Positions 1 to 64,000 of a stretch of DNA of 64,000 nucleotides are shown here, piece after piece. This stretch comes from Microbulbifer taiwanensis (lineage in GTDB: Bacteria > Pseudomonadota > Gammaproteobacteria > Pseudomonadales > Cellvibrionaceae), in contig NZ_JACZFR010000006.1 of assembly GCF_014904815.1 (NCBI RefSeq), positions 124,001 to 188,000 on the forward strand. Direction: 5' to 3'. Below the pieces are notes generated by a model. That model saw only the letters and a list, made by a program, of their open reading frames with translations, ran no database searches and was not told where the DNA came from. The position numbers and the translations under genes are program-made. Each line of letters begins with the position of its first letter. Positions within the stretch are counted from its first letter, which is position 1.

Positions 1-1
1 G

Positions 2-343
2 CACTATGCGGCCAAACTGTCCTTTGAGACAGACTGCGCCGATGTCTGGTATGCGATCAATCACCAGCAGCGGGACTTCGTGTTGGTGGATGTGCGTATG
101 GAGACACTCTTCGCCGCCGGTCACCTGCCCGAAGCCATCAATATCCCCACGCGCAAACTCACCCCGGCGCGCCTGGCGGAATTTCCTCAGGAAACACTGT
201 TTGTCGTCTACTGTGCGGGGCCCCACTGCAATGGCTCCACCAAGGCAGCGTTGAAGCTCGCGCAACTGGGGCGACCGGTGAAGGAGATGATCGGCGGCGT
301 CACCGGCTGGATCGACGAGGGCCTGGGCCTCGCCCGCGGCTGA
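2..343 (+). CDS. Rhodanese-like domain protein (3' part, start lies before the window)
   Basis: The frame is open from the window edge, so the N terminus is missing. The visible 113 residues form a rhodanese fold: LVDVR and AINIPTRKL strands, then the active-site loop YCAGPHCNGS with the thiol cysteine that would carry a persulfide, followed by an AALKLAQLG helix and the closing GGVTGWIDEGL segment. Rhodaneses transfer sulfane sulfur or act as sulfur carriers; the substrate cannot be read from the fold. A GNAT gene follows directly after the stop, so the two are probably co-transcribed. Confidence 0.85.
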   Translation, partial: HYAAKLSFETDCADVWYAINHQQRDFVLVDVRMETLFAAGHLPEAINIPTRKLTPARLAEFPQETLFVVYCAGPHCNGSTKAALKLAQLGRPVKEMIGGVTGWIDEGLGLARG

Positions 344-808
344 GTGCCAGTGGAAACCGCCATCAGGCCGGCGACGCCGGCCGATATTCCGCAATTGATC
401 CCGCTTATCGTTGAGCACGCCGTCTTTGAAGCCGCGCCCTTCTTTGCCGACGTGCAATTTGCGCGGCGGCTCGCGGCCGCCGCCTTCGGCACGCGGCCGC
501 GGCTGCATCTGTGGCTGGCGGCGGAGGCGGAAAAATGCATTGGCTACGCCGCCGCCAGCCGCGAATTCAGCACCTGGAGCGCATCGGAGTACCTGCACCT
601 GGATTGCCTCTTTGTGCGCGCGGCCAGCCGTAGCGGTGGAATTGGAAGGCAGCTGGTCGCAGCGGTCGAGGCGCACGCACGGCAGATGAAACTGGCGCAA
701 ATGCAATGGCAAACGCCGGAGTGGAACCGTCGCGCCATCGAATTTTACCGGCGCCTGGGCGCAGCAGAGTTGGCCAAGCGACGTTTTTACCTGGACATTC
801 TCCCGTGA
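344..808 (+). CDS. GNAT-family N-acetyltransferase
   Basis: A 154-residue protein with GNAT features: an N-terminal IRPATPADIPQLIPLI segment, a central strand YLHLDCLFVRAASRSGGIGRQLV that contains the acetyl-CoA pyrophosphate-binding loop (R-S-G-G-I-G-R), and a C-terminal WNRRAIEFYRRLGAAE motif typical of the family. GTG at 344 abuts the upstream stop; a second GTG at 350 is possible. The family acetylates small amines or protein N termini with acetyl-CoA; the substrate is unknown. Probably translationally coupled to the rhodanese gene. Confidence 0.85.
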   Translation: MPVETAIRPATPADIPQLIPLIVEHAVFEAAPFFADVQFARRLAAAAFGTRPRLHLWLAAEAEKCIGYAAASREFSTWSASEYLHLDCLFVRAASRSGGIGRQLVAAVEAHARQMKLAQMQWQTPEWNRRAIEFYRRLGAAELAKRRFYLDILP

Positions 809-831
809 CGGCGATGTTTTTTCGGGTGGAT

Positions 832-1173
832 TCAGTTTCGGCGGACCCAGCCGAGGCTGAGCACATAGCGGGTGCCCGACTGTACTTCGCTGACGGCGTG
901 CTCGGCGATATCCGGGCGGAAGAGTTTTATGCGCGCGCTTTCGTAGATTGGCGAATCACATAAAAACTCGCCGCCCGATTTTGCCCGCTTGATCACGATA
1001 TTGAGTCGGTAGTGCCGGCCGGAATTCACCCGGTCGGTGTGCGGGGGGATGTGCACGCCTTCCCCGAAACGCAATAGGTAGAGATCGAAAGGGAGCGGCC
1101 ATCTGGTTCCCAGAAGCAGTAATTTTTCGTAGCCGGTTTGCTGCCGGCCTTTTTCCCAGCGCCAGGGTTTCAC
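832..1173 (-). CDS. 2-oxoglutarate/Fe(II)-dependent oxygenase-like protein
   Basis: A 113-residue protein with the elements of a small 2OG-Fe(II) dioxygenase of the prolyl-hydroxylase type. HIPPHTDRV supplies the H-x-D iron ligands, EHAVSEVQSGTRYVLSLGW supplies the distal His, and the R in SGTRYVLS is placed to hold the 2-oxoglutarate carboxylate. Such enzymes hydroxylate amino-acid side chains or small molecules; the substrate is not visible. It is shorter than the usual 180-220 residues. It lies downstream of the LysR gene, overlapping its stop by 4 bases, so the two form an operon. Confidence 0.7.
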   Translation of the reverse strand: MKPWRWEKGRQQTGYEKLLLLGTRWPLPFDLYLLRFGEGVHIPPHTDRVNSGRHYRLNIVIKRAKSGGEFLCDSPIYESARIKLFRPDIAEHAVSEVQSGTRYVLSLGWVRRN

Positions 1174-2087
1174 TGTGTGCTCCTCCCTTCAGCGTCGGAT
1201 CTTATCCGTTCGCGCAGAAACTCCACAAAGCGCCGCACCCGCAACGGCCGCGGTCCGGTGCCGGGGTACACGGCACTGAGCGGCGCCGAGTTGCCCCGCC
1301 AGTCGCTGAAGACCGGTACCAGCCGACCGGCATCAATGTCCTTGCGCACATCCAGTTCGCTCTTGTAGGCGAGTCCGAGCCCGTCCAGGGCCCACTCGCG
1401 CACCAGGGAGCCGTCGTTGCAGACACGGTCGCCGCTCACCTCCATCACCAGGGTTTCGCGCTTGCGCTGGAAGGGCCAGCGGCGCATGGCACTGCCGTTG
1501 CTGAAATAGACCAGGCAGTTGTGCGCCTCCAGGTCCCGCGGGTGTTTCGGACGGCCGTGCTTTTCGAGATAGGTGGGGCTCGCCACCAGCAGGCGGCGGT
1601 TATCCAAGAGCCGGCGCGCCACCAGTGCCGAGTCCGGCAGCTCGCCGCAGCGCAGCGCCAGGTCCAGGGGTTCCGACACCAGGTCGCGCATCGCATCGCC
1701 GGCCAGCAGGGTGAAGTGCACCTGGGGGTATTGGACCTGAAACTCATCCATCAGCGGGCGCAGCCACTGGCGCGCAAAATCCACCGGCGCGGTCAGGCGT
1801 ATCTCGCCGCTGATATCGGCGCAGTCGCGGTGTACCGCCTGTTGCGCATCCTCCAGCAGCGCCAGCCCCGGCTCGACACGCTCGCGGAACAGCAGGCCCT
1901 CGGGCGTCAGGCGCAGGCTGCGGGTGTTGCGTTCCACCAGGCGCACCTTCAGCTCCTCCTCCAGGCGCTTGAGGCTGGCGCTGGCGGCCGCCGGCGTGCG
2001 TTCCAGGCTGCGCGCGGCGGCGCTCAGTGAGCCCAGGCGGGCCGCTTCGACGAACAGGCGCAGGTCATTGAGGTTTGGCATCTTCAA
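1170..2087 (-). CDS. LysR-family transcriptional regulator
   Basis: A 305-residue LTTR. Residues about 4-63 form the winged helix-turn-helix (NLNDLRLFVEAARLGSLSAA ... LERTPAAASASLKRLEEELK), followed by a linker helix and a periplasmic-binding-protein-like effector domain (ISGEIRLTAPVDFARQWLRPL onward). It is close to the CrgA/DhcR-like branch that often controls neighbouring exporters or reductases. It is divergent from the MFS exporter at 2187 with about 100 bases between, the usual arrangement for an LTTR and its target. The effector is unknown. Confidence 0.92.
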   Translation of the reverse strand: MKMPNLNDLRLFVEAARLGSLSAAARSLERTPAAASASLKRLEEELKVRLVERNTRSLRLTPEGLLFRERVEPGLALLEDAQQAVHRDCADISGEIRLTAPVDFARQWLRPLMDEFQVQYPQVHFTLLAGDAMRDLVSEPLDLALRCGELPDSALVARRLLDNRRLLVASPTYLEKHGRPKHPRDLEAHNCLVYFSNGSAMRRWPFQRKRETLVMEVSGDRVCNDGSLVREWALDGLGLAYKSELDVRKDIDAGRLVPVFSDWRGNSAPLSAVYPGTGPRPLRVRRFVEFLRERIRSDAEGRSTQ

Positions 2088-2186
2088 AAACTATTTGAAA
2101 GTCTTTTACAGGTTTAGGCAATTATCAGTCGCGGCCGCCGACACCACAATAGGCGCAATCAAGTACTTCGGATTGAGGAGAGGATT

Positions 2187-3410
2187 GTGGTTGAAATGAT
2201 CGACGGGACTGAGCCGCGGCGCCTGCCGCCGGCGCTGCTGGCCCTGACGGCCGGTGCCTTCGGTATCGGCGTGACCGAGTTTGTGATCATGGGACTGCTG
2301 CTGGAGGTGAGCGCCGATCTGTCGGTGTCCATCTCCAGCGCCGGTATGCTGATTTCCGGCTATGCCCTCGGGGTGGTGGTGGGCGCGCCACTGGTAACTG
2401 CGCTCACCGCCGCCTGGCCGCGCAAACACACGCTGCTGGCACTGATGGGCATCTTTGCCCTGGGCAACGCCGCCTGTGCCCTGGCGCCCAGCTATGAATT
2501 CCTGATGCTGGCGCGGGTGGTGACGGCCCTTGCCCACGGCACCTTCTTCGGCGTTGGCTCGGTGGTCGCCACTGGGCTGGTGGCGCCGGAGCGCAAGGCT
2601 TCGGCTATCGCTATCATGTTCACCGGCCTCACGGTGGCGAATATTCTCGGTGTGCCCTTCGGCACCTGGCTGGGCCAGGCGTTCAGCTGGCGCGCCACCT
2701 TCTGGGCCGTGACCCTGGTGGGCCTGGTGGCGCTGGCGGTGATCGCGCTGTTCGTGCCGCGCGAGACCGCACCCCGGGCGCCGGACTGGCGCGCCGACCT
2801 GCGCGCCCTTGCGCGCCCGCCGGTACTGTTGGGGATGTTGACCACTGTGCTGGGCTTCGGCGGCATGTTTGTGGTCTTCACTTATATCGCCCCCGTCCTT
2901 ACCCAGATCAGCGGCTTCGGCGATGCGGCCGTGTCGCCGATCCTGCTGCTGTTCGGCGCCGGCCTGATCGCCGGCAACCTGCTCGGCGGGCGCTGCGCCG
3001 ATCGCTGGCTGGTGCCGTCGGTGCTCGGCAGCCTGTTGTTACTGGCCGCGGTGCTGGGACTGATGACCTTCGCCGTGCACAGCAAAATTCTCGCGCTGGT
3101 CTTCGTCGGCCTGCTGGGCGCCGCCGCCTTCGCCACCGCGCCGCCGCTGCAAATGTGGGTGCTCTCCCGGGCCGAGGGCGCCGGCCAGACCCTCGCCTCC
3201 AGTTTCAATATCGCCGCTTTCAACCTGGGCAACGCCATGGGGGCCTGGCTCGGCGGCGTGGTGATCGACGGCGGCTGGGGGCTGAATGCGCTCCCCTGGG
3301 TGGCCGCACTGGTGCCCCTGGCGGCGCTGGCGGTGGCGATTCTGAGCCTGCGCCTGGAGAGAGCGGCGGAGGTGCCCGCGCTCGAAGTGCAGCCGAACAC
3401 CTGTACCTGA
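2187..3410 (+). CDS. MFS drug/sugar efflux transporter, AraJ/DHA1-like
   Basis: A 407-residue inner-membrane protein with twelve hydrophobic segments. The N-terminal half carries FGIGVTEFVIMGLLLEVSAD, a signature of AraJ/YdhP-like DHA1 exporters, and the loop between TM2 and TM3 is short and basic (TAAWPRKHTLL). It probably exports small hydrophobic compounds or sugars by proton antiport. The start is GTG at 2187, chosen because GAGGAG ends six bases upstream; ATG 2196 is an alternative. It is divergent from the LysR gene and followed by an SDR, suggesting LysR control. Confidence 0.88.
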   Translation: MVEMIDGTEPRRLPPALLALTAGAFGIGVTEFVIMGLLLEVSADLSVSISSAGMLISGYALGVVVGAPLVTALTAAWPRKHTLLALMGIFALGNAACALAPSYEFLMLARVVTALAHGTFFGVGSVVATGLVAPERKASAIAIMFTGLTVANILGVPFGTWLGQAFSWRATFWAVTLVGLVALAVIALFVPRETAPRAPDWRADLRALARPPVLLGMLTTVLGFGGMFVVFTYIAPVLTQISGFGDAAVSPILLLFGAGLIAGNLLGGRCADRWLVPSVLGSLLLLAAVLGLMTFAVHSKILALVFVGLLGAAAFATAPPLQMWVLSRAEGAGQTLASSFNIAAFNLGNAMGAWLGGVVIDGGWGLNALPWVAALVPLAALAVAILSLRLERAAEVPALEVQPNTCT

Positions 3411-3446
3411 TTGTTACCTGTAACTGATTGTTGATTGGAGACTGTT

Positions 3447-4241
3447 ATGAATATTGACCTCAGCGGAAAAACCGCCCTGGTATCCGGCTCGACCCTGGGT
3501 ATCGGTTTTGCCATTGCCAAAGGCCTCGCCGACTGCGGCGCCGCGGTGGTGCTCAACGGGCGCAAACAGCAGGCGGTGGACGAAGCTGTCGCCGCGCTGA
3601 AGAAGGGTTTTCCCGGGGCCGAGGTGCGCGGCGTGGCCGCCGACCTGGGCACCGCGCAAGGCTGCGCGGCACTGGTCCGCGCCGAGCCCTCGGTGGACAT
3701 CCTGGTCAACAACCTGGGTATCTACGGCCCCCAAGATTTTTTCGAGATTCCCGACGATGAGTGGACGCGCTTTTTCGACGTGAATGTGCTCTCCGGCGTG
3801 CGCCTGTCGCGGGCCTATCTGCCGAGCATGCTGGAGAAAAACTGGGGCAGGGTGATTTTTATCTCCTCCGAGTCGGGCCTGAATATACCTGCGGATATGA
3901 TCCACTACGGTTTTACCAAGACCGCCAATCTCTCCATTGCCCGCGGCCTGGCCAAGCGGATGGCCGGTAGCGGTGTGACGGTCAACTCGGTGTTGCCGGG
4001 GCCGACCATGTCCGAGGGCGTGGAGGCAATGCTGCGGGAGGCCGCGGAGAGGAGCGGCCGTTCGATAGAGGAAACCGGTGTGGCATTCGTAAAGGAAAAC
4101 CGCTCCAGCTCCCTGCTCCAGCGACCGGCGACGGTCGAGGAGGTGGCGAATATGGTGGTCTATACAGCTTCGCCCCAGGCCTCCGCGACCACCGGCGCGG
4201 CACTGCGGGTGGACGGCGGTGTAGTGGATAGCATCGCCTGA
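3447..4241 (+). CDS. Short-chain dehydrogenase/reductase
   Basis: A 264-residue classical SDR. The cofactor loop SGSTLGIG is at residues 14-21, VDILVNNLG forms the core strand, the catalytic Ser is in FISSESG, and YGFTK gives the Tyr-x-x-x-Lys pair. The C terminus GAALRVDGGVVDSIA is the usual SDR ending. ATG 3447 follows a TGGAG ribosome site. It oxidises or reduces an alcohol or carbonyl with NAD(P)(H); the substrate is unknown. It lies 36 bases after the MFS gene and 25 before the esterase, so these three genes probably form one operon. Confidence 0.9.
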   Translation: MNIDLSGKTALVSGSTLGIGFAIAKGLADCGAAVVLNGRKQQAVDEAVAALKKGFPGAEVRGVAADLGTAQGCAALVRAEPSVDILVNNLGIYGPQDFFEIPDDEWTRFFDVNVLSGVRLSRAYLPSMLEKNWGRVIFISSESGLNIPADMIHYGFTKTANLSIARGLAKRMAGSGVTVNSVLPGPTMSEGVEAMLREAAERSGRSIEETGVAFVKENRSSSLLQRPATVEEVANMVVYTASPQASATTGAALRVDGGVVDSIA

Positions 4242-4266
4242 CGGCGATTGTAGAGGAGAACAGCGA

Positions 4267-5532
4267 ATGGAGTTCAATCAACAGGGCGCGTTGCGCAATC
4301 GTATTTTTTATCTGCTGCTGGCGTGGACAATTTTTGCCGCGCCGCTGGTGCAGGCCTCCGGGGAGAACGGCGGCAACTGGATTGCCACCTGGTCTGCCAG
4401 CCCGCAGCCGCAGTGGAGCGGTGATTTTGCCCTGCCCACAAAACTGCCTTTCCACCTGTGGAACCAGACACTGCGCCAGGTGGCGCGGGTCAGTGTCGGC
4501 GGCGAGCGGGTGAGGGTGGTGCTGTCCAACAAGTACGGCTCTCAACCCTTGAAAATCGGCGCCGCGAGCCTGGCGCTGTCCGCCGGCAAAGCGAAAATCG
4601 TATCCGGCTCGAACCGCGCCTTGACCTTCTCCGGCGAGAGGTCGCCGGTGATCCCGGCGGGTGCCGAGGTGGTCAGCGATCCGGTGGATCTTTCTCTGCA
4701 GCCGCTGCAGCAACTGGCGGTCAGCCTTTATCTGCCCGTGCCGACGCCACCGCAGACCTTCCACTGGGACGGGCTGCAGACCGCCTATATCGGTGCCGGT
4801 AACCAGATGGATGCGCGGGCCCTGGAGATTCAGGAGACCACCGACACGCGGATTTTCCTCAGCGGCATACTGGTGGATGCCGTCGATGACGCGCGCGCGA
4901 TTGCGACCTTTGGCGACTCTATCACCGACGGCAATGCGTCCAGCCCGAATAGCAACCACCGCTGGCCGGATTTTCTCGCCGCGCGCCTGGCCGGGAAAAA
5001 TATCGCAGTGGTCAACGCGGGCATCTCCGGTGCGCGCCTGCTCGACAACATCATGGGGGAGAATGCCCAGGCCCGTTTCGAGCGCGATGTGTTGGGCCAG
5101 CCGGGCGTGGAAACGGCGATTGTACTGATGGGTATAAACGATATCGGCTGGCCGGGTTCGGCACTGGCGCCGGACAAGGAGATACCGCAGGCGGCGCAGC
5201 TGGTCGCCGCCTACCGCCAGTTGATAGCGCGGGCGCATATCCGCGGGGTGCGCATTGTCGGCGCCACCCTGACGCCCTTCGAGGGGGCGCTGGATCAGTC
5301 ACCGATGGCCGGCTACTACTCCGCGGAAAAGGAACAGGTGCGGCAGGCCGTCAATCACTGGATTCGCACTTCCGGGGAATTCGATGCAGTGATCGATTTC
5401 GATGCAGTTACCCGGGATCCGCAGCGCCCATCCCGTTTCCTGCCCGCCTACGATTCCGGCGATCACCTGCACCCGGGAGATAAAGGTTATGAGGCGATGG
5501 CGGAGGCGGTCGATCTGGAACTATTGAATTAA
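4267..5532 (+). CDS. Secreted SGNH/GDSL-family esterase
   Basis: A 421-residue protein with an N-terminal signal peptide (basic start, hydrophobic core RIFYLLLAWTIFAAPLVQA). Residues about 30-200 form a beta-rich N-terminal domain. The SGNH hydrolase domain follows with block I FGDSITDGNA (nucleophile Ser), block III MGINDIGWPGSA and block V DHLHPGDKGY (catalytic Asp and His). The layout resembles secreted acyl-ester or carbohydrate-deacetylating hydrolases. GAGGAG lies just upstream of the ATG. A signal peptide beside an exporter operon suggests periplasmic or extracellular action; the substrate is not readable. Confidence 0.9.
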   Translation: MEFNQQGALRNRIFYLLLAWTIFAAPLVQASGENGGNWIATWSASPQPQWSGDFALPTKLPFHLWNQTLRQVARVSVGGERVRVVLSNKYGSQPLKIGAASLALSAGKAKIVSGSNRALTFSGERSPVIPAGAEVVSDPVDLSLQPLQQLAVSLYLPVPTPPQTFHWDGLQTAYIGAGNQMDARALEIQETTDTRIFLSGILVDAVDDARAIATFGDSITDGNASSPNSNHRWPDFLAARLAGKNIAVVNAGISGARLLDNIMGENAQARFERDVLGQPGVETAIVLMGINDIGWPGSALAPDKEIPQAAQLVAAYRQLIARAHIRGVRIVGATLTPFEGALDQSPMAGYYSAEKEQVRQAVNHWIRTSGEFDAVIDFDAVTRDPQRPSRFLPAYDSGDHLHPGDKGYEAMAEAVDLELLN

Positions 5533-5553
5533 AAAAGCCGGCACATGGCCGGC
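5529..5553 (-). terminator. Rho-independent terminator for the RND operon
   Basis: On the minus strand a GCCGGC stem, a 5-base loop and a matching GCCGGC are followed directly by six T. It sits about 50 bases past the stop of the RND gene. On the plus strand the A-run precedes the stem, so it does not serve the esterase. Confidence 0.8.
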
Positions 5554-5602
5554 AAAGGGGTATTGGTTCGAAAAGAGCGCGCGGTGCGCCACTGGCCCGC
5601 CG

Positions 5603-8600
5603 TCAGGCGGCGGCCAGTTTTGGTGGCTCAACGCCGTCGGCCGGCGCCTCCTCCGGGTCCGGCTGCGCGCGCCCCTCGGTCGCGGTCAGCGAGTAGAAGA
5701 CCGGCACCACGAACAGGGGTAACAGGGTGCCCAGCACCATACCGGTGACCAGCACAGTGCCGATGCTGTTGCGCGCCTCGGCGCCGGGGCCGGACACAAG
5801 CACCAGCGGCAGGTGGCCGAACACCGTGGCGGCGGAGGTCATCAGTACCGGGCGCAGGCGCGTCAGGGAGGCCTCGCGCAGCGCCGCCATCTTGGCCAGG
5901 CCGCGGGCCTGCAGTGTGTTGGCGAACTCGACGATCAGTATGCCGTTCTTGGCGATCAGCCCCACCAGGGTGATCAGCCCCACCTGTGAATAGATATTCA
6001 GCGTGGTGAAGTCCAGGAAGGTGAACAGCAGCGCGCCGGAGATGGCCAGCGGCACAGAGCCCAGTAGCACTATCAGCGGGTCGCGGAAGCTCTGGAACTG
6101 GGCCGACAGCACCAGGTAGATCAGCAGCACCGCGAAGCCCAGTGTGGCGGACAGGGTGCCGCCCTCCTGGCGTATCTGGCGCGATTCGCCGGCGTGGTCG
6201 ATCACCGCCAGGGCGCCGCCGGCAGCGAGGGCGGCCTCCTCCAGCACGCGCAGTCCCTCCTCCTTGGTGACGCCGGGATTGACGCCGCCGAAGATGCGCA
6301 CCGCATTGCGCTGCTGGAAGCGGTGCAGGGCGCGCGGCGCCGTCTCCGTCTCGATGCGGGTGAAGGCGGACACGGGCACCAGTTCACCGCCGGGACCGCG
6401 GATCTTCAGGTCCAGCAGCGGTGCCAGTGTGGCCCTGTCCTTGTCCCCCACCTGGGGAATCACCTTGTAGCTGCGGTCGTAGTAGTTGAAGCGATTCACA
6501 TAGCCGCCGCCCAGCAGTGTGCCCAGCTCCTGTGCCACGTCGGCCAGGTCCAGGCCCAGGTCGGCCACCCGCTCCCGGTCGAGCACCACCCGTGCCTCGG
6601 GCAGGTCGATTTTCAGGTCGCTGTCCACGTACAGGAACTTGCCGCTGCCCCAGCCGGCATTCATCACCTGCTGGGCCAGCGCCTGCATCTCCTCCAGGGG
6701 CGCGTCGCTGAGCAGCAGCATCTCCACGTCGTACATGCCCGGCGTCGGCAGGGGCGCGTCCATGCTGGGAAATACCCGCAGTCCCGGTATCTGGGATACG
6801 GCGCCGTAGACTTCGCCAAACATCTCCGCGGTGGAGCGATCGCGCTCTTTCCAGTCTTTCGTCACCAGGCCGCCGAAGCCGCCCCAGGCCGAGGTCAGCG
6901 ACCACATAAAGTCGGTTTCCGGCAGCGCGGCGATGGCCTCGGCCACTTCCATCGAGTGTCGGTTGCTGGCGGCCAGGGTCGAATCGGGCGCCGCCTCGAA
7001 GAAGAGGCTGATATGGCTCTGGTCCTCCACCGGCGCCAGCTCCTTCTTCGAGAAGTGGTGCAGCGGCCAGGCGGCGGCAGTGACCATCAGCGCTGCAACC
7101 ACTACCGCCCAGCGCATGGACAGGGCGCCGTCGAGCAGGCGCGCGTAGCCCCGGCTGACGGCATCGAAGATGCGGTTGACGCGCACCGTCAGCCAGGCCT
7201 CCTTGCCGTGGGGGTGCACGAAGCGCGAGCTCATTACCGGCGACAGGGTCAGGGCGACGAAGCCGGATACCACTACCGCGGCGGCCAGGGTGATGGCGAA
7301 CTCCAGGAAGAGGGCACCGGTCAGCCCGCCCTGGAAGGCGATGGGCGTGTACACGGTGGCCAGGGTGATGGTCATGGCGATCACCGGTCCGCGCAGTTCG
7401 CGCGCGCCGGCCAGTGCCGCTGCCACCCGCGACTTGCCCTCGCGCACATGCCGCTCGACGTTTTCCACCACGACGATGGCGTCGTCCACCACCAGGCCCA
7501 CCGACAGCACTATGGCCAGCAGGCTCAACAGGTTGAGGCTGAATCCGGCCATATACATCACCAGCCCGGCGCCGACCAGCGACACCGGCATGGCGATCAG
7601 TGGCACCAGTGCGGTGCGGATGGAGCCCATAAACAGGTAGACCACCAGGCCGACGATCAGGATGGTCTCCAGCAGCGTCTTGTTGATCTCCTCCAGGGCG
7701 TCGCGCATAAACATGGTGCCGTCCCAAACGAGTCGCATCTCCACGTCCTGGGGCAGTGTCGGGCGGATGCGCTCCATCTCGTCCTTCAGACGCTGGGCCA
7801 CTTCCAGTTCGTTGGAACCGACCAATGGCCAGACACCCAGGTAGACGTTTTCCTGGGTGTTGTACTTGGCCACCATCTCCGCCTCTTCCGCGCCCAGCTC
7901 AACGCGGGCTACGTCGTGCAGGCGCACCGTGGCGCCCTGGCGCTCAGAGACTATCAGGTTGGAGAACTCCTCCACCGAGCGCAGGTCGGTGTTGGCCAGC
8001 AGGTTGACCTGCACCCACTCGCCCTTGGTGCGGCCCACGGCGGCCAGGTAGTTGTTGCGCTGCAGGGCCGCGTGCACGTCGCCGGGAGAGAGATTCAGCG
8101 CCGCCAGGCGCTCCGGGTCTATCCACACCCGCATGGCCAGTTGCTGCGCGCCCTCGAAGGTCACCCGCTGTACGCCCTCCAGCGTCGCCAGCTGCGGCTG
8201 CAGTGTGCGCGACAGCCAGTCGGTCAGCGCCGGTACATCGCGCTCGGCGGAGGTGAAGCCCAGGTAGAAGGTGGCGTAGGGGCGGTCGGCGCGCTGCACC
8301 TCCACCACCGGCGGCTCTGCCTCCGCCGGCAGTTCGGAGCGCACCTGCTGCAGGCGCGCGGTGACCTCGGCCAGGGCGGTGGTGCTGCTGTGGTTCAGTT
8401 TCAGGTGCACGGTGACGGTGCTGACACCGGCGCGGCTGGTGGAATCGATATAGTCGACGCCGCTGATGGCGGCGACGGCGCGCTCAATCGGTGTGGTCAG
8501 GGAGGCGCGCACTGTTTCTGCGCCGGCACCGGGATAGACGGTGGTCACCACCACCGAGGAGCTTTCGAGAGTCGGGTACTGCTGCACCGGCAGCGACGAC

Positions 8601-8689
8601 AGGGCCCGCCAGCCGACCACCAGCAACAGCAGATTGGCCACCAGTGCCAGCACCGGGTGGCGGATAAAAACATCGGTAAATGCGCGCAT
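5603..8689 (-). CDS. RND efflux pump inner-membrane subunit (HAE1 family)
   Basis: A 1028-residue protein of full HAE-RND length with the expected order: TM1, porter domain PN1/PN2, TM2-7, second porter half, TM8-12. The proton-relay motif GLVVDDAIVVVENVERH in TM4 contains the paired Asp equivalent to AcrB D407/D408. FADRPY-type porter strands and the closing GNSIGTVLVTGMVLGTLLPLFVVPVFY-like region are present. It exports hydrophobic drugs or toxic metabolites, driven by protons, together with the adaptor encoded just upstream. No outer-membrane factor gene is adjacent, so a TolC elsewhere is probably used. A terminator lies downstream. Confidence 0.95.
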   Translation of the reverse strand: MRAFTDVFIRHPVLALVANLLLLVVGWRALSSLPVQQYPTLESSSVVVTTVYPGAGAETVRASLTTPIERAVAAISGVDYIDSTSRAGVSTVTVHLKLNHSSTTALAEVTARLQQVRSELPAEAEPPVVEVQRADRPYATFYLGFTSAERDVPALTDWLSRTLQPQLATLEGVQRVTFEGAQQLAMRVWIDPERLAALNLSPGDVHAALQRNNYLAAVGRTKGEWVQVNLLANTDLRSVEEFSNLIVSERQGATVRLHDVARVELGAEEAEMVAKYNTQENVYLGVWPLVGSNELEVAQRLKDEMERIRPTLPQDVEMRLVWDGTMFMRDALEEINKTLLETILIVGLVVYLFMGSIRTALVPLIAMPVSLVGAGLVMYMAGFSLNLLSLLAIVLSVGLVVDDAIVVVENVERHVREGKSRVAAALAGARELRGPVIAMTITLATVYTPIAFQGGLTGALFLEFAITLAAAVVVSGFVALTLSPVMSSRFVHPHGKEAWLTVRVNRIFDAVSRGYARLLDGALSMRWAVVVAALMVTAAAWPLHHFSKKELAPVEDQSHISLFFEAAPDSTLAASNRHSMEVAEAIAALPETDFMWSLTSAWGGFGGLVTKDWKERDRSTAEMFGEVYGAVSQIPGLRVFPSMDAPLPTPGMYDVEMLLLSDAPLEEMQALAQQVMNAGWGSGKFLYVDSDLKIDLPEARVVLDRERVADLGLDLADVAQELGTLLGGGYVNRFNYYDRSYKVIPQVGDKDRATLAPLLDLKIRGPGGELVPVSAFTRIETETAPRALHRFQQRNAVRIFGGVNPGVTKEEGLRVLEEAALAAGGALAVIDHAGESRQIRQEGGTLSATLGFAVLLIYLVLSAQFQSFRDPLIVLLGSVPLAISGALLFTFLDFTTLNIYSQVGLITLVGLIAKNGILIVEFANTLQARGLAKMAALREASLTRLRPVLMTSAATVFGHLPLVLVSGPGAEARNSIGTVLVTGMVLGTLLPLFVVPVFYSLTATEGRAQPDPEEAPADGVEPPKLAAA

Positions 8690-8722
8690 GGTTAATCTTC
8701 CTTAATTCTGTGGGGCTGCCGT

Positions 8723-9850
8723 CTAGAGGCTGCCGGCACTGGTGGTGGCCGCGGTGCTGGCCAGCTGCTCAGTCGCAACGGACACCAGTACGCCGTCGTA
8801 GAGCTTGAAGGAACCGGTCGCCGCCACCTGTTCCCCGGTCTCCAGGCCCTGCTCGATCACTACGCTGTCGCCCAGCACTGCGCCGGCCTGTACCCGCCGC
8901 TGGCGGGCGCGGCTGTTGCCGCCGGCGTCCTGTTCGATCACGAAGACGCGATCGCCCTCGGGTCCGCGACGCAGCGCGCTCACCGGCACGGTGACCGCCG
9001 GGCGGCTGGGGCCCACCGGTACCCGCACCTGCACCGAGGCACCCGGTGTGGGCGTGCTGTCCGCGCCACCGATCAGCGCGCGCACCGCGGCATTGCGGGT
9101 TTCCGGATCTACGCGGGCATCCAGGGCGACGATGGTGGCGCCGGCCGGCTGTGCGGTGGCGCCTGCGAGGATTTCCACCGGCTCCCCCTCGCGCAGCTGC
9201 GCCGCCACCTGTTGGGCCACAGTGAAATCCACATGCACGCCGTTACCCACGCCCTGCAGGGTGGTCAGCAGTGTGCCCTGGTCCAGGTACTGGCCCGGGT
9301 GCAGGTCGGCGATGCCGACCCGGGCGCGGAAGGGGGCGCGGATGGTCTTGCGCGCTATCACGGCCCGGGCGCGGCGGATGCCGGCCTGGGCGACATCCAG
9401 CTCGGCTTTGGCGCGATCCAGCTCATCCTGGGAAACGGCGCCGCTCTCGCGCAGCCGCGACAGGCGCCGGTAGACGGTGTCGGCCAGCTGGGCCTGGGCC
9501 TTGTTCGCCGCCAGCTCAGCCTCTTCCACCGACACATCGAGGGCCACCAGCACGGTGCCGGCCTCGACGATTTCACCGGGCGTCAGGTTCACGCGCTGCA
9601 CCGTGCCCGGCAGTTCGTTGCGCAGGCTGACAGAGCGCAGGGCCAGCACTGTGCCGACGGCGGTGGTGGTCGGCCGCTGCTCGCGCGCTACTGCCGCCAC
9701 CGCGGTGACTGTCTCCATCGGCTCCGGCTGGGAGGCGGAAGCCGCCGCAGCCTCTTTCACGGCGCTGTATTTCCAGGCACCGAGCAGGGCGCCAAAGCCG
9801 ACGACGACGCTCAGCAGAGCCAGCGGCGCAATGCGCTTGTGACGGTTCAT
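8723..9850 (-). CDS. RND efflux periplasmic adaptor (membrane fusion protein)
   Basis: A 375-residue adaptor. An N-terminal TM/signal (LALLSVVVGFGALLGAWKYS) is followed by a split lipoyl domain (VNLTPGEIVEAGTVLVALD and TIRAPFRARVGIADLHPGQYLDQG) around an alpha-hairpin rich in Ala, Glu and Arg. Beta-barrel and membrane-proximal domains end near residue 375. There is no lipobox Cys, so the protein is probably anchored by its N-terminal helix. It links the RND subunit to an outer-membrane channel. It is transcribed first, 33 bases before the pump gene, and diverges from the TetR gene. Confidence 0.93.
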   Translation of the reverse strand: MNRHKRIAPLALLSVVVGFGALLGAWKYSAVKEAAAASASQPEPMETVTAVAAVAREQRPTTTAVGTVLALRSVSLRNELPGTVQRVNLTPGEIVEAGTVLVALDVSVEEAELAANKAQAQLADTVYRRLSRLRESGAVSQDELDRAKAELDVAQAGIRRARAVIARKTIRAPFRARVGIADLHPGQYLDQGTLLTTLQGVGNGVHVDFTVAQQVAAQLREGEPVEILAGATAQPAGATIVALDARVDPETRNAAVRALIGGADSTPTPGASVQVRVPVGPSRPAVTVPVSALRRGPEGDRVFVIEQDAGGNSRARQRRVQAGAVLGDSVVIEQGLETGEQVAATGSFKLYDGVLVSVATEQLASTAATTSAGSL

Positions 9851-9924
9851 GACGAAACTCCTTCTTCACTTGAGGGGTGGGTGGCCCTTGACTCGGGTAG
9901 GGCTCTGCCGCAAAAATGTGACGA

Positions 9925-9962
9925 TACCGTTCGGTAACATTTGAAATGTTACTGACCGGTAA
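9925..9962. promoter_or_regulatory. TetR-type operator array in the RND/tetR divergent region
   Basis: Three overlapping palindromes lie between the adaptor and tetR starts: TACCGTTCGGTA at 9925-9936, GTAACATTTGAAATGTTAC at 9934-9952 (perfect 9-base arms around one G), and TTACTGACCGGTAA at 9949-9962. Outer and inner copies share the CGGTAA half-site. This is what a TetR dimer pair would bind to repress both directions. The binding protein is inferred from position. Confidence 0.75.
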
Positions 9963-9986
9963 CTCTCTCGTCAACAGGGTCAAGCT

Positions 9987-10592
9987 ATGTGCGCAGCAAA
10001 AAATAATGAAACCGCCGTCCCCGAAAGCCGCCGCTCGGCGCGGGACCGCATCTTCGAGGCGGCCAAGGATCTTTTCTACCGCCACGGTATCCGCGCGGTG
10101 GGTGTGGAGAGCATCGCCTGCGAGGCCGATGCCACCAAGATGACGCTCTATCGCAATTTCAATTCCAAGGACGAGCTGGTCGCGGCCTGCATGCGCGATC
10201 ACGACCGCGATTTCTGGGCCTGGTGGGACAGTGTGCTGGCACCCCACACGGGGGATCCGCAGGCGCAGCTGATGGCGCTGATGGCGGCCTTCAGTCACCA
10301 GTGCGAAGAGCAGCCTCGTGGCTGCCCCATGCTCAATGCGGTGGTGGAGCTACAGGAGGAGGATCACCCCGGGCGCGCGGTGATAGTGCAGAACAAACTC
10401 CGGATTCGCGAGCGGCTGAGCGCCCTGTGCCGGGAAATAGAGGCGCACGACCCCGATACCCTGGCGGATGCGCTCTACCTGCTGATCGAGGGCGCCTATA
10501 TCTCCCTGCTGGTCCTCAAAGGTAGCGACACGCCCGCCGAAGCCCTGCCGCGCATCGCCGAGACGTTGATTGCGGCGCATATTGAACAATAA
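9987..10592 (+). CDS. TetR-family transcriptional repressor
   Basis: A 201-residue regulator. Residues about 15-62 carry the TetR N-terminal HTH (ARDRIFEAAKDLFYRHGIRA ... TKMTLYRNFNSKDELV), where the T-L-Y-R-N-F recognition helix is typical. The C-terminal helical domain with RGCPMLNAVVEL resembles the TetR_C branch that responds to hydrophobic ligands. It faces the RND adaptor gene, separated by 136 bases that hold a palindromic operator array, so it most likely represses both the pump and itself. The ligand is unknown. Confidence 0.93.
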   Translation: MCAAKNNETAVPESRRSARDRIFEAAKDLFYRHGIRAVGVESIACEADATKMTLYRNFNSKDELVAACMRDHDRDFWAWWDSVLAPHTGDPQAQLMALMAAFSHQCEEQPRGCPMLNAVVELQEEDHPGRAVIVQNKLRIRERLSALCREIEAHDPDTLADALYLLIEGAYISLLVLKGSDTPAEALPRIAETLIAAHIEQ

Positions 10593-10613
10593 AAAAGCCG
10601 GCACGGGGCCGGC
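10590..10613 (-). terminator. Minus-strand intrinsic terminator
   Basis: Read on the minus strand, GCCGGC, a 5-base loop and GCCGGC are followed by six T, almost a copy of the terminator at 5529. It would stop leftward transcription from the GH13 gene, which ends 212 bases away, before it enters tetR antisense. Confidence 0.65.
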
Positions 10614-10736
10614 GAGGGAAGCAGACGTCGAAAGGAGAGACGCGCATAAAACTGTTTAGGGCGAAGCGCCCCGGTGGACGAATGGCGGTGCTGGCACCGG
10701 GGCGCTTCTTAAACTTCTTAGCTGCTTTGTGGCAAT

Positions 10737-10813
10737 CGTAGGGTGCGCCGTGCGCACCGGAAGATGTCGGTGCTTGCAGCGGGTTCGATCCGGTGCGCGC
10801 GGCGCACCCTACG
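10737..10813. repeat. GC-rich inverted repeat (family A), complete hairpin
   Basis: Two 24-base arms, 10737-10760 and 10790-10813, are reverse complements with a single mismatch and enclose a 29-base loop. The arm begins CGTAGGGTGCGCCG. The same arm recurs alone at 14472 and 20918 and as a second hairpin at 63733, so this is a dispersed REP-like element. It lies between tetR and the GH13 gene and covers no coding sequence. Confidence 0.85.
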
Positions 10814-10824
10814 GCTCTATCTAT

Positions 10825-12477
10825 TTAACTCTTCTTCAGGTGCAGCACCCGCGCGCCGGCCAGTGGCAGCGTCAGCTTGTCGCCGTCGCGCTCGCCGGCG
10901 AAGAGCGGCGGGGTAATGTCTTCCGCATTGGCGAATTCCGCCGGAATGGCAAAATGCTCTTCGCTCCTGCCCAGGTTCAGGGCCACTAGATAACTTTCTT
11001 TTTCTGCGCGGCGGTAGAACACCAGCAGGTCGTTTTGCGTATCCACCACCTGCTGCTCCGCGGTGGCCAGGGCCGGCGACTGGTTCCTGTGCCAGTCGAT
11101 CAAACTGCGGAACCGGTTCAGCATCGAGTGGGCATTTTCTTCCTGCACGCTGACGGCCTTGTGGTGGTGTTCCTCGGGTACCGGCAGCCACGGCTTCACC
11201 TTGGAGAAGCCGGCGTTGATCTCGCCGTGATTGAACCAGGGCATGGGGGTGCGGCAGCCGTCGCGGCCCTTGAATTCCGGCCATAAATTGATGCCGTAGG
11301 GGTCCACCAGGTCCTCGAAGGCGATGTCCGCCTCTTCCAGGCCCAGTTCCTCGCCCTGGTACAGGCAGACACTGCCGCGCAGGGTCAGTTGCATCAGCAG
11401 AAACAGCGGTGCGCGGGCCAGGGCCTGTTCACTGTCGAAGCCCTTGTTCCAGCGGGTGATGGAGCGGGGCACGTCGTGGTTACTGATAGACCAACAGGGC
11501 CAGCCCTGTTCGATCACCGCGCGGTTCTTTTCCAGGGTATTGCGCAGGAAGTCGGCGCTGCTCTCTTCGGTCAGCAGGTCGAAGGAGTAGGCCATGTTCA
11601 ACCGCTCGCCGGTGGTGTACTCGGCCATGATCTTGTGGGTGTTGTCGTCGCCCACTTCACCCACGGTGATGGTGCCCGGGTACTGGTTCATCAGTTGGCG
11701 CACGCGCTGCAGGAAAACCAGGTTTTCCGGCTGGGATTTGTCGTGGATATGCCACTGGTACTGGTAGGTATTGACCGGCGCTTGCCCCTTATCGTCCAGC
11801 TCCAGCGGGCGCGGCGGGTTGTCGGCCAGTGACTGGTTGTGGAAGGCGTGATTGATGGCGTCCAGGCGGAAGCCGTCGACACCGCGGTCGAGCCAGAATT
11901 TCAGGTCTGCTAGCAGCTGTTCCTGTACCTCTGGATTGTGCAGATTCAGGTCCGGCTGTTCCTTGAGGAAGTTGGTCAGGTAGTGCTGGCGGCGACGGGT
12001 GCACCAGCGCCAGGCGCTGCCGCCGAAGTTGGACATCCAGTTGTTGGGCGCGCTGCCGTCCGCCTTGGGGTCGGCCCACACGTACCAGTCGGCCTTGGGA
12101 TTGTCGCGGCTGGAGCGGCTCTCTTCGAACCAGGGGTGCTGGTCGGAGGAGTGGCTGAGAATCTGGTCGATGATGACCCGCAAGCCGCGTTGGTGCGCGG
12201 CTTCGATCAGGCGGTCGAAGTCCTCGAGGTTGCCGAAGATGGGATCCACATCGCGGTAGTCGGATACGTCGTAACCGAAGTCCGCCATCGGCGATTTGAA
12301 GAAGGGCGATATCCAGATGGCGTCCACGCCGAGGGACTGCACATAGTCGAGCTTGCGGGTGATGCCCGGCAAGTCGCCGATGCCGTCGCCGTTGGCATCG
12401 CAGAAGCTGCGCGGGTAGATCTGGTAGATAACGCCGTTGCGCCACCACTCCGTGGTGTTGTCGCTGTTGCCGCTCAT
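10825..12477 (-). CDS. GH13 alpha-glucosidase (oligo-1,6-/alpha-1,4-glucosidase type)
   Basis: A 550-residue cytoplasmic enzyme with no signal peptide. The conserved GH13 regions are present in order: DAIWISPFFKSPMADFGYDV near residue 55, VIIDQILSHSSDQHPWF, GFRLDAINH with the nucleophile Asp, TVGEVGDDN with the acid/base Glu, and SNHDVPRS with the transition-state-stabilising Asp. The start MSGNSDNTTEWWRNGVIYQIYPRSF matches the family. It hydrolyses alpha-glucosides such as maltose or isomaltose oligomers to glucose. A MalT-like activator is encoded 2 kb away, which fits an alpha-glucan utilisation module, although no transporter is seen here. Confidence 0.93.
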   Translation of the reverse strand: MSGNSDNTTEWWRNGVIYQIYPRSFCDANGDGIGDLPGITRKLDYVQSLGVDAIWISPFFKSPMADFGYDVSDYRDVDPIFGNLEDFDRLIEAAHQRGLRVIIDQILSHSSDQHPWFEESRSSRDNPKADWYVWADPKADGSAPNNWMSNFGGSAWRWCTRRRQHYLTNFLKEQPDLNLHNPEVQEQLLADLKFWLDRGVDGFRLDAINHAFHNQSLADNPPRPLELDDKGQAPVNTYQYQWHIHDKSQPENLVFLQRVRQLMNQYPGTITVGEVGDDNTHKIMAEYTTGERLNMAYSFDLLTEESSADFLRNTLEKNRAVIEQGWPCWSISNHDVPRSITRWNKGFDSEQALARAPLFLLMQLTLRGSVCLYQGEELGLEEADIAFEDLVDPYGINLWPEFKGRDGCRTPMPWFNHGEINAGFSKVKPWLPVPEEHHHKAVSVQEENAHSMLNRFRSLIDWHRNQSPALATAEQQVVDTQNDLLVFYRRAEKESYLVALNLGRSEEHFAIPAEFANAEDITPPLFAGERDGDKLTLPLAGARVLHLKKS

Positions 12478-13021
12478 AGGTTACTGCCTATTTCATTATT
12501 CGAGATTGCGGGCGGGCCCACTCCTGTAAGGATAGGGTGAGTATGGCGTCGCTGGTGGGGGGCTGCCTCCTCCCTGTGGAGGGGGGAGGGGGGAGGAATG
12601 GCAGGTTTGACGAATCCCCTTGCGGAGCCGAAGGCGTTACGAATGCCTGGAGCGGCCGTTGGCCGCAATCAAAACATGAAAGTGTCTGGAAGCATCCGGT
12701 CCTCCTCAGGGGCCTACAGGCGACTTGATCGCGGTGACCAGCTGGTCAGGTCTTTGATTCGCTCCAGACTCTCGGAGTTCCGGTTTCGCGGGCTTATTGA
12801 TGAAATCGACTGCCAAGCGCCGAATACCGAAGCGGAACCGTGTGTTCATTGGCGATCGCGTTTCAGTTTCTGCTCTTCTAGTGAATGCACCGGTTCCTTG
12901 CAAGCCTCCCTTGCAGCATTGTATAACCGCCGTTTGAAAAATAGTCAGCGGGCGGCGTTTCTTTGTCCGTGCGTTGATAACGCGACAGGGAATTAAAAGC
13001 GCTTAATCGCAAGGAGGCGAT
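12478..13021. other. 544-base intergenic region upstream of the LRAT/HDAC unit
   Basis: This lies between the divergent GH13 gene and the 13022 unit. Around 12616-12675 there is a stretch resembling one at 27394-27450 (shared words GCCGAAGGCG, GGAG and CGGCCGTTGGC). From about 12720 to 12960 one plus-strand frame stays open, but the peptide looks like translated non-coding DNA and has no ribosome site. A promoter is predicted at 12898. No gene is called here. Confidence 0.5.
12898..12927 (+). promoter_or_regulatory. Predicted sigma70 promoter for the LRAT/HDAC unit
   Basis: TTGCAA at 12898-12903 and TATAAC at 12922-12927 are separated by 18 bases. The site lies about 95 bases before a strong ribosome site (AAGGAGG at 13010) that serves the gene at 13022. 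It is predicted from sequence only. Confidence 0.45.
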
Positions 13022-13492
13022 ATGTTGAAAGTGCATGTCTGGCTGCCTGAAGGCAATATGGTGGGGCACGCATCCCTTTCATATGGTGGCAACTACGTCA
13101 GTTTTTGGCCGGAAGACGGCGCAGGCAAGAAAGACCTGAAAATCAAGCGTAGTCATCCCGGACACTTCATGAAGGCGCTGGATGAAGATATTGCGTCCGA
13201 AGGCAATAGGCATCCGGTTACCATAACGATCCAACGTATAGATTCCGACAAGTTGGAGAGTTTTATTCTTGATCTGCAAAGGAAGAACCCGCGATATCAA
13301 CTGGCGAGGTACAACTGTTCGCATGTCGTTGCGGAATGCCTGACAGTGGCGAGCGGGAAAGAACCAAGTTTTCGGCCGTCTGCTCATGAATATGGAAGAC
13401 TTGGGGGAGTTTTGGGGCGCGGTATCTGGACGCCGAGTGAAGTGTTACGTTATGCCAAAGAGCTTTCTGTGGCTGGCCGGGAGATCGCGTGA
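13022..13492 (+). CDS. Permuted papain-fold (LRAT/NlpC-P60-like) protein
   Basis: A 156-residue protein without signal or TM segment. The N-terminal strand carries GHASLSYGGNYVSFWP with His16, and the later motif YNCSHVVAECL carries Cys99. This His-before-Cys order and the N-C-x-H block match permuted papain-fold families, in which LRAT and HRASLS enzymes use NCEHFV. Those families include acyltransferases, amidases and thiol hydrolases; the activity here is not known. An AAGGAGG ribosome site precedes ATG. The last bases overlap the HDAC-like gene (GTGA at 13489-13492), giving tight coupling. Base composition is visibly lower in GC than its neighbours, suggesting acquisition. A toxin or effector papain-like domain is the main alternative. 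Confidence 0.6.
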   Translation: MLKVHVWLPEGNMVGHASLSYGGNYVSFWPEDGAGKKDLKIKRSHPGHFMKALDEDIASEGNRHPVTITIQRIDSDKLESFILDLQRKNPRYQLARYNCSHVVAECLTVASGKEPSFRPSAHEYGRLGGVLGRGIWTPSEVLRYAKELSVAGREIA

Positions 13493-14448
13493 ACGTCTTA
13501 TATAGTGATGAATATAATATCGATCTCGGATTGTTGAACTACCTGCACCCCTTTGATGGAGTTAAGTTCAAGAAAATCCATAGAGCGTTGGAAGGTAATG
13601 AGAAATTAGACTTCCTGAGCCCTGGCGCTCCCGTGGATATGGAAATTGTCGACGATTTCCTTTCCAGCATGATGAGAAGGAAGGTCAGGGACTCTGTTTT
13701 TGTATTCAGGGCTCTTGAAGTCCCGAAGATTCCTTTTGTCAGCTTCAAATTTTTGGATAAAAAAATACTCACCCCAATGCGCTGGGGCGTCGCCGGAACC
13801 ATGCTGGGAGCGGAAAGGGCACTGAAATGCGGCGACATATACTGGAACCTCTCCGGCGGTTACCACCACGCCATGCCGCAAAATATGGAGGGTTTCTGTA
13901 TCTACAACGATATCGGCATCTGCCGCCAGCAGCTTGTAAAGAGTGGCCTCCTGTCTCCAGAAGACAAAATCCTTGTCATCGATACCGATGCCCACCATGG
14001 AAACGGCAACGCCTACACCTTTATGGATAACGACCGGGTAACCCTGCTGGATGTGTACAACGCCGGTATCTACCCCACGTCCGGCTACACCCGCGACCGC
14101 GTCGATATCCCCGTTCCACTACCACCCGGCACCGAGGGGGTGGCCTACCTACAGCAATACGGCGAGGCCCTAGAGAAGCTGGCGGGCGACTACCGGTTGG
14201 CATTCGTCGTCGCCGGAACCGATGTCCTGACCAGCGACAAGCTGGGCGGTCTCTGCCTGACCACCGAAGATGTGGTTCAGCGTGAAAAGCTGACCGTTCA
14301 GGCGCTTAATAAGCGTTCAATTCCTTCTGTCATCCTTGGCGGAGGTGGCTATTCCCAAGATAGCGCCAACAGTGTGATAGCTGCAATCTCCGCCTGCGCC
14401 GAACTGCTCCCGTCCCCTCCCTCTGCCAGAGAAGCTCTGAGCCACTAG
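13489..14448 (+). CDS. Histone-deacetylase-family hydrolase, class IV (HDAC11)-like
   Basis: A 319-residue Zn-dependent deacylase. WNLSGGYHHAMP supplies the tandem catalytic His126/His127, VIDTDAHHGNG supplies zinc ligands Asp167 and His169, VVAGTDVLTSDKLGGL supplies the third ligand Asp245, and GGGGYSQ supplies the transition-state Tyr288. The GTD-L-x-x-D-x-L-GGL block and the later Q-R-E-K-L spacing are most like HDAC11, which in animals removes long acyl groups from lysine. The start is GTG at 13489, inside the stop of the preceding gene. It may reverse or hydrolyse an acyl group linked to its partner's function; the substrate is inferred only. Confidence 0.85.
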   Translation: MNVLYSDEYNIDLGLLNYLHPFDGVKFKKIHRALEGNEKLDFLSPGAPVDMEIVDDFLSSMMRRKVRDSVFVFRALEVPKIPFVSFKFLDKKILTPMRWGVAGTMLGAERALKCGDIYWNLSGGYHHAMPQNMEGFCIYNDIGICRQQLVKSGLLSPEDKILVIDTDAHHGNGNAYTFMDNDRVTLLDVYNAGIYPTSGYTRDRVDIPVPLPPGTEGVAYLQQYGEALEKLAGDYRLAFVVAGTDVLTSDKLGGLCLTTEDVVQREKLTVQALNKRSIPSVILGGGGYSQDSANSVIAAISACAELLPSPPSAREALSH

Positions 14449-14471
14449 CTGTGCAAATCCACCAGGTCCGG

Positions 14472-14494
14472 CCGGTGCGCGCGGCGCACCCTAC
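14472..14494. repeat. Family A repeat, single arm
   Basis: A 23-base match to the right arm of the hairpin at 10737, placed between the HDAC-like stop and the MalT-like stop. No second arm is seen nearby. Confidence 0.75.
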
Positions 14495-14506
14495 CGGAGT
14501 ACCGAT

Positions 14507-17248
14507 CTACGGCTGATCTTGCACCGAGCGCAGCATCTGCTCCGCCAGTGCAATCGCCTCCTGACGGTCCTTGACGTCCAGCTTCTGGTAGAGGCTGCGG
14601 ATATGGGTCTTGATGGTGCTGGGGGCCACCTTGAAGTGGCGTGCGATGCGCTCGTTGGAGAGGCCCGAGTGGATGGCATTCAGCACCTGCCATTCCCGCG
14701 GGGTCAGCGGCGAGTGGCGCAGGAAATCCGGTACCGCATCGCTCTCCAGGATTTCCTTGATGATGGTCTCGTCCAGCTCAATGCGGATACCGCCGTCCAG
14801 TTCCGGCTGCTGCTGGGCCAGCTTGATCAACTCGCGCGCCCGGTCGGCCTCTGCCTCGCCCAGGGCGCTCTTCCCTTCTCCCGGCTCGAGGACGGCTTTC
14901 AATATTACGATCAGGGGTTTGCCGAGCTGCAGGAAGGAGGCACTGAAATCCCGCTCCACGGCGATGCCGAGCGCTTCGGTCATGGCGTTGACAGCGCCGT
15001 CGCGCCGCTCGCGCAGCCACAGCAGGTGCGCCTCCAGTACCAGGTTGCGCAGGCAGTCGGTCACCAGGCCGCAGTCGCGCGCCACCTGCTGCAGGCGGCT
15101 CAGCAGGCGATTGGCGTCGGACCAGCGGTGCAGCTCGATCAGCGCGCGCACATGGTTGCGGCCGTGGCACTGCTCGAAGTGATTGCTCGGCCTGTCCGCC
15201 ACCGGCGCCGCCTGTTCCAGCCAGGCGTATATGGCCTGCTGATTGTCCAGGGCGCGCCAGGCGCGCATGCGCGCGGCGTCGGCATTGGCCACCCAGTCGC
15301 GGTGGTAGCGCTCACCGCTCAGCAGCCGGTCTATACGCGCCAGCCATTCCTGGGATTCCTCTTTCTCACCCCTGGCCTGGGCCACTTTCAGCAGCAGCGT
15401 GTACTCGGGCAGCAGCCAGCGCTCGCCCACCTTGCGATTGATCTGCATGCCGCGGCGGGCGGAAGCGGCGGCGGCGTCCAGGTCGCCCTTTTCCCACTCC
15501 AGCTGGCCGCGCAGGCGGCAGATGAATTCGGAGATGGGCAGGCCGGACAGGTGGTGCTCCTCGATCAGGCGCTGGGCGCGCGCCTGCAGCGCCGAGGCCT
15601 TCTTCAGCAGGCCCTGGGCGATGGCAATTTCGGTCTGCTGGCAGATGGCCCAGGCGGCGCTGGGGTAGTCCTGTTCGGCCATCGCCAGGGCCTCGACCTC
15701 CTGCATATGGGCGCTGGCCGGCGCCAGCTCGCCGAGGCAGAAGCCGGTCTCACCGACCACCAGCAGTGCGGCGATGCGCTCGCCGGGCTGGTCGTCGCGC
15801 AGCAGGCCCAGGGCCTCCTCGGCGTATTCCTTGGCCAGCAGTGTCTGGCCGCGGGCCACAGCGGCCTGGGCGCGGGCGGCGGCGAAGGCGCCCTCGTATT
15901 CGCGCCAGCGCTGCGGATCCTCGCGCTGCAGCCAGCTCTCGGCGGCGGCCAGTAGCCTGTCGCAGCGGTCGTGTTCGAAATTGTCGCGGGCCATCTTGGC
16001 CGCGATCAGGGTAAAGCGGGCGTTGCGCTGCAGTTCGTCGGGGCCCAGCCAGTCGAGGCAGTCGTTCAGTATGCGCGCCTGGCCCTCGCGCAGCAGCTGT
16101 TCGCCCTGTTCCGCCAGCAGCTGCCGCATGCGCTCGCGGTCCTCCGCCGCCAGCGCGTGGCGCAGTGCCTCCAGCGGCTGGCCCAGCTGCTGCCAGGTGT
16201 CGCAGGCGGCGCGGTGCAGTTGCAGCAGGCGCGAGTGGTCGGTGAGCTGGCGCTGCAGGAAGCGGGCAAACACCGGGTGATAGCGGAACCACTGGCGGCT
16301 GGAGTCCTGTGCCTGCAGGAAGAGGCCGCGCCGCGCCGCCAGTTCCAGCAGCTGCTGGCCGCCGTCGAGTCCGCTGAGCGTCTCCGCCAGCAGGGCGTTG
16401 ACGCGGGTCAGTATCGAGGTGCAGGCGAGCAGTTCGCGCAGTTGCGGTTCCAGCCGCTCCAGCACCTCCTCGGCCAGATAGTCGAGGATATGGCTGTGGC
16501 CGCGCTCCAGTTCCGCCAGGTAGCGGTCCACCTCGTCGCGGTCGCGCACGGAGAGTGCGAACAGCTGCACCGCCGGGGGCCAGCCCTCGCTGAGCAGGTG
16601 CAGCTGCCCGGCGCGGTCGCTGTCCAGGTTGAAGGGCAGTCTCTGCTGCAGCAGCTGGGCGATTTCTTCCGTGTTGAGTGCCAGTTCCTCGCTGCCCAGC
16701 TCCAGCAGGCGTCCGGCCACGCGCAGGGAGGCCAGGCCCAGGGGCGGCTGGCTGCGGCTGGTCAGCACCACACCGATGCCGGCGGGGGCGTGGCGCAGCA
16801 GGAAGCGGGTGGCGTCGTGCACCGCTTCGTTGTCGATCTGGTGATAGTCGTCCAGCACTATGCGCAGTTCGCTGGGCAGGCCGCGCAGTTCCGCCAGCAG
16901 CTGGCTGATCACCAGGGTCGGGTCCGGGCGCTGCTGGGCGCCGAGCAGCTTGTGCATCTCTTTATGGGTTTCGGGCACGCCGTTGCCGGTGGCACGGTGC
17001 ACACTCTCCACCAGGTAGCGGCAGAACTGGCCCGGTTCGTTGTCGCTGGCGTCCAGGGAGTACCAGGCCACCGGGGTGTCCTGGGCGACGGCCCAGGAGG
17101 AGACCAGGGTGGTCTTGCCATAGCCGGCTGGCGCCGTGACCAGCAACAGCTGGTCGCTGTGGCTGTCGTTCAGCAGTGACAACAGGCGCGGGCGCGCCAG
17201 TGTGTGCTCGGGGCAGTCCGGCAGGCTGTATTTGGAAGTCAGTAGCAT
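14507..17248 (-). CDS. malT: MalT-like LuxR-family ATP-dependent activator (LAL/STAND)
   Basis: A 913-residue protein close in length to MalT (901). Near the N terminus SKYSLPDCPEHTLARPRLLSLL precedes a Walker A motif (VTAPAGYGKTTLVSSW) and Walker B (RIVLDDYHQI). The middle is a long TPR-like helical array for sensing. The C terminus is a LuxR HTH (LTPREWQVLNAIHSGLSNER ... STIKTHIRSLYQKLDV). ATG 17248 is chosen over upstream frame extensions because MLLTSKYSLP aligns with the family start. MalT activates maltodextrin genes when bound to maltotriose and ATP, and the GH13 enzyme at 10825 is a likely target. Orthology to MalT is probable, not proven. Confidence 0.85.
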   Translation of the reverse strand: MLLTSKYSLPDCPEHTLARPRLLSLLNDSHSDQLLLVTAPAGYGKTTLVSSWAVAQDTPVAWYSLDASDNEPGQFCRYLVESVHRATGNGVPETHKEMHKLLGAQQRPDPTLVISQLLAELRGLPSELRIVLDDYHQIDNEAVHDATRFLLRHAPAGIGVVLTSRSQPPLGLASLRVAGRLLELGSEELALNTEEIAQLLQQRLPFNLDSDRAGQLHLLSEGWPPAVQLFALSVRDRDEVDRYLAELERGHSHILDYLAEEVLERLEPQLRELLACTSILTRVNALLAETLSGLDGGQQLLELAARRGLFLQAQDSSRQWFRYHPVFARFLQRQLTDHSRLLQLHRAACDTWQQLGQPLEALRHALAAEDRERMRQLLAEQGEQLLREGQARILNDCLDWLGPDELQRNARFTLIAAKMARDNFEHDRCDRLLAAAESWLQREDPQRWREYEGAFAAARAQAAVARGQTLLAKEYAEEALGLLRDDQPGERIAALLVVGETGFCLGELAPASAHMQEVEALAMAEQDYPSAAWAICQQTEIAIAQGLLKKASALQARAQRLIEEHHLSGLPISEFICRLRGQLEWEKGDLDAAAASARRGMQINRKVGERWLLPEYTLLLKVAQARGEKEESQEWLARIDRLLSGERYHRDWVANADAARMRAWRALDNQQAIYAWLEQAAPVADRPSNHFEQCHGRNHVRALIELHRWSDANRLLSRLQQVARDCGLVTDCLRNLVLEAHLLWLRERRDGAVNAMTEALGIAVERDFSASFLQLGKPLIVILKAVLEPGEGKSALGEAEADRARELIKLAQQQPELDGGIRIELDETIIKEILESDAVPDFLRHSPLTPREWQVLNAIHSGLSNERIARHFKVAPSTIKTHIRSLYQKLDVKDRQEAIALAEQMLRSVQDQP

Positions 17249-17483
17249 CGCTGAATGCGGGTGTCTTGAATGATTGATTTTTGTACAGACGGCATTATGC
17301 ACCATAAGAGTGGCGCGACGACAGGGCTGTGACATCCTCCCCTGAAGGGGCGTAGGGCGGCGCCTTCTTTGCAATTTTTCGACTAAATGTTAGTTTCGAC
17401 GGATTCAGCGGTGCCATTTCACGATAATTACAGGCGTCGGGGCTATCCTTAACGCCGCACAGAAGAATAAAGAGGGGCGGAAA

Positions 17484-18377
17484 ATGGCCGATATCGTAAT
17501 CCTGGCGGCGCCGGGCATGGGGGCGGTGGACGAGCGCTTCGCCGATCCACTGTTCGCGGCCCTGCGCGAGGGGCTGGGCGACGACTGGTCGCGGCTGCAC
17601 TGCGACACCATCCTGTGCCAGGCGCACCTGCAGACCAATATCGAGCGGGTGTTCGAGGGCATGCAGAAGCGCGATATGGATTTCCTGCGCGCGCGCAAGT
17701 TTATGCTCTACGGTATGGCCGAGACGGCCGCGCAGATGGGGGATATCCAGCAGCGCGGCGGCAACTACGAGAAGACCCAGCAGGCGATTTACTCGACGCT
17801 GGAGAAGGCCGCCAAGGCCGCCTCCGACAATGCGCCGGTGGTGCTGCTCAGTCACTCGGTGGGCTGCGTCAATCTCTCCAACTACCTGTGGGACGCCCAG
17901 CGCGCCAGTATCGGCTACGGCGTCTGGCGCGACGGCGGTCCCCGCGGCGTGCACAGGGGCTCCGGCCGCGATCTGTTCCTGCGCCTCAAGACCCTGAGCC
18001 ACTGGTATACCCTCGGCGCCAGCAACCCCCTGTGGAGCGCCGGGTTGCCGCGGGACCAGATACAGGCGGTGACCTCCGATACCCGCGGCTACAACTTCCG
18101 CTGGAAGAACTTCTACCACCCGGACGATCTCTTCGGCTGGCCGCTGAAGCCCCTCTCCCCCTCGTACAACCAGGCGGTATACCGCGACTATGAGACGCGC
18201 CCGCTGTCGGACTGGAGCGCATCCAACTGGGGCCCGCAACTGGTGGCCCACGACGGTTACTGGAGCAATGCACTGGTGCATCAGCAGCTGCTGGAGGACC
18301 TGCGCGAGCTGCTGAGGAAGAACCGCGGACGCCGCCCGTTGGCCGGTGCGCGAACTCCGGCGGCGGCCACGGTATAA
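17484..18377 (+). CDS. Uncharacterised alpha/beta-hydrolase-like protein
   Basis: A 297-residue soluble protein. DIVILAAPGMGAVDE at residues 3-17 reads like the first strand and oxyanion region of an alpha/beta hydrolase. VVLLSHSVGCVNLSNYL holds a nucleophile-elbow-like S-x-S-V-G with Ser at the elbow, and YHPDDLFG plus LVAHDGYW could supply the acid and His of a triad. It is not matched to a named family here. AGAGGGG lies just before the ATG. It is divergent from malT and runs toward the metallo-hydrolase gene 34 bases downstream. An esterase or lipase-like role is plausible but unproven. Confidence 0.7.
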   Translation: MADIVILAAPGMGAVDERFADPLFAALREGLGDDWSRLHCDTILCQAHLQTNIERVFEGMQKRDMDFLRARKFMLYGMAETAAQMGDIQQRGGNYEKTQQAIYSTLEKAAKAASDNAPVVLLSHSVGCVNLSNYLWDAQRASIGYGVWRDGGPRGVHRGSGRDLFLRLKTLSHWYTLGASNPLWSAGLPRDQIQAVTSDTRGYNFRWKNFYHPDDLFGWPLKPLSPSYNQAVYRDYETRPLSDWSASNWGPQLVAHDGYWSNALVHQQLLEDLRELLRKNRGRRPLAGARTPAAATV

Positions 18378-18411
18378 TCGCGGCACATTTTCCGAAGGTT
18401 TGGTTTCGTCT

Positions 18412-19062
18412 ATGTCGCTGCAATTTCACACAGTCCCGGTCACGCCTTTCCAGCAGAACTGCACCCTGCTCTGGTGTGAAGACAGCAAAAGGGCCGCGGT
18501 GGTGGACCCGGGTGGCGACCTGGACAGGATTCTCGCCGCGGTGGAAGAGCGCGGACTGAAGCTGGAGAAAATCCTGCTGACCCACGGCCACCTGGACCAT
18601 GTGGGCGGCACGGCAGAGCTGTCCAAACAGCGGCAGCTGCCGGTGGAGGGGCCCCACGAGGACGACAATTTCTGGATAGAGCAGCTGCCGATGCAGACGC
18701 AGATGTTTGGCTTCCCACCGGTGGAATCCTTTACCCCGGACCGCTGGCTCAACCAGGGCGATACCGCCACCGTCGGTGACGAGTTGCTGGAAGTGCACCA
18801 CTGTCCGGGCCACACCCCGGGCCATGTGATCTTCTTCCACCGCCCGAGCGGGCTGGCGCTGGTGGGCGATGTGCTCTTCGCCGGCTCCATCGGTCGCACG
18901 GATTTTCCCAAGGGCGACCACGACACCCTGATCCGCTCGATTACCGAAAAGCTCTGGCCGCTGGGCGACGAGGTGCGCTTTATTCCCGGTCACGGTCCCA
19001 TGTCCACCTTCGGCCAGGAGCGGCAGACCAATCCGTTTGTCGCCGACAAGCGCTTTGGCTGA
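18412..19062 (+). CDS. Metallo-beta-lactamase-fold hydrolase, glyoxalase II-like (YcbL type)
   Basis: A 216-residue MBL-fold protein. Zn-binding motifs are THGHLDHVGG (HxHxDH), HCPGHTPGHV, VGDVLFAGSIGRTD and FIPGHGP, in family order. The short length and LFAGSIGRTDFPKGD stretch match the YcbL/GloC type II glyoxalases that hydrolyse S-lactoylglutathione to lactate and glutathione. ATG 18412 is chosen because MSLQFHTVPVTPFQQNC is the conserved start. It is cytoplasmic. The preceding gene ends 34 bases upstream; the next gene starts 7 bases downstream. Confidence 0.93.
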   Translation: MSLQFHTVPVTPFQQNCTLLWCEDSKRAAVVDPGGDLDRILAAVEERGLKLEKILLTHGHLDHVGGTAELSKQRQLPVEGPHEDDNFWIEQLPMQTQMFGFPPVESFTPDRWLNQGDTATVGDELLEVHHCPGHTPGHVIFFHRPSGLALVGDVLFAGSIGRTDFPKGDHDTLIRSITEKLWPLGDEVRFIPGHGPMSTFGQERQTNPFVADKRFG

Positions 19063-19069
19063 TTTCGCC

Positions 19070-19630
19070 ATGGCTACCGTTAAGCGCCTGCTGATACTGT
19101 TGCCGCTATTGCTGGCCGGCTGCGCGGTGGTTTCCGAGGAGGAGTGCCAGGCCGGTCTCTGGTACGAGCGCGGCCTGCAGGATGGCGCCCGCGGGCGCGG
19201 CCAGTCGCTCGTTTATGAAATCGCACAGAGGTGCCAGGAGTACGGTGCGCGGGTGGACAGCGAGGCCTGGCTGCGCGGCCACGAGGAGGGCGTGGAGCAA
19301 TTCTGCACGCCGGAGAATGGCTACTACCAGGGGCGCCGCGGCAACAGTTACGAGGGTGTCTGCACCGGCCCCACCGCCGACCTGTTTATGGTCGAGTACC
19401 GGCGCGGCCTCGCGGATTTTCAGATGCAACAGGAATTCCGCCGCCTGGCCCAGCGCCACGATGATATCGAGCGCGAACTCTACGCGGTGAATGCCGCGCT
19501 GGCCGCTGCCGACGACGAGGAGAGTCGTCGCATCCTGCAATTCCGTCGCAGCGCGCTGCGGCGGGAGCTGAGCCTGCTGGACATGCAGCTGCACCGCTTC
19601 GGTTTCCTCGGTTTCGATTTCTTCTATTAA
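19070..19630 (+). CDS. DUF2799 lipoprotein
   Basis: A 186-residue lipoprotein. The N terminus MATVKRLLILLPLLLAGCAV has a basic start, a hydrophobic core and a lipobox L-A-G-C at residues 15-18. The mature part has EEECQAGLWYERGLQDGARG, the DUF2799 hallmark of W-x-x-x-G-x-x-D-G, and a cysteine-bearing RCQEYG and GYYQGRRGNSYEGVC repeat of the same type. The C-terminal third is helical with a heptad look. The function of the family is unknown. It sits 7 bases after the MBL gene. Confidence 0.85.
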   Translation: MATVKRLLILLPLLLAGCAVVSEEECQAGLWYERGLQDGARGRGQSLVYEIAQRCQEYGARVDSEAWLRGHEEGVEQFCTPENGYYQGRRGNSYEGVCTGPTADLFMVEYRRGLADFQMQQEFRRLAQRHDDIERELYAVNAALAAADDEESRRILQFRRSALRRELSLLDMQLHRFGFLGFDFFY

Positions 19631-19649
19631 GCCGGGATTCATCCTCTGT

Positions 19650-19740
19650 CGTCATTCCGGCGCAGGCCGGAATCCAGGTGCCACAGAACTGGATGCGGGT
19701 ACCGGATCAAGTCCGGTACAGGCTCTGCGCCGGCATGACG
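19650..19740. repeat. 91-base dispersed repeat with terminal inverted repeats
   Basis: The ends CGTCATTCCGGCGCA (19650-19664) and its near reverse complement at 19726-19740 match in 14 of 15 positions. Inner halves with CCGGAATCCAG and ACCGGATCAAGTCCGGT can fold further. Elements of this look, beginning CGTCATTCC and ending in GACG, are common non-coding repeats of proteobacteria. It lies between the lipoprotein and thioesterase genes. Confidence 0.8.
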
Positions 19741-19772
19741 AGCACGGAATTTTTCAATCTGGAAGTAACCCC

Positions 19773-20204
19773 ATGGCAATCTGGCATACAACCCCCACCC
19801 TGGAGCAACTGAACGAGAGCGCCGCCGGCTGTATGCCCGGCCATATCGGCCTGGAGATCACCGAGCTCGGTGACGACTACCTGGTGGGCACCCTGCCGGT
19901 GGATCGACGCACCCGCCAGCCGTTCGGCATACTGCACGGCGGCGCCAGCGTAGTGCTGGCGGAAACGCTCGGCTCCATCGGCGCCAACCTGGCGGTGGAT
20001 ACGGCAAAATTCTACTGCGTCGGCCAGGAGATCAACGCCAATCACCTGCGCCCGGTGGCCGAGGGCGAAGTCACCGGCACCGCCAGGCCAGTGCATATCG
20101 GCCGTAGCAGCCAGGTGTGGGAAATCCGCATTACCGATCCCAATGGCAAGCTGAACTGCATTTCCCGCATCACCATGGCGGTGGTGGCCCACGGCGGCCA
20201 ATGA
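19773..20204 (+). CDS. Hotdog-fold acyl-CoA thioesterase (PaaI/MenI/YbdB type)
   Basis: A 143-residue protein with the type II thioesterase pattern. FGILHGGASVVLAETLGSIGAN places the H-G-G turn and the catalytic Glu on the hotdog helix, and GTARPVHIGRSSQVWEIRI is the usual strand pair. The start MAIWHTTPTLEQLNES is close to the MenI/YbdB branch, which hydrolyses DHNA-CoA or proofreads aryl-carrier proteins. It probably works as a soluble tetramer. Its last base pairs overlap the next start (ATGA at 20201-20204), indicating coupling with the YgjP-like gene. Confidence 0.92.
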   Translation: MAIWHTTPTLEQLNESAAGCMPGHIGLEITELGDDYLVGTLPVDRRTRQPFGILHGGASVVLAETLGSIGANLAVDTAKFYCVGQEINANHLRPVAEGEVTGTARPVHIGRSSQVWEIRITDPNGKLNCISRITMAVVAHGGQ

Positions 20205-20905
20205 ACCAGCCACAGCAGTTCGTCTACGAAAATATTCCCTATCGCCTGGTGCGCTCGCGCCGGCGCAAGCGGTTGGGGCTGGTGCTGGCGGCGTCCGGTG
20301 TCGAGGTGCGCATTCCCGAGCGCTGTGCGGCGCGCCACGGTCACCAGTTCCTGCAGGAAAATATCGAGTGGGTGCGCGCGCAGTTGCTGCGCGCCGATGA
20401 GCGGGCCGCACAGGTGCCCGTGTACCGCTACAGGTTTGGCGAATCCTTTCCCTGGCTGGGGCGACGGCTGCCGCTGCAGCGCGCGCAGCGCTCCGGTGAC
20501 AGCGGTATCGATGAAGCAATCAATCTCTACTCCCGCTCCCGCGATCCGGATGAAAGCCAGCTGCAGACAGCCCTGCAGCGGATCTACCAGCGCGAGGCGC
20601 TGGCACTGCTGACGGAAAAATCGCAGCGGCTGGCAGAAAAACTCGAACTGGATGTATCGTCGGTGCGCGTGCGCCGCACCAGGAGCAAGTGGGGTCACTG
20701 CAGCATTCGCGGCGAACTGCAGTACAACTGGCTGGTGTGCCTGGCGCCGGAACCGGTGGTGGATTACCTGGTGGCCCACGAAGTCTGCCACCTGAGACAT
20801 CACAACCACAGCCGCGCTTTCTGGCTGCTGGTGGAAAGCGTCTGCCCTCGCTACAGAGAGCTGCGGCGCTGGTTACGGGATAACGGTCACAGATTGGTGG
20901 TCTGA
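20201..20905 (+). CDS. YgjP-like metal-dependent hydrolase
   Basis: A 234-residue protein of the YgjP/DUF45 zincin-like family. VVDYLVAHEVCHLRHHNHSRAFW gives H-E-x-x-H and the third ligand His further on, and KWGHCSIRGELQYNWLV corresponds to the family's S-R-W-G-S-C motif. The N terminus YRLVRSRRRKRLGLVL is the usual beta-strand start. Family members are putative proteases or nucleotide-related metalloenzymes without a firm function. It overlaps the thioesterase by four bases. Confidence 0.88.
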   Translation: MNQPQQFVYENIPYRLVRSRRRKRLGLVLAASGVEVRIPERCAARHGHQFLQENIEWVRAQLLRADERAAQVPVYRYRFGESFPWLGRRLPLQRAQRSGDSGIDEAINLYSRSRDPDESQLQTALQRIYQREALALLTEKSQRLAEKLELDVSSVRVRRTRSKWGHCSIRGELQYNWLVCLAPEPVVDYLVAHEVCHLRHHNHSRAFWLLVESVCPRYRELRRWLRDNGHRLVV

Positions 20906-20917
20906 CGCTATTAATTT

Positions 20918-20935
20918 CGTAGGGTGCGCCGTGCG
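20918..20935. repeat. Family A repeat, partial arm
   Basis: Eighteen bases identical to the left arm of the hairpin at 10737, located in the short gap before rlmD. The rest of the element is missing. Confidence 0.65.
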
Positions 20936-20975
20936 GTGGCATTCCGTTTTACTCTCGAATTTTTTCTAAGAATTT

Positions 20976-22346
20976 ATGGCCAGTAAGCCCCGTTTCTTTT
21001 CTCCGAAAAAACAACCGAAAAAGCCGCTGCCCGCGCGGGCCGAGGCCGTCGTGGAAAGATTCAGCCACGATATGCGCGGCCTGGCCCGCGTCGCCGGCAA
21101 GACGGTTTTTATCGACAATGCGCTGCCCGGCGAGACGGTAAAATTCCAGTACAGCGCGCGGCGCTCGCGCTTCGACGAGGGTGCGGTGGTGGAAATACTG
21201 CAGCCATCCCCACAGCGCTGCCAGCCCCGCTGCCCCCATGTGGATCTGTGCGGCGGCTGTTCGGTGCAGCACCTGCAGCCCGCAGCGCAGATAGTGGAAA
21301 AGCAGAAAATCCTGCTGGACCAGCTGGCCCGCTTCGGCGGTATCGAAGTGCCGGAAATACTGCCGCCGCTGGTGGCCGAGCCCTTCGGCTACCGGCGCAA
21401 GGGACGTATCGGCATCCGCCTGGTAAAAACACCAGCGGGAAAGAAGGAGCTGGTCTTCGGTTTCCGCGAAAAACGCTCCAATGACCTGACCGATATCGAC
21501 GAGTGCCATGTGCTGCACCCGGCTGTCGCCGCGCAGATACCGCGCCTGAAACAGCTGGTCCGCGACAGCGACGGCCGCGCGCACTTTTCCCAGCTGGAGG
21601 TGGCGGTCGGCGAGGACGCCGCGGCGGTGGTGCTGCGCCACCTGAAACCGCTATCGGACGCGGACCTGTCCCGCTGGCTGGCGTTCGCACAAGAGACGGG
21701 AATCCACCTGTACCTGCAGCCGGGCGACGCGGCCAGCGCGCACAGGATCTGGCCCGAGGGCGGTGACGAATTTCTCAGCTATCAGCTGCCGGAATTCGAC
21801 CTGACTCTGCGCTTCCACCCGCTGGACTTCGTGCAGGTGAATTTCGACATCAACCGGCAGATGGTCTCGCAGGCGATAGCACTGCTGGATCCGCAGCCCG
21901 GCGGGCGGGTGCTGGATCTCTTCTGCGGCCTCGGCAATTTCACCCTGCCGCTGGCGCGCCGCACCGGCGAGGTGGTGGGGGTGGAGGGTGAGGGGGCGCT
22001 CACTCAGCGGGGGATGGACAACGCGCTCCTGAACAGTCTGGAAAACGTGAGCTTTTGTGCTGCCGACCTGACCCGGGATATCGACACCCATCCCTGGGCC
22101 GCCGGTGGCTTCGACAGGATACTGCTGGACCCGCCGCGCAGTGGTGCCCTGGAAGTGGTGCGCCAGCTTGCGCGCTTCAGGGCGGAGAAGATCGTCTACG
22201 TATCCTGCAACCCGGCCACCCTGGCGCGGGATGCAGGCGAACTGCAAGGGCTCGGCTACCGCCTGAGCAAAGCCGGGGTCATGGACATGTTCCCGCACAC
22301 GGACCATGTCGAATCCATGGCGCTGTTTGAGCGCGTCAAAAAGTGA
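20976..22346 (+). CDS. rlmD: 23S rRNA (uracil(1939)-C5)-methyltransferase RlmD
   Basis: A 456-residue SAM enzyme that methylates U1939 of 23S rRNA. An N-terminal TRAM domain (residues about 20-80) is followed by the [4Fe-4S] cluster ligands CPHVDLCGGC (Cys86, Cys92, Cys95) and a fourth Cys in DIDECHVLHPA. The Rossmann domain has VLDLFCGLGNFTLPLA for SAM, LLDPPRSGA, and the catalytic VSCNPATLARD. Length and motif order match E. coli RumA/RlmD (433 residues). It is monocistronic, with an intergenic repeat fragment upstream. Confidence 0.96.
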   Translation: MASKPRFFSPKKQPKKPLPARAEAVVERFSHDMRGLARVAGKTVFIDNALPGETVKFQYSARRSRFDEGAVVEILQPSPQRCQPRCPHVDLCGGCSVQHLQPAAQIVEKQKILLDQLARFGGIEVPEILPPLVAEPFGYRRKGRIGIRLVKTPAGKKELVFGFREKRSNDLTDIDECHVLHPAVAAQIPRLKQLVRDSDGRAHFSQLEVAVGEDAAAVVLRHLKPLSDADLSRWLAFAQETGIHLYLQPGDAASAHRIWPEGGDEFLSYQLPEFDLTLRFHPLDFVQVNFDINRQMVSQAIALLDPQPGGRVLDLFCGLGNFTLPLARRTGEVVGVEGEGALTQRGMDNALLNSLENVSFCAADLTRDIDTHPWAAGGFDRILLDPPRSGALEVVRQLARFRAEKIVYVSCNPATLARDAGELQGLGYRLSKAGVMDMFPHTDHVESMALFERVKK

Positions 22347-22476
22347 TTGCTCCGTTCGCCGAATGAATTTTGTGAACCATTGAAGTGCACAAGGTTGGCG
22401 CCCGGTCGTTGGTGCCCCCGGGAATCTGGCGTAAACTGCGTTGCAATTCCCTTCAAAAGTCCGGAAAAGTGAGTCC

Positions 22477-22845
22477 ATGCAAGTCGAGCCCCTGAGTGAC
22501 AATTTCGAAGACAACTGCGCGCGTTTCCTGCCGGAGAGCGCCGAGCAGGGCTGTGTCTGGGCGCTGGAGGGGGACGAGGGCTTCGCCCTGTGCGAATCGG
22601 AAAAATACCCGCAGACGGAAGTGATGCCCTTCTGGTCCCAGCGGGAGTTTGCCGAAGTCCACGCCGACGGCGACTGGGGTGATTACAAGGTCGTAGCCAT
22701 CGACCTGGAAGAGTTTATGGACGACTGGCTGACCGGTATGCACGACGATGTGCTGCTGGTGGGTATCAACTGGAACGGCGAGCTGGAAGGCATTGAGCTG
22801 GAGCCGCTGGACCTGCTCGAGCAACTGGAGCAGGAGCTGCAGTGA
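22477..22845 (+). CDS. DUF2750 family protein
   Basis: A 122-residue acidic soluble protein. FLPESAEQGCVWALEGDEGFAL, MPFWSQREFAEVHADGDW and VVAIDLEEFMDDWLTGMHDDVLLVGINW are the recognisable DUF2750 blocks (W-x-L and W-S-x-x-x-x-A patterns). The function of the family is unknown. ATG 22477 is chosen because the upstream residues MQFPSKVRKSES are not conserved. It is followed by a VOC gene 33 bases on. Confidence 0.85.
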   Translation: MQVEPLSDNFEDNCARFLPESAEQGCVWALEGDEGFALCESEKYPQTEVMPFWSQREFAEVHADGDWGDYKVVAIDLEEFMDDWLTGMHDDVLLVGINWNGELEGIELEPLDLLEQLEQELQ

Positions 22846-22878
22846 GCCCGAGCTAAAACGATAACAACGGGAGCCTGA

Positions 22879-23268
22879 ATGGGACAGTTTCTCGGTCCGC
22901 AAACAGTAATCTACGGCGTTACCGATATCGCCGAGGCAAGGGCCTGGTACACGCAGCTGCTGGAGCAGGAACCCTATTTCGATGCCGAGTGCTACGTGGG
23001 TTTCAATGTCGGCGGCTACGAGCTGGGCCTGAACCCGGATGCGCGCAGTGTCACCAGTCGCGCCGACGGCGTCATTGCCTACTGGGGCGTGCGCGATATC
23101 GCCGCCCAGGTGGAGCGCCTCAACGCCCTGGGTGCACGCCAGCACAGTGAGATCGTCGACGTGGGAGAGGGTGTACTCATGGCCAGTTTCCTCGATCCCT
23201 ACGGCAATATTTTCGGCATCATCGAGAACCCGCATTTCAAACAGCAGCAAGCGGAGCAGTCCCCGTGA
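22879..23268 (+). CDS. VOC (glyoxalase/bleomycin-resistance fold) protein
   Basis: A 129-residue single VOC domain of two beta-alpha-beta-beta-beta units: VIYGVTDIAEARAWYTQLLEQEPYFD and GVIAYWGVRDIAAQVERLNALG. The end FLDPYGNIFGIIENPHF is typical. The positions where glyoxalase I has metal ligands are not clearly all present, so a binding or non-glyoxalase role is possible. The gene overlaps the SDR start by four bases (GTGA at 23265-23268), so the two are coupled. Confidence 0.88.
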   Translation: MGQFLGPQTVIYGVTDIAEARAWYTQLLEQEPYFDAECYVGFNVGGYELGLNPDARSVTSRADGVIAYWGVRDIAAQVERLNALGARQHSEIVDVGEGVLMASFLDPYGNIFGIIENPHFKQQQAEQSP

Positions 23269-24200
23269 GCAAACCACCGGCATCCAGGTTCCGCCCCTCA
23301 GACCAGACTTTCGCCGCCGAGAGCCTGGCGCAGATTGGCCGCGGCTATGTGGTGCCGGACCGGGTGGCACTGGTTACCGGCTGCTCCAGCGGCATAGGTC
23401 GCGAGCTGGCCCTGGCCCTGCACCGTCGCGGCACCATCGTCATTGCCACCGCGCGCCGCCCGGAGAGCCTGCAGGAACTGGCGGACCTGGGTATCGCCAC
23501 CGAGGCCCTGGACGTCAATTCCCAGGCCGATATCAACCGGGTGGTGCACGCCCTCAAGGCCGCCTACGGGCGCCTGGATATCCTGATCAACAACGCCGGC
23601 TTCGGGCAGATGGGCCCGCTGCTGGAGCTGGACACCCGCGCCCTGGAAAACCAGTTCCGCACCAACGTGTTTGCCCCCATGGCGCTGATCCGCGCCTGCG
23701 CGCCGCTGATGAAATCCGAGCGCCGCGGCATAGTGTGCAATATCGGCTCTGTCTCCGGCGTTATGCCGACTCCCTTCTCCGGCGCCTACTGCGCCTCCAA
23801 GGCGGCGCTGCACACCTTGTCGGAAGTGCTGCGCCTGGAGCTGAGACCCTTCGGCATCCGTGTCATGACAGTACAGCCGGGCGCCATAGCGTCCGAGTTC
23901 GGCCGCCACGCCGAGGTCTCCCTGCGCGGCCTGCTGGCGCCGGATTCCTGGTACAAGCGCCAGGAAGAGGCGGTGCGCGCCCGCGCCCAGGAGTCGCAGC
24001 AGAATGCGACACTGGCCAGTGTGATGGCGCGCAGGTTGGTGAAAGAACTGCTGAAGCGGCGGCCGCCGACGATAGTGCGTATCGGCAACAAGAGCCGCCT
24101 GCTGCCGTGGATGGCGCGCTGGCTGCCGCGAAGATTCCGGGACTGGATAATGGCGCGGCGTTTCAAGTTGCGGCGGATGAGAATGGTGAATGCGGAATGA
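23265..24200 (+). CDS. SDR-family oxidoreductase with C-terminal extension
   Basis: A 311-residue SDR. The first 27 residues precede the Rossmann fold. VTGCSSGIGRELAL is the cofactor loop, NNAGFGQMG the stabilising motif, IGSVSG carries the catalytic Ser, and YCASKAALH the Tyr and Lys. The C-terminal 60 residues (RRPPTIVRIGNKSRLLPWMARWLPRRFRD) are basic and amphipathic, as in SDRs of retinol-dehydrogenase-like type that touch membranes. The substrate is unknown. It is co-translated with the VOC gene. Confidence 0.9.
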   Translation: MSKPPASRFRPSDQTFAAESLAQIGRGYVVPDRVALVTGCSSGIGRELALALHRRGTIVIATARRPESLQELADLGIATEALDVNSQADINRVVHALKAAYGRLDILINNAGFGQMGPLLELDTRALENQFRTNVFAPMALIRACAPLMKSERRGIVCNIGSVSGVMPTPFSGAYCASKAALHTLSEVLRLELRPFGIRVMTVQPGAIASEFGRHAEVSLRGLLAPDSWYKRQEEAVRARAQESQQNATLASVMARRLVKELLKRRPPTIVRIGNKSRLLPWMARWLPRRFRDWIMARRFKLRRMRMVNAE

Positions 24201-24276
24201 GGAATAAACTGACCCGCCTAGGCCTCATTGATTCGCATCACCCCTGACGCTCACCCTTCGGGCGCCTTCGGCTGTG

Positions 24277-24299
24277 CAAATCTGCTCCAGGCAGATTTG
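24277..24299. terminator. Hairpin between convergent SDR and selU
   Basis: CAAATCTGC (24277-24285), loop TCCAG, GCAGATTTG (24291-24299): perfect 9-base arms between two convergent genes. There is no long T-run on either strand, so a bidirectional terminator is only one possibility. Flanking copies of GCGGAATG and CGCATTCCGCATT form a wider inverted pair. Confidence 0.4.
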
Positions 24300-24309
24300 T
24301 CCGCATTCA

Positions 24310-25401
24310 TCATTTCGCATTCCGCATTTCCGTAAGCCAGTCCGCGACTTCGGCAAAACTGCCGCTGAACAGTAGCTCCCCCTCGCGCTTCTGCATCAGG
24401 TAGTCGTAGGTCCCGTCGTAATACTCCGTCAGCAGCGTCATCACCACCGGGATATAGGCATCGGCACTGCCGCGCTGTGCCAATTCGCGGTTGGCGGCCT
24501 GCAGTTGTTCATCCAGCTGCCTGTGACGCAGGCCGCCGAGGCGTTTCCGGATTTTGCCCAGGTTGCCGCGCAGCTCCTCGCCCAGTGCCTCGGCCGGATC
24601 CCGGTCCGAGTCGGCGAAGCGCGGCAGTGCCTCGGCCACATAGTCGCGCACAATCCGTCGCGCCCGCGCCTCTACCGGCTCCTGCACCAGCACGCGCGGC
24701 GCCGACTTTATGGTTTCCAGCAGTACCGGCGGCAGGGCGCAGCGGCCGATAAGGCGGCTCTCGTCTTCGATAAAGGCCGCCCCCGGCTGCTGCGACAGCT
24801 TCAGCAGGTCGATACTGACGCTGTTCTCGAAGTCGATCTGGGCCGGCTGCGGTTGGCCGATGCGGCCGAAGCTGGAGCCACGGTGGCGGGCTATGCCCTC
24901 CAGGTCGACGGCGCGTGGCGCCTGGTGGATCAGTTCCGTCTTGCCGCAGCCGGTGTGGCCGGCAATGACTATCAGCGGCAGCCCTGCGCACTGGCGATCC
25001 AGCGAATCCAACAAAAAATTGCGCATGGCCTTGTAGCCACCCTCCACCAGTGGGTAGTCGATACCCTCGTCGCGCAGTAGTTGCTGGGTGGTGCGGGACC
25101 TCAGGCCGCCGCGGAAACAGTAGAGGTAGCCATCGGGATGGCGGCGCACGAAGTCGCTCCATGCCGCCAGGCGCGCGGCGCGCACTTCGGGGGTCGCCAG
25201 GCGCCAGCCCAGAGCTATGGCCGCCTGCTGGCCGGCGCGTTTGTACTCTGTACCCACCTGTTCGCGCTGGCGGTCGTCGAGCAGCGGCAGGTTCTCCGCC
25301 TGTGGAAAGGCACCGCGGGCAAATTCCACCGGTGCGCGCGCGTCCAGCAACGGATAATCGTTGAGGAAGAGTTTCTCGTAGTCGGCGGTGTTCTGGCGCA
25401 A
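24310..25401 (-). CDS. selU: tRNA 2-selenouridine synthase
   Basis: A 363-residue protein that replaces sulfur with selenium at tRNA wobble 2-thiouridines via a geranylated intermediate, using selenophosphate. The N-terminal rhodanese domain (about 1-125) has the catalytic Cys95 in YLYCFRGGLRSRT. A P-loop domain follows with GHTGCGKT at 148-155. Length matches E. coli SelU/MnmH (364). The start appears to be TTG at 25401 with GGAG upstream. It is convergent with the SDR and divergent from the permease. Its substrate donor, SelD, is encoded at 31870. Confidence 0.95.
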   Translation of the reverse strand: MRQNTADYEKLFLNDYPLLDARAPVEFARGAFPQAENLPLLDDRQREQVGTEYKRAGQQAAIALGWRLATPEVRAARLAAWSDFVRRHPDGYLYCFRGGLRSRTTQQLLRDEGIDYPLVEGGYKAMRNFLLDSLDRQCAGLPLIVIAGHTGCGKTELIHQAPRAVDLEGIARHRGSSFGRIGQPQPAQIDFENSVSIDLLKLSQQPGAAFIEDESRLIGRCALPPVLLETIKSAPRVLVQEPVEARARRIVRDYVAEALPRFADSDRDPAEALGEELRGNLGKIRKRLGGLRHRQLDEQLQAANRELAQRGSADAYIPVVMTLLTEYYDGTYDYLMQKREGELLFSGSFAEVADWLTEMRNAK

Positions 25402-25490
25402 ATCTTGTCTCCGGAATTTATGCGCAGTGTAACCTGAATAGTCAGCAGTGGATTATTCCGCTGGCGCCGATCCCTGGGGCACCGCTATCT

Positions 25491-27365
25491 ATGACTGTCG
25501 ATCAGTTGACCATTCTTCTCATCCTCGCCGTCACGGTGGTGCTGTTTATCTGGGGCCCCTGGCGGCACGATATGGTGGCGCTGGCGTCGCTGCTGGCCTG
25601 TGTCTTTACCGGTCTGATCAAACCGGAGGACGCCTTCAACGGATTCGGGCACCCCGCGGTGGTGACCGTTGCCTGCGTGCTGATCCTGAGTCGCGGTCTG
25701 CAGAATACCGGCGCCATGGATGCGCTGGCACAGCGGGTGGTACCCAAATCCGGCAATATCGGCCTGTCCATATTTGCACTGACCGGCCTCGGGGCACTGA
25801 TGTCCGGTTTTATGAACAATGTCGGCGCCCTGGCCCTGTTGATGCCGGTGGCTTCCGATGTGGCGGAAAAGCACCAGTTGCCGCCGGGCAAGATCCTGAT
25901 GCCGCTGTCGTTCGGCACCATCCTCGGCGGTATGACCACACTGATCGGCACGCCCCCGAACCTGATCGTATCCGGCTTCCGCGCAAGTGCCGGTGCCGGC
26001 AGCTACGGCATGTTTGACTTCACCCCGGTGGGGCTGATCGTGGCTCTGGTGGGGGTGCTGTTTGTCACACTGATCGGCTGGCGCCTGGTGCCGGCGCGCA
26101 CCCAGGCCGGCGCTGCCACTTTCGATACAGGCACCTACCTGACCGAGGCATTGGTGGAAGAGAAGAGCGCCGCCGCCGGCAAGAGCCTGCGCGAGATAGC
26201 GCAGATGCTGGAGAACGAGGATGCGCAGGTGGTGGGCGTGGTACACAACGACGCGCGCGTATCCCCGGCCACGCCCTGGCACCGGGTAAACAGCGGCGAC
26301 ATACTGGTGCTCGAGGCCGAGCCTGAGGCCCTGTCTGCAGCTATCTCCAACTTGGGACTGAAACTGGCGGGGGAGCCGGACAAAGAAAAGGAGAAGGAAA
26401 AAGAGGAGAGCAAGAGCGAGAGCAGTGGCAAGCCCAATGGGGAGAAGAAGGAGAAGGATTCCCCAGAGGTAAAGGAAAAGGACCGGGAAAAGCCCACTGG
26501 TGAACGCGCCGATGTACAGCTGCGCGAGCTGGTGGTGATGCCGGATTCGGCCCTGGTCGGGCGCACGGCGCAGTTCCTGCGCCTGCCGGCGCGCTACCAG
26601 ATCAACCTGCTGGCGCTGTCGCGGCAGGGCCGGCGCTCGGTGCGCCGCCTGCGCTCCACGCCCCTGCTGGCCGGCGATGCCCTGCTGATGATGGGCACGG
26701 ACGACAACCTGAATACCTTCGCCTACGAGCAGGGTTGCGTGCCCCTGGCGCAGCGTGCCATCACCATCCCCAACAAGGAAAAAGCGGTGATAGCGCTGGT
26801 GGCCATGGCGATTGCGGTGGGCGGTGCCGCCTTCGGTCTGTTGCCGGCGGCCATATCCTTTGCCGCCTGCGCGCTGGCGTTTATGGCCCTCAAGGTGGTG
26901 CCGCTGCGGGGTATGTACGAGGCGATAGATGGAGCGGTGATAGTGCTGCTGGGCACGCTGATTTCGGTGGCGGAGGTGATGGAATCCACCGGTGCCGCGG
27001 ACCTGATCGCCCAGGGGCTGCTCGATAACCTGGCCCAGGGCAGTCCGGTGATTGCGCTGGCGCTGATACTGATTATCACCATGACCCTGTCGGACTTTAT
27101 GAATAACGCCGCCACCGCCGCGGTCATGTGCTCCATCGCACTCTCCGCTGCGGCCCAGTTGGGAGTCAATCCGGACAGCTTCCTGATGGCGGTGGCCATA
27201 GGCGCCTCCTGCGCCTTCCTGACCCCGGTGGGCCACCAGAACAACACCCTGATTCTAGGCCCCGGCGGCTTCGAGTTCGGCGACTACTGGCAGATGGGCC
27301 TGCCGCTGGAGATTCTGGTGGTAGTGGTGGGTATTCCCACGCTGCTGTGGATCTGGCCGCTCTGA
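25491..27365 (+). CDS. SLC13-type permease with two RCK_C domains and a charged linker
   Basis: A 624-residue inner-membrane transporter. The N-terminal TM block (about 1-200) contains FMNNVGALALLMPV and GGMTTLIGTPPNLIVSG, and the C-terminal TM block repeats DFMNNAATAAVMCSI and FLTPVGHQNNTLILGPGG; both are the helical-hairpin motifs of the DASS/SLC13 fold. Between them lie two RCK_C/TrkA-C domains (about 215-290 and 340-425). A linker of about 50 residues, almost only Lys, Glu, Asp and Ser, separates these two domains (codons 26384-26505). The substrate is probably a small anion. ATG 25491 opens the permease 89 bases from selU. Confidence 0.88.
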   Translation: MTVDQLTILLILAVTVVLFIWGPWRHDMVALASLLACVFTGLIKPEDAFNGFGHPAVVTVACVLILSRGLQNTGAMDALAQRVVPKSGNIGLSIFALTGLGALMSGFMNNVGALALLMPVASDVAEKHQLPPGKILMPLSFGTILGGMTTLIGTPPNLIVSGFRASAGAGSYGMFDFTPVGLIVALVGVLFVTLIGWRLVPARTQAGAATFDTGTYLTEALVEEKSAAAGKSLREIAQMLENEDAQVVGVVHNDARVSPATPWHRVNSGDILVLEAEPEALSAAISNLGLKLAGEPDKEKEKEKEESKSESSGKPNGEKKEKDSPEVKEKDREKPTGERADVQLRELVVMPDSALVGRTAQFLRLPARYQINLLALSRQGRRSVRRLRSTPLLAGDALLMMGTDDNLNTFAYEQGCVPLAQRAITIPNKEKAVIALVAMAIAVGGAAFGLLPAAISFAACALAFMALKVVPLRGMYEAIDGAVIVLLGTLISVAEVMESTGAADLIAQGLLDNLAQGSPVIALALILIITMTLSDFMNNAATAAVMCSIALSAAAQLGVNPDSFLMAVAIGASCAFLTPVGHQNNTLILGPGGFEFGDYWQMGLPLEILVVVVGIPTLLWIWPL

Positions 27366-27552
27366 TAAGTGGCTGGCAGTTGCTATTGCTTTGGGGCCGA
27401 AGGCGCCGTGAATACCCGGAGTGGCAGGGGCGGCCGTTGGCTGTGGTCGATCTGGCAGTTAATCCACAGAGCTGATTCAGAGGCTCTTTAAATCGGCGCC
27501 GTGGCGGCAGGGCCTTAGCCCTCGGTTCCGGTGTTCTTCCCCGAGTCCCGAT

Positions 27553-27999
27553 TCAGGCAATAGAATCGTCCACCGGCTGCGCCAGCTCCGCCAGGTACTT
27601 GCCGCAGAAGCGCAGCGCATCGGTGACCGTGACTATGCCGGCCAGTTCCCCCTCGCGCATTACCAGCACAGAGCCGATACCGGTATCCGCCATCGCCAGC
27701 AGTATCTTGTCCAGTGGGTCGTGGATATCGGCGATATAGGGGCGGCGGGCGCAGAGATCGTGGACATACAACTGCTGCTCCTCCAGCCGGTGCCCAGGCG
27801 CGCTGGCCCTTTCGATATCGCCGCGGGATATGACCGTTTCCAGATCGCCGTCGCGGGTGACCGGCAGGTGGTGCACCCGGTGCTCTTCCATCAGTGCCAG
27901 CGCCTCCTCGACGGTGGCATTGATTTCGATATGGTAGGGAAAGGGGGTCATCAGCGCTGCCAGGGTCGGGATATGATGAATATCGCGGTTCTTGGACAT
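27553..27999 (-). CDS. CBS-domain-pair protein
   Basis: A 148-residue protein made of two CBS motifs. The first is MTPFPYHIEINATVEEALALM ... HHLPVTRDGDLETVISRGDI, the second RPYIADIHDPLDKILLAM ... GSVLVMREGELAGIVTVTDAL. Such stand-alone pairs bind adenosine ligands and modulate partners. No catalytic domain is attached. It is convergent with the permease, with about 190 bases between that show no clear gene. The 450 AT-rich bases upstream are shared with the MvaT-like gene. Confidence 0.88.
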   Translation of the reverse strand: MSKNRDIHHIPTLAALMTPFPYHIEINATVEEALALMEEHRVHHLPVTRDGDLETVISRGDIERASAPGHRLEEQQLYVHDLCARRPYIADIHDPLDKILLAMADTGIGSVLVMREGELAGIVTVTDALRFCGKYLAELAQPVDDSIA

Positions 28000-28450
28000 G
28001 GAACTTAATTCACCTGTGATGGGTCATAAAATAGTCACTCGGCGCCCCCGATAACCGTTGCATATGCGGTTGGCGGCAGGCTCCGGTAAATATAGACAAT
28101 TAGATGCTTTTAGCAGTTGATATTTGTCGGCGAAGGCTTATTATTCGCCGCCTTGGTCGAGTATATATACGAAGTCCCGGAACAGATCCGGGCTGCCCGG
28201 CAGTTCTCGGCTATTCTAGCTTTCAGAGCCCGCCGTATAGATCCCGCGCCCGCTACCGTGCGCCATACGGCTATTCGCGTTGATATATCGGTTTAATTAC
28301 CAGTGTATCGAAACTAACACCGCCATCTCTGTATCCGTGGTTTATGGTGTTATTTAACAGTGTTAACTGGTCCGATTTCCGGGACGCTGTGGCCAATATC
28401 GCCACGATAATATTTCCGTATTACTAATAACCGCCGTCGAGGTTTATTGA
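28000..28450. promoter_or_regulatory. AT-rich divergent region upstream of the MvaT-like gene
   Basis: A 451-base gap with clearly higher A+T than neighbours and no coding frame. TTGATA at 28117-28122 and TATTAT at 28139-28144, 16 bases apart, form one candidate promoter; several further A/T blocks lie between 28260 and 28435. H-NS and MvaT genes are often autoregulated through such curved DNA, so this region may be a self-binding leader. GAGG precedes the ATG at 28451. Confidence 0.4.
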
Positions 28451-28924
28451 ATGTTTCAAGAGTATGACCAGATTGAACAGCAGATTGCCGAGCACCAGGC
28501 AAAGATCGAAGAACTGCAGGAGCAGATGGCCCGCGCCGAGCGCAAAAAAGAGGGCGTAATTGCCTTCGATAAGGCGCTGGTCAACCTGGCAGCCGAATAC
28601 CAGATGGAAGAGGAAGAGCTGTTCGTCGCCCGCGGCCAGCAGATTGTCGACTGGCTGGTGGGCCAGCTGAATGACGAAAGTGCGCCGGAATTTGTCCAGT
28701 CCCTGAAGGCGCGCGTGGCGCGCTCGCTGAAGAAAGAGGGCGAGACCCCGCGTCGCACCCGCCGCGCCGCGGCCAGCAAGTCCAGCGAACCAAAACTGGA
28801 CACCGGCCACTACCGCAACCCCTATACCGGTGCCACCGTGGAAAAGAAAAAGCGCAATCCGAAGCCGTTGAGCCAGTGGATTGAAGAGCACGGTCTGGAA
28901 ACCGTAAAAGAGTGGAAAATCTGA
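28451..28924 (+). CDS. MvaT/H-NS-like nucleoid-associated protein
   Basis: A 157-residue DNA-binding protein. Residues 1-60 are coiled coil (EQQIAEHQAKIEELQEQMARAE) for oligomerisation, followed by a helical segment and a basic Arg/Lys linker at about 98-118. The C terminus YRNPYTGATVEKKKRNPKPLSQW ... GLETVKEWKI corresponds to the MvaT pattern Y-K-N-P-x-T-G-E followed by L-K-x-W-x-x-x-x-G and V-x-x-W. MvaT proteins silence AT-rich, often foreign, DNA. It is longer than MvaT (124) because of an inserted middle helix, so it is a divergent member. AT-rich islands in this window are natural targets. Confidence 0.8.
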   Translation: MFQEYDQIEQQIAEHQAKIEELQEQMARAERKKEGVIAFDKALVNLAAEYQMEEEELFVARGQQIVDWLVGQLNDESAPEFVQSLKARVARSLKKEGETPRRTRRAAASKSSEPKLDTGHYRNPYTGATVEKKKRNPKPLSQWIEEHGLETVKEWKI

Positions 28925-28944
28925 TTCTGCTCTGATCCTTTACT

Positions 28945-28967
28945 CGGCACCGGATTTTCCGGTGTCG
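28945..28967 (+). terminator. Candidate hairpin after the MvaT-like gene
   Basis: GGCACCGG and CCGGTGTC flank ATTTT about 22 bases past the stop, followed by a mixed TTGCTTCCTT stretch. The stem is good but the T-tract is poor. Confidence 0.4.
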
Positions 28968-29091
28968 GGATTGCTTCCTTCCTTCCATTTTCCGTTCCCC
29001 GATCCCTTTATCCCTTTGCATATCGAACTGGTGCGCCCGCTATCAGGCTGCTAAATTGGTCGATCTGTTTCTATTGGGAGAGTCACCGGTG

Positions 29092-29637
29092 ATGCTGCGT
29101 ATTGTTACTATTGTATTTGCATTTCTCGTCGGTGCGCCCTGGGTAATCGCACAGGCGGGGATAGAAGAGAAACCGCAGCAGGTTATCTACCTGGTGCGCC
29201 ACGCGGAAAAGGTCAGCGGCACGGATGATCGCAATCCTCCGCTGACGGAGTCCGGGCGGGCGCGTGCGCAGCATCTGGCTTATGTATTGGGCGAAGCGGG
29301 AATCGAAAAAATCTACTCTTCCGATTATGCGCGCACTCGGCAGACGGCTGAACCCCTGGCAGACAAACTGAATTTGCAGGTGGAGTCGTATGATCCGCGT
29401 GCGCTGGGGGAGTTAGCGCAGCAGTTGCGGCAGATCAGTGGCCGCACCCTGGTGGTCGGCCACAGCAACACCACACCGCAGCTGGTCGAGCTGCTCGGCG
29501 GCGAGAGCGGTGCGCCCATCGAGGAAAAAAGTGAATACGATCGACTGTATATAGTCATTCGCGATCGCGGGCGCGTTACCACGCTGCTGCAGCGATTTGG
29601 CCCTAATGCGCCAACAACTCGCGCACAAACTCCGTAA
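29092..29637 (+). CDS. Exported histidine phosphatase family protein
   Basis: A 181-residue protein of the phosphoglycerate-mutase/SixA-like superfamily. IYLVRHAEK carries the phospho-accepting His of the R-H-x motif, [13 protein letters not shown] the second Arg, and [11 protein letters not shown] the second catalytic His. The N terminus [22 protein letters not shown] is a signal peptide, so it acts in the periplasm. ATG 29092 is chosen over a TTG 36 bases earlier because the signal peptide starts there. Its last 35 bases overlap, in antisense, the 3' end of the sirtuin gene. Confidence 0.87.
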
Positions 29638-30310
29638 CAGTTTCCGAGGCCGGGCCGTAGCGGTGTTCGGCAAAGGCATCGCCGACACTGCTGCGCTCCA
29701 GGTTCAGCTCCACACTGTGCGCGCCGGCACTATTGGCGCACTCGACAAAGCCCGCCGCCGGGTAGACGTTGCCGGAGGTGCCGATGCTGACAAACAGGTC
29801 GCAGTCGCTGAGTGCAGTGTAGATGCGCTCCATCTCCAGCGGCATTTCCCCGAACCAGACTACATGTGGGCGCAGTGTGCCGCTGCGCTGGCAGCATTCG
29901 CATACGGCTTCCGCGCTCAGGTCATCGCGGATGGGAGAGAGGTCGCCACTGATACTGCAGCGGGCCTTTAACAATTCGCCGTGCATATGGATCAGCCTGC
30001 GATTGCCGGCGCGCTCGTGCAGGTCATCGATATTCTGGGTCACCAGCAGGAATTCACCGGGGAATTCTTTTTCCAGTTGGGCCAGCGCCAGGTGGGCGGC
30101 ATTGGGGGCGATTTCCCCTGACAAAAGCTGGTGGCGGCGCGCATTGTAGAAGCGCTGCACCAGGTGCGGATCTCGCTCGAAAGCCTCGGGTGTGGCGACA
30201 TCCTCGAGGCGGTGGTTTTCCCACAGGCCGTCGGCACCGCGGAAAGTGCGGATACCGGACTCGGCGGAAATGCCGGCGCCGGTGAGTATGACGATGCGGT
30301 GGTATTTCAT
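29603..30310 (-). CDS. cobB: NAD-dependent protein deacylase (Sir2/CobB family)
   Basis: A 235-residue sirtuin. [18 protein letters not shown] is the NAD-binding loop, [13 protein letters not shown] the second signature, and HMHGE carries the catalytic His. A zinc module follows with Cys in KARCSISGD and a CECC pair; the exact four ligands are less regular than usual. WFGEMP and [14 protein letters not shown] match CobB, which removes acetyl, succinyl or other acyl groups from lysines using NAD. It has no N-terminal extension. It is transcribed away from NDH-2 and overlaps convergently with the phosphatase gene. Confidence 0.93.
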
Positions 30311-30390
30311 TGGATAAAGTTTGGGTGGCGATTTAATTGTAGGGACGAATGACCGCGATGGATGGCGAAGTGCCGCCCGCGTGTGGAACT

Positions 30391-30418
30391 GGAGCTCCGC
30401 GGTTCCAGGCGGAGCTCC
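30391..30418. repeat. Perfect 10-base hairpin downstream of NDH-2
   Basis: GGAGCTCCGC (30391-30400) and GCGGAGCTCC (30409-30418) enclose GGTTCCAG. It sits just after the NDH-2 stop on the minus strand without a T-run, so it looks like a REP-type palindrome rather than a classic terminator. Confidence 0.55.
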
Positions 30419-30429
30419 CAGTGAACAGG

Positions 30430-31737
30430 TTAATGCATTTTCAGGCGCGGTTTAACAAATCGATTGGCCTGACCCACCAGGTAGATCAGCATCGCCTTGG
30501 CCCAGCCGTGCACTGCCGCCAGGTGCATACGGTAGAGGGAGCGATAGGCGAGTCCGGCGATGCGGCCCTCGATGGTCAGGCTGCCCTTCACCAGTGTGCC
30601 CATCAGGTTGCCCACGGCGGTATGCTTGCTCAGTGATACCAGCGAACCGCGATCGCGGTAGCGAAAATCCTTCAGCGGCTTGCCTTCGATTTTTGCGATC
30701 AGGTTGTGCTCGGCCACACCGGCCATCTGCTGCGCCGCCTGGGCGCGCGGTGGCACTCTCTGCTCGGCGGCATCGACACAGCCGGCGCAGTCGCCGAGGG
30801 CGAAAACATGCGGGTCGCTGGAGGATTGCAGGTCTGCGTTCACTTCTATCTGGTTGAGCCTGTTGACGGCGAGGCCGTCCAGCTGCGTCAGGAATTCCGG
30901 TGCCTTTACCCCAGCGGCCCAGACGCGAATGGTAGCGGGAATTTTTTCGCCATCTCTGGTGATGAGGCCATTGTCTGTTGCCTCGGCCACGGCGCAGCCG
31001 GTGCGCACATGAACGCCGAGTTTGCTCAGTTCGCGCTCGGCATTGTTGCCCAGGCGCGGCGGCAGTGCCGGCAGCAGGTGCGGGCCCGCTTCTATCAGAC
31101 TCACCTCGAGAGAACTGCGCTGGATATGGCCGTAGTTGCCCATCTGCCGGCTGGCATCCACCAGCTCCGCGGACAGTTCTACGCCGGTGGCGCCGCCGCC
31201 GACGATGGCGATCTGCAACTTGTCTGCAATTTGGGTTTCCAGTTGCAGGAAGTGGTCCAGCAGCAGGCGGTGGAATCGCTGTGCCTGCATGCTGCTGTCG
31301 AGGAAGACGCAGTGTTCGCGCACGCCGGGGGTGTGGAAGTCGTTGCTCTGGCTGCCGATGCACAGGACCAGGTAGTCGTATTCCAGCTCCCGCGCCGGCA
31401 CCAGTTGCCGACCCTCGTTGTCCTCGACCGGTGCCAGCTCTATGACGCGGCGGCCGCGGTCGAGCTTCTGCAGGCTGCCGAGCTGGAAATCGAAGCCGTT
31501 GGCGCGTGCGTGCACCTGGTAATTGAGTGCGTCCAGGCTGGAGTCCAGCGCGCCTGTGGCAACCTGGTGCAGCAGGGGTTTCCAGATATGGGTGCGGTTT
31601 CTGTCGACCAGGGTGATCTGTGCGGCGGGGGACTTGCGGCGGCGCTTGAGAAACGGCGTAAAGCTGAAATAGTGCCCGAGCCGGGTGGCCAGTTGCAGGC
31701 CGCCGGCACCGCCGCCAACGATAACGATCTTCTTCAT
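30430..31737 (-). CDS. ndh: Type II NADH dehydrogenase (NDH-2)
   Basis: A 435-residue flavoprotein. The FAD-binding [16 protein letters not shown] is at residues 5-20, the NAD-binding [17 protein letters not shown] lies near 180, and VFALGDCAG is the C-terminal FAD motif. The last 80 residues ([24 protein letters not shown] ... [18 protein letters not shown]) include the amphipathic membrane-binding helices of NDH-2. It passes electrons from NADH to quinone without pumping protons. It follows the flavoprotein-SelD fusion on the same strand with 132 bases between. Confidence 0.93.
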
Positions 31738-31869
31738 ACTGTGGTCTTCCTTAGCTTGCTAAAAAGCCGATTCCCCAATCTGTGAAGACCCATCACTTTT
31801 CTTGTGCCGCCGGGTGCTTTGCACGGCGGTATTGGCGCCAGTATCTACCGGCTGTCCCGAATTGGCAAA

Positions 31870-34158
31870 TCAAATCTGGCTCTGTACGGTTTCCGGCTCG
31901 CGCGCGGCCAATTGACGCCACTCAATCTGGCGCGCCAGGTGAACAGGCGTCTGAAGTTTTTCCACAACCTGCACAGTGCCGATAATTGCGGCCTGGCTGT
32001 AGCCGGCCTGTTGCAGTGCCTGCAGGCAGCGCTCGACGTTTTCCGCCGGCACCGCGGCCAGCAGGCCACCGCAGGTCTGCGGATCGACGAGCAGTTCCCA
32101 GTGCGGCAGTTTCTGCCACTCCTGCGGATTTTCGATACTGGCGTAGGCGGCGGCGTTCTGCGGTTGCAGGCTGGACAGCCAGCCGCGCTCGATACAGTGG
32201 GCGGCGCCGGGGATCAGTGGCAATTGCTCGGCGATCAGGGTCGCGCCCAGCGGTGAGTCGCCGCCGAGCATTTCCAGCAGGTGGCCGAGCAGGCCGAAGC
32301 CGGTGACGTCAGTCAGCGCGCGGGCGCCGTGTTGGGCGAGTACTTCCGCCGCTGCGGCATTGCTCTGCAGCATGGTTTCCAGTGCCTTCTGCACCCAGCG
32401 GCCCTGGGCCTCGCCCGCGCCCTCGGCGGCGAAGATGGTGCCGACGCCCAGGGGCTTGCTCAGGATCAGGCAGTCGCCGGCGCGGGCGCCGGTCTTCTCC
32501 AGCAGCTGGTCCGGATCGGCCAGGCCATTGACGGTCAGGCCCAGCTGCATCTCGGCACCCTCGGAGGTGTGGCCGCCGGACAGGGCGCACTGGTGGCGGT
32601 TGAGCTCGTACACGGCGCCGGCGAGCAGCTGCTGCAGATCGCGCTGGGTGATTTCCGCCGCCGCCAGCGGCATGGTCACCAGCGCCTGGGCGGTGGCGGG
32701 CCGCGCGTGCATGGCGAACAGGTCCGACAGCGCGTGCAGTGCCGCCAGGCGCCCGAACAGCCAGGGATCGGCCACCGGCGCGCGCAGTTGGTCGGAGCTC
32801 TGCACCAGCAGTTTGCCTTGGGGCAGTTCCATCACCGCCGCGTCGTCGCCGGCACCGCGCAACAGGAAGCCGGACTGCTGCTGCGGTAGTTGCTTCAACG
32901 CGCGGTGCAGTACTTCCGAACCCACCTTGGCGCCACAGCCGCTGCAGCGCATGGTGGCGAGGGTTTCGCCACCGCGCTCGTCGAGAGTTTCCCGCGGCGG
33001 CTTGATGCCGCTTTCATCCATTGCCACCGGAAGATCGCTGAAGCGCTGCATAAAGTGGCGATCGATAAGATCTTTCCAGCGCCACAGGACATCGCCGACC
33101 AGGGCGGCGCCGTTGCGCACGGCAACGGCGCGCCTGTCGCCACAGGAGAGCAGGCTGAGGAAGTGCTTCTGCGGGCGGAAATCCCTGAGCGCCTTGCCGG
33201 TCAGCACCGCACGCAGGTTGTGGAACAGCAGCGGCCCCTGGCGCACCGCGTAGACGCCGGCTTTCGGCAGCGGTTTTTCGCCAAAGCTGGCCACGTCGCC
33301 GGCCGCAAACACATTGCTGTGCCCCTGGGCGCGCAGCTTTTCATCCACCAGTACGAAACCCTGTTGGTCCAGCGCCAGGCCGGAGCCCGCCAGCCAGGGC
33401 GGCGCGCAGGCGTTGGTGCACAGCAGCACCCGATCCAGTGCCAGGGTCTCGCCGCTTTCGCTGCACACGCCGTCTTCGGTGATCTCGGCCACCGGCCAGT
33501 TGCGGTGCAGGCTGACGCCGAGTTTTTTCAGCTCCCCTGCGACCAGGTTGCGCGCCAGCAGCGGGTAGCCCTCCGGCACCCTGTTGCCGGCGTGCACCAG
33601 GTGAATCTGCACGCGGCCGGAGTAGACCTGCTCTTCCAGTGCGTGAGCCATGGCCATGGCCAGTTCACAGCCGCCGGCGCCACCGCCGACCACGCCCAGC
33701 TTCAGGCTGGCGCGGGACTTCTGCACGCGCTTCTGCAGCTGCTGCCAGTAGCGGTGGAAGTGACCTATGGGCTTGATCGGGATGGCCAGCTCCGAGCCGG
33801 GCAGGTCCCGCGCCGGGGTCGCGCCCACATCCAGTGACAGCAGGTCGTACTCCAGGTCCGGGCGCCCGAGCAGGGAAACCCTGCGCTTCACGGGATCTAT
33901 ATGGTGGGCACAGGCCTGCACGAAACGCGCGCCGGCGGCGCGGCACAGGCGCACCAGGTCGATATGGGTGTCGTCCAGCTGGTAGTGACCGGCCACCAGC
34001 CCCGGCAGCATGCCCGAGTAGGCGGTCTGTACCTGGGGGGAGACCAGTGTCAGGCGCGCGCCCGGCAGGGGGTTCATGGCCCACATCTGCAGCACTATTG
34101 CGTGGGCGTGGCCGCCACCGACCAGGACTATGTCCTGGTAATTGGGGTACTCCTGCAT
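31870..34158 (-). CDS. selD: Flavoprotein-SelD fusion (selenide, water dikinase)
   Basis: A 762-residue two-domain protein. Residues 1-385 are an NDH-2-like pyridine-nucleotide oxidoreductase (IVLVGGGHAHAIVLQMW for FAD, GVVGGGAGGCELAMAMA for NAD, VFAAGDVASF). Residues 400-762 are SelD, which makes selenophosphate from selenide and ATP: CSGCGAKVG supplies catalytic Cys408 and Lys411, and GDDAAV and GGHTSEGAEM supply phosphate and metal binding. Cys19 of E. coli SelD is Ala here. The fusion is a known arrangement; the flavoprotein half may generate reduced selenium. It supplies selenophosphate to SelU at 24310. Confidence 0.95.
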   Translation of the reverse strand: MQEYPNYQDIVLVGGGHAHAIVLQMWAMNPLPGARLTLVSPQVQTAYSGMLPGLVAGHYQLDDTHIDLVRLCRAAGARFVQACAHHIDPVKRRVSLLGRPDLEYDLLSLDVGATPARDLPGSELAIPIKPIGHFHRYWQQLQKRVQKSRASLKLGVVGGGAGGCELAMAMAHALEEQVYSGRVQIHLVHAGNRVPEGYPLLARNLVAGELKKLGVSLHRNWPVAEITEDGVCSESGETLALDRVLLCTNACAPPWLAGSGLALDQQGFVLVDEKLRAQGHSNVFAAGDVASFGEKPLPKAGVYAVRQGPLLFHNLRAVLTGKALRDFRPQKHFLSLLSCGDRRAVAVRNGAALVGDVLWRWKDLIDRHFMQRFSDLPVAMDESGIKPPRETLDERGGETLATMRCSGCGAKVGSEVLHRALKQLPQQQSGFLLRGAGDDAAVMELPQGKLLVQSSDQLRAPVADPWLFGRLAALHALSDLFAMHARPATAQALVTMPLAAAEITQRDLQQLLAGAVYELNRHQCALSGGHTSEGAEMQLGLTVNGLADPDQLLEKTGARAGDCLILSKPLGVGTIFAAEGAGEAQGRWVQKALETMLQSNAAAAEVLAQHGARALTDVTGFGLLGHLLEMLGGDSPLGATLIAEQLPLIPGAAHCIERGWLSSLQPQNAAAYASIENPQEWQKLPHWELLVDPQTCGGLLAAVPAENVERCLQALQQAGYSQAAIIGTVQVVEKLQTPVHLARQIEWRQLAAREPETVQSQI

Positions 34159-34419
34159 GCTCTCTCGCTGGTAGAAGTTCTGGATTGGGCGGCGACAGCC
34201 GCGGACTAGTTGCGCGACAGACGCTGCCGCACATTGTAACCACTGGATAAATAGTAGACAGACTGTCGGCCCCCGCGACTAATTGCGCGGCGCGCCGGCG
34301 CATTATCGCGAATAGGGACGCCAGCGTAAAAAAATGCACAGTGGCTGGTCTTTACTTATTGGGCCCAATTGCAATTCCAGGTTTCGCTAAATTCATTTTC
34401 CGGCGCCGTATTTTTAATA

Positions 34420-37400
34420 ATGCCCACGCAGTACGCCTCCTCTTTCGACCCGCTTCGGCGCCTGCTCTGGTGGCTGATTGCGGTGCTGTTGCTGCTGGGA
34501 GTCGCCAACCTGGCCGCCTCCGCACTGCTGAGCTCGCAGATCAAAAGCTGGCTCGAGGCGCGCGGCCTGGATACGGAAATTGGCCACCTGCGGGTGTCAG
34601 TTCCGAACCTGCGCCTTATCGCCCGCGACCTGCGTGCGGAAAATGCGCAGGGGCGCGGATTTCACGCGGAAGAACTGATGCTCGACTACAGCTGGTGGCA
34701 GCTGCTGCGCGGCAAAGTCCGGCTGCAGCGGGCCAGCCTGGACGGCGCCTATATGGACCTGGAATCCAGTGCCGGCGAGCGCGGGCGCCTGTGGGAGGTC
34801 GGCGGCTGGGCGCTGGGACAGGGACCGCGCCGGGATCGCGACTTCCGGCTGTTGCTGGACTGGGTGCGCGTCCGCAACAGCGTCCTCTGCTATCGCCACA
34901 GGCCGGAGTGGCCGACGCCCAGCTGCGTGGGCTTCGACCAGCTGCAGTCGCGGGACTTTTTACTCGGCATGCAACGCAGCGGCGACGAGCCGCTGAACCT
35001 CACCATAGGGACGCAGAAACTCAAGCTGCGCAACCTGCTGATACAGGAGAGGGAATCCGGCGCAATCGATACCGCGCTGGTCAAGCTGGACCTGTCCGGC
35101 GGGCGCTTCGTGCGCCCCGGCAACCGCATTACCGCCGATCGGGTAGCGGCCAGCATGTTCGGCAGCTGCCCGCCGCAACGCTGGGCGGAGGCACTGCCGG
35201 CCTTCGGACGTCTGATAGGCCACTGCGGCACTGCGCGCCGCCTGCAGCTGGAGGGCGAATTGCTGTTCAGTTTCGGCGGGGGGGCCGAGGTGCGCTGGCA
35301 CCGAGCCAACGGCCAGGGAATAGCGTTGCGTCATCGCGAAAATCGCTGGCAGAACTGGCGTGCGCAGACGCTGGCGCTGGAGGATTTCGACTATATCCGC
35401 GCGCAGAAAAAACTCAGCTGGCAGCGCGCCGGCGCCAGCGCCTTTGATTACTGCCCCGGCGGCCTGCGCAGCGGGGATCAGCACTTCTGCGTGCGCGCCG
35501 GCACCCTGCAGTTGCCGGATCCGGTCACCGTGGACTGGAGCGATAAGTTCGCGCTCAGCGCAGGTCCCGGCCGACTGCAACAGCTGCAGCTGCTGGACCT
35601 GGCCGGCGAAAACCGCGACCCGTTTACGGCCCACCAGGTACAACTCGGTGCAATTGAGTACAGCGGCAAGACACGCGCGCTGGAGATAGGCGGTATAGCG
35701 TTGGAGAGCGCGAGCGGCTGCGTACCCGGACAGCTGTGGCAGCAACCGGACTACTGCGCGCGCCTGGCCGGGCTGCACAGCGCCGACCCCCTACTGCTGC
35801 GCTTTGCCGCGCGCGCGCAGCAACAGCCCTGGAGATTTGCCAGCGGACCGCTGCAACTCGCCCAGTTCCGCCTGCAGCGCGATGGCGAGGCGCAGGTCCA
35901 GCTGCAGAAACTGCACTGGCAACAGTTCAACCTGGTGGGCGCCGCGGGTGCTTCGGCCACGCCGCTACTGCTGAAGGACTTCGGCCTCCAGTCCCTGTCC
36001 GGCTGCCTGCCGGAGGGATTGTTGCCGGCGGAGTGGCGGCCACTGTGCGCGGAACTGAACAGCCTCGACGGGCGCGGCAACTTCGCCTGGGCCGGCGGCG
36101 ATGACGGCTACCTGATCGCGGGTGAACTGCGGCTGCAGCGATTGCTGCTGGCCGATCGCCTGGATGACGATCGGGGGTTGTTGCTGCAACAGCTGCACAC
36201 GGGTGAGGGTTATCTGCGCCGCAACGCCGACGGCGACAACCCCTGGATCGAAAGGGACAGAGACAGCGCGGTCGTCGCTCCGGTCGCCGCGGCGCCGCCG
36301 GTGGTGGATGAATCCGGCGCGGAGAAGGGGCTGCTGCCAGAGGAGCTGGCGCGACGCAATAACGACGTCGGCGATGAGCCTGCTGTCGCGCCTGCGACTG
36401 GCGCGGCGAATATCGACAGCCCCAACCTGAAACTCAACAGCGCCTCCCTCAGCCGTCTGCAGGGTTGCCTGCCGCGGGCCTGGGCGCGATTGCTGTACCG
36501 GGCGAATAAAGAGCCGCAGCAGATGCCGACCTGTTTCGACTTGCGCAACCTGCGCCAGCACAGCCCACTCGTCGTTGCCTGGCAGGGCGGTGTGGATCTG
36601 AGCGCCGCGCAGCTGACACTGGAGCGGGCTAAAGCCGACACCGAAGCGGGAAAGACACTGCTGGATCTCGCCGGGTTGCGCCTGCCGCGCGCGCGCCTGC
36701 GCTTCCTGCCGCTGCCCTATCGCAGTACTTTCGTCGCCCTGCCGCAACTTTCCCTGGAGGCCTTCTCCGCCTGCCTGCCGCCCGCGGTCGAATCCCTGGC
36801 GCTGCAAATTCGCTGTGCGGAACTGCAGGGCCTGCGACTCGGGAAAAACTTCCAGCTGGCGGTGGACAGCCGGCAGGTTTCCGCAGACCTGAGCGGTACC
36901 CTGGCGCAGCGCATTCTGCTGACGGAACAGGGAGAGCAGTACATCGTCGACCTGCAAAAGTTGCTGACACCACAGTTGGCATTTCACTGGCCGCGCCGGG
37001 CGGGGCGGCCGACCAGGTTGCGGCTGCACAATCTGTCGGCCGCCAGCCTGCACGCCTGCCTGCCACAGGAAACAGAAATGCGCGCGGGCTTGCCGCGCTG
37101 CATCTCCACCGAAGAGTTGCGCAGCGTCGGCGATAGCGGGCTGGCCCTGGGGGAAACCCTGTTCAAGGCGGCGCCGGTGGCAAAACCCCTGTGGCGCATA
37201 GACGGCGCCCAAGTAGAGCAGTTGTCGATGACAGCGGATGCGCTGGAACTGCACGGCCTCGATATTCGCCAGCTGCTCGTCTGCGGCTTGAAAAAACTCC
37301 TGCCGCCGAATGCGAGCGCCATGGGGGTGGCCGACTGCGCCACTGCCGAACTGCTGGAGTTCAGCGGCGTCAGCCGCATTGGCCTCTCGCCCTCGGCGCC

Positions 37401-39681
37401 GCGTATCGAACTGGGCGCGCTGGAAGCCGAGCCGGTCGAGCTGTGGCAGGAAGAGGGAGGGCACCTGCCCGCCGGCCTGCAACACTTGAGCTGGCAGAAG
37501 CTGCGCTGGGATGGCGGGCCACTGCTCTGGACGACGGACATAGCGATACAGAACTTCCGCGGCTGCACCGCCGGACCTGTGGCGCGGATCGCGGTTGGAA
37601 CTGTCGAAGTGGCGACGACGGGATCGGCCGGAGCCTGCTTCCGACTGCGCAAGCTGTCCCTACCCGGCGCGCAGAGAGTCTCCCTGGCCAAACCGTTTTC
37701 CACCGACGGTTCCATCCAGCTAGACGGCCTCAGTATCGACAGGGCGGGAAGGCCACCCCTGGAGATTGCGCGGCTGCAACTGGATCGGCTGGCCTTTGGC
37801 GGGGTGCCTCTGGCCAGCCTGTCGGGGGCGAGCGGCTGCCTGCCAGCGGACGTTTTCGGGGACACGCGCCTGGCGCCCTGCTACCGGCTCGGCGAGGTGC
37901 GGCTACAGGGCGTGGAGCGTCTGGCGACGCCCGCTGGGCGCGCGACAGTATTGCGCGGCCTGACCATCGACGGTGTGGAACTGAAGCAGGAGGATTACCC
38001 GCCGGCACTGCCCGCGCAGCTGTTGCAGCTGGTCTCCCTCAGTGCGGACCGGCTCCACCTGGGCGCTGGCAAAATCGCCGCGCAGCAGTTGCAATTGCAG
38101 GGCGTCGCCGGCTGTGTGCCGCGCGGCTATATAAAGCGCGTCGACCACTGTGTTGCAGTGGAGAATATCGCGGTCGATGGCAGCTACAGCGCCGGAGAGG
38201 CACGCCTGACGCTGGCGCAACTGCAGCTCCAGAAAATTAAACTGCTATCGGGCGGTGGCAGGCAATTGGTGCAGGGTGACAGCATCACCGTTACGGAATT
38301 TGCCAGCGACAGGACGCAACTGCGTTTCCTGCGCGCGGAAACCGGCGAGTTTGAACTCTTCGATCGGCGCGAGGGCGCGCCGGAATATCACCGCCACTCG
38401 GTAATCGGCCGGCTGGCGGGGCTGCAGGTGGAGCAATTCGGGTACGACAGGGGCGCCCGTCAAGTGGAAATCGCCGGTATCGACGCACTGCGACCGCGCC
38501 TGATTCTGACGCGTGATCGCGAGGGGGAATTCCCTGTCCTGCAAGAGGTGGCCGCGCTGACCGGCGCCGAGCGGGCGGAAAAGCCGCTGACGCGCGCAGC
38601 GGACGCAGTCACGTCAGAATTGAGTTTTCGCTATCACATCCGGGACTTCAATATACGCCACGGCACCTTCACCTGGGTGGACCGCCAGGGACAGTATCGC
38701 GCGCGCCTGCCGATCAGGGGCATTTACCTGACCGTGCACAACCTGAGCAACCTGCCGCACCATCCTCCCTCTGTCATTCTGTTCAACGGACGCCCCGGCG
38801 GGTTCGGCGAAATTCAATTGGCCGGCACCATCGACTACCTGGATACACAGAAGTGGAATGCGGACCTGACCGGCTATATCGTCGATACCAACCTGATTCC
38901 CGCCACACCCTATATGGCCAAGCTGCTCGGATACAAGATACTGCAGGGGCAGCTGGACGCGCGGCTGGATATCCAGATAAGGGAAAACAAGGTCAAGGCC
39001 TATGCCGATATGGAGCTGGAAAAGATCAAGGTGCGCCGCGTGCGCGAGGACGACCAGCTGCCAGTGGAGTCCACCTTTATTCCGCTGAATATCGCCCTGT
39101 ATCTGCTGAAAGACGGCCAGGGCGATGTTCATTTCGGCATGCCGGTCAGCGGCGACCTCTACGATCCCAAGTTTTCCTTCAGCTTTATTTTCAGCGATCT
39201 GCTGCAGAGGGCGATCCTGGAAGCCCTGTTCAGTTACTTCACACCGATCGGGTTCTATACCCTGGCCAAATTCGCCTGGGGGCGCTTTCGCGCCGTCCGT
39301 TTCGATCCGATTGTTTTCCAGCCGGGCAGCGCCGAACTCAGCGCCACGGCCATAGGGCAACTGCAGGAAATCCTCACCACCCTGCGCGAGCGGCCAGATG
39401 CGCGCCCCGGTATCTGTGGCATCGCCAACGCGCGCGACTGGCAGGCGCTCTACCCGAATGCGACCCCGGGCCTGGGCGGCAGCCGCCCGGCGCGCGAAGC
39501 CTTCTATCGCCACCCGCCACTGATGCTGTTTGAGGAATTCGAACGGCTGGCGCAGGAGCGCAGTCGGCAGGTAGAACGCTTCCTGTTCGACGCGGGCATC
39601 ACCGCCCACGAACTGATCCCCTGTGCACCGGACTACAATGGACGGGACTTCGACGAGCCGCGGGTGGAATTCTCCAATTAG
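34420..39681 (+). CDS. Giant DUF748/AsmA-like envelope protein with twelve cysteine-pair repeats
   Basis: A 1753-residue envelope protein. One N-terminal TM (LLWWLIAVLLLLGVANLAA, residues about 12-34) anchors it, and the rest should be periplasmic. Residues about 150-1245 hold twelve repeats of roughly 90-95 residues, each with a cysteine pair around a G-C-L-P-like turn. The last 350 residues are the DUF748 domain, with GTFTWVDRQGQYRARLPIRG, LNIALYLLKDGQGDVHFGMPVSG and a final OmpA-like part FQPGSAELSATAIGQLQEIL. AsmA-like proteins bridge membranes or shield lipids. ATG 34420 is chosen over TTG 34369, though neither has a good ribosome site. The aconitase gene follows. Confidence 0.85.
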   Translation: MPTQYASSFDPLRRLLWWLIAVLLLLGVANLAASALLSSQIKSWLEARGLDTEIGHLRVSVPNLRLIARDLRAENAQGRGFHAEELMLDYSWWQLLRGKVRLQRASLDGAYMDLESSAGERGRLWEVGGWALGQGPRRDRDFRLLLDWVRVRNSVLCYRHRPEWPTPSCVGFDQLQSRDFLLGMQRSGDEPLNLTIGTQKLKLRNLLIQERESGAIDTALVKLDLSGGRFVRPGNRITADRVAASMFGSCPPQRWAEALPAFGRLIGHCGTARRLQLEGELLFSFGGGAEVRWHRANGQGIALRHRENRWQNWRAQTLALEDFDYIRAQKKLSWQRAGASAFDYCPGGLRSGDQHFCVRAGTLQLPDPVTVDWSDKFALSAGPGRLQQLQLLDLAGENRDPFTAHQVQLGAIEYSGKTRALEIGGIALESASGCVPGQLWQQPDYCARLAGLHSADPLLLRFAARAQQQPWRFASGPLQLAQFRLQRDGEAQVQLQKLHWQQFNLVGAAGASATPLLLKDFGLQSLSGCLPEGLLPAEWRPLCAELNSLDGRGNFAWAGGDDGYLIAGELRLQRLLLADRLDDDRGLLLQQLHTGEGYLRRNADGDNPWIERDRDSAVVAPVAAAPPVVDESGAEKGLLPEELARRNNDVGDEPAVAPATGAANIDSPNLKLNSASLSRLQGCLPRAWARLLYRANKEPQQMPTCFDLRNLRQHSPLVVAWQGGVDLSAAQLTLERAKADTEAGKTLLDLAGLRLPRARLRFLPLPYRSTFVALPQLSLEAFSACLPPAVESLALQIRCAELQGLRLGKNFQLAVDSRQVSADLSGTLAQRILLTEQGEQYIVDLQKLLTPQLAFHWPRRAGRPTRLRLHNLSAASLHACLPQETEMRAGLPRCISTEELRSVGDSGLALGETLFKAAPVAKPLWRIDGAQVEQLSMTADALELHGLDIRQLLVCGLKKLLPPNASAMGVADCATAELLEFSGVSRIGLSPSAPRIELGALEAEPVELWQEEGGHLPAGLQHLSWQKLRWDGGPLLWTTDIAIQNFRGCTAGPVARIAVGTVEVATTGSAGACFRLRKLSLPGAQRVSLAKPFSTDGSIQLDGLSIDRAGRPPLEIARLQLDRLAFGGVPLASLSGASGCLPADVFGDTRLAPCYRLGEVRLQGVERLATPAGRATVLRGLTIDGVELKQEDYPPALPAQLLQLVSLSADRLHLGAGKIAAQQLQLQGVAGCVPRGYIKRVDHCVAVENIAVDGSYSAGEARLTLAQLQLQKIKLLSGGGRQLVQGDSITVTEFASDRTQLRFLRAETGEFELFDRREGAPEYHRHSVIGRLAGLQVEQFGYDRGARQVEIAGIDALRPRLILTRDREGEFPVLQEVAALTGAERAEKPLTRAADAVTSELSFRYHIRDFNIRHGTFTWVDRQGQYRARLPIRGIYLTVHNLSNLPHHPPSVILFNGRPGGFGEIQLAGTIDYLDTQKWNADLTGYIVDTNLIPATPYMAKLLGYKILQGQLDARLDIQIRENKVKAYADMELEKIKVRRVREDDQLPVESTFIPLNIALYLLKDGQGDVHFGMPVSGDLYDPKFSFSFIFSDLLQRAILEALFSYFTPIGFYTLAKFAWGRFRAVRFDPIVFQPGSAELSATAIGQLQEILTTLRERPDARPGICGIANARDWQALYPNATPGLGGSRPAREAFYRHPPLMLFEEFERLAQERSRQVERFLFDAGITAHELIPCAPDYNGRDFDEPRVEFSN

Positions 39682-39818
39682 GCTGTAGCAAAAATCTCGA
39701 ACTGAATCCCGCACGGGGTGCATCGCGGCAGACAACTGCCCATGCGCTGTCTGTATGACCGCCATCCTCGGCGGTCTCACACCACCCCGACCTGAACAGT
39801 TTATGGACGGTGAAAATC

Positions 39819-41786
39819 ATGGCCAAGAACCTCGCACAGAAACTCATCGAGAGCCATCTCGTCAGCGGCTCGCTGGAACCGGGCAGCCCGATAGAGCTGA
39901 AGATCGACCAGACCCTGACCCAGGACGCCACCGGCACCATGGTAATGCTGGAATTCGAGGCGTTGGGCCTGCCGCGGATCAAGACCGAAGTCTCGGCCCA
40001 GTACGTGGACCACAACCTGCTGCAGACGGATTTCAAGAACGCCGACGATCACCTGTTCCTGCAGAGCGCCTGTCGTAAATTCGGCCTCTGGTTCAGCCGC
40101 CCCGGCAACGGCGTCAGTCACCCGGTGCATATGTCCTGCTTCGGTATCCCGGGCAAGACGCTGCTTGGTTCCGACAGCCATACGTGCGCGGCCGGCTCCA
40201 TGGGCATGCTGGCCATAGGGGCCGGCGGCCTGCAGGTGGCCATGGCCATGGCCGGCGTGCCCTTCGCCCTGAAAATGCCCAGGGTCCTCGGCGTTACCCT
40301 CGAGGGAGAACTGCCGCCCTGGGTCAGCGCCAAGGACATCATCCTGGAAATGCTGCGCCGGCAGACGGTCAAGGGCTGCGTCAACAAGATCGTCGAGTAC
40401 CGCGGTCCCGGCCTGGAAAAACTCACTGCCATGGATCGCCACGTGATCGCCAATATGGGGCAGGAGATGGGTGCCACCGCCAGTGTCTTTCCCGCTGACG
40501 ATGCGGTGAAATCCTTCCTCAGACAGCAGCAGCGGGAGGAGGACTACGTCGAGCTGAAAGCTGATGCCGGCGCCGGCTACGACGAGGAGGACACTATCGA
40601 TCTGTCCGCCCTCGAGCCGCTGATCGCCTGTCCGTCCAGCCCCGACAGGGTGGTGCCGGTGCGCGAGGTGGCGGGCAGGCCCATCTACCAGAGCTATGTC
40701 GGCTCCTCCGCCAACCCGGGCCTGCGCGATTTCGCGATACCGGCGCGCATTGTCTCCGGTCGTCGCGTCCACGACAGCGTCTCCTTCGATATCAATCCCA
40801 CTTCGCGCCAGCTGCTCGAGGAGATCAGCCGCAGTGGCGACCTGGCGGCACTGCTTCAGGCTGGCGCGCGCCTGCACCAGACTGGCTGCGGCGGCTGTAT
40901 CGGCATGGGCCAGGCCCCGGCCAGTGACCGCATCAGCCTGCGCACAGTGCCGCGCAACTTTCCCGGTCGCTCCGGCACCGCAGAGGACCAGGTCTACCTG
41001 TGCAGCCCCGAGGTCGCCACCGCCAGTGCGCTGACTGGAAAGATCACTGACCCCCGCGAACTGGACATGGATTACCCTGTTTTCCGTGAGCCGCAACAGC
41101 TGCCGGATATGCGCCCGCTGCTGCAGCCGCCGCAGGGAGCCTTGCCGGAAGGGGCGATAGCGGTGGAAGTGGAGCTGGTCAAGGGCCCGAATATCCAACC
41201 GCTGCCGGACTTCGAGAAACTGCCCGAAGTCTTGACCGGGCCGCTACTGTTGAAGGCGGGCGACAATGTCTCCACCGATGAAATCCTGCCCGCCGGCGCG
41301 GAGATTCTGCCGCTGCGCTCCAATATTCCCGCGATCAGCCGCCACACCTTCTCCCGCATCGATGAGGATTTCTACCAGCGGGCGATGGATCTCAGCGGTG
41401 ACTGCTTTGTCGTTGGTGGCGACAACTACGGGCAGGGCTCCAGCCGCGAGCACGCCGCCATTTCCCCGCGCTACCTGGGTGTACGTTGTGTCATCGCCAA
41501 GAGCATGGCGCGAATCCATCGACGCAACCTCATCAACTTTGGTGTACTGCCTTTGCTGTTTGACGACCCCAATGACTACGACAGGCTGGAGCAGAATGCG
41601 GTGCTGGAAATAGACGCTCCGCTCCTGCAGTTGGCGACGGGGAAACCTGTAACGCTGAAAATCATGCCGCAAGGGGAGATGGTCAAGCTCCGACACGACC
41701 TGTCGGGGGATGAAATGAAAACCCTGAAAGCCGGAGGGCTAATCAACGAGGCGCGGGAGAAACATCTTACAAAAGGTGGCGGGTGA
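39819..41786 (+). CDS. Aconitate hydratase, Aquifex-type
   Basis: A 655-residue aconitase shorter than AcnA (about 890) or AcnB. [4Fe-4S] ligands appear in LLGSDSHTCAAGSMG and in TGCGGCIGMGQAP. The swivel domain includes KAGDNVSTDEILPAG and GDNYGQGSSREHAA with the substrate-binding Arg. This short architecture matches the putative aconitase subfamily first described from Aquifex. It isomerises citrate and isocitrate in the TCA cycle, or a related hydroxy-acid. ATG 39819 is chosen over GTG 39810. A hairpin at 39757-39776 lies in the leader. The stop overlaps the GTG of the next small frame. Confidence 0.9.
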   Translation: MAKNLAQKLIESHLVSGSLEPGSPIELKIDQTLTQDATGTMVMLEFEALGLPRIKTEVSAQYVDHNLLQTDFKNADDHLFLQSACRKFGLWFSRPGNGVSHPVHMSCFGIPGKTLLGSDSHTCAAGSMGMLAIGAGGLQVAMAMAGVPFALKMPRVLGVTLEGELPPWVSAKDIILEMLRRQTVKGCVNKIVEYRGPGLEKLTAMDRHVIANMGQEMGATASVFPADDAVKSFLRQQQREEDYVELKADAGAGYDEEDTIDLSALEPLIACPSSPDRVVPVREVAGRPIYQSYVGSSANPGLRDFAIPARIVSGRRVHDSVSFDINPTSRQLLEEISRSGDLAALLQAGARLHQTGCGGCIGMGQAPASDRISLRTVPRNFPGRSGTAEDQVYLCSPEVATASALTGKITDPRELDMDYPVFREPQQLPDMRPLLQPPQGALPEGAIAVEVELVKGPNIQPLPDFEKLPEVLTGPLLLKAGDNVSTDEILPAGAEILPLRSNIPAISRHTFSRIDEDFYQRAMDLSGDCFVVGGDNYGQGSSREHAAISPRYLGVRCVIAKSMARIHRRNLINFGVLPLLFDDPNDYDRLEQNAVLEIDAPLLQLATGKPVTLKIMPQGEMVKLRHDLSGDEMKTLKAGGLINEAREKHLTKGGG

Positions 41787-42064
41787 GGGGCTGCCGTCCA
41801 ATCGCGGCGCCACCGGATATCCACGCAGCCATGTCCGACCTGGAGGTAGAGGTGCTGTTGCAGTTGGCCGTGGGGGGCTACGTCTGCTCCTATTGGTGGG
41901 CGAGGGGCCGACACAGCGGTGACTTCAAGGATTTCCCCGCAACCGGCAAGACGACCACCTGGAGCGGGACGCAGATAGATCGCTATGAAGGTGGCAAGGT
42001 GGTGGCGTGCTGGGTCAACTGGGACAAGTACGGCTTCCTCGAAGGGCTGGGGTTGGTAAGCTGA
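41783..42064 (+). pseudogene. 5'-truncated SnoaL-like (NTF2-fold) gene
   Basis: A 93-residue frame, perhaps starting at GTG 41783 or ATG 41831. The peptide RHSGDFKDFPATGKTTTWSG ... YEGGKVVACWVNWDKYGFLEGLGLV matches the C-terminal half of ester-cyclase/SnoaL-like proteins, where the pattern G-T-H-x-G-x-F-x-G-x-P-x-T-G-K and the closing L-G-L-V are usual. About 45 N-terminal residues of the normal 130-140 are missing and are replaced by the aconitase end. It is more likely a gene remnant than a working enzyme, and marks the left edge of the AT-rich island. Confidence 0.65.
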
Positions 42065-42200
42065 TGAAGGTTGAAGCAACGGGGCGCCAGGCTGTGCGGA
42101 GAGGCAATCAAGACCTGTAACAGACAAAGTTGTGAACAGGCCCTAGGATTTGGGCTATTTTCCTGTTGTACCCCAACACGCACGGATAGCGGATATACAT

Positions 42201-42686
42201 ATGCTTAATCGAGTCTCCTGGTTGCTTCTGGCTTGCCTCTGCCTGCCATCCTGCAGTCACGCACCGATATACGATTTCGGTCCCGGAGAAGATTTTACCT
42301 ACCTGACCATAGAGGTAAAGCGGCTGCCAACCAGAGGTTGGTTCCCCTCCAACAGGATGTCCCTGACGCTGGAGCGCTGCCAGGGCGGTCATATTGGAAT
42401 GGTGGATCTTTCTGGTGAAAAGACGAGAAGGATAAAGGTGTCTACCCAGCGGCCTTTCTATGGCCTTTTCTATGTGATGCACAATGAGCTGAGGGGGCGG
42501 CAGGAAGAGGGCAGCCAATACCTGTACTTCAATCCCCGTATGGACCGCGATTACAAGCTGGTGTATGCGGAACAAGAGGAGCGATTTACGCTGGAACTCT
42601 ACTCTGCGGAAAAAGGCGGGGAGTTTACACAACAGGAGCGCCTTCTGTTGGGCAGCCGCTACATTCCCCTCTGCGCCACCGTATAA
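42201..42686 (+). CDS. Predicted lipoprotein of unknown family
   Basis: A 161-residue protein. MLNRVSWLLLACLCLPSCSHAP has a hydrophobic core and a lipobox L-P-S-C, so it is probably acylated and kept at a membrane. The mature part is beta-rich with many aromatic and basic residues (PFYGLFYVMHNELRGR, QYLYFNPRMDRDYKLVY) and resembles no family I can name. ATG 42201 is chosen because the lipoprotein signal starts there. No other gene is close enough to suggest an operon. Confidence 0.65.
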   Translation: MLNRVSWLLLACLCLPSCSHAPIYDFGPGEDFTYLTIEVKRLPTRGWFPSNRMSLTLERCQGGHIGMVDLSGEKTRRIKVSTQRPFYGLFYVMHNELRGRQEEGSQYLYFNPRMDRDYKLVYAEQEERFTLELYSAEKGGEFTQQERLLLGSRYIPLCATV

Positions 42687-42988
42687 GCGGCCTCTCAAAG
42701 GCGATCCTGCCTGGAGCATACACCCAGAGCCGTACCACTTTTCCTGGCGACGCACCTCCCTGCGCTATGTGTTTTTTATGCAGGTCGGCCCGGATATATG
42801 AACTTAGATGCAGTGCTCAGAGTCCGCTGGCAAGTGAATATACAATTGGCTTATCTAAGCTATTGATTTAAAGTAGGTATTTATTTTTGTATGAAGATGG
42901 ATATAAATGCACAATAGCGTAAGCAGGTATGGAGACGCCGACTTTTAAACAAATCTGCTGTGTCTATTGAAATAAAAAGGAATTTTTC
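42687..42988. other. 302-base AT-rich gap in the accessory island
   Basis: No gene seen. The sequence becomes markedly AT-rich from 42830, with several weak promoter-like pieces (for example TTGGCT-17-TAAAGT near 42847) and AAGGAA before the ATG at 42989. Nothing else stands out. Confidence 0.4.
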
Positions 42989-43423
42989 ATGAAAAAACTG
43001 CACTTTTTCCCTCTTCTTATGATGCTCACTATTTCTGGAAGTGTTGGAGCTAACACACCCTCTTCAATCGATCTTGAAAAAGCAGTCAAGGCTGTAAATA
43101 ACGCACAAAATAGGGCAATGCTTTCCACTGCATCTATCGATGATCTGGATAAATTGTTTGATCTGTATACGGACGATTTCGTTTATGTGCATAAAGTTTA
43201 TGGTGGCACCTACACCAGAGAAGAGCTTTACGGAAATGCCGCTAAATATATAGCTGCCAAACATTACAAGCTTACTGAAGAAAGATATAAGGTATTGAGG
43301 GTTTTACCTGGATTTGGCGCTGCAGCTGTAGAAAGGCTTGAAGTTGCCAGCGGAAAGACTCATCTATCAGTTTTTGAGTTTGAGGGTAATAAGGTTTCTA
43401 AGATTATTGAGTACTGGGAGTGA
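42989..43423 (+). CDS. Secreted NTF2-like (SnoaL/DUF4440-type) protein
   Basis: A 144-residue protein with a signal peptide (MKKLHFFPLLMMLTISGSVGA, cut near residue 21). The rest has the NTF2-like pattern: a long first helix (LEKAVKAVNNAQNRAMLSTA), FDLYTDDFVYVHKVYGGTYTREELYGNAAKYI, then three strands ending GNKVSKIIEYWE. Such proteins bind or convert small ligands or act as accessory domains; the function is unknown. AAGGAA lies before ATG. The base composition is AT-rich like the rest of the island. Confidence 0.75.
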   Translation: MKKLHFFPLLMMLTISGSVGANTPSSIDLEKAVKAVNNAQNRAMLSTASIDDLDKLFDLYTDDFVYVHKVYGGTYTREELYGNAAKYIAAKHYKLTEERYKVLRVLPGFGAAAVERLEVASGKTHLSVFEFEGNKVSKIIEYWE

Positions 43424-43463
43424 TAGTCTGCCTGGTTCCAGTATCGGAATAACGAGCCGTTCC

Positions 43464-43473
43464 GGGGGGGGGG
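43464..43473. repeat. Homopolymer of ten G
   Basis: Ten consecutive G in the gap between the NTF2-like gene and the regulator's 3' end. Runs of this length are slippage-prone. A GGGGACAGTCACAGCTGTACC near-palindrome-like stretch lies about 150 bases further. No frame crossing the run is recognisable. Confidence 0.7.
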
Positions 43474-43679
43474 CAGTGCAATGCAAAATTGGCGCAGGTC
43501 ACTGCGCGCCCATTTTGGCACTAAACAAAAAATTTGTACCGTGCTGTCCGTCGCTTGTATTCCTCCGGCGGCGGAACTAAGTGTACAGACGGGAAGCCTG
43601 GCAATCGTTGCTGGGGAGCTGGGGACAGTCACAGCTGTACCTTCAAACGCAACTGGTTCATCATTTTTACTCAGATACT

Positions 43680-45881
43680 CTATTCTCTTAGAGAGAGCTC
43701 AACTACTTCTTTTTTTGCCGAGACCTGGACTGTCATCAAAATCTGAGTCTGATTAATGTCCGTTAGATAATCGACGTCGTCGCCCACTTTCCCTAGAACT
43801 TTAAAAGAATCATTATTGAGATCGTAGGACCATAATTGATTTTCATTGTTGATCGCATAAATCTTATTGTTATTAATTACGAATGATTTGGCTCTTCCTC
43901 CCTGCCTGTCTAGTACTTTAATGGGTTGGGGTTCGACAGGTCCAGTTTGCCAAAATTGATCCATATGATCCTTATAGATCAATCGACCATCTTCACTCTT
44001 AAGCGCCCACAGTATGTTCTTATCGGTGATTTCTCTGAACTTTGAATTGTTTAAATCGTACTCGACAAATTTCAATATTCCCTTGATGCGCACAGCCAGT
44101 AAAGCACTGTTGCTTATGCTGTCCCATTGAAAAAGTCTGACTACAGGATGTTCCAATGGAAAGGATTCTTGAGTCGAATCCAGATGGACCTGTGTGAGAA
44201 TGCTATTGGCATTGACTAGAAGGCTTTTACCGTCCTTCGCCCAATCGATCCCTCGTATATAGGTATCCATCGGGAAATGGGTAAGCTGTTGTGGGCCGTT
44301 GCCATGGCTTACCCAAAGCTGTTCCTCTCCTGAACGTTCCGACCAGAAAGCAATCAAATTCCCTCCCGGCTGAAAAATAGCATAGTCCTCTCCAAGATTA
44401 GAACGCTCGAAACTTACATAACTCTGGGGTTGCTTTGGTTGAGTCTGTGAAGTTTCTGTTGCCGGTTTTGCTTGGTTAGCCTGTGTTATGGCATTTGTTT
44501 CGGAAGTCTCATTAAGGGGAAATAACACGATGTCACTATCGTATGGTCCCTTGATCATGAGCAAACTTTTTCCGTCCGGGTGGAATTCAGGCTGATGGAT
44601 TCTGTCGGCAAAAGGCAAGTTGATTTTGTCGATTTTTCCGTCATAAGAGAGGGTAAATAGTTGTCTGCCAGTGCTAAAGATGAGTTGGTTGTCACGGGGG
44701 GAAAAACTGGGGTAGATGGGGCGAAACCTCGCTATTTCCTGCGGGCGTTCTATCTGATGGCTAGATACAATGCGCCCATCCGGTTTGAGCATTTCAATGT
44801 AGTGTTGACCGTCATTATGGATGCTGGTTACAGCGATAAGGTCATCCTTGTCCGAATAAGCAAAGTGGATTAAATTACCGTCTTCTAGGTCGAGTAAATC
44901 AGTGCTTTTGTTATCACTAATTGAGTAATTGATTAACTTCCAACGGTTCGAATTTCTTTGCAACAAGGCAATATTGTTATTGCTTAACCAGGTGGGCCTC
45001 TTCACTGTTGAATTTTTACATTGAAGCATTATGCTCGGCTGCTGAGGATTCTCAAGTGCCTTTTCAAAATCCAAGCCAACCAAATCGAAACAACTTTTCT
45101 GGGTGACTGGCTCGCTGCAGGCTTCGGTCGCTAAAAATACAATTTTCTTACCATCTTTTGAAAAGCTATGGCTACCGTAAGCGCCCCAATCTTTGGTCAG
45201 CAGAATCTCTTCCTGAGTGCTTATGTTCTTGGCCCATAGTCTATTGACGCAAAGCTTATTTAAATAGCGATGGAAAACAATGTATTTACCATCGGGCGAA
45301 TAGGTCGCATCAAACTCTTTGTCATCAGTGGCAGTAATTGAGCGTATTTTATCAAAAGTCAGTTGCGAAGACTGCTCAGGCGCAAGATGCTGAAATGCCA
45401 AAATTCCCAGCATAATAATGCCAACGGCAATAGATGCCAGTATTAAAGTAGTGGCAGATATCTCTGGTCTCCTGTTTGTCTCGGTTCCGCTTGTGACTTC
45501 TCGGAAATGAACATCTTCGGCTGCGTGTACCTGGGATTTGCTGGGTCGGGTGGAATCACTTTCTTCGTGCCAGAGGACATCACACTCCAGGCTATACCCC
45601 TGTTTAGCATGTGTCTTGATATAGGTTTGGCCTTTGCCGTCATCTCCCAGCGCCTTTCTTAATTGAGCGATGCTTCTTTGCAGTGTATTGGGAGATACCA
45701 CGGTGCTTTGCCAGACATTAGCTAGCAGTGCGTCCTGGCTAACTACCTTTCCGTAGTTTTCAGCCAGGTGGGTCAGTACCGCTAGCGCTTTGGGAGCAAT
45801 TGTTTGAGATTGCTTATTGTGAGTGATTTGATTTCTGGATAAATCGATAAAAAAATCACCAACCCAATATTGTTGTGCCAT
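43680..45881 (-). CDS. Membrane-bound winged-helix regulator with TolB-like beta-propeller sensor (CadC-like)
   Basis: A 733-residue single-pass regulator. Residues 1-100 are an OmpR-type winged helix (IAPKALAVLTHLAENYGKVVSQDALLANVW ... HAKQGYSLEC), 142-166 is one TM helix, and 170-733 is a periplasmic PD40/TolB-like propeller with repeated D-G-K blades (YSPDGKYIVFH, FSKDGKKIVFL). CadC/ToxR-type regulators bind DNA at the membrane and sense periplasmic signals. The base composition is AT-rich. It is divergent from the esterase operon at 46188, with about 305 bases between, so it is the likely controller of that operon. Confidence 0.88.
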   Translation of the reverse strand: MAQQYWVGDFFIDLSRNQITHNKQSQTIAPKALAVLTHLAENYGKVVSQDALLANVWQSTVVSPNTLQRSIAQLRKALGDDGKGQTYIKTHAKQGYSLECDVLWHEESDSTRPSKSQVHAAEDVHFREVTSGTETNRRPEISATTLILASIAVGIIMLGILAFQHLAPEQSSQLTFDKIRSITATDDKEFDATYSPDGKYIVFHRYLNKLCVNRLWAKNISTQEEILLTKDWGAYGSHSFSKDGKKIVFLATEACSEPVTQKSCFDLVGLDFEKALENPQQPSIMLQCKNSTVKRPTWLSNNNIALLQRNSNRWKLINYSISDNKSTDLLDLEDGNLIHFAYSDKDDLIAVTSIHNDGQHYIEMLKPDGRIVSSHQIERPQEIARFRPIYPSFSPRDNQLIFSTGRQLFTLSYDGKIDKINLPFADRIHQPEFHPDGKSLLMIKGPYDSDIVLFPLNETSETNAITQANQAKPATETSQTQPKQPQSYVSFERSNLGEDYAIFQPGGNLIAFWSERSGEEQLWVSHGNGPQQLTHFPMDTYIRGIDWAKDGKSLLVNANSILTQVHLDSTQESFPLEHPVVRLFQWDSISNSALLAVRIKGILKFVEYDLNNSKFREITDKNILWALKSEDGRLIYKDHMDQFWQTGPVEPQPIKVLDRQGGRAKSFVINNNKIYAINNENQLWSYDLNNDSFKVLGKVGDDVDYLTDINQTQILMTVQVSAKKEVVELSLRE

Positions 45882-46187
45882 ATAGCCTCAAACCAGGATG
45901 AAAGCCGCTGCTCAAAAGTGAGTCTAAACAAGAGCAAATGCCTTGTCATAAACCCGATTGAGTCAATTTATATTTTTGTAACTGATTGATAGTAATGCAT
46001 TTTTTCATGTCTAGCTAGAAGTCAGCTAAAAATCAGGTGAACTTCAGGTATTTCAATTTCGATCGATTTAGTGTCGTGACCATAAATAGGCTTGTAGAGG
46101 TGGATTTCCAGACACTTTCTTAACAGCTCTATTTTCTGGGAATACTGGATTGTATAAAAAATGTACTTTTAATAAGAGTGGAATTAT
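45882..46187. promoter_or_regulatory. Divergent AT-rich control region (regulator/esterase)
   Basis: A 306-base AT-rich gap between the CadC-like gene and the esterase. It has short repeats near 46010-46050 (GTCAGCTAAAAATCAGGTGAACTTCAGG shows repeated TCAGSTRAA-like words) that could bind a winged-helix protein. No promoter fits well. Confidence 0.35.
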
Positions 46188-47066
46188 ATGAAGTGGAAGT
46201 TGATTAGCATGAAGAAGACTCTAATCTCAATTTTTTTGCTGCTGTTGCCTTTTGTGAATGTTAAAGCGGTTGCACAAAAACCATACGAACTGCCCAGGGT
46301 GCAGGTAGTTCCAATCGAGGATGCCAAATCGGGAGGACAATATGAGCTCTATATAAAGCTGCCAGAGGGATATGGGAGAAGCAACGATATAGAATATCCG
46401 GTAATTTACTTTACCGATGCCGTGTGGCATATCGAATTGTTATCTGCTTCCACGGAATTCCTGATGGAAAATGTGATTCTGGTTGGGATTTCCTGGCAAA
46501 AGGATATAGACAAAGAATTAAAGGAAGAGGTGGGAGTGCATTTCAGCAGGTTTCGAGACTATTCAGTAAGGAAAACAAGCAATTCTGAAATTCAAGCTAA
46601 ATATCAGCTGGGGCAGGCCGACAATCATCTGGATTTTATTCGCAACGATGTAATTGGATATGTAGAAAACAACTTCCGATCCGATCCTGGAAACCGCACC
46701 TATTTTGGGTATTCACTCGGCGGTGAATTTGGCGCTTATATATTGCTGTCGCAACCCGACACCTTCAAAAATTACATCATCGGTAGTCCTTCACTTAAGG
46801 ACGACATTTCCTTTCTATCTGAGCTTGGATCTAAAGCGGCATTGAAAGGTGATAGCCTGAATGCCAATGTGTTTGTTTCCAATGGCGCCTTGGAAAATGA
46901 GTTGGGGGAACATGTCAAAGAGTTTGTCACCATGCTGGAAAACAGAAATGACAGGAGTTTGTCATTGAATCACGTCGTGATCGAAGGGTCTCATCAAACC
47001 GCATTTCCTATGACTGGAGTGCGCAGTGTGGCTTGGCTGTCAAACTTGCACAAGGACGCGAACTAA
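46188..47066 (+). CDS. Secreted Fes/IroE-type alpha/beta-hydrolase (putative esterase)
   Basis: A 292-residue protein with a signal peptide (LISIFLLLLPFVNVKAVAQ). YELYIKLPEGYG ... YPVIYFTDAVWH and TYFGYSLGGEFGAYILLSQPDTF (nucleophile Ser in G-Y-S-L-G-G) match the putative-esterase family that includes siderophore esterases and mycolyl-like enzymes. The triad His is probably in IEGSHQTAFP. ATG 46188 precedes an alternative start, MKKTLIS at 46209. It opens an operon with the PD40 genes and is divergent from the CadC-like regulator. Confidence 0.85.
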   Translation: MKWKLISMKKTLISIFLLLLPFVNVKAVAQKPYELPRVQVVPIEDAKSGGQYELYIKLPEGYGRSNDIEYPVIYFTDAVWHIELLSASTEFLMENVILVGISWQKDIDKELKEEVGVHFSRFRDYSVRKTSNSEIQAKYQLGQADNHLDFIRNDVIGYVENNFRSDPGNRTYFGYSLGGEFGAYILLSQPDTFKNYIIGSPSLKDDISFLSELGSKAALKGDSLNANVFVSNGALENELGEHVKEFVTMLENRNDRSLSLNHVVIEGSHQTAFPMTGVRSVAWLSNLHKDAN

Positions 47067-47068
47067 TT

Positions 47069-47410
47069 ATGAAGCCTATTTTTATTTCTATGGTTTTATT
47101 GCTTTCACTGGCAGCTATGAGTGTCAAAGGCTATGGGCATGATAAAGCTCTCGTCCTCGAGGGGCCTTATCTTGGGCAGAAGTCGCCGGGTTCAATACCT
47201 GAAGTTTATGCATCCGCTACCGTTTCGACAGGGCATCGTGATCATAGCGGCTTCTTCACGCCAGAGGGAAAGTACTTTTTCTTTAACAGAAATCCTGGTC
47301 GAAAGGGCACGGATGGCGATATCTACTGGGTGGATGCAAAAAAAATCGAAACTCCCAGGCCTGAATCGCGATCTGAAAATATGCGCTCCCCGGCTTCAGG
47401 TGAGGAGTGA
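47069..47410 (+). CDS. Short PD40-like exported protein, internally deleted relative to the next gene
   Basis: A 113-residue protein with a signal peptide (MKPIFISMVLLLSLAAMSVKG). The mature start GPYLGQKSPGSIPEVYASATVS and the end GKYFFFNR ... GDIYWVDAKKIETPRPE correspond to the N and C ends of the 297-residue protein encoded next (GPYMGQKPPG ... GKYILFNR ... VDIYWVDAQVIEALRP). The middle propeller blades are absent. It starts 2 bases after the esterase stop. Either a degenerate copy or a functional mini-form; not distinguishable here. Confidence 0.7.
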   Translation: MKPIFISMVLLLSLAAMSVKGYGHDKALVLEGPYLGQKSPGSIPEVYASATVSTGHRDHSGFFTPEGKYFFFNRNPGRKGTDGDIYWVDAKKIETPRPESRSENMRSPASGEE

Positions 47411-47413
47411 GTC

Positions 47414-48307
47414 ATGAAATCTATCTTGCCTCTAATGCTTGCCCTTGCCCCGGTTCTGATAGTGAGCGGCAATAGTAGCGCTCAGGAGGAGTTTCCTATC
47501 CTGAAAGGTCCCTACATGGGGCAGAAGCCACCGGGTATGGTGGCAGAGCCGTTTGCGCCGGGTGTCATTTCCAAAGAAGGCTGGGAGCTTGAGGGCGTTT
47601 TTGCACCAGGTATGAAGGAATTTTACTTCACCATAGACCGTGGAATTTACACCGGCCCCAATAAAACCGGCTTCCGACCTACCGTTATCGGCTTCCGGCA
47701 GGAAAACAATGTCTGGAAGAAGTACATTGAATTCCCGCGGGAGGGTGAACTTGTACTCTCGCCTGACGGCAAGCGAATGCATATGGCAGAAGGCTATAGG
47801 GACCGTATCGGCGACGGCTGGTCAGAACGTAAAAGCCTTGGCCCCATGTTTGACCGGGAAGACTGGGGCATTATGCGCCTGTCGGCCTCTGCAAAAGGCA
47901 CCTATGTGTTTGACGATTACAAGAGCAACGATTTGATTCGCATATCTACGCTCAGAGGGGGTGAGCGTCAGGCCCCGCAGAAGATGGGCCCGACGGTCAA
48001 TTCAGGAAAAATGACAGCCCACCCTTTTATCGCGCCAGACGAAAGCTATCTTATCTGGGACAGCAAGCGGGACGGCGGCTATGGGGGCTCTGATCTCTAT
48101 ATCAGCTTCCGACAAGAAGATGGCTCGTGGGGGCCAGCCATCAATATGGGCGAAAAGATCAATTCCGATAAATGGGATGCCTATGCGAGTGTCACCCCTG
48201 ACGGAAAGTACATACTCTTCAACAGAGGCATAGACGACGATAATGATAATGTGGATATCTACTGGGTGGATGCACAGGTTATCGAGGCCCTTAGACCCAA
48301 ACAGTAA
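47414..48307 (+). CDS. Exported PD40/WD40-like beta-propeller protein
   Basis: A 297-residue protein with a signal peptide (MKSILPLMLALAPVLIVSGNSSA). Propeller-type blades follow: GVFAPGMKEFYFTIDRGIYTG, LVLSPDGKRMHMAEGYRDR, HPFIAPDESYLIWDSKRDGGYGGSDLYIS, VTPDGKYILFNRGIDDDNDNVDIYWVDA. These S/T-P-D-G-K motifs are PD40 repeats as in TolB. It probably binds a protein or ligand in the periplasm. It is the third gene of the esterase operon and a longer paralogue of the one before. Confidence 0.82.
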   Translation: MKSILPLMLALAPVLIVSGNSSAQEEFPILKGPYMGQKPPGMVAEPFAPGVISKEGWELEGVFAPGMKEFYFTIDRGIYTGPNKTGFRPTVIGFRQENNVWKKYIEFPREGELVLSPDGKRMHMAEGYRDRIGDGWSERKSLGPMFDREDWGIMRLSASAKGTYVFDDYKSNDLIRISTLRGGERQAPQKMGPTVNSGKMTAHPFIAPDESYLIWDSKRDGGYGGSDLYISFRQEDGSWGPAINMGEKINSDKWDAYASVTPDGKYILFNRGIDDDNDNVDIYWVDAQVIEALRPKQ

Positions 48308-48521
48308 GCCGTAAAAAGTCGCAACCGGGGCGACGTTCAAAAGCTGTGCGCTTTCTGCGGGTGTTACGGCGCGCAGGCACTGTTTTGCCGGCGTTAAAAG
48401 CCCGGTGGCCCTATACATCGGTGCCGATGAAAGGCGCCTGGAACCTCCGGTTGAGTAAGTTGGAGAAGCTGGCTGCCTGATGATTATCGACCGCGCGATG
48501 CCGATAGCTTTCACTGGAAGG

Positions 48522-49328
48522 TCAGCCGCGACCGCCCTGTGTCAGCCGATCCACCCTCAATCGCTCGCGCCCGTCAAACAGTCTTCGGGAGCAGATGGCC
48601 ACCGCGGTAAAGGTGCCGAAACCGGTGCCGGCGGCGATGGTGAACATGATCAGTATCTGGTATTTCACCGCCAGCGCCGGCGGGCTGCCGGCAAGTATCT
48701 GGCCGGTCATCATGCCCGGCAGGGAGACTATGCCGGCCGCGGCCATGGCATTGATGACCGGCATCAGCCCCGCGCGCATGGCCTCGCGGCGGAAGTCACC
48801 GCAGGCATCTGCCCAGGTATCGCCGAGCATCAACCGGTTTTCGATGATATCGCGCGAGCGGTGCGCGCTTTCGGTGAGCCGGTCCAGGCCTAGCGCCACG
48901 CCGGTCATGGTGTTGCCAAGCAGCATGCCCAGCAGCGGTATCGCGTACTGGGGCTGGTACCAGGGCTGTGGGTCTATCACTGCAATCAGCGTCAGTATCG
49001 TGACGCTGAAGGCGGAGATAAACATGGACACTGTGCCTATGGCGAAGCTCCAGCCACCGCGCAGTCGGTACTTCTGCCGGGCGACGATTTCGCGCCCGGC
49101 GAGTAGTAGCATGGCCAGGCCCATCAGGGCCACCCAGTGCAGGCTGCCCACCGCGAAGAGTACCTCCAGCACCACGCCGATCAGCGCCAGCTGAAGCGCG
49201 GTGCGCGCTGCGGCTATCAACAGGGATCCGCCCAATCCCAGGCGCGCGAAATGAGTGCAGGCGGCCAGGGCAAGCACCAGGGACGATGCCAGGGCCAGTT
49301 GCCACCAGGACAGTGCGATCACATTCAT
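48522..49328 (-). CDS. fetB: Iron-export ABC permease FetB (YbbM)
   Basis: A 268-residue membrane protein with about seven TM segments. YALLSWWQ-type start and family blocks GGSLLIAAARTALQLALIGVVL, LLGMLLGNTMTGVALGLDRLTES and AGIVSLPGMMTGQILAGSPP match YbbM/FetB, the permease half of an exporter linked to iron and oxidative-stress tolerance in E. coli. It overlaps fetA by four bases. The downstream 214 bases hold no gene. Confidence 0.93.
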   Translation of the reverse strand: MNVIALSWWQLALASSLVLALAACTHFARLGLGGSLLIAAARTALQLALIGVVLEVLFAVGSLHWVALMGLAMLLLAGREIVARQKYRLRGGWSFAIGTVSMFISAFSVTILTLIAVIDPQPWYQPQYAIPLLGMLLGNTMTGVALGLDRLTESAHRSRDIIENRLMLGDTWADACGDFRREAMRAGLMPVINAMAAAGIVSLPGMMTGQILAGSPPALAVKYQILIMFTIAAGTGFGTFTAVAICSRRLFDGRERLRVDRLTQGGRG

Positions 49329-49924
49329 TCCCGCACTTCCACCAGTCGCCGATCCTCGATGCGAAAATGCCGCCCGGCCACCCGCTGTATCTGGTCTTCG
49401 CGGTGAGCTACCCAGAGCGCCGGGCAGTGGCGTTCACGAATGACGGACTGCAGCCAGGCTTCCACCTGCCGGGTGGTCTTGTCGTCCAGGTTGGCCGTGG
49501 GTTCGTCCAGCAACAGGGCTCGGGGCTCGCGGGACAAGGCTCGCGCCAGGGCCAGGCGCTGCTTCTCCCCGGACGACAGGCGGGACACGGACCAGTTGCC
49601 GACATCCCCGGCGAAGCCCAGGGCGCGCAGCGCTTCGGGCATGGGCTTTTCCAGGTGCTCGCCGACGGTATCGAACCACCAGGCGCTCTCAGCCGGCACC
49701 ATCATCACCGAGTGCCGCCAGCGGTGGCCGGGCACCGAGTCCTGCTCCGTATCGCCCAGGCGCACCCTGCCGCCGTGGGGTTCCAGGTCCGCGACTGCCC
49801 TGAGCAGGCGGCTCTTGCCGGCGCCGGAGGCACCGGACAGGCAGACGATCTCCCCCGGCGCTATTGCCAGGTCGATTTTTTCCAGATCACCGACAGCGAC
49901 GTCTTTGAGGGTGAGGCTCGTCAT
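49325..49924 (-). CDS. fetA: Iron-export ABC ATPase FetA (YbbL)
   Basis: A 199-residue ABC ATPase. Walker A LSGASGAGKSRLL (about 30-42), the Q-loop region VMMVPAESAWWF, the signature VSRLSSGEKQRLALAR and Walker B ALLLDEPTANLDD are all present. It is short, like YbbL (225). It pairs with FetB and overlaps it by four bases. It probably exports iron or another metal. Confidence 0.93.
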   Translation of the reverse strand: MTSLTLKDVAVGDLEKIDLAIAPGEIVCLSGASGAGKSRLLRAVADLEPHGGRVRLGDTEQDSVPGHRWRHSVMMVPAESAWWFDTVGEHLEKPMPEALRALGFAGDVGNWSVSRLSSGEKQRLALARALSREPRALLLDEPTANLDDKTTRQVEAWLQSVIRERHCPALWVAHREDQIQRVAGRHFRIEDRRLVEVRE

Positions 49925-49954
49925 GGGGTCTACCCGTTTAGCCGCCTTTCTATT

Positions 49955-50407
49955 TTAGCGAAACTGGCCTATCCCCTTCGCCATCATCGCTGCGCACAGC
50001 AGTATGCCGACAATCGCCGCCAGCTCGATATGCACAACCCTGCGCATCAGCTTCCACTGGCCGTCGCTGACATCGGGCAGCTGCCCCTGCTTCAGGGATT
50101 TGTTCCAGCGAATAAAGCGCACCGTCGGATAGATGGACAGTAAAGCGGCGAGGAAAAACAGGGTCAGTTTTGCGTGGAAGGCGCCATTGTGGAAATAGTA
50201 GGCGGCGCCCTTCTCGAAATAGAAGACCCGCAACAGGCCGACCACCAGCAGCAGACCGGCGGAAATACCCAGCACCCGGTCGACGGCCTGCAGTTTGCGC
50301 GCGCTCTCCAGGGTGAACTTCTGCCCCAGCAGCACCAGTTCTATGGCGATGGCGGCGACCAGGGCGAAGGCGGTCAGGTGGTGCAGGAAGGCGAGCAGGG
50401 TGGGCAT
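49955..50407 (-). CDS. DUF2214 integral membrane protein
   Basis: A 150-residue inner-membrane protein with four TM helices: LLAFLHHLTAFALVAAIAIEL, VLGISAGLLLVVGLLRVFYF, FHAKLTLFFLAALLSIYP and HIELAAIVGILLCAAMMAKG. The HHLTAF start and the E-K-G-A-A-Y-Y-F-H-N block are the DUF2214 hallmarks. The family may bind haem or electron carriers, but no function is known. It lies upstream of fetAB on the same strand, 30 bases from fetA. Confidence 0.85.
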   Translation of the reverse strand: MPTLLAFLHHLTAFALVAAIAIELVLLGQKFTLESARKLQAVDRVLGISAGLLLVVGLLRVFYFEKGAAYYFHNGAFHAKLTLFFLAALLSIYPTVRFIRWNKSLKQGQLPDVSDGQWKLMRRVVHIELAAIVGILLCAAMMAKGIGQFR

Positions 50408-50515
50408 CAGCGGTCTCCCGTATTCCGTTGGGGATTATTATTTCCAGAATGCGGGAGAAGGTATCACAAATGGTGTAAATATTTATGAGCGGCAATAGAC
50501 AGGCTGCAGGCCGTC

Positions 50516-51196
50516 TCAGGCTATTGAGTGCACTTTCCCGGTCAATGTCTCCACAAGCTTGTCCACCTCCCCGTAGGCACTCTCGATGGACTGGCTGTGG
50601 CGCTCGTCGCCGAACTCCTGGTATTCGATGCGGATCTCATAAAAGTCCTCGACCCCAAGGTAGTGGCCCAGTGTGCGCACATGGGGTCCCAGGTGGTTCA
50701 TGCTCTCGCGGATTCCGCCGGGCTCGAAGCCGAACTCGCCGCTGGACGACAACAGCACCAGGGTTTTTCCCGAGAGTATCGGTTGCAGCGGGAAGTCGCC
50801 GCGGGCCAGGTCAAAAGAGAAGGTCTTGTTGACCCGCACCACCTGGTCAAACCAGGCCTTGAGACTGGCCGGCATGCCGTAGTTGTACATGGGCGTGGAA
50901 ACCAGGATCAGGTCCGCCTGCGTCACCTCGTCGATCAGCTGATCGGAGAGCGCGAGCAGTGCCCGCTGCTCTGTACTGCGCTGGGCCTCGGGGGTAAATA
51001 CAGCGGCGATCCAGTCCTGGCTGACGAATGCCGGCGGCGTCGCGCCGACATCCCTGTGGATGAATAGGTCTTCGCTACTGTGCTCCAGCCAGCGCTCCTG
51101 GAAATGCTGCGACAACAGTCGGGAAAGGGAGCGGTAGGCCGGTACTTCGCTGTCCACTGTGCGTGCACTGGCATCTATTTTCAGCACTTTTTTCAT
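50516..51196 (-). CDS. FMN-dependent NADH-azoreductase-like flavodoxin-fold reductase
   Basis: A 226-residue protein of the AzoR family: KVLKIDASARTVDSEVPAYRS (FMN phosphate loop), ADLILVSTPMYNYGMPASLKAWFDQVVR (P-M-Y-N-Y/F-G-M-P hallmark) and LVLLSSSGEFGF. AzoR reduces azo compounds and quinones using NADH. It is divergent from the LysR gene at 51310, with 113 bases between, and is its likely target. Confidence 0.9.
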   Translation of the reverse strand: MKKVLKIDASARTVDSEVPAYRSLSRLLSQHFQERWLEHSSEDLFIHRDVGATPPAFVSQDWIAAVFTPEAQRSTEQRALLALSDQLIDEVTQADLILVSTPMYNYGMPASLKAWFDQVVRVNKTFSFDLARGDFPLQPILSGKTLVLLSSSGEFGFEPGGIRESMNHLGPHVRTLGHYLGVEDFYEIRIEYQEFGDERHSQSIESAYGEVDKLVETLTGKVHSIA

Positions 51197-51253
51197 ATCT
51201 GTCTCCTGTATCTGGCTGGGTTTTCAGTGCAAATATGCTGTCCATGACCTGTG

Positions 51254-51282
51254 TTGACAAAGGATGCTTTCTCACTTATAGA
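51254..51282 (+). promoter_or_regulatory. Strong predicted sigma70 promoter for the LysR gene
   Basis: TTGACA (51254-51259), 17 bases, TATAGA (51277-51282): a full consensus -35 and 5 of 6 matches at -10. It lies 27 bases before the ATG. Confidence 0.65.
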
Positions 51283-51302
51283 TGAGCAAAATTCACTTAT
51301 AG
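51272..51302. promoter_or_regulatory. Direct repeats overlapping the LysR promoter
   Basis: TCACTTATAG occurs at 51272-51281 and again at 51293-51302, 21 bases apart (two helix turns). The first copy overlaps the -10 box. This would suit autoregulation by the LysR protein or co-control of the divergent reductase gene. Confidence 0.5.
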
Positions 51303-51309
51303 GGGTGCC

Positions 51310-52203
51310 ATGTACAGGCAGTTGAGCAACCTGAACAGCATCCGGGTATTCGAGGCGGCCGCGCGCCTGGGCAGTTTCAAGGGGGCGGCGGAAGAGCTGC
51401 ATATCACGCCCACCGCTGTCTCCCACCAGATCCGCAACCTGGAGGCACAGCTGGACACGGCGCTGTTCGAGCGGCGCACCCGCGCCGTCTACCTGACCGG
51501 GGCCGGCCAGCAACTGGCTGATGCCGCGCGCCTGTCACTGCAGACCCTGGCGGATGCGATTGAGGCAATCTCAGGCCGGCCCAAGGTGCTCACGGTCAGC
51601 ACGACCAGTGCCTTTGCCGCCCTGTGGCTGGCATCGCGGCTGCAGGATTTTTACCGGGCGCATCCGCAGCTGCGGGTGGTGGTGCAGACAGATGAGCAAC
51701 TGGTGGACCTGGAGCGCGACCGGCGGGTGGACATTGCCATCCGTTACGGCCAGCCGCCGGCGGAGAGCGGGGCCGAACTATTGTTGCGCGAGGCGTTCGG
51801 TGTTTACGGCAGTGCCGATAGCCTGGCGAAGCTGGAAAAAGGCCGGCCGGTTACCGCGTTTGAAACCCAGTGGAAGAGTAGCAATCTGCAGGCGATTACC
51901 GCGGAACAGTGGTGGCGGCGCTTTATGCCGCGCCGCAAGATGCCGGAGCGCTACCGTTTTGACCAGGAGCTGCATGTGATTCAGGCGGCGCTGGCGGGGC
52001 GGGGCTTGGCCTTTGTCAGCAGCCTGCTGGTGGACTCCGCCGTACAACAGGGATGGCTGCGGCCCTATCGGGAGGACTGCCGCCTGCCGGGTTTTGGCTA
52101 TTACCTGATAAGCCGCGAACGCGGCCAGCCAGCGAAAGTCGAGGCGTTTCGCTCTTGGCTGAAAAGTGAACTGCCCGGAGTTGCCGAACCGGAGGGCAAT
52201 TGA
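51310..52203 (+). CDS. LysR-family transcriptional regulator (GcvA-like)
   Basis: A 297-residue LTTR. The HTH lies at residues 5-64 (NLNSIRVFEAAARLGSFKGA ... HITPTAVSHQIRNLEAQLD), with the GcvA-type F-E-A-A-A-R-x-x-S-F-x-x-A-A-E-E-L pattern. The effector domain follows (VLTVSTTSAFAALWLASRLQDFY). It is divergent from the azoreductase gene. A consensus promoter and direct repeats lie just upstream. The ligand is unknown. Confidence 0.93.
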   Translation: MYRQLSNLNSIRVFEAAARLGSFKGAAEELHITPTAVSHQIRNLEAQLDTALFERRTRAVYLTGAGQQLADAARLSLQTLADAIEAISGRPKVLTVSTTSAFAALWLASRLQDFYRAHPQLRVVVQTDEQLVDLERDRRVDIAIRYGQPPAESGAELLLREAFGVYGSADSLAKLEKGRPVTAFETQWKSSNLQAITAEQWWRRFMPRRKMPERYRFDQELHVIQAALAGRGLAFVSSLLVDSAVQQGWLRPYREDCRLPGFGYYLISRERGQPAKVEAFRSWLKSELPGVAEPEGN

Positions 52204-52283
52204 TACCCCCGGGGTCTCCTCTTTGAACCGACCGCCATTCGCCGCCATAATCCGCTCCTTCCGAACAGAATAACGAGAGCTGT

Positions 52284-54533
52284 ATGACCGACACCTCCGT
52301 CTATGAGGCCTCCGAGCGACTGCCGCTCAAGGAATACACCGAGAAGGCGTACCTGGACTACTCCATGTACGTGATCCTCGACCGAGCCCTGCCCAATATC
52401 GGCGACGGCCTGAAGCCGGTGCAGCGCCGCATCGTCTACGCCATGAGCGAGCTGGGCCTGAAGGCCAGCGCCAAGTACAAGAAATCCGCGCGCACCGTGG
52501 GCGATGTGATCGGTAAGTACCACCCGCATGGCGACAGCGCCGTCTACGAGGCCATGGTGCTGATGGCGCAGCCGTTCAGCTACCGCTACCCGCTGGTGGA
52601 CGGCCAGGGCAACTGGGGCTCGCCGGACGATCCCAAGTCTTTCGCCGCCATGCGCTACACCGAATCGCGCATGGGCAAGTACTCCGAGGTACTGCTGTCG
52701 GAGCTGGGCCAGGGCACTGTGGACTGGCAGCCGAACTTCGACGGCACCATGGACGAACCGGCGGTATTGCCGGCGCGGGTACCCAATATATTGCTGAACG
52801 GCACCACCGGTATCGCCGTGGGTATGGCCACGGATATTCCGCCGCACAACCTGCGCGAGGTGGTGGATGCGACTGTGGCACTGCTGGAAAATCCCAAGGC
52901 CACGGTGGCGGAGCTGTGCGAATATATCCAGGGCCCGGATATGCCCACCGAGGCGGAGATCATCACCCCCCGTGCGGATATCCATAAGGTCTACGAGACG
53001 GGCCGCGGCTCGATAAAGATGCGCGCTATCTGGAGCAGGGAGGACGGCGATATCGTTATCACCGCGCTGCCCTACCAGGCCAGCGGCGCCAAGGTACTGG
53101 AGCAGATTGCCGCGCAGATGCAGGCCAAGAAGCTGCCGATGGTGGCAGACCTGCGCGATGAGTCGGATCACGAGAACCCGACCCGCCTGGTGATAGTGCC
53201 CAAGTCCAACCGCGTGGATATGGACGGGGTGATGAACCACCTGTTCGCCACCACCGACCTGGAGAAGAGCTACCGGGTCAACCTGAATATGATCGGTATC
53301 GACGGTCGCCCGCAGGTCAAGTCACTGGACAAGATACTGGGCGAGTGGCTGAGTTTCCGCACCGTGACGACAAGACGCCGCCTGCAGTTCCGCCTCGACA
53401 AGGTCGAGAAGCGATTGCACCTGTTGGCCGGTCAGTTAATAGCCTTCCTCAATCTTGATGAAGTCATCGAGATAATCCGCACCCACGACGAGCCGAAGCG
53501 GGCGCTGATGGAGCGCTTCGAGCTCACCGATACCCAGGCGGAATATATCCTCGACACCAAGCTGCGCCAGCTGGCGCGCCTCGAGGAGATGAAGATCCGC
53601 GGCGAGCAGGCGGAGCTGGAGAAAGAGCGCGATACGCTGACCAAGACCCTGGACAGCGCGCGCCGCCTGAAGACATTGATCAAGAAGGAATTGTTGGCCG
53701 CCGCCGACGAGTTCGGCGATGAGCGCCGCTCGCCGATCGTCGCGCGCGAAGAGGCCAGGGCCTTCAGCGAGGCGGAGTTGCTTTCCAGCGACCCCATCAC
53801 CGTGGTGCTGTCAGACAAGGGTTGGATTCGCGCGGCCAAGGGTCACGAAATCGACCCCACCGCACTCAATTACAAGGCCGGCGACGGCTTCAAGTTCGCC
53901 GCCCGCGGCAAGAGCAACCAGCCGGCGCTGCTGCTGGACTCCACCGGTCGCAGCTACGCGATAGCATCCCATTCACTGCCGTCGGCGCGCGGCCAGGGCG
54001 ATCCACTGTCCGGCCGTATCAATCCGCCCTCTGGCGCCACCTTCGAAGGGCTGCTGATGGGGAGCGACGAGCAGCGGGTGCTGCTGGCCTCGGACGCCGG
54101 TTACGGCTTTATCGCCAAGCTGGCGGACCTCCAGTCGCGCAACAAGGCCGGCAAGGCGATGCTGACCCTGCCCAAGGGCGCGCGGGTACTGCCGCCCTGT
54201 GAGGTACAGAATCCGCAGGAGGCGCTGCTGGCGGCGGTGACCAGCGAGGGCCGCATGCTGGTGTTCCCGGTCTCCGAACTGCCGGAACTGGCCAAGGGCA
54301 AGGGCAACAAGATCGTCAATATTCCCTCGGCCCGCGCCGCCAGTCGCGAGGAGATCATGGTGGGTATCGCGGTGCTCGAGGGCAGTGCGCAACTGGTGAT
54401 TCACGCCGGCAAGCGCCACACCAGGATCAAGATCTCGGAACTGGATCACTATCACGGCGAGCGCGGCCGCCGCGGCAACAAGCTGCCGCGGGGCTTCCAG
54501 AAGGTGGACAGGATCGAGGTGCTGGAGAAATAA
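52284..54533 (+). CDS. parC: DNA topoisomerase IV subunit A
   Basis: A 749-residue type II topoisomerase subunit that decatenates daughter chromosomes with Par[20 protein letters not shown]-like start, catalytic Tyr125 in [10 protein letters not shown] (E. coli Tyr120), and a C-terminal beta-pinwheel with degenerate repeats ([34 protein letters not shown]). The quinolone-resistance positions equivalent to E. coli S80 and E84 are Ser85 and Glu89, the wild-type residues. parE is not in the window. A good intrinsic terminator follows. Confidence 0.97.
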
Positions 54534-54557
54534 GGTCCTCCTCAACTTGATGCGTAG

Positions 54558-54582
54558 GGGCGATCCTTGTGATCGCCCTTTT
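54558..54582 (+). terminator. Rho-independent terminator of parC
   Basis: GGGCGATC, loop CTTGT, GATCGCCC, then TTTT (54558-54582), 24 bases after the parC stop. A perfect 8-base stem with a T-tract. Confidence 0.8.
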
Positions 54583-54595
54583 CGGTTGTGTCGTA

Positions 54596-54645
54596 GGCGG
54601 CCATCGATCGCGGCCACCGGCGGATGGCCGCCCCGCCGCTCCTAC
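54596..54645. repeat. Family B intergenic repeat, left of marR-emrAB
   Basis: GGCGGCCATC (54596-54605) and GATGGCCGCC (54623-54632) form a hairpin. The 27 bases at 54619-54645 match the reverse complement of 57803-57829 at 26 positions, so the element recurs in inverted orientation beyond emrB. Confidence 0.75.
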
Positions 54646-54684
54646 TGTTGCCCTGTGGTGAGTCTTGTGCACCCATTGCGACAT

Positions 54685-54702
54685 TTATAAGCATGCTTAT
54701 AA
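54685..54702. promoter_or_regulatory. MarR-type operator palindrome
   Basis: TTATAAGCATGCTTATAA is a perfect 18-base palindrome 38 bases before the marR start. Its length and symmetry fit MarR-family operators; autorepression of the operon is inferred. Confidence 0.7.
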
Positions 54703-54739
54703 TGAGCGCCCTTAAAACGGGGGCCAGTCCAGAAAATCC

Positions 54740-55180
54740 ATGTCCACTAAAGACAATGCCGCTCAGATGAGCTTCGAGCTGCACAGCGCCGCGCGCCTGT
54801 TGCGGCGCAACTTCGACCGCCGCGCCAAGGCCCACGGGCTCAGCCGCTCGCGCTGGCAGGTGCTGTGGCACCTGGCGCGGGAGCAGGGGCAGAAGCAGGC
54901 GGAGCTGGCAGAGAGAATGGATGTGGCGCCGATCAGCCTGGCGCGGCAGCTGGACAACCTGCAGCAGGATGGCCTGGTGGAGCGCCGCCCGGGTCCCCGC
55001 GACCGGCGCGGCTTTCGCCTCTTCCTCACCGCCGCCGCCGAGCCGGCCCTGGATGTGCTGCGCGGCCTGGCGCTGCAGACCCGCACCCAGGCGCTGGCCG
55101 GTTTCTCGATGGAGGAGGTGGGACAGCTGCAGGGGCTGCTGGAGCGGCTGCGGGAAAATCTGACACGGGAGGAGGCCTGA
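54740..55180 (+). CDS. MarR-family transcriptional regulator
   Basis: A 146-residue winged-helix repressor: LHSAARLLRRNFDRRAKAHGLSRSRWQVLWHL, the HTH QAELAERMDVAPISLARQLDNLQQDGLVERRPGPRDRRGFRLFLT with the wing D-R-R-G, and a dimer helix. MarR/EmrR types bind phenolic or hydrophobic drugs and repress efflux operons. It precedes emrA by one base, with a palindrome in its promoter, so it most likely controls marR-emrA-emrB. Confidence 0.92.
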   Translation: MSTKDNAAQMSFELHSAARLLRRNFDRRAKAHGLSRSRWQVLWHLAREQGQKQAELAERMDVAPISLARQLDNLQQDGLVERRPGPRDRRGFRLFLTAAAEPALDVLRGLALQTRTQALAGFSMEEVGQLQGLLERLRENLTREEA

Positions 55181-55181
55181 A

Positions 55182-56282
55182 GTGATAGGGGACGACGTGA
55201 AGGAGCAGGTGGGGAAAAAACTGGGCGGACTGCCGGCGCGGCGCCTGGGCTTCGCCGCCGGTATCGCCGCCGCCCTGGCAGTGGCGGGCTGGTGCCTGTT
55301 CGGTGGCGGCAGCAGTGTGGAAACCGAGAACGCCTATATCAAGGCCGACAAGATCTCATTGGCGCCGGAAGTCAGTGGCGTGGTGGCGCTGGTGTTGGTA
55401 AAGGCCAACCAGGCGGTCGCAAAGGATCAGTTGCTGGTGCAGCTGGACTCGACGCCCTTCGATCTGGCGGTGGCCGAGGCCGAGGCGCACCTGGGGCAGG
55501 TCAGGAATGACCTGCTGGCGCGCCGCGCCGACTATGCGGAAGCCGAAGCCGCGGTGCAGCAGGCGCGCCAGGATGCGGACTACTATCGCCGCATGCTGGA
55601 GCGCAACGAGAAGCTGGGCAAAGTGGCGCTGTCGGAGGCACAGCTGGACGAATCGCGCCAGCAACTGGAGCGGGCCAAGGCGCAGATAGCGATCAACACC
55701 GAAAAACTCTCCAGCCTGCGCGCGGAGCTGGGCGGCAATCCGGAGATTCCGCTGGAGGAGCAGGCGGACCTGAAGGTGGCCCAGGCGCAGCTGGACAAGG
55801 CGCGCTACCAGCTGTCCCGCACCCGTATCGTGGCGCCGGTGGCCGGCGTCATCGCCAACACGGTACCGCAGGTGGGCGAGATGGTTCCGGCCGGAATCAG
55901 TGTGATCAGCATGCTCGGTGCCGACGGCTTGTGGGTCGAGGCCAACCTGAAGGAGACGGAGCTGGCCAATGTGCGCACCGGCCAGCAGGCTGAAGTGACC
56001 CTGGACGCCTATCCGGGTTTCACCTGGCAGGCGCAGGTGGACAGCCTCAGCCCCGCCAGCGGCAGCGAATTCGCGCTGATACCGCCGCAAAATGCCAGTG
56101 GCAACTGGGTCAAGGTGGTGCAGCGGGTGCCGGTGCGCCTGCGCCTCTACCCGGCCAAGGAGGCGCCGGCCCTGCGCGCCGGCATGAGCGCCAGGGTGCG
56201 TATCGATACCAGCGAAGACGACAAGCTGGTGTCCGCGCGTGCCAGCGGCGGTGAGAGCGGTCGCGTCGTACTGGCGCCGTGA
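55182..56282 (+). CDS. emrA: EmrA-like membrane fusion protein (HlyD family)
   Basis: A 366-residue adaptor. A single N-terminal TM (LGFAAGIAAALAVAGWCLFGG) is followed by VETENAYIKADKISLAPEVSGVV and the second lipoyl half TRIVAPVAGVIANTVPQVGEMV around a long alpha-hairpin (ARRADYAEAEAAVQQARQDAD ...), then a beta-barrel. GTG 55182 follows GGAGGAGG. It connects EmrB to an outer-membrane channel for drug export. It is shorter than E. coli EmrA (390). Confidence 0.92.
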   Translation: MIGDDVKEQVGKKLGGLPARRLGFAAGIAAALAVAGWCLFGGGSSVETENAYIKADKISLAPEVSGVVALVLVKANQAVAKDQLLVQLDSTPFDLAVAEAEAHLGQVRNDLLARRADYAEAEAAVQQARQDADYYRRMLERNEKLGKVALSEAQLDESRQQLERAKAQIAINTEKLSSLRAELGGNPEIPLEEQADLKVAQAQLDKARYQLSRTRIVAPVAGVIANTVPQVGEMVPAGISVISMLGADGLWVEANLKETELANVRTGQQAEVTLDAYPGFTWQAQVDSLSPASGSEFALIPPQNASGNWVKVVQRVPVRLRLYPAKEAPALRAGMSARVRIDTSEDDKLVSARASGGESGRVVLAP

Positions 56283-57796
56283 GTGCCCCTGGCATGACCG
56301 CTGTCGCCATGACTGAAGGGCGCCGCAAGATGATCACGGCCAGTATCATGCTGGCCACGATTATCCAGGTGCTGGACACCACCATCGCCAATGTGGCCCT
56401 GCCCCATATGCAGGGCAGCCTCGGTGCCGGCAGCGACCAGATCACCTGGGTGCTGACCTCCTATATTGTCGCCGCGGCGATCATGACATTGCCGGTGGGC
56501 TACCTGTCCCAGCGTATCGGCCGCCGCAAATTGTTTCTCTGGTCGGTGGCCGGCTTTACCATCACCTCGATGCTGTGCGGCCAGGCCGCAAGCCTCAACG
56601 AGATGATCTTCTGGCGCCTGATGCAGGGCGTGTTCGGCGCCGCGCTGGTGCCCCTGTCCCAGGCCACACTGTTGGATACCTACCCGAAAGAAAAGCACGC
56701 CTCGGCCATGAGCCTCTGGGGCGTGGGGGTGATGATCGGGCCCATCCTGGGGCCGACCCTGGGCGGCTGGCTGACCGAGTATTACTCCTGGCGCTGGGTT
56801 TTCTATATCAATCTGCCGTTCGGCATTCTGTCGCTGGTCGGTATCTATCTCTACCTGCCCGAGGGCGAGACCAGAAAGCCGCGCTTCGACGCGCTGGGTT
56901 TTGGCCTGCTGGCGCTGGCGGTGGGCGCGCTGCAGATGCTGCTGGACCGCGGCGAGCAGGTGCACTGGTTCGAGTCCCTGGAGATACAGCTGTATGCGAT
57001 CGCCTCGGTACTGGGGCTCTACCTGTTTGTGGTGCACTCGCTGACGACCAGGACGCCCTTCCTGTCCCCGGAGCTGTTCCGCGACCGCAACTATGTATCC
57101 GGGCTGGTGTTCATTTTCGTGGTGGGCATTATCCTGCTGGCTACCATGGCCCTGTTGCCCTCCTTCCTGCAACAGTGGAAGGGCTACCCGGTGGTGACCA
57201 CCGGCCTGGTGCTGATGCCGCGGGGCCTTGGGGTGATGGTGGCGATGATGCTAGTGGGCAGGTTGCTGCAGCTGGTCGACGGGCGCAAGCTGATCTTTGT
57301 CGGCATGCTGCTGGTGAGCCTGTCCCTGCACTTGATGGCGGGCTTCAACCTGCAGGTAAGCCAGTCTGCGCTGGTAATGACCGGCATGCTGCAGGGTTTC
57401 GGCCTGGGGCTGGTATTCGTACCCATCTCGACACTCGCCTACGCGACCCTGCCGGCCAGCCTGCGCGGCGAGGCCACGGCGCTGTTCAGCCTGTCGCGCA
57501 ACCTGGGCAGCAGTATCGGCGTGTCCATCGTGATGGCAGTGCTGACCCGCAACCTGTGGATCAACCAGCAGCAGTTGGGGGAGCGGCTGCAGCTGTCGCC
57601 GGATCTGATCGGTACATTGCCGGGGGGCGGGGAGCTGGGGACACTGCCACTGAATGTGTTTCAGGAACTGTCGCGGCAGGCGGCGGAGATCGCCTATGTG
57701 AACGATTTCCAGCTGCTGATGTGGATCAACCTGGCGGCGGTGCCGCTGGTGTTTTTGCTGTCGAATCCGGGCAATGAATCGGAAGTTACAGCGTAA
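56279..57796 (+). CDS. emrB: EmrB-like DHA2 MFS multidrug transporter
   Basis: A 505-residue transporter with fourteen TM segments of the DHA2 class. Motif C-like LWGVGVMIGPILGPTLGGWL, motif A-like GYLSQRIGRRKLFL and LDTTIANVALPHMQGSLGA at TM1 are all EmrB features. It overlaps emrA by four bases (GTGA at 56279-56282). It exports hydrophobic drugs by proton antiport with EmrA. ATG 56294 and 56309 are alternative starts. Confidence 0.94.
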   Translation: MSAPGMTAVAMTEGRRKMITASIMLATIIQVLDTTIANVALPHMQGSLGAGSDQITWVLTSYIVAAAIMTLPVGYLSQRIGRRKLFLWSVAGFTITSMLCGQAASLNEMIFWRLMQGVFGAALVPLSQATLLDTYPKEKHASAMSLWGVGVMIGPILGPTLGGWLTEYYSWRWVFYINLPFGILSLVGIYLYLPEGETRKPRFDALGFGLLALAVGALQMLLDRGEQVHWFESLEIQLYAIASVLGLYLFVVHSLTTRTPFLSPELFRDRNYVSGLVFIFVVGIILLATMALLPSFLQQWKGYPVVTTGLVLMPRGLGVMVAMMLVGRLLQLVDGRKLIFVGMLLVSLSLHLMAGFNLQVSQSALVMTGMLQGFGLGLVFVPISTLAYATLPASLRGEATALFSLSRNLGSSIGVSIVMAVLTRNLWINQQQLGERLQLSPDLIGTLPGGGELGTLPLNVFQELSRQAAEIAYVNDFQLLMWINLAAVPLVFLLSNPGNESEVTA

Positions 57797-57802
57797 TCTT
57801 CT

Positions 57803-57892
57803 GTAGGAGCGGCGGGGCGGCCATTCGCCCATGGCCGCGATCGATCTGGGGCGTTGCCTGAAAGTCCGATCGCGGCCATGGGCCGCTCCTAC
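57803..57892. repeat. Family B intergenic repeat, right of emrB
   Basis: Arms 57803-57829 and 57867-57892 share GTAGGAGCGGC and CCATGGCCGCGATCG in inverted orientation with a bulge. The first 27 bases are the near-perfect inverted copy of 54619-54645 upstream of marR. Confidence 0.8.
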
Positions 57893-57931
57893 CGCAGAAA
57901 CTCAGATCGCGTGTTGTTCCGCATTCATCAT

Positions 57932-58348
57932 TCACTGCACCCTGTGCCAGGTCTGCGTGCGGTAAAAGAAACCCAGGTAGCCGCGCACCTTCAACTGGTT
58001 GCCCTCGAGCCAGAACTTGCAGTCGTAGATCTTGCCCTTGGTGGGGTCGAGAATCTGGCCGCCCTCGTAGATATCGCCGCTCTTCACCATGCCGGTGATC
58101 ACGTCCATACCGACAATCTTCTTGCCCTTGCGCGCGCCGGGGCACTTGTCGCAGATGGTGTCGTCCGGCTTCATCAGCAGGTCCACCACGCGGCCGTAGT
58201 ATTTGCCGCCCTTCTGGTAGATCTCGACGATGGATTTCGGCTGGCCTGTCTCGTCGTCGACGGTGCGCCACTTGCCCACCACATCCTGGGCGCTGGCCTG
58301 GAGCGCAAACAGCAGGCAGCAGGCCGCCATCAGCAGGTTTCTCATCAT
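57932..58348 (-). CDS. DUF2147 exported protein
   Basis: A 138-residue protein with a signal peptide (MRNLLMAACCLLFALQASAQ). DVVGKWRTVDDETGQPKSIVEIYQKGGKYYGRV, the Cys-pair CDKCPGARKGKKIVGMDVITGM, GGQILDPTKGKIYDCKFWLEGNQLKVRGYLGFFYRTQTWHRV are the DUF2147 blocks: a small lipocalin-like beta-barrel. The function is unknown. The second Met (58345) may be the real start. Confidence 0.9.
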   Translation of the reverse strand: MMRNLLMAACCLLFALQASAQDVVGKWRTVDDETGQPKSIVEIYQKGGKYYGRVVDLLMKPDDTICDKCPGARKGKKIVGMDVITGMVKSGDIYEGGQILDPTKGKIYDCKFWLEGNQLKVRGYLGFFYRTQTWHRVQ

Positions 58349-58463
58349 CTCGGTTACCCCTTTGTTAGAACTGTGACCGGGATCTTACACCAAGTCATGC
58401 AGATCGACAGGAATCTATTTCCAGTGTAGCTCTGGCGTGAGAATTTTGTTTTAGCGCTTCCCG

Positions 58464-59930
58464 CTAGGAGGAACAGCTGACCGGCATATGCTTGCCGGAC
58501 TCCGGCGGTGCCGCGGCCCAGGTCTCATGGTCGGGATGTTCGTCAAAGGGGTTCTGCAGCAGCAGCACCATCGTCTGCAGCGGTCGGTGGTCGCCCTGCT
58601 CGGCGGCGTCTATGACCTTCTGCGCATAGTGGTTGCGCAGGACATACTTGGGGTTGGCGCCGAGCATGGCGCGATTGCGCGCGCGTGAATCGCTGTCCTC
58701 GTGGGCCAGACGCTGGTCGTAGCGATCCAGCCACTGCTCCAGCGCGCCATGTTGTGCCGGGGCAACCAGTTCCCGCAGCGCCGCGGCCGGGCGCTCGCCG
58801 CGGTAGTGGGCCAGGGCGCGGAAAAACAGCGTGTAGTCGGCCTGGCCGTCGGCCAGCAGTTGCAGCAGACTCGCGCAGAGTGCCTGGTCGCCGTCCTCCT
58901 CCATCTCCAGTCCCAGCTTGCGGCGCATGCGTGCGGCGTAGCCGTCGACCAGGCGTGGCTGGAATTCCTCCAGGCAGTCGCGCAGCGCCTCGGTGCTGAC
59001 AAAGGCGGAGAGGGCGTGGGCCAGGGCATTCAGGTTCCACAGCACCACGCCGGGCTGTTGCTCGAAGGCGTAGCGGCCCGTGTGGTCCGAGTGGTTGCAG
59101 ATAAAGGCCGGTTCATAGTCGTCGAGAAAGCCGTAGGGGCCATAGTCGAAGGTGTCGCCGATAATCGACATATTGTCGGTGTTCAGCACGCCGTGGGCGA
59201 AGCCCACCGATTGCCAGCCGGCCACCAGCTCGGCGCTTTTTCGTGTCGTGAAGCGCAGCAGCGCCTCGGCCTGCTCGCTGACGCTAAGCCCGGTAACTTC
59301 GGGCAAAAAGCGTTGGCAGACAAATTCGATCAGCTTGTGCAGTGCTTCCAATTGCTTGGTATAAAAAAAGTATTCGAAGTGACCGAAGCGCACATGGGTC
59401 TCGGCCACGCGGATCAGCATGGCGCCGCTCTCGATCTGTTCCCGCGTCACCGGCTCGTCGCTGCCGACGATACACAGGGCGCGGGTGCTGTTGATGCCGA
59501 GCCCGGTCAGTGCTTCGCCGGCCAGGTATTCGCGAATGGTCGAGCGCAGTACCGCGCGGCCGTCGCCGAAACGGGAGTAGGGAGTCTTGCCGGCCCCTTT
59601 CAGGTGCAGCTCCCAGCGCCTGCCGGCATTTTCGATTTCCCCAAGCAGCAGTGCGCGGCCGTCGCCCAGCTCCGGGTTGTAGACGCCGAACTGGTGGCCG
59701 GTGTATTTCATTGCGAAGGGCCTGCTGCCCTTGAACAGTTTCTTGCCACAGCCGAGCTGGGCCCAGTCCGGATTTTTTGATTCGGCTGCGTCTATGCCCA
59801 GCAGCTGCAGTACCGCCGGATTCACGTGAATCAGCCCGGGGTGTTCAAACGGCGTGGGATCTATCCGGGTGCCGAAGGCATCGCCCAGATCGGCGTAGTG
59901 GTGGCTGAGGGTGACTTCGCTGAGTTTCAT
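58464..59930 (-). CDS. selO: Protein adenylyltransferase SelO (YdiU family)
   Basis: A 488-residue pseudokinase that AMPylates proteins under redox stress. PFAMKYTGHQFGVYNPELGDGRALLLGEI, the Lys in WELHLKGAGKTPYSRFGDGRAVLRS, FAHGVLNTDNMSIIGDTFDYGPYGFLD (catalytic N/D of the inverted active site) and the C-terminal NPYDEHPDHETWA-like end are the SelO blocks. The last residues VSCSS place a Cys where eukaryotic SelO has selenocysteine. ATG 59930 is chosen because MKLSEVTLSHHYADLGDAF is the conserved start. Confidence 0.95.
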   Translation of the reverse strand: MKLSEVTLSHHYADLGDAFGTRIDPTPFEHPGLIHVNPAVLQLLGIDAAESKNPDWAQLGCGKKLFKGSRPFAMKYTGHQFGVYNPELGDGRALLLGEIENAGRRWELHLKGAGKTPYSRFGDGRAVLRSTIREYLAGEALTGLGINSTRALCIVGSDEPVTREQIESGAMLIRVAETHVRFGHFEYFFYTKQLEALHKLIEFVCQRFLPEVTGLSVSEQAEALLRFTTRKSAELVAGWQSVGFAHGVLNTDNMSIIGDTFDYGPYGFLDDYEPAFICNHSDHTGRYAFEQQPGVVLWNLNALAHALSAFVSTEALRDCLEEFQPRLVDGYAARMRRKLGLEMEEDGDQALCASLLQLLADGQADYTLFFRALAHYRGERPAAALRELVAPAQHGALEQWLDRYDQRLAHEDSDSRARNRAMLGANPKYVLRNHYAQKVIDAAEQGDHRPLQTMVLLLQNPFDEHPDHETWAAAPPESGKHMPVSCSS

Positions 59931-60094
59931 AAGTGACAATTGTAGGGTGAGGTAAGCGTTTGCGAAGCACCGCTTCGCGCGCAGCCGAACGACGCCAATC
60001 TGTGATTGGCGGCCGGGCTCAACGGCCGACACGCTCGGTGTGTCTCGCAAGGGATACCCACCAGCAGCGCCGCCCAGATCTTCATGTTTTGGCC

Positions 60095-61564
60095 TTATAC
60101 AGCATCCAGTTTCAGCATTAACGGCTGCGACTGCCAGTGGTCCACCTCCTGGTAGAGCAGATCCTCGATGGCGGGATTTTTTTCCAGCCACTCCTGGGGA
60201 ATACGCAGCCGGTAGCGGTCGTCGCGCGCTTTCAGTTCCAGGTCATTCACGGCGCGATCGGTATGATCGCGGTGCACGATACAGGCGAGGCGCAGGCACA
60301 GCAGCAGGTCGGGATTGGGGCGGAATCCGTAGTGTTCCCGCCTTGGTTTGATGCGGCCGCGCTGGTTGCGCACCAGGTGGGCAATGTGTTCCTGCTCGTT
60401 TTTGGAGAAGCCCGCCAGGTCCGACTGCTCGACCATATAGGCGCCGAGCTTGCGAAAATTGCTGTGGGAGAGCGCCAGGCCAATCTGGTGCAGCTGCGCG
60501 GCCCAGCGCAGGCGCTGTCGCTGGTCGGCGGGGGTGTCGGGGCGCAGCTTGTTCAGCAGATCCAGCGCCGTGTCGCCGACGCGGCGCGCCTGGGCGGCGT
60601 CCACCTTGCCGTCGTGCATCAAAGTCGCGACCGTATCGGCGCGCCTGTCGCCGCCGTGTAACCGCCCGGCCAGGTCGTGGACTATGCCCTCGCGAATCGC
60701 GTAGGGGGACACCTGCATGCTCTGGATATCCAGCTCGCAGAAGATGGCGTGCAATATCGCCAGCCCGGCAGCAAATACCGGGTGCCGCTCCTCGTCCAGG
60801 TCGGGCAGTTTCAGGTCGGCGATATGCCTGGCGCCGGCCACCTGTTCCGCCAGCTTGTCGATATCCTCGCGCTTGATCGCCGACAACTCGCCGCCGTTCA
60901 ACACCCGCGCCACCGCCTTGACAGTGCCGGAGCAACCCACCACCTCGGCATTTTCCGCCAGGTGCTGCAACTCCTGCAGTTCGGCGCGCGCGGCGCGGCG
61001 GGCGCGCTCAAAGTGGTTGACGGTATTGGTGGAGAGGATGCCGTCAGCAAAGAAGCGCTTGCTGAAGGACACGCAGCCCATATACAGGCTCTGCAACCGG
61101 TGCGGCACCTCGCGCCCGCGCACCAGCTCGGTGGAGCCGCCGCCGATATCGACGATACAGCGCAGCCGCGGCGGGCCGTCCGCTGCGGCCATGGCGCCGC
61201 TGTAGATCAGGCGCGCCTCCTCTATACCGCTGATGATCTCGATGGGTACCCCGAGGATGGATTCGGCGGACTCGAGGAAGCCGTCCGCATTGGCGGCGGT
61301 GCGCAGCGTATTGGTGCCGACGCAGCGGATATGGTCCGTCGGGAGTTCCGTCAGCACCGGACGAAAGCGATGCAGTGCCGCCAGCGCCCGCTCGGCGATG
61401 GCCGGGGCGAGATTGCGCTCCTCGTCCAGCCCCTCCGCCAGGCGCACCATGGATCTGTCTGTGTGCAGGCGCACCATACGCTGGTCGCGGAATTCCGCCA
61501 GCAGCAGGTGGAAACTGTTGGAGCCCAGGTCCAGGGCGGCGTAGCGTTCTAGGTCAGGCACCAT
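60095..61564 (-). CDS. ppx: Exopolyphosphatase / GppA-type phosphatase
   Basis: A 489-residue ASKHA-fold enzyme. ALDLGSNSFHLLLAEF and VDIGGGSTELVRG are the two phosphate loops, GCSGTVKAVARVLNGG the third, and residues beyond 310 form the HD-like C-terminal domain (RWAAQLHQIGLALSHSNF). It hydrolyses polyphosphate, or pppGpp, from the ends. ATG 61564 has AAGGA seven bases upstream, deciding the start. It is divergent from ppk1 with 118 bases between that hold a Pho box. Confidence 0.93.
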   Translation of the reverse strand: MVPDLERYAALDLGSNSFHLLLAEFRDQRMVRLHTDRSMVRLAEGLDEERNLAPAIAERALAALHRFRPVLTELPTDHIRCVGTNTLRTAANADGFLESAESILGVPIEIISGIEEARLIYSGAMAAADGPPRLRCIVDIGGGSTELVRGREVPHRLQSLYMGCVSFSKRFFADGILSTNTVNHFERARRAARAELQELQHLAENAEVVGCSGTVKAVARVLNGGELSAIKREDIDKLAEQVAGARHIADLKLPDLDEERHPVFAAGLAILHAIFCELDIQSMQVSPYAIREGIVHDLAGRLHGGDRRADTVATLMHDGKVDAAQARRVGDTALDLLNKLRPDTPADQRQRLRWAAQLHQIGLALSHSNFRKLGAYMVEQSDLAGFSKNEQEHIAHLVRNQRGRIKPRREHYGFRPNPDLLLCLRLACIVHRDHTDRAVNDLELKARDDRYRLRIPQEWLEKNPAIEDLLYQEVDHWQSQPLMLKLDAV

Positions 61565-61572
61565 CCGCTTCC

Positions 61573-61590
61573 TTGTCAAAAAACTGTCAT
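61573..61590. promoter_or_regulatory. Pho box (PhoB site) between ppx and ppk1
   Basis: TTGTCAAAAAACTGTCAT matches the E. coli Pho box consensus CTGTCATAWAWCTGTCAY at 16 of 18 positions: two 7-base units separated by AAAA. A TACTAT box lies at 61611-61616 toward ppk1. The site lies in the only intergenic gap of this divergent pair, so it could control one or both genes. Confidence 0.7.
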
Positions 61591-61682
61591 CTGAATGTAG
61601 CAAACTGCTCTACTATTTTATGTCGATCGCACCCGGCCGCCCCGCGACCCAATGGATCCCCAGGACGTACAAGCAGTCACTC

Positions 61683-63737
61683 ATGTCCAATAATACGCCC
61701 CTATACCCGAAAGAGCTAAGCTGGCTTTCCTTCAACGAACGCGTCCTGCAGGAGGTGGAGGATGAGACGGTACCCATTATCGAGCGGGTGCGCTTCCTCG
61801 GCATCTTCTCCAATAACCTGGACGAGTTTTACCGTGTGCGCGTGGCCGACGTACGCCGCCTGGCCACCTTTGCCAAGGGCGGCAAGAACAAGGAGCACTT
61901 TGCCGAGTTGCTGTCGGATATCAACGAAAAGGTACTGCGCCTGCAGCGCCGCTCCCACGCCGCCTATACCAAGGTGCTGTCGGATCTGGACAAGCACGAT
62001 ATCCACCTGGTCAACGAATCCCAGCTGTGCGACAAACAGCGGGCTTTCGTCGAGGACTATTTCCACCGCGAAGTGTTGCCGGAATTGGAACCATTTTTTA
62101 TCGACGACCGCGACACAATGCCGCTGCTGAACGAAGCGAGCATTTATTTTGCGATCTACCTGCAGCTTGCGGACGGTTCCGAGCGCTTCGCGGCGATGGA
62201 AATCCCCACCGATACGCTGCCGCGCTTCGTGGTGATACCGCCCCGGGAGGGCAGGCACGAAAAGGTCTATATAGTCCTCGACAACATCATCCGCGCCTGC
62301 CTTGTGGAGGTGTTCCGCTACGTGCTGCCGATCGCCAGGGCGCAGGCGTATATGTTCAAGATCAGTCGCGATGCAGAACTGGAATTGGGGGAGCATATCA
62401 CCCAGAACATCGTCGACCGGGTGGCCAAGTCGCTGAAGAAGCGCAAGCAGGCGGAACCGGTGCGCATGGCCTACGATGCCGAGATGCCGGAGGGGCTGCT
62501 GAAACTGGTGAAGAAAAAGCTGAAGATGGGCCGCTACGACAGCTTTACCCCCGGTGGTCGCTACCACAACTCCAAGGATTTCATGGGCTTCCCCGCCGAC
62601 TCGGCACGCGACCGTTACAAGCCACTGAACCCGCTGCAGACGCTGCCCGACAGCGAGAGCATCTTCGATGTGCTGCGTGGTGGTGACCAGCTGTATTACT
62701 ACCCCTATCACGACTTTCGCGCGATTACCAACCTGCTGATTTCCGCCGCCATAGATCCGGAGGTCAGGGAGATCCGCATCAACCTGTACCGGGTGGCGAA
62801 GAATTCCCGCGTGGTGGCGGCGCTGGTGAACGCGGTGCGCAACAACAAGAAGGTAATCGCGGTGGTGGAGTTGCAGGCGCGCTTCGACGAACAGGCCAAT
62901 ATTCACTGGTCCGCCGAGCTGCGCGATGCCGGCGTCAAGGTGATCTACGGCGTGCCGGGTCTCAAGGTGCACTGCAAGTTGATTTCAATCGTGCGCAAAG
63001 AGGAGAGTGGGGACCGTTTCTACAGTCACCTGGGTACCGGCAATTTCAACGAGAGCACCGCCCGCGTCTACTGCGATTTCAGCCTGCTCACCAGTGACCA
63101 GGAACTTGGACGGGATGTCTACGACGTGTTCGAGTTTATCCAGTTCCCCCACCTGCGGCCCGACTACCAGCATATTGCCGTGTCCCCCTACACCAACCGT
63201 CCGGCACTGCTGGGCGCCATCGATCGGGAAATAGAGGCGGCCGAGGCCGGCGAGAAGGCGGAACTCTTCTTCAAGTGCAACAACCTGGTGGACGGCGAGC
63301 TGATCGAGCGCCTCTACCGCGCCGGCGCCGCCGGGGTGAAGGTGCGCATCATTGTGCGCAGTATGTGTGCACTGGTGTGTGAAACCCCGGGGCTTTCCGA
63401 CAATATCCGGGTTATCAGCCTGGTGGACAAATACCTGGAGCATGCGCGGGTGTATATCTTCCACAGCGGCGGCGACGAGTCCATGTGGATGTCGTCCGCC
63501 GACCTGATGACTCGCAACCTGGATCACCGCGTCGAGGTGACCTTCCCGATTGCGGACGAGGCGCACAAGCGGACGGTGAAGAAAATCATGGAGTTGCAGT
63601 GGAGTGACAATCAGAAGGCGCGGGTACTGGATTCCGAGCAGAGCAATACGCGTATCGCCAGCAACACCGAAAAGGGATGCCGTTCCCAGGATGCGATTTA
63701 CCGCTATCTGAAAAGGCGGGACTCACAACCCTCGTAG
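61683..63737 (+). CDS. ppk1: Polyphosphate kinase 1
   Basis: A 684-residue enzyme that makes polyphosphate from ATP. YPKELSWLSFNERVLQEVED is the N-terminal helix bundle start; FLGIFSNNLDEFYRVRVADV, KVHCKLISIVRKE (with the autophosphorylated His region) and YSHLGTGNFNEST follow, ending with VRIIVRSMCAL and NLDHRVEVTFPI, the usual PPK1 catalytic blocks. Length matches E. coli Ppk (688). ATG 61683 is chosen over 61620 because MSNNTPLYPKELSWLSF is the family start. Confidence 0.96.
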   Translation: MSNNTPLYPKELSWLSFNERVLQEVEDETVPIIERVRFLGIFSNNLDEFYRVRVADVRRLATFAKGGKNKEHFAELLSDINEKVLRLQRRSHAAYTKVLSDLDKHDIHLVNESQLCDKQRAFVEDYFHREVLPELEPFFIDDRDTMPLLNEASIYFAIYLQLADGSERFAAMEIPTDTLPRFVVIPPREGRHEKVYIVLDNIIRACLVEVFRYVLPIARAQAYMFKISRDAELELGEHITQNIVDRVAKSLKKRKQAEPVRMAYDAEMPEGLLKLVKKKLKMGRYDSFTPGGRYHNSKDFMGFPADSARDRYKPLNPLQTLPDSESIFDVLRGGDQLYYYPYHDFRAITNLLISAAIDPEVREIRINLYRVAKNSRVVAALVNAVRNNKKVIAVVELQARFDEQANIHWSAELRDAGVKVIYGVPGLKVHCKLISIVRKEESGDRFYSHLGTGNFNESTARVYCDFSLLTSDQELGRDVYDVFEFIQFPHLRPDYQHIAVSPYTNRPALLGAIDREIEAAEAGEKAELFFKCNNLVDGELIERLYRAGAAGVKVRIIVRSMCALVCETPGLSDNIRVISLVDKYLEHARVYIFHSGGDESMWMSSADLMTRNLDHRVEVTFPIADEAHKRTVKKIMELQWSDNQKARVLDSEQSNTRIASNTEKGCRSQDAIYRYLKRRDSQPS

Positions 63738-63798
63738 GCTGCGCCGCGCGCACTAATAGGGCTTCGTCGTTCGACCTGGTGTGCGCGGCGCACCCTAC
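63733..63798. repeat. Family A repeat, complete hairpin
   Basis: Arms 63733-63753 and 63778-63798 are near reverse complements with the same GTAGGGTGCGCCGCG core as the copy at 10737, around a 24-base loop. It lies between ppk1 and the next gene's stop. Confidence 0.8.
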
Positions 63799-63802
63799 CC
63801 AC

Positions 63803-64000
63803 TCACCGCCGGCTGAAGCCCACCAGCTTGCCGCGGCTGAAGGAGAAGCGGTAGCGCTCGCCGACCTTGAGCCGGTCGCGGCAGGTGGACTGGATGGTGA
63901 TGCGCGGATACTGAGGGGTGACCACCCAGGTGGTGAAATCGCTGCCCGGGCCGCGGCCGATCAGCCAGTAGTGGTCGCCACCGGTGCAGGTCCCCCCGGT
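63803..64000 (-). CDS. 3' end of an unrecognised gene (partial)
   Basis: On the minus strand a frame is open from the window edge to a TGA at 63803-63805, giving the last 65 residues. It contains two Cys, a W-L-I-G-R-G-P-G-S-D-F-T-T-W-V-V block and ends GERYRFSFSRGKLVGFSRR. The beta-strand pattern and Gly turns fit an OB-like or exported domain, but I do not recognise a family. The codon pattern matches the high-GC neighbours. Confidence 0.6.
   Translation of the reverse strand, partial: TGGTCTGGDHYWLIGRGPGSDFTTWVVTPQYPRITIQSTCRDRLKVGERYRFSFSRGKLVGFSRR

What the first reader, a model, noticed from the sequence alone, without database searches (positions are those of the whole stretch)
13022..14448. 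LRAT/NlpC-like permuted papain protein coupled to an HDAC11-like deacylase
Seen: a 156-residue protein with a GHASL His16 and a YNCSH Cys99 block overlaps by four bases a 319-residue class-IV-like HDAC with intact His126/His127, Asp167/His169/Asp245 and Tyr288. The two genes are AT-richer than their neighbours, have their own promoter and strong ribosome site, and sit between a GH13 gene and its likely MalT regulator. Known: NCxH permuted papain enzymes such as LRAT/HRASLS move acyl groups, and HDAC11 removes long acyl groups from lysine. Inference: the pair could add and remove an acyl mark, or be a toxin and its counter-enzyme. I know of no described system with this pairing.
Basis: partly seen in the sequence, partly recalled or inferred. 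Interest (0 to 1): 0.78.

Follow-up and report, generated by a model that had tools for sequence, protein, structure and literature searches.

The report
Paired fatty-acylating toxin and antidote, probably
Two overlapping bacterial genes that travel together look like an enzyme that attaches a fatty acid to proteins and an enzyme that takes it off again, probably a toxin with its own antidote, which would be a new chemistry for bacterial self-defence or warfare.

Summary
The two genes are as described and the pairing is real. P1 (156 aa) is better described as a relative of the Rho-inactivation domain (RID) of MARTX toxins, a lysine fatty-acyltransferase, than of LRAT: RID (5xn7) is the only clear Foldseek match of its predicted fold, with His16 and Cys99 at RID's catalytic positions. 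Sequence similarity alone is not significant. The second protein is an HDAC11-type deacylase with all four residue signatures of class IV clade B, the clade with proven long-chain lysine deacylase activity; 12 of 19 unlinked bacterial HDACs compared are of the clade A type. I found the pair in 10 genomes, the HDAC directly downstream in 10 of 10, with different neighbours between genera. Five of nine surrounding regions hold known anti-phage defence genes, and 9 of 10 carriers have a type VI secretion gene. Most likely this is a mobile conflict module: P1 fatty-acylates lysines and the HDAC reverses it, the logic of DarTG with other chemistry. Activity is predicted, not shown; phage defence, bacterial rivalry and regulation are not separated. 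My literature searches found no description of the pair.

The parts
13022..13492 (+). P1: standalone 156-aa RID-like protein, predicted lysine N-epsilon-fatty-acyltransferase (putative toxin)
13489..14448 (+). HDAC: class IV clade B-type zinc deacylase, predicted fatty-acyl-lysine deacylase (putative antidote)
13489..13492 (+). GTGA overlap of P1 stop and HDAC start (translational coupling likely)
   Evidence: four-base overlap in 7 of 10 pair loci
13011..13017 (+). AAGGAGG ribosome-binding site of P1
13067..13069 (+). P1 His16 codon (GHA motif), predicted catalytic base
   Evidence: invariant in 10 of 10; aligned to the His of the GHA motif of 5xn7
13316..13318 (+). P1 Cys99 codon (NCS motif), predicted nucleophile
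   Evidence: invariant in 10 of 10; aligned to the position that is Ala in the 5xn7 chain; C2835 named as the RID residue in PMC10924143 passages
13546..13557 (+). HDAC HPFD motif of loop 1 (residues 20-23), clade B signature
   Evidence: PMC13325672 section 13
13717..13719 (+). HDAC Glu77, equivalent of HDAC11 Glu94, clade B signature
   Evidence: PMC13325672 section 13
13774..13776 (+). [quoted passage not shown]
   Evidence: PMC13325672 section 14
13852..13869 (+). HDAC SGGYHH (122-127): gatekeeper Tyr125 and catalytic His126/His127
   Evidence: motif as in PMC11532494 passages
14341..14352 (+). HDAC GGGY (285-288) with catalytic Tyr288
   Evidence: PMC11532494 passages

Best explanation
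A mobile two-gene conflict module. P1 is a small cytosolic RID-like lysine N-epsilon-fatty-acyltransferase: Cys99 takes a long-chain acyl group from a cellular donor (acyl-CoA or acyl-ACP; inferred) and passes it to lysines of target proteins, misplacing or disabling them (toxicity inferred). The overlapping HDAC is a class IV clade B-type zinc deacylase that hydrolyses the same bond and so protects the producer (inferred). It works like DarT/DarG, with fatty acylation in place of ADP-ribosylation. Shown by computation here: anatomy, predicted RID-like fold, conserved catalytic residues, clade B signatures, strict pairing in the genomes found, spread among unrelated neighbours. Inferred: both enzyme activities, toxicity, target and trigger. 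Deployment is open: intracellular anti-phage or addiction module (about 0.3) or secreted effector with immunity enzyme (about 0.2); the 0.5 given here is for toxin plus enzymatic antidote in either form.
For: P1 fold: RID is the only Foldseek row with prob above 0.11 and ranks first by VIA; His16/Cys99 invariant in 10 of 10. HDAC: HPF[D/E], Glu, Pro and Tyr/Phe signatures in 10 of 10 pair HDACs, all four together in only 2 of 19 unlinked bacterial HDACs; pair HDACs form one clade, support 0.999; clade B enzymes are long-chain lysine deacylases (PMC13325672 abstract and sections). Pairing: HDAC next gene in 10 of 10; in the 369-genome class sample the pair-type HDAC occurs only in the two genomes with close P1; distance matrices of the two proteins correlate, r 0.78. 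Mobility: 19 of 30 Microbulbifer loci have GH13 and MalT without the pair, one has a 34-residue P1 relic. Conflict context: Dsr1, AbiEii/SoFic/type II RM, type IV restriction/LmuB, ZorA/ZorB, type I RM/PDC-S11 in 5 of 9 regions; Imm11 after the pair in L034.
Confidence: 0.5

Rival explanations
1. Secreted effector with immunity (a variant of the best explanation, counted within its 0.5): P1 is a type VI cargo effector injected into neighbours, and the HDAC is the cytoplasmic immunity enzyme that undoes the modification in sister cells.
For: TssB in 9 of 10 carriers against 70 of 369 class genomes, p 4e-6; T6SS effector TseH is the second structural match; RID-like E. coli plasmid proteins (25-33% identity) lie right after T6SS genes; an RHS protein carries a RID-like C-terminal domain (L013); Imm11 beside the pair in L034.
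Against: Within Microbulbifer there is no signal: carriers 3 of 3, non-carriers 28 of 38. The class comparison is not corrected for genome size or completeness. One carrier MAG has no TssB match. I saw no VgrG, PAAR or Hcp gene beside the pairs, but made no dedicated search for them.
Confidence: 0.2
2. Regulatory writer and eraser: P1 and the HDAC set a reversible fatty-acyl mark on one of the cell's own proteins, for instance to move it to the membrane, with no toxicity.
For: Same enzyme predictions and coupling as above; both proteins strongly conserved, 69 and 101 invariant positions among ten orthologues; the window's own locus has no recognisable conflict genes.
Against: Patchy distribution (4 of 58 relatives, one of them a relic), movement between genera, empty sites and defence-rich neighbourhoods are unusual for a housekeeping regulator; no third gene shared by all loci was seen.
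Confidence: 0.2
3. P1 has the fold but another activity (protease, amidase or lipid hydrolase), and the HDAC acts on a different substrate; they are linked only by a shared role in conflict.
For: Permuted papain folds include deubiquitinases and lipid amidases (PMC10318531 passages); TseH and PPPDE1 are also structural matches; about 25% of IcsB-like proteins tested showed no acyltransferase activity (PMC13059803 abstract).
Against: The one clear Foldseek match is a proven fatty-acyltransferase domain, and the partner is of the clade with proven lysine defatty-acylase activity; a chance pairing of exactly these two seems unlikely.
Confidence: 0.13

Closest known systems
RID effector domain of Vibrio MARTX toxins (5xn7)
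   Same: Predicted permuted papain core; His and Cys at the same positions; shared WTP segment after the Cys
   Different: P1 is a standalone 156-aa protein in free-living bacteria, not part of a secreted giant toxin; about 25% identity; sequence match not significant; has a partner deacylase
IcsB-like lysine fatty-acyltransferases, including the environmental H10/H11 (PMC13059803: outline, section 5, part 1 of section 9)
   Same: Predicted permuted papain catalytic domain; H10 and H11 are from bacteria predicted to lack a T3SS
   Different: IcsB proteins with a paired deacylase are not mentioned in the parts I read; direct sequence comparison with IcsB not made here
HDAC11 and bacterial class IV clade B deacylases (9gz5/9rjd)
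   Same: HPFD, Glu94, Pro113 and Phe/Tyr141 equivalents; complete Zn and catalytic set
   Different: A distinct clade (support 0.999) encoded directly behind P1 in 10 of 10 loci
DarTG (DarT toxin, DarG antitoxin; PMC11481870 passages)
   Same: Logic: modifying toxin, adjacent antitoxin enzyme that reverses the modification, anti-phage role
   Different: DNA ADP-ribosylation there, predicted protein fatty acylation here; no sequence relation claimed
Tre1/Tri1 effector and ADP-ribosylhydrolase immunity pair (recalled, from no call)
   Same: Secreted toxin with immunity protein that removes the modification
   Different: Different chemistry; secretion of P1 unproven
LRAT/HRASLS
   Same: Permuted papain-type core and acyl transfer
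   Different: No Pfam hit at E<=1; no LRAT row among the listed structural matches, which is not proof of absence

Membership tests
RID/IcsB lysine N-epsilon-fatty-acyltransferases | Circularly permuted papain-type fold related to RID | tested here: met
RID/IcsB lysine N-epsilon-fatty-acyltransferases | Catalytic His early and Cys late | tested here: met
   His16 and Cys99 invariant in 10 of 10, aligned to the RID positions
RID/IcsB lysine N-epsilon-fatty-acyltransferases | Third catalytic acid | tested here: inconclusive
   Invariant Asp32, Asp38, Asp56, Glu60 among others; distances not measured
RID/IcsB lysine N-epsilon-fatty-acyltransferases | Significant sequence similarity | tested here: inconclusive
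   E 1.1 and 0.45
RID/IcsB lysine N-epsilon-fatty-acyltransferases | Lysine fatty-acyltransferase activity | not testable with these tools
   needs an assay
MARTX toxin | Effector domain inside a large RTX toxin | tested here: not met
   P1 is a 156-aa ORF with its own start and ribosome site
LRAT or NlpC/P60 | Profile match | tested here: not met
   0 Pfam families at E<=1
LRAT or NlpC/P60 | Structural match | tested here: inconclusive
   no LRAT row listed
Class IV HDAC, clade B | Histone-deacetylase domain with Zn ligands and catalytic His/Tyr | tested here: met
   PF00850 139.3 bits against cut-off 27.9; residues invariant in 10 of 10
Class IV HDAC, clade B | HPFD in loop 1 | tested here: met
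   HPFD in 8 of 10, HPFE in 2 of 10
Class IV HDAC, clade B | Glu94, Pro113 (not Arg) and Phe/Tyr141 equivalents | tested here: met
   10 of 10 for each
Class IV HDAC, clade B | Phylogenetic place in clade B | tested here: inconclusive
   Apart from the A-type group (0.967); joined to L. interrogans HDAC11 with weak support 0.633
Class IV HDAC, clade B | Long-chain lysine deacylase activity | not testable with these tools
   needs an assay
Toxin-antitoxin / enzymatic antidote systems | Two adjacent co-oriented genes that occur together | tested here: met
   10 of 10
Toxin-antitoxin / enzymatic antidote systems | Toxicity of one product, rescue by the other | not testable with these tools
   needs expression tests
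Anti-phage defence system | Location in defence islands | tested here: inconclusive
   5 of 9 regions; p 0.03 or 0.64 depending on how control hits are counted; none near the window's pair
Anti-phage defence system | Match to a known defence model | tested here: not met
   0 PADLOC families at E<=1 for either protein
Type VI effector-immunity pair | T6SS in the same genome | tested here: met
   TssB in 9 of 10 carriers; no within-genus signal
Type VI effector-immunity pair | Linkage to VgrG, PAAR or Hcp, or secretion | not tested
   no dedicated search made

The most novel reading that the evidence does not exclude
Bacteria possess a dedicated conflict system whose weapon is reversible protein lysine fatty acylation: a RID-like fatty-acyltransferase toxin neutralised by an HDAC11-like defatty-acylase, spread as a two-gene cassette through defence islands. 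It would give bacterial HDAC11 enzymes a natural substrate and suggest that RID and IcsB effectors of pathogens share ancestry with such conflict modules.
Probability: 0.35. Interest if true: 0.9.

Novelty: new variant of a known kind. Interest (0 to 1): 0.74.

Why it matters
Lysine fatty acylation is known mainly from animal cells and from effectors that pathogens inject, and bacterial HDAC11-type enzymes have few assigned natural substrates (background knowledge and the papers cited). A linked writer and eraser in free-living marine bacteria would give both enzyme families a native bacterial role, add a new chemistry to enzymatic toxin-antidote systems, and offer a small two-gene system in which long-chain lysine acylation in bacteria can be tested directly.

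Tried and rejected
Rejected: chance ORFs (10 orthologous pairs); a functional link to the GH13/MalT neighbours (19 of 30 Microbulbifer loci have both genes within 1.5 kb and no pair; other neighbours in other genera); a broken-off tip of a larger toxin (own start in all ten loci and a ribosome-site-like sequence in most); a T3SS effector in this genome (PF01313 absent in G000 and G016, present in 8 of 10 carriers, where it cannot tell a T3SS from a flagellum); a phage or plasmid gene (P1: no phage match; no relative in viral contigs; 65 plasmid records, all under 60% identity; HDAC: no relative in viral contigs).

Led nowhere: NCBIfam and PADLOC scans of the pair; sequence-only PDB searches of P1; a 398-genome phylum sample with the P1 profile, which gave one distant fusion protein besides the window; the promoter/terminator scan.

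Limits: the genome-contig scan used two narrow peptide patterns, so diverged pairs may be missed, and viral scans are pattern-limited too; class, phylum and genus samples are subsets; ORFs were called by length. For the neighbourhood scan I gave 67 of 84 ORFs of 9 regions (the 17 left out are those of the pair) and 118 of 140 control ORFs (2 of 10 control regions left out for the size limit); control regions came from only five of the carrier genomes, at positions I chose. The PADLOC summaries show at most 25 families. Of 40 GH13 matches, 30 loci were returned and examined.

Full report
OBSERVATION. The two ORFs are at the stated places, overlap by GTGA, and P1 is preceded by AAGGAGG. Their GC (0.514, 0.533) is below that of the window (0.618) and of both neighbours. 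The HDAC is the only PF00850 match in this genome. No sigma-70 consensus promoter was found.

PAIRING. P1 was found in 4 of 58 relatives including the window's genome (one of the four a relic), 5 of 369 of a class sample (two close, G000 and G134; three distant) and 2 of 398 of a phylum sample (one the window's own, one distant). The genome-contig scan gave 9 loci, three in genomes already seen; with the window this makes 10 distinct genomes: three Microbulbifer, two Pseudoalteromonas, Thalassolituus, and MAGs named Oceanobacter, Limnobacter, Gammaproteobacteria and Alphaproteobacteria. In 10 of 10 the HDAC is the next gene on the same strand: seven with a four-base overlap, two with a gap of 0 or 2 bases, and L031 with a gap of one base or an 11-base overlap depending on the start chosen. 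In the class sample HDACs of pair type (over 580 bits) occur only in the two genomes with close P1; the next matches score 249 and 198 bits, and no P1 was detected in those two genomes. The three distant RID-like loci L012-L014 show no HDAC. Distances of the two proteins correlate (r 0.78), with two discordant branches.

SITE AND SPREAD. Of 30 Microbulbifer GH13 loci examined, 19 have the MalT gene within the 1.5-kb flank and no pair, 3 have the pair, 1 (G001) has a 34-residue P1 relic next to a gene with an MkoC-type PADLOC match, and 7 have something else. Outside Microbulbifer the neighbours differ, except that L032, L034 and L035 share some. The pair is therefore best seen as a mobile cassette.

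CONFLICT CONTEXT. Among 67 neighbour ORFs of 9 pair regions, PADLOC models at E<=1e-30 gave 69 families (25 shown). Named proteins by region: L111 Dsr1 (N-terminal part only); L112 AbiEii, SoFic, a type II methyltransferase and, by Pfam, an MvaI/BcnI nuclease; L113 type IV restriction and LmuB; L116 ZorA and ZorB; L118 type I M, S and R with PDC-S11; L110 only a WYL regulator. 118 control ORFs from 8 regions gave 15 families, all named PD-T4-6, mad6 or IetA, which I take to be generic kinase or ATPase matches. Counted as 5 of 9 against 0 of 8, p is 0.03; if those control hits are three regions, p is 0.64. Ten genes near the window's pair show only a GlgB-type match of the GH13 protein. TssB is in 9 of 10 carriers, 70 of 369 class genomes and 31 of 41 Microbulbifer: marked across the class (p 4e-6; non-Microbulbifer carriers 6 of 7, p 3e-4), absent within the genus (p 0.56), and not corrected for genome size or completeness. 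Distant RID-like domains occur in conflict settings: the tip of an RHS protein (L013) and E. coli plasmid genes just after T6SS genes.

MECHANISM. Opposite predicted activities, overlapping genes, co-occurrence and a mobile, defence-rich setting are best explained by a toxin that fatty-acylates lysines and an antidote that removes the group. DarTG is the precedent: DarG neutralises DarT by reversing the modification and by binding, and the system stops phage (PMC11481870 passages). Tre1/Tri1 is a secreted counterpart (recalled). I cannot decide between intracellular defence, secreted effector and regulation.

NOVELTY. Searches joining RID with histone deacetylase and operon, lysine fatty acylation with bacteria and immunity, histone deacetylase with anti-phage and toxin-antitoxin, acyltransferase with antitoxin and deacylase, and papain-like with polymorphic toxins listed no paper whose title or listed abstract start describes such a pair. 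They cover open-licence PMC papers only, and searches listed 12 of 120. Passages looked up in PMC3482391 and PMC10286901 do not describe it. Each protein belongs to a known superfamily and the toxin-plus-reversing-enzyme logic is known, so I rate the pair a new variant of a known kind.

Noticed in passing
L086 749-2824, L088 5340-7438, L089 653-6167, L090 592-2693, L091 643-1833, L092 5246-7351 (Microbulbifer, GH13-MalT junction): In 6 of 7 Microbulbifer loci with other content at this junction there is an unknown cassette of a 388-396 aa and a 301-304 aa protein (only the first called in L091; repeated in L089); the members scanned gave no Pfam match and the pair from L086 no PADLOC match.
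   Followed up: partly
L052 11124-11225 and 7785-11051 (G001): A 34-residue P1 relic lies between GH13 and a 1088-aa helicase-like gene with a 208-bit PADLOC MkoC match, at the site that holds the pair in the window.
   Followed up: partly
L013 2-1192: An RHS-type protein ends in a RID-like domain with GHVS and NCS motifs, which looks like a polymorphic-toxin tip.
   Followed up: no
L036 1222-2625; L012 3-2604; L014 1282-1950: Other distant RID-like domains: behind a predicted multi-helix membrane part (L036), in two neighbouring ORFs (L012), and standalone at 222 aa (L014).
   Followed up: no
L006 5980-6549; L119 2980-3549: About 190-aa RID-like hypothetical proteins on E. coli plasmids, the next annotated gene after T6SS genes.
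   Followed up: partly
L034/L035 and L029/L033: Identity of the two partners is discordant: P1 96% and HDAC 79% in the first pair of loci, P1 74% and HDAC 87% in the second, perhaps recombination within the cassette.
   Followed up: no
L032 1-1611 and 6246-6497; L034 2-3508: A large protein with weak TSP3-repeat similarity (below the Pfam cut-off) precedes the pair in L032 and L034; in L032 a piece resembling its C-terminus lies again after the pair.
   Followed up: no
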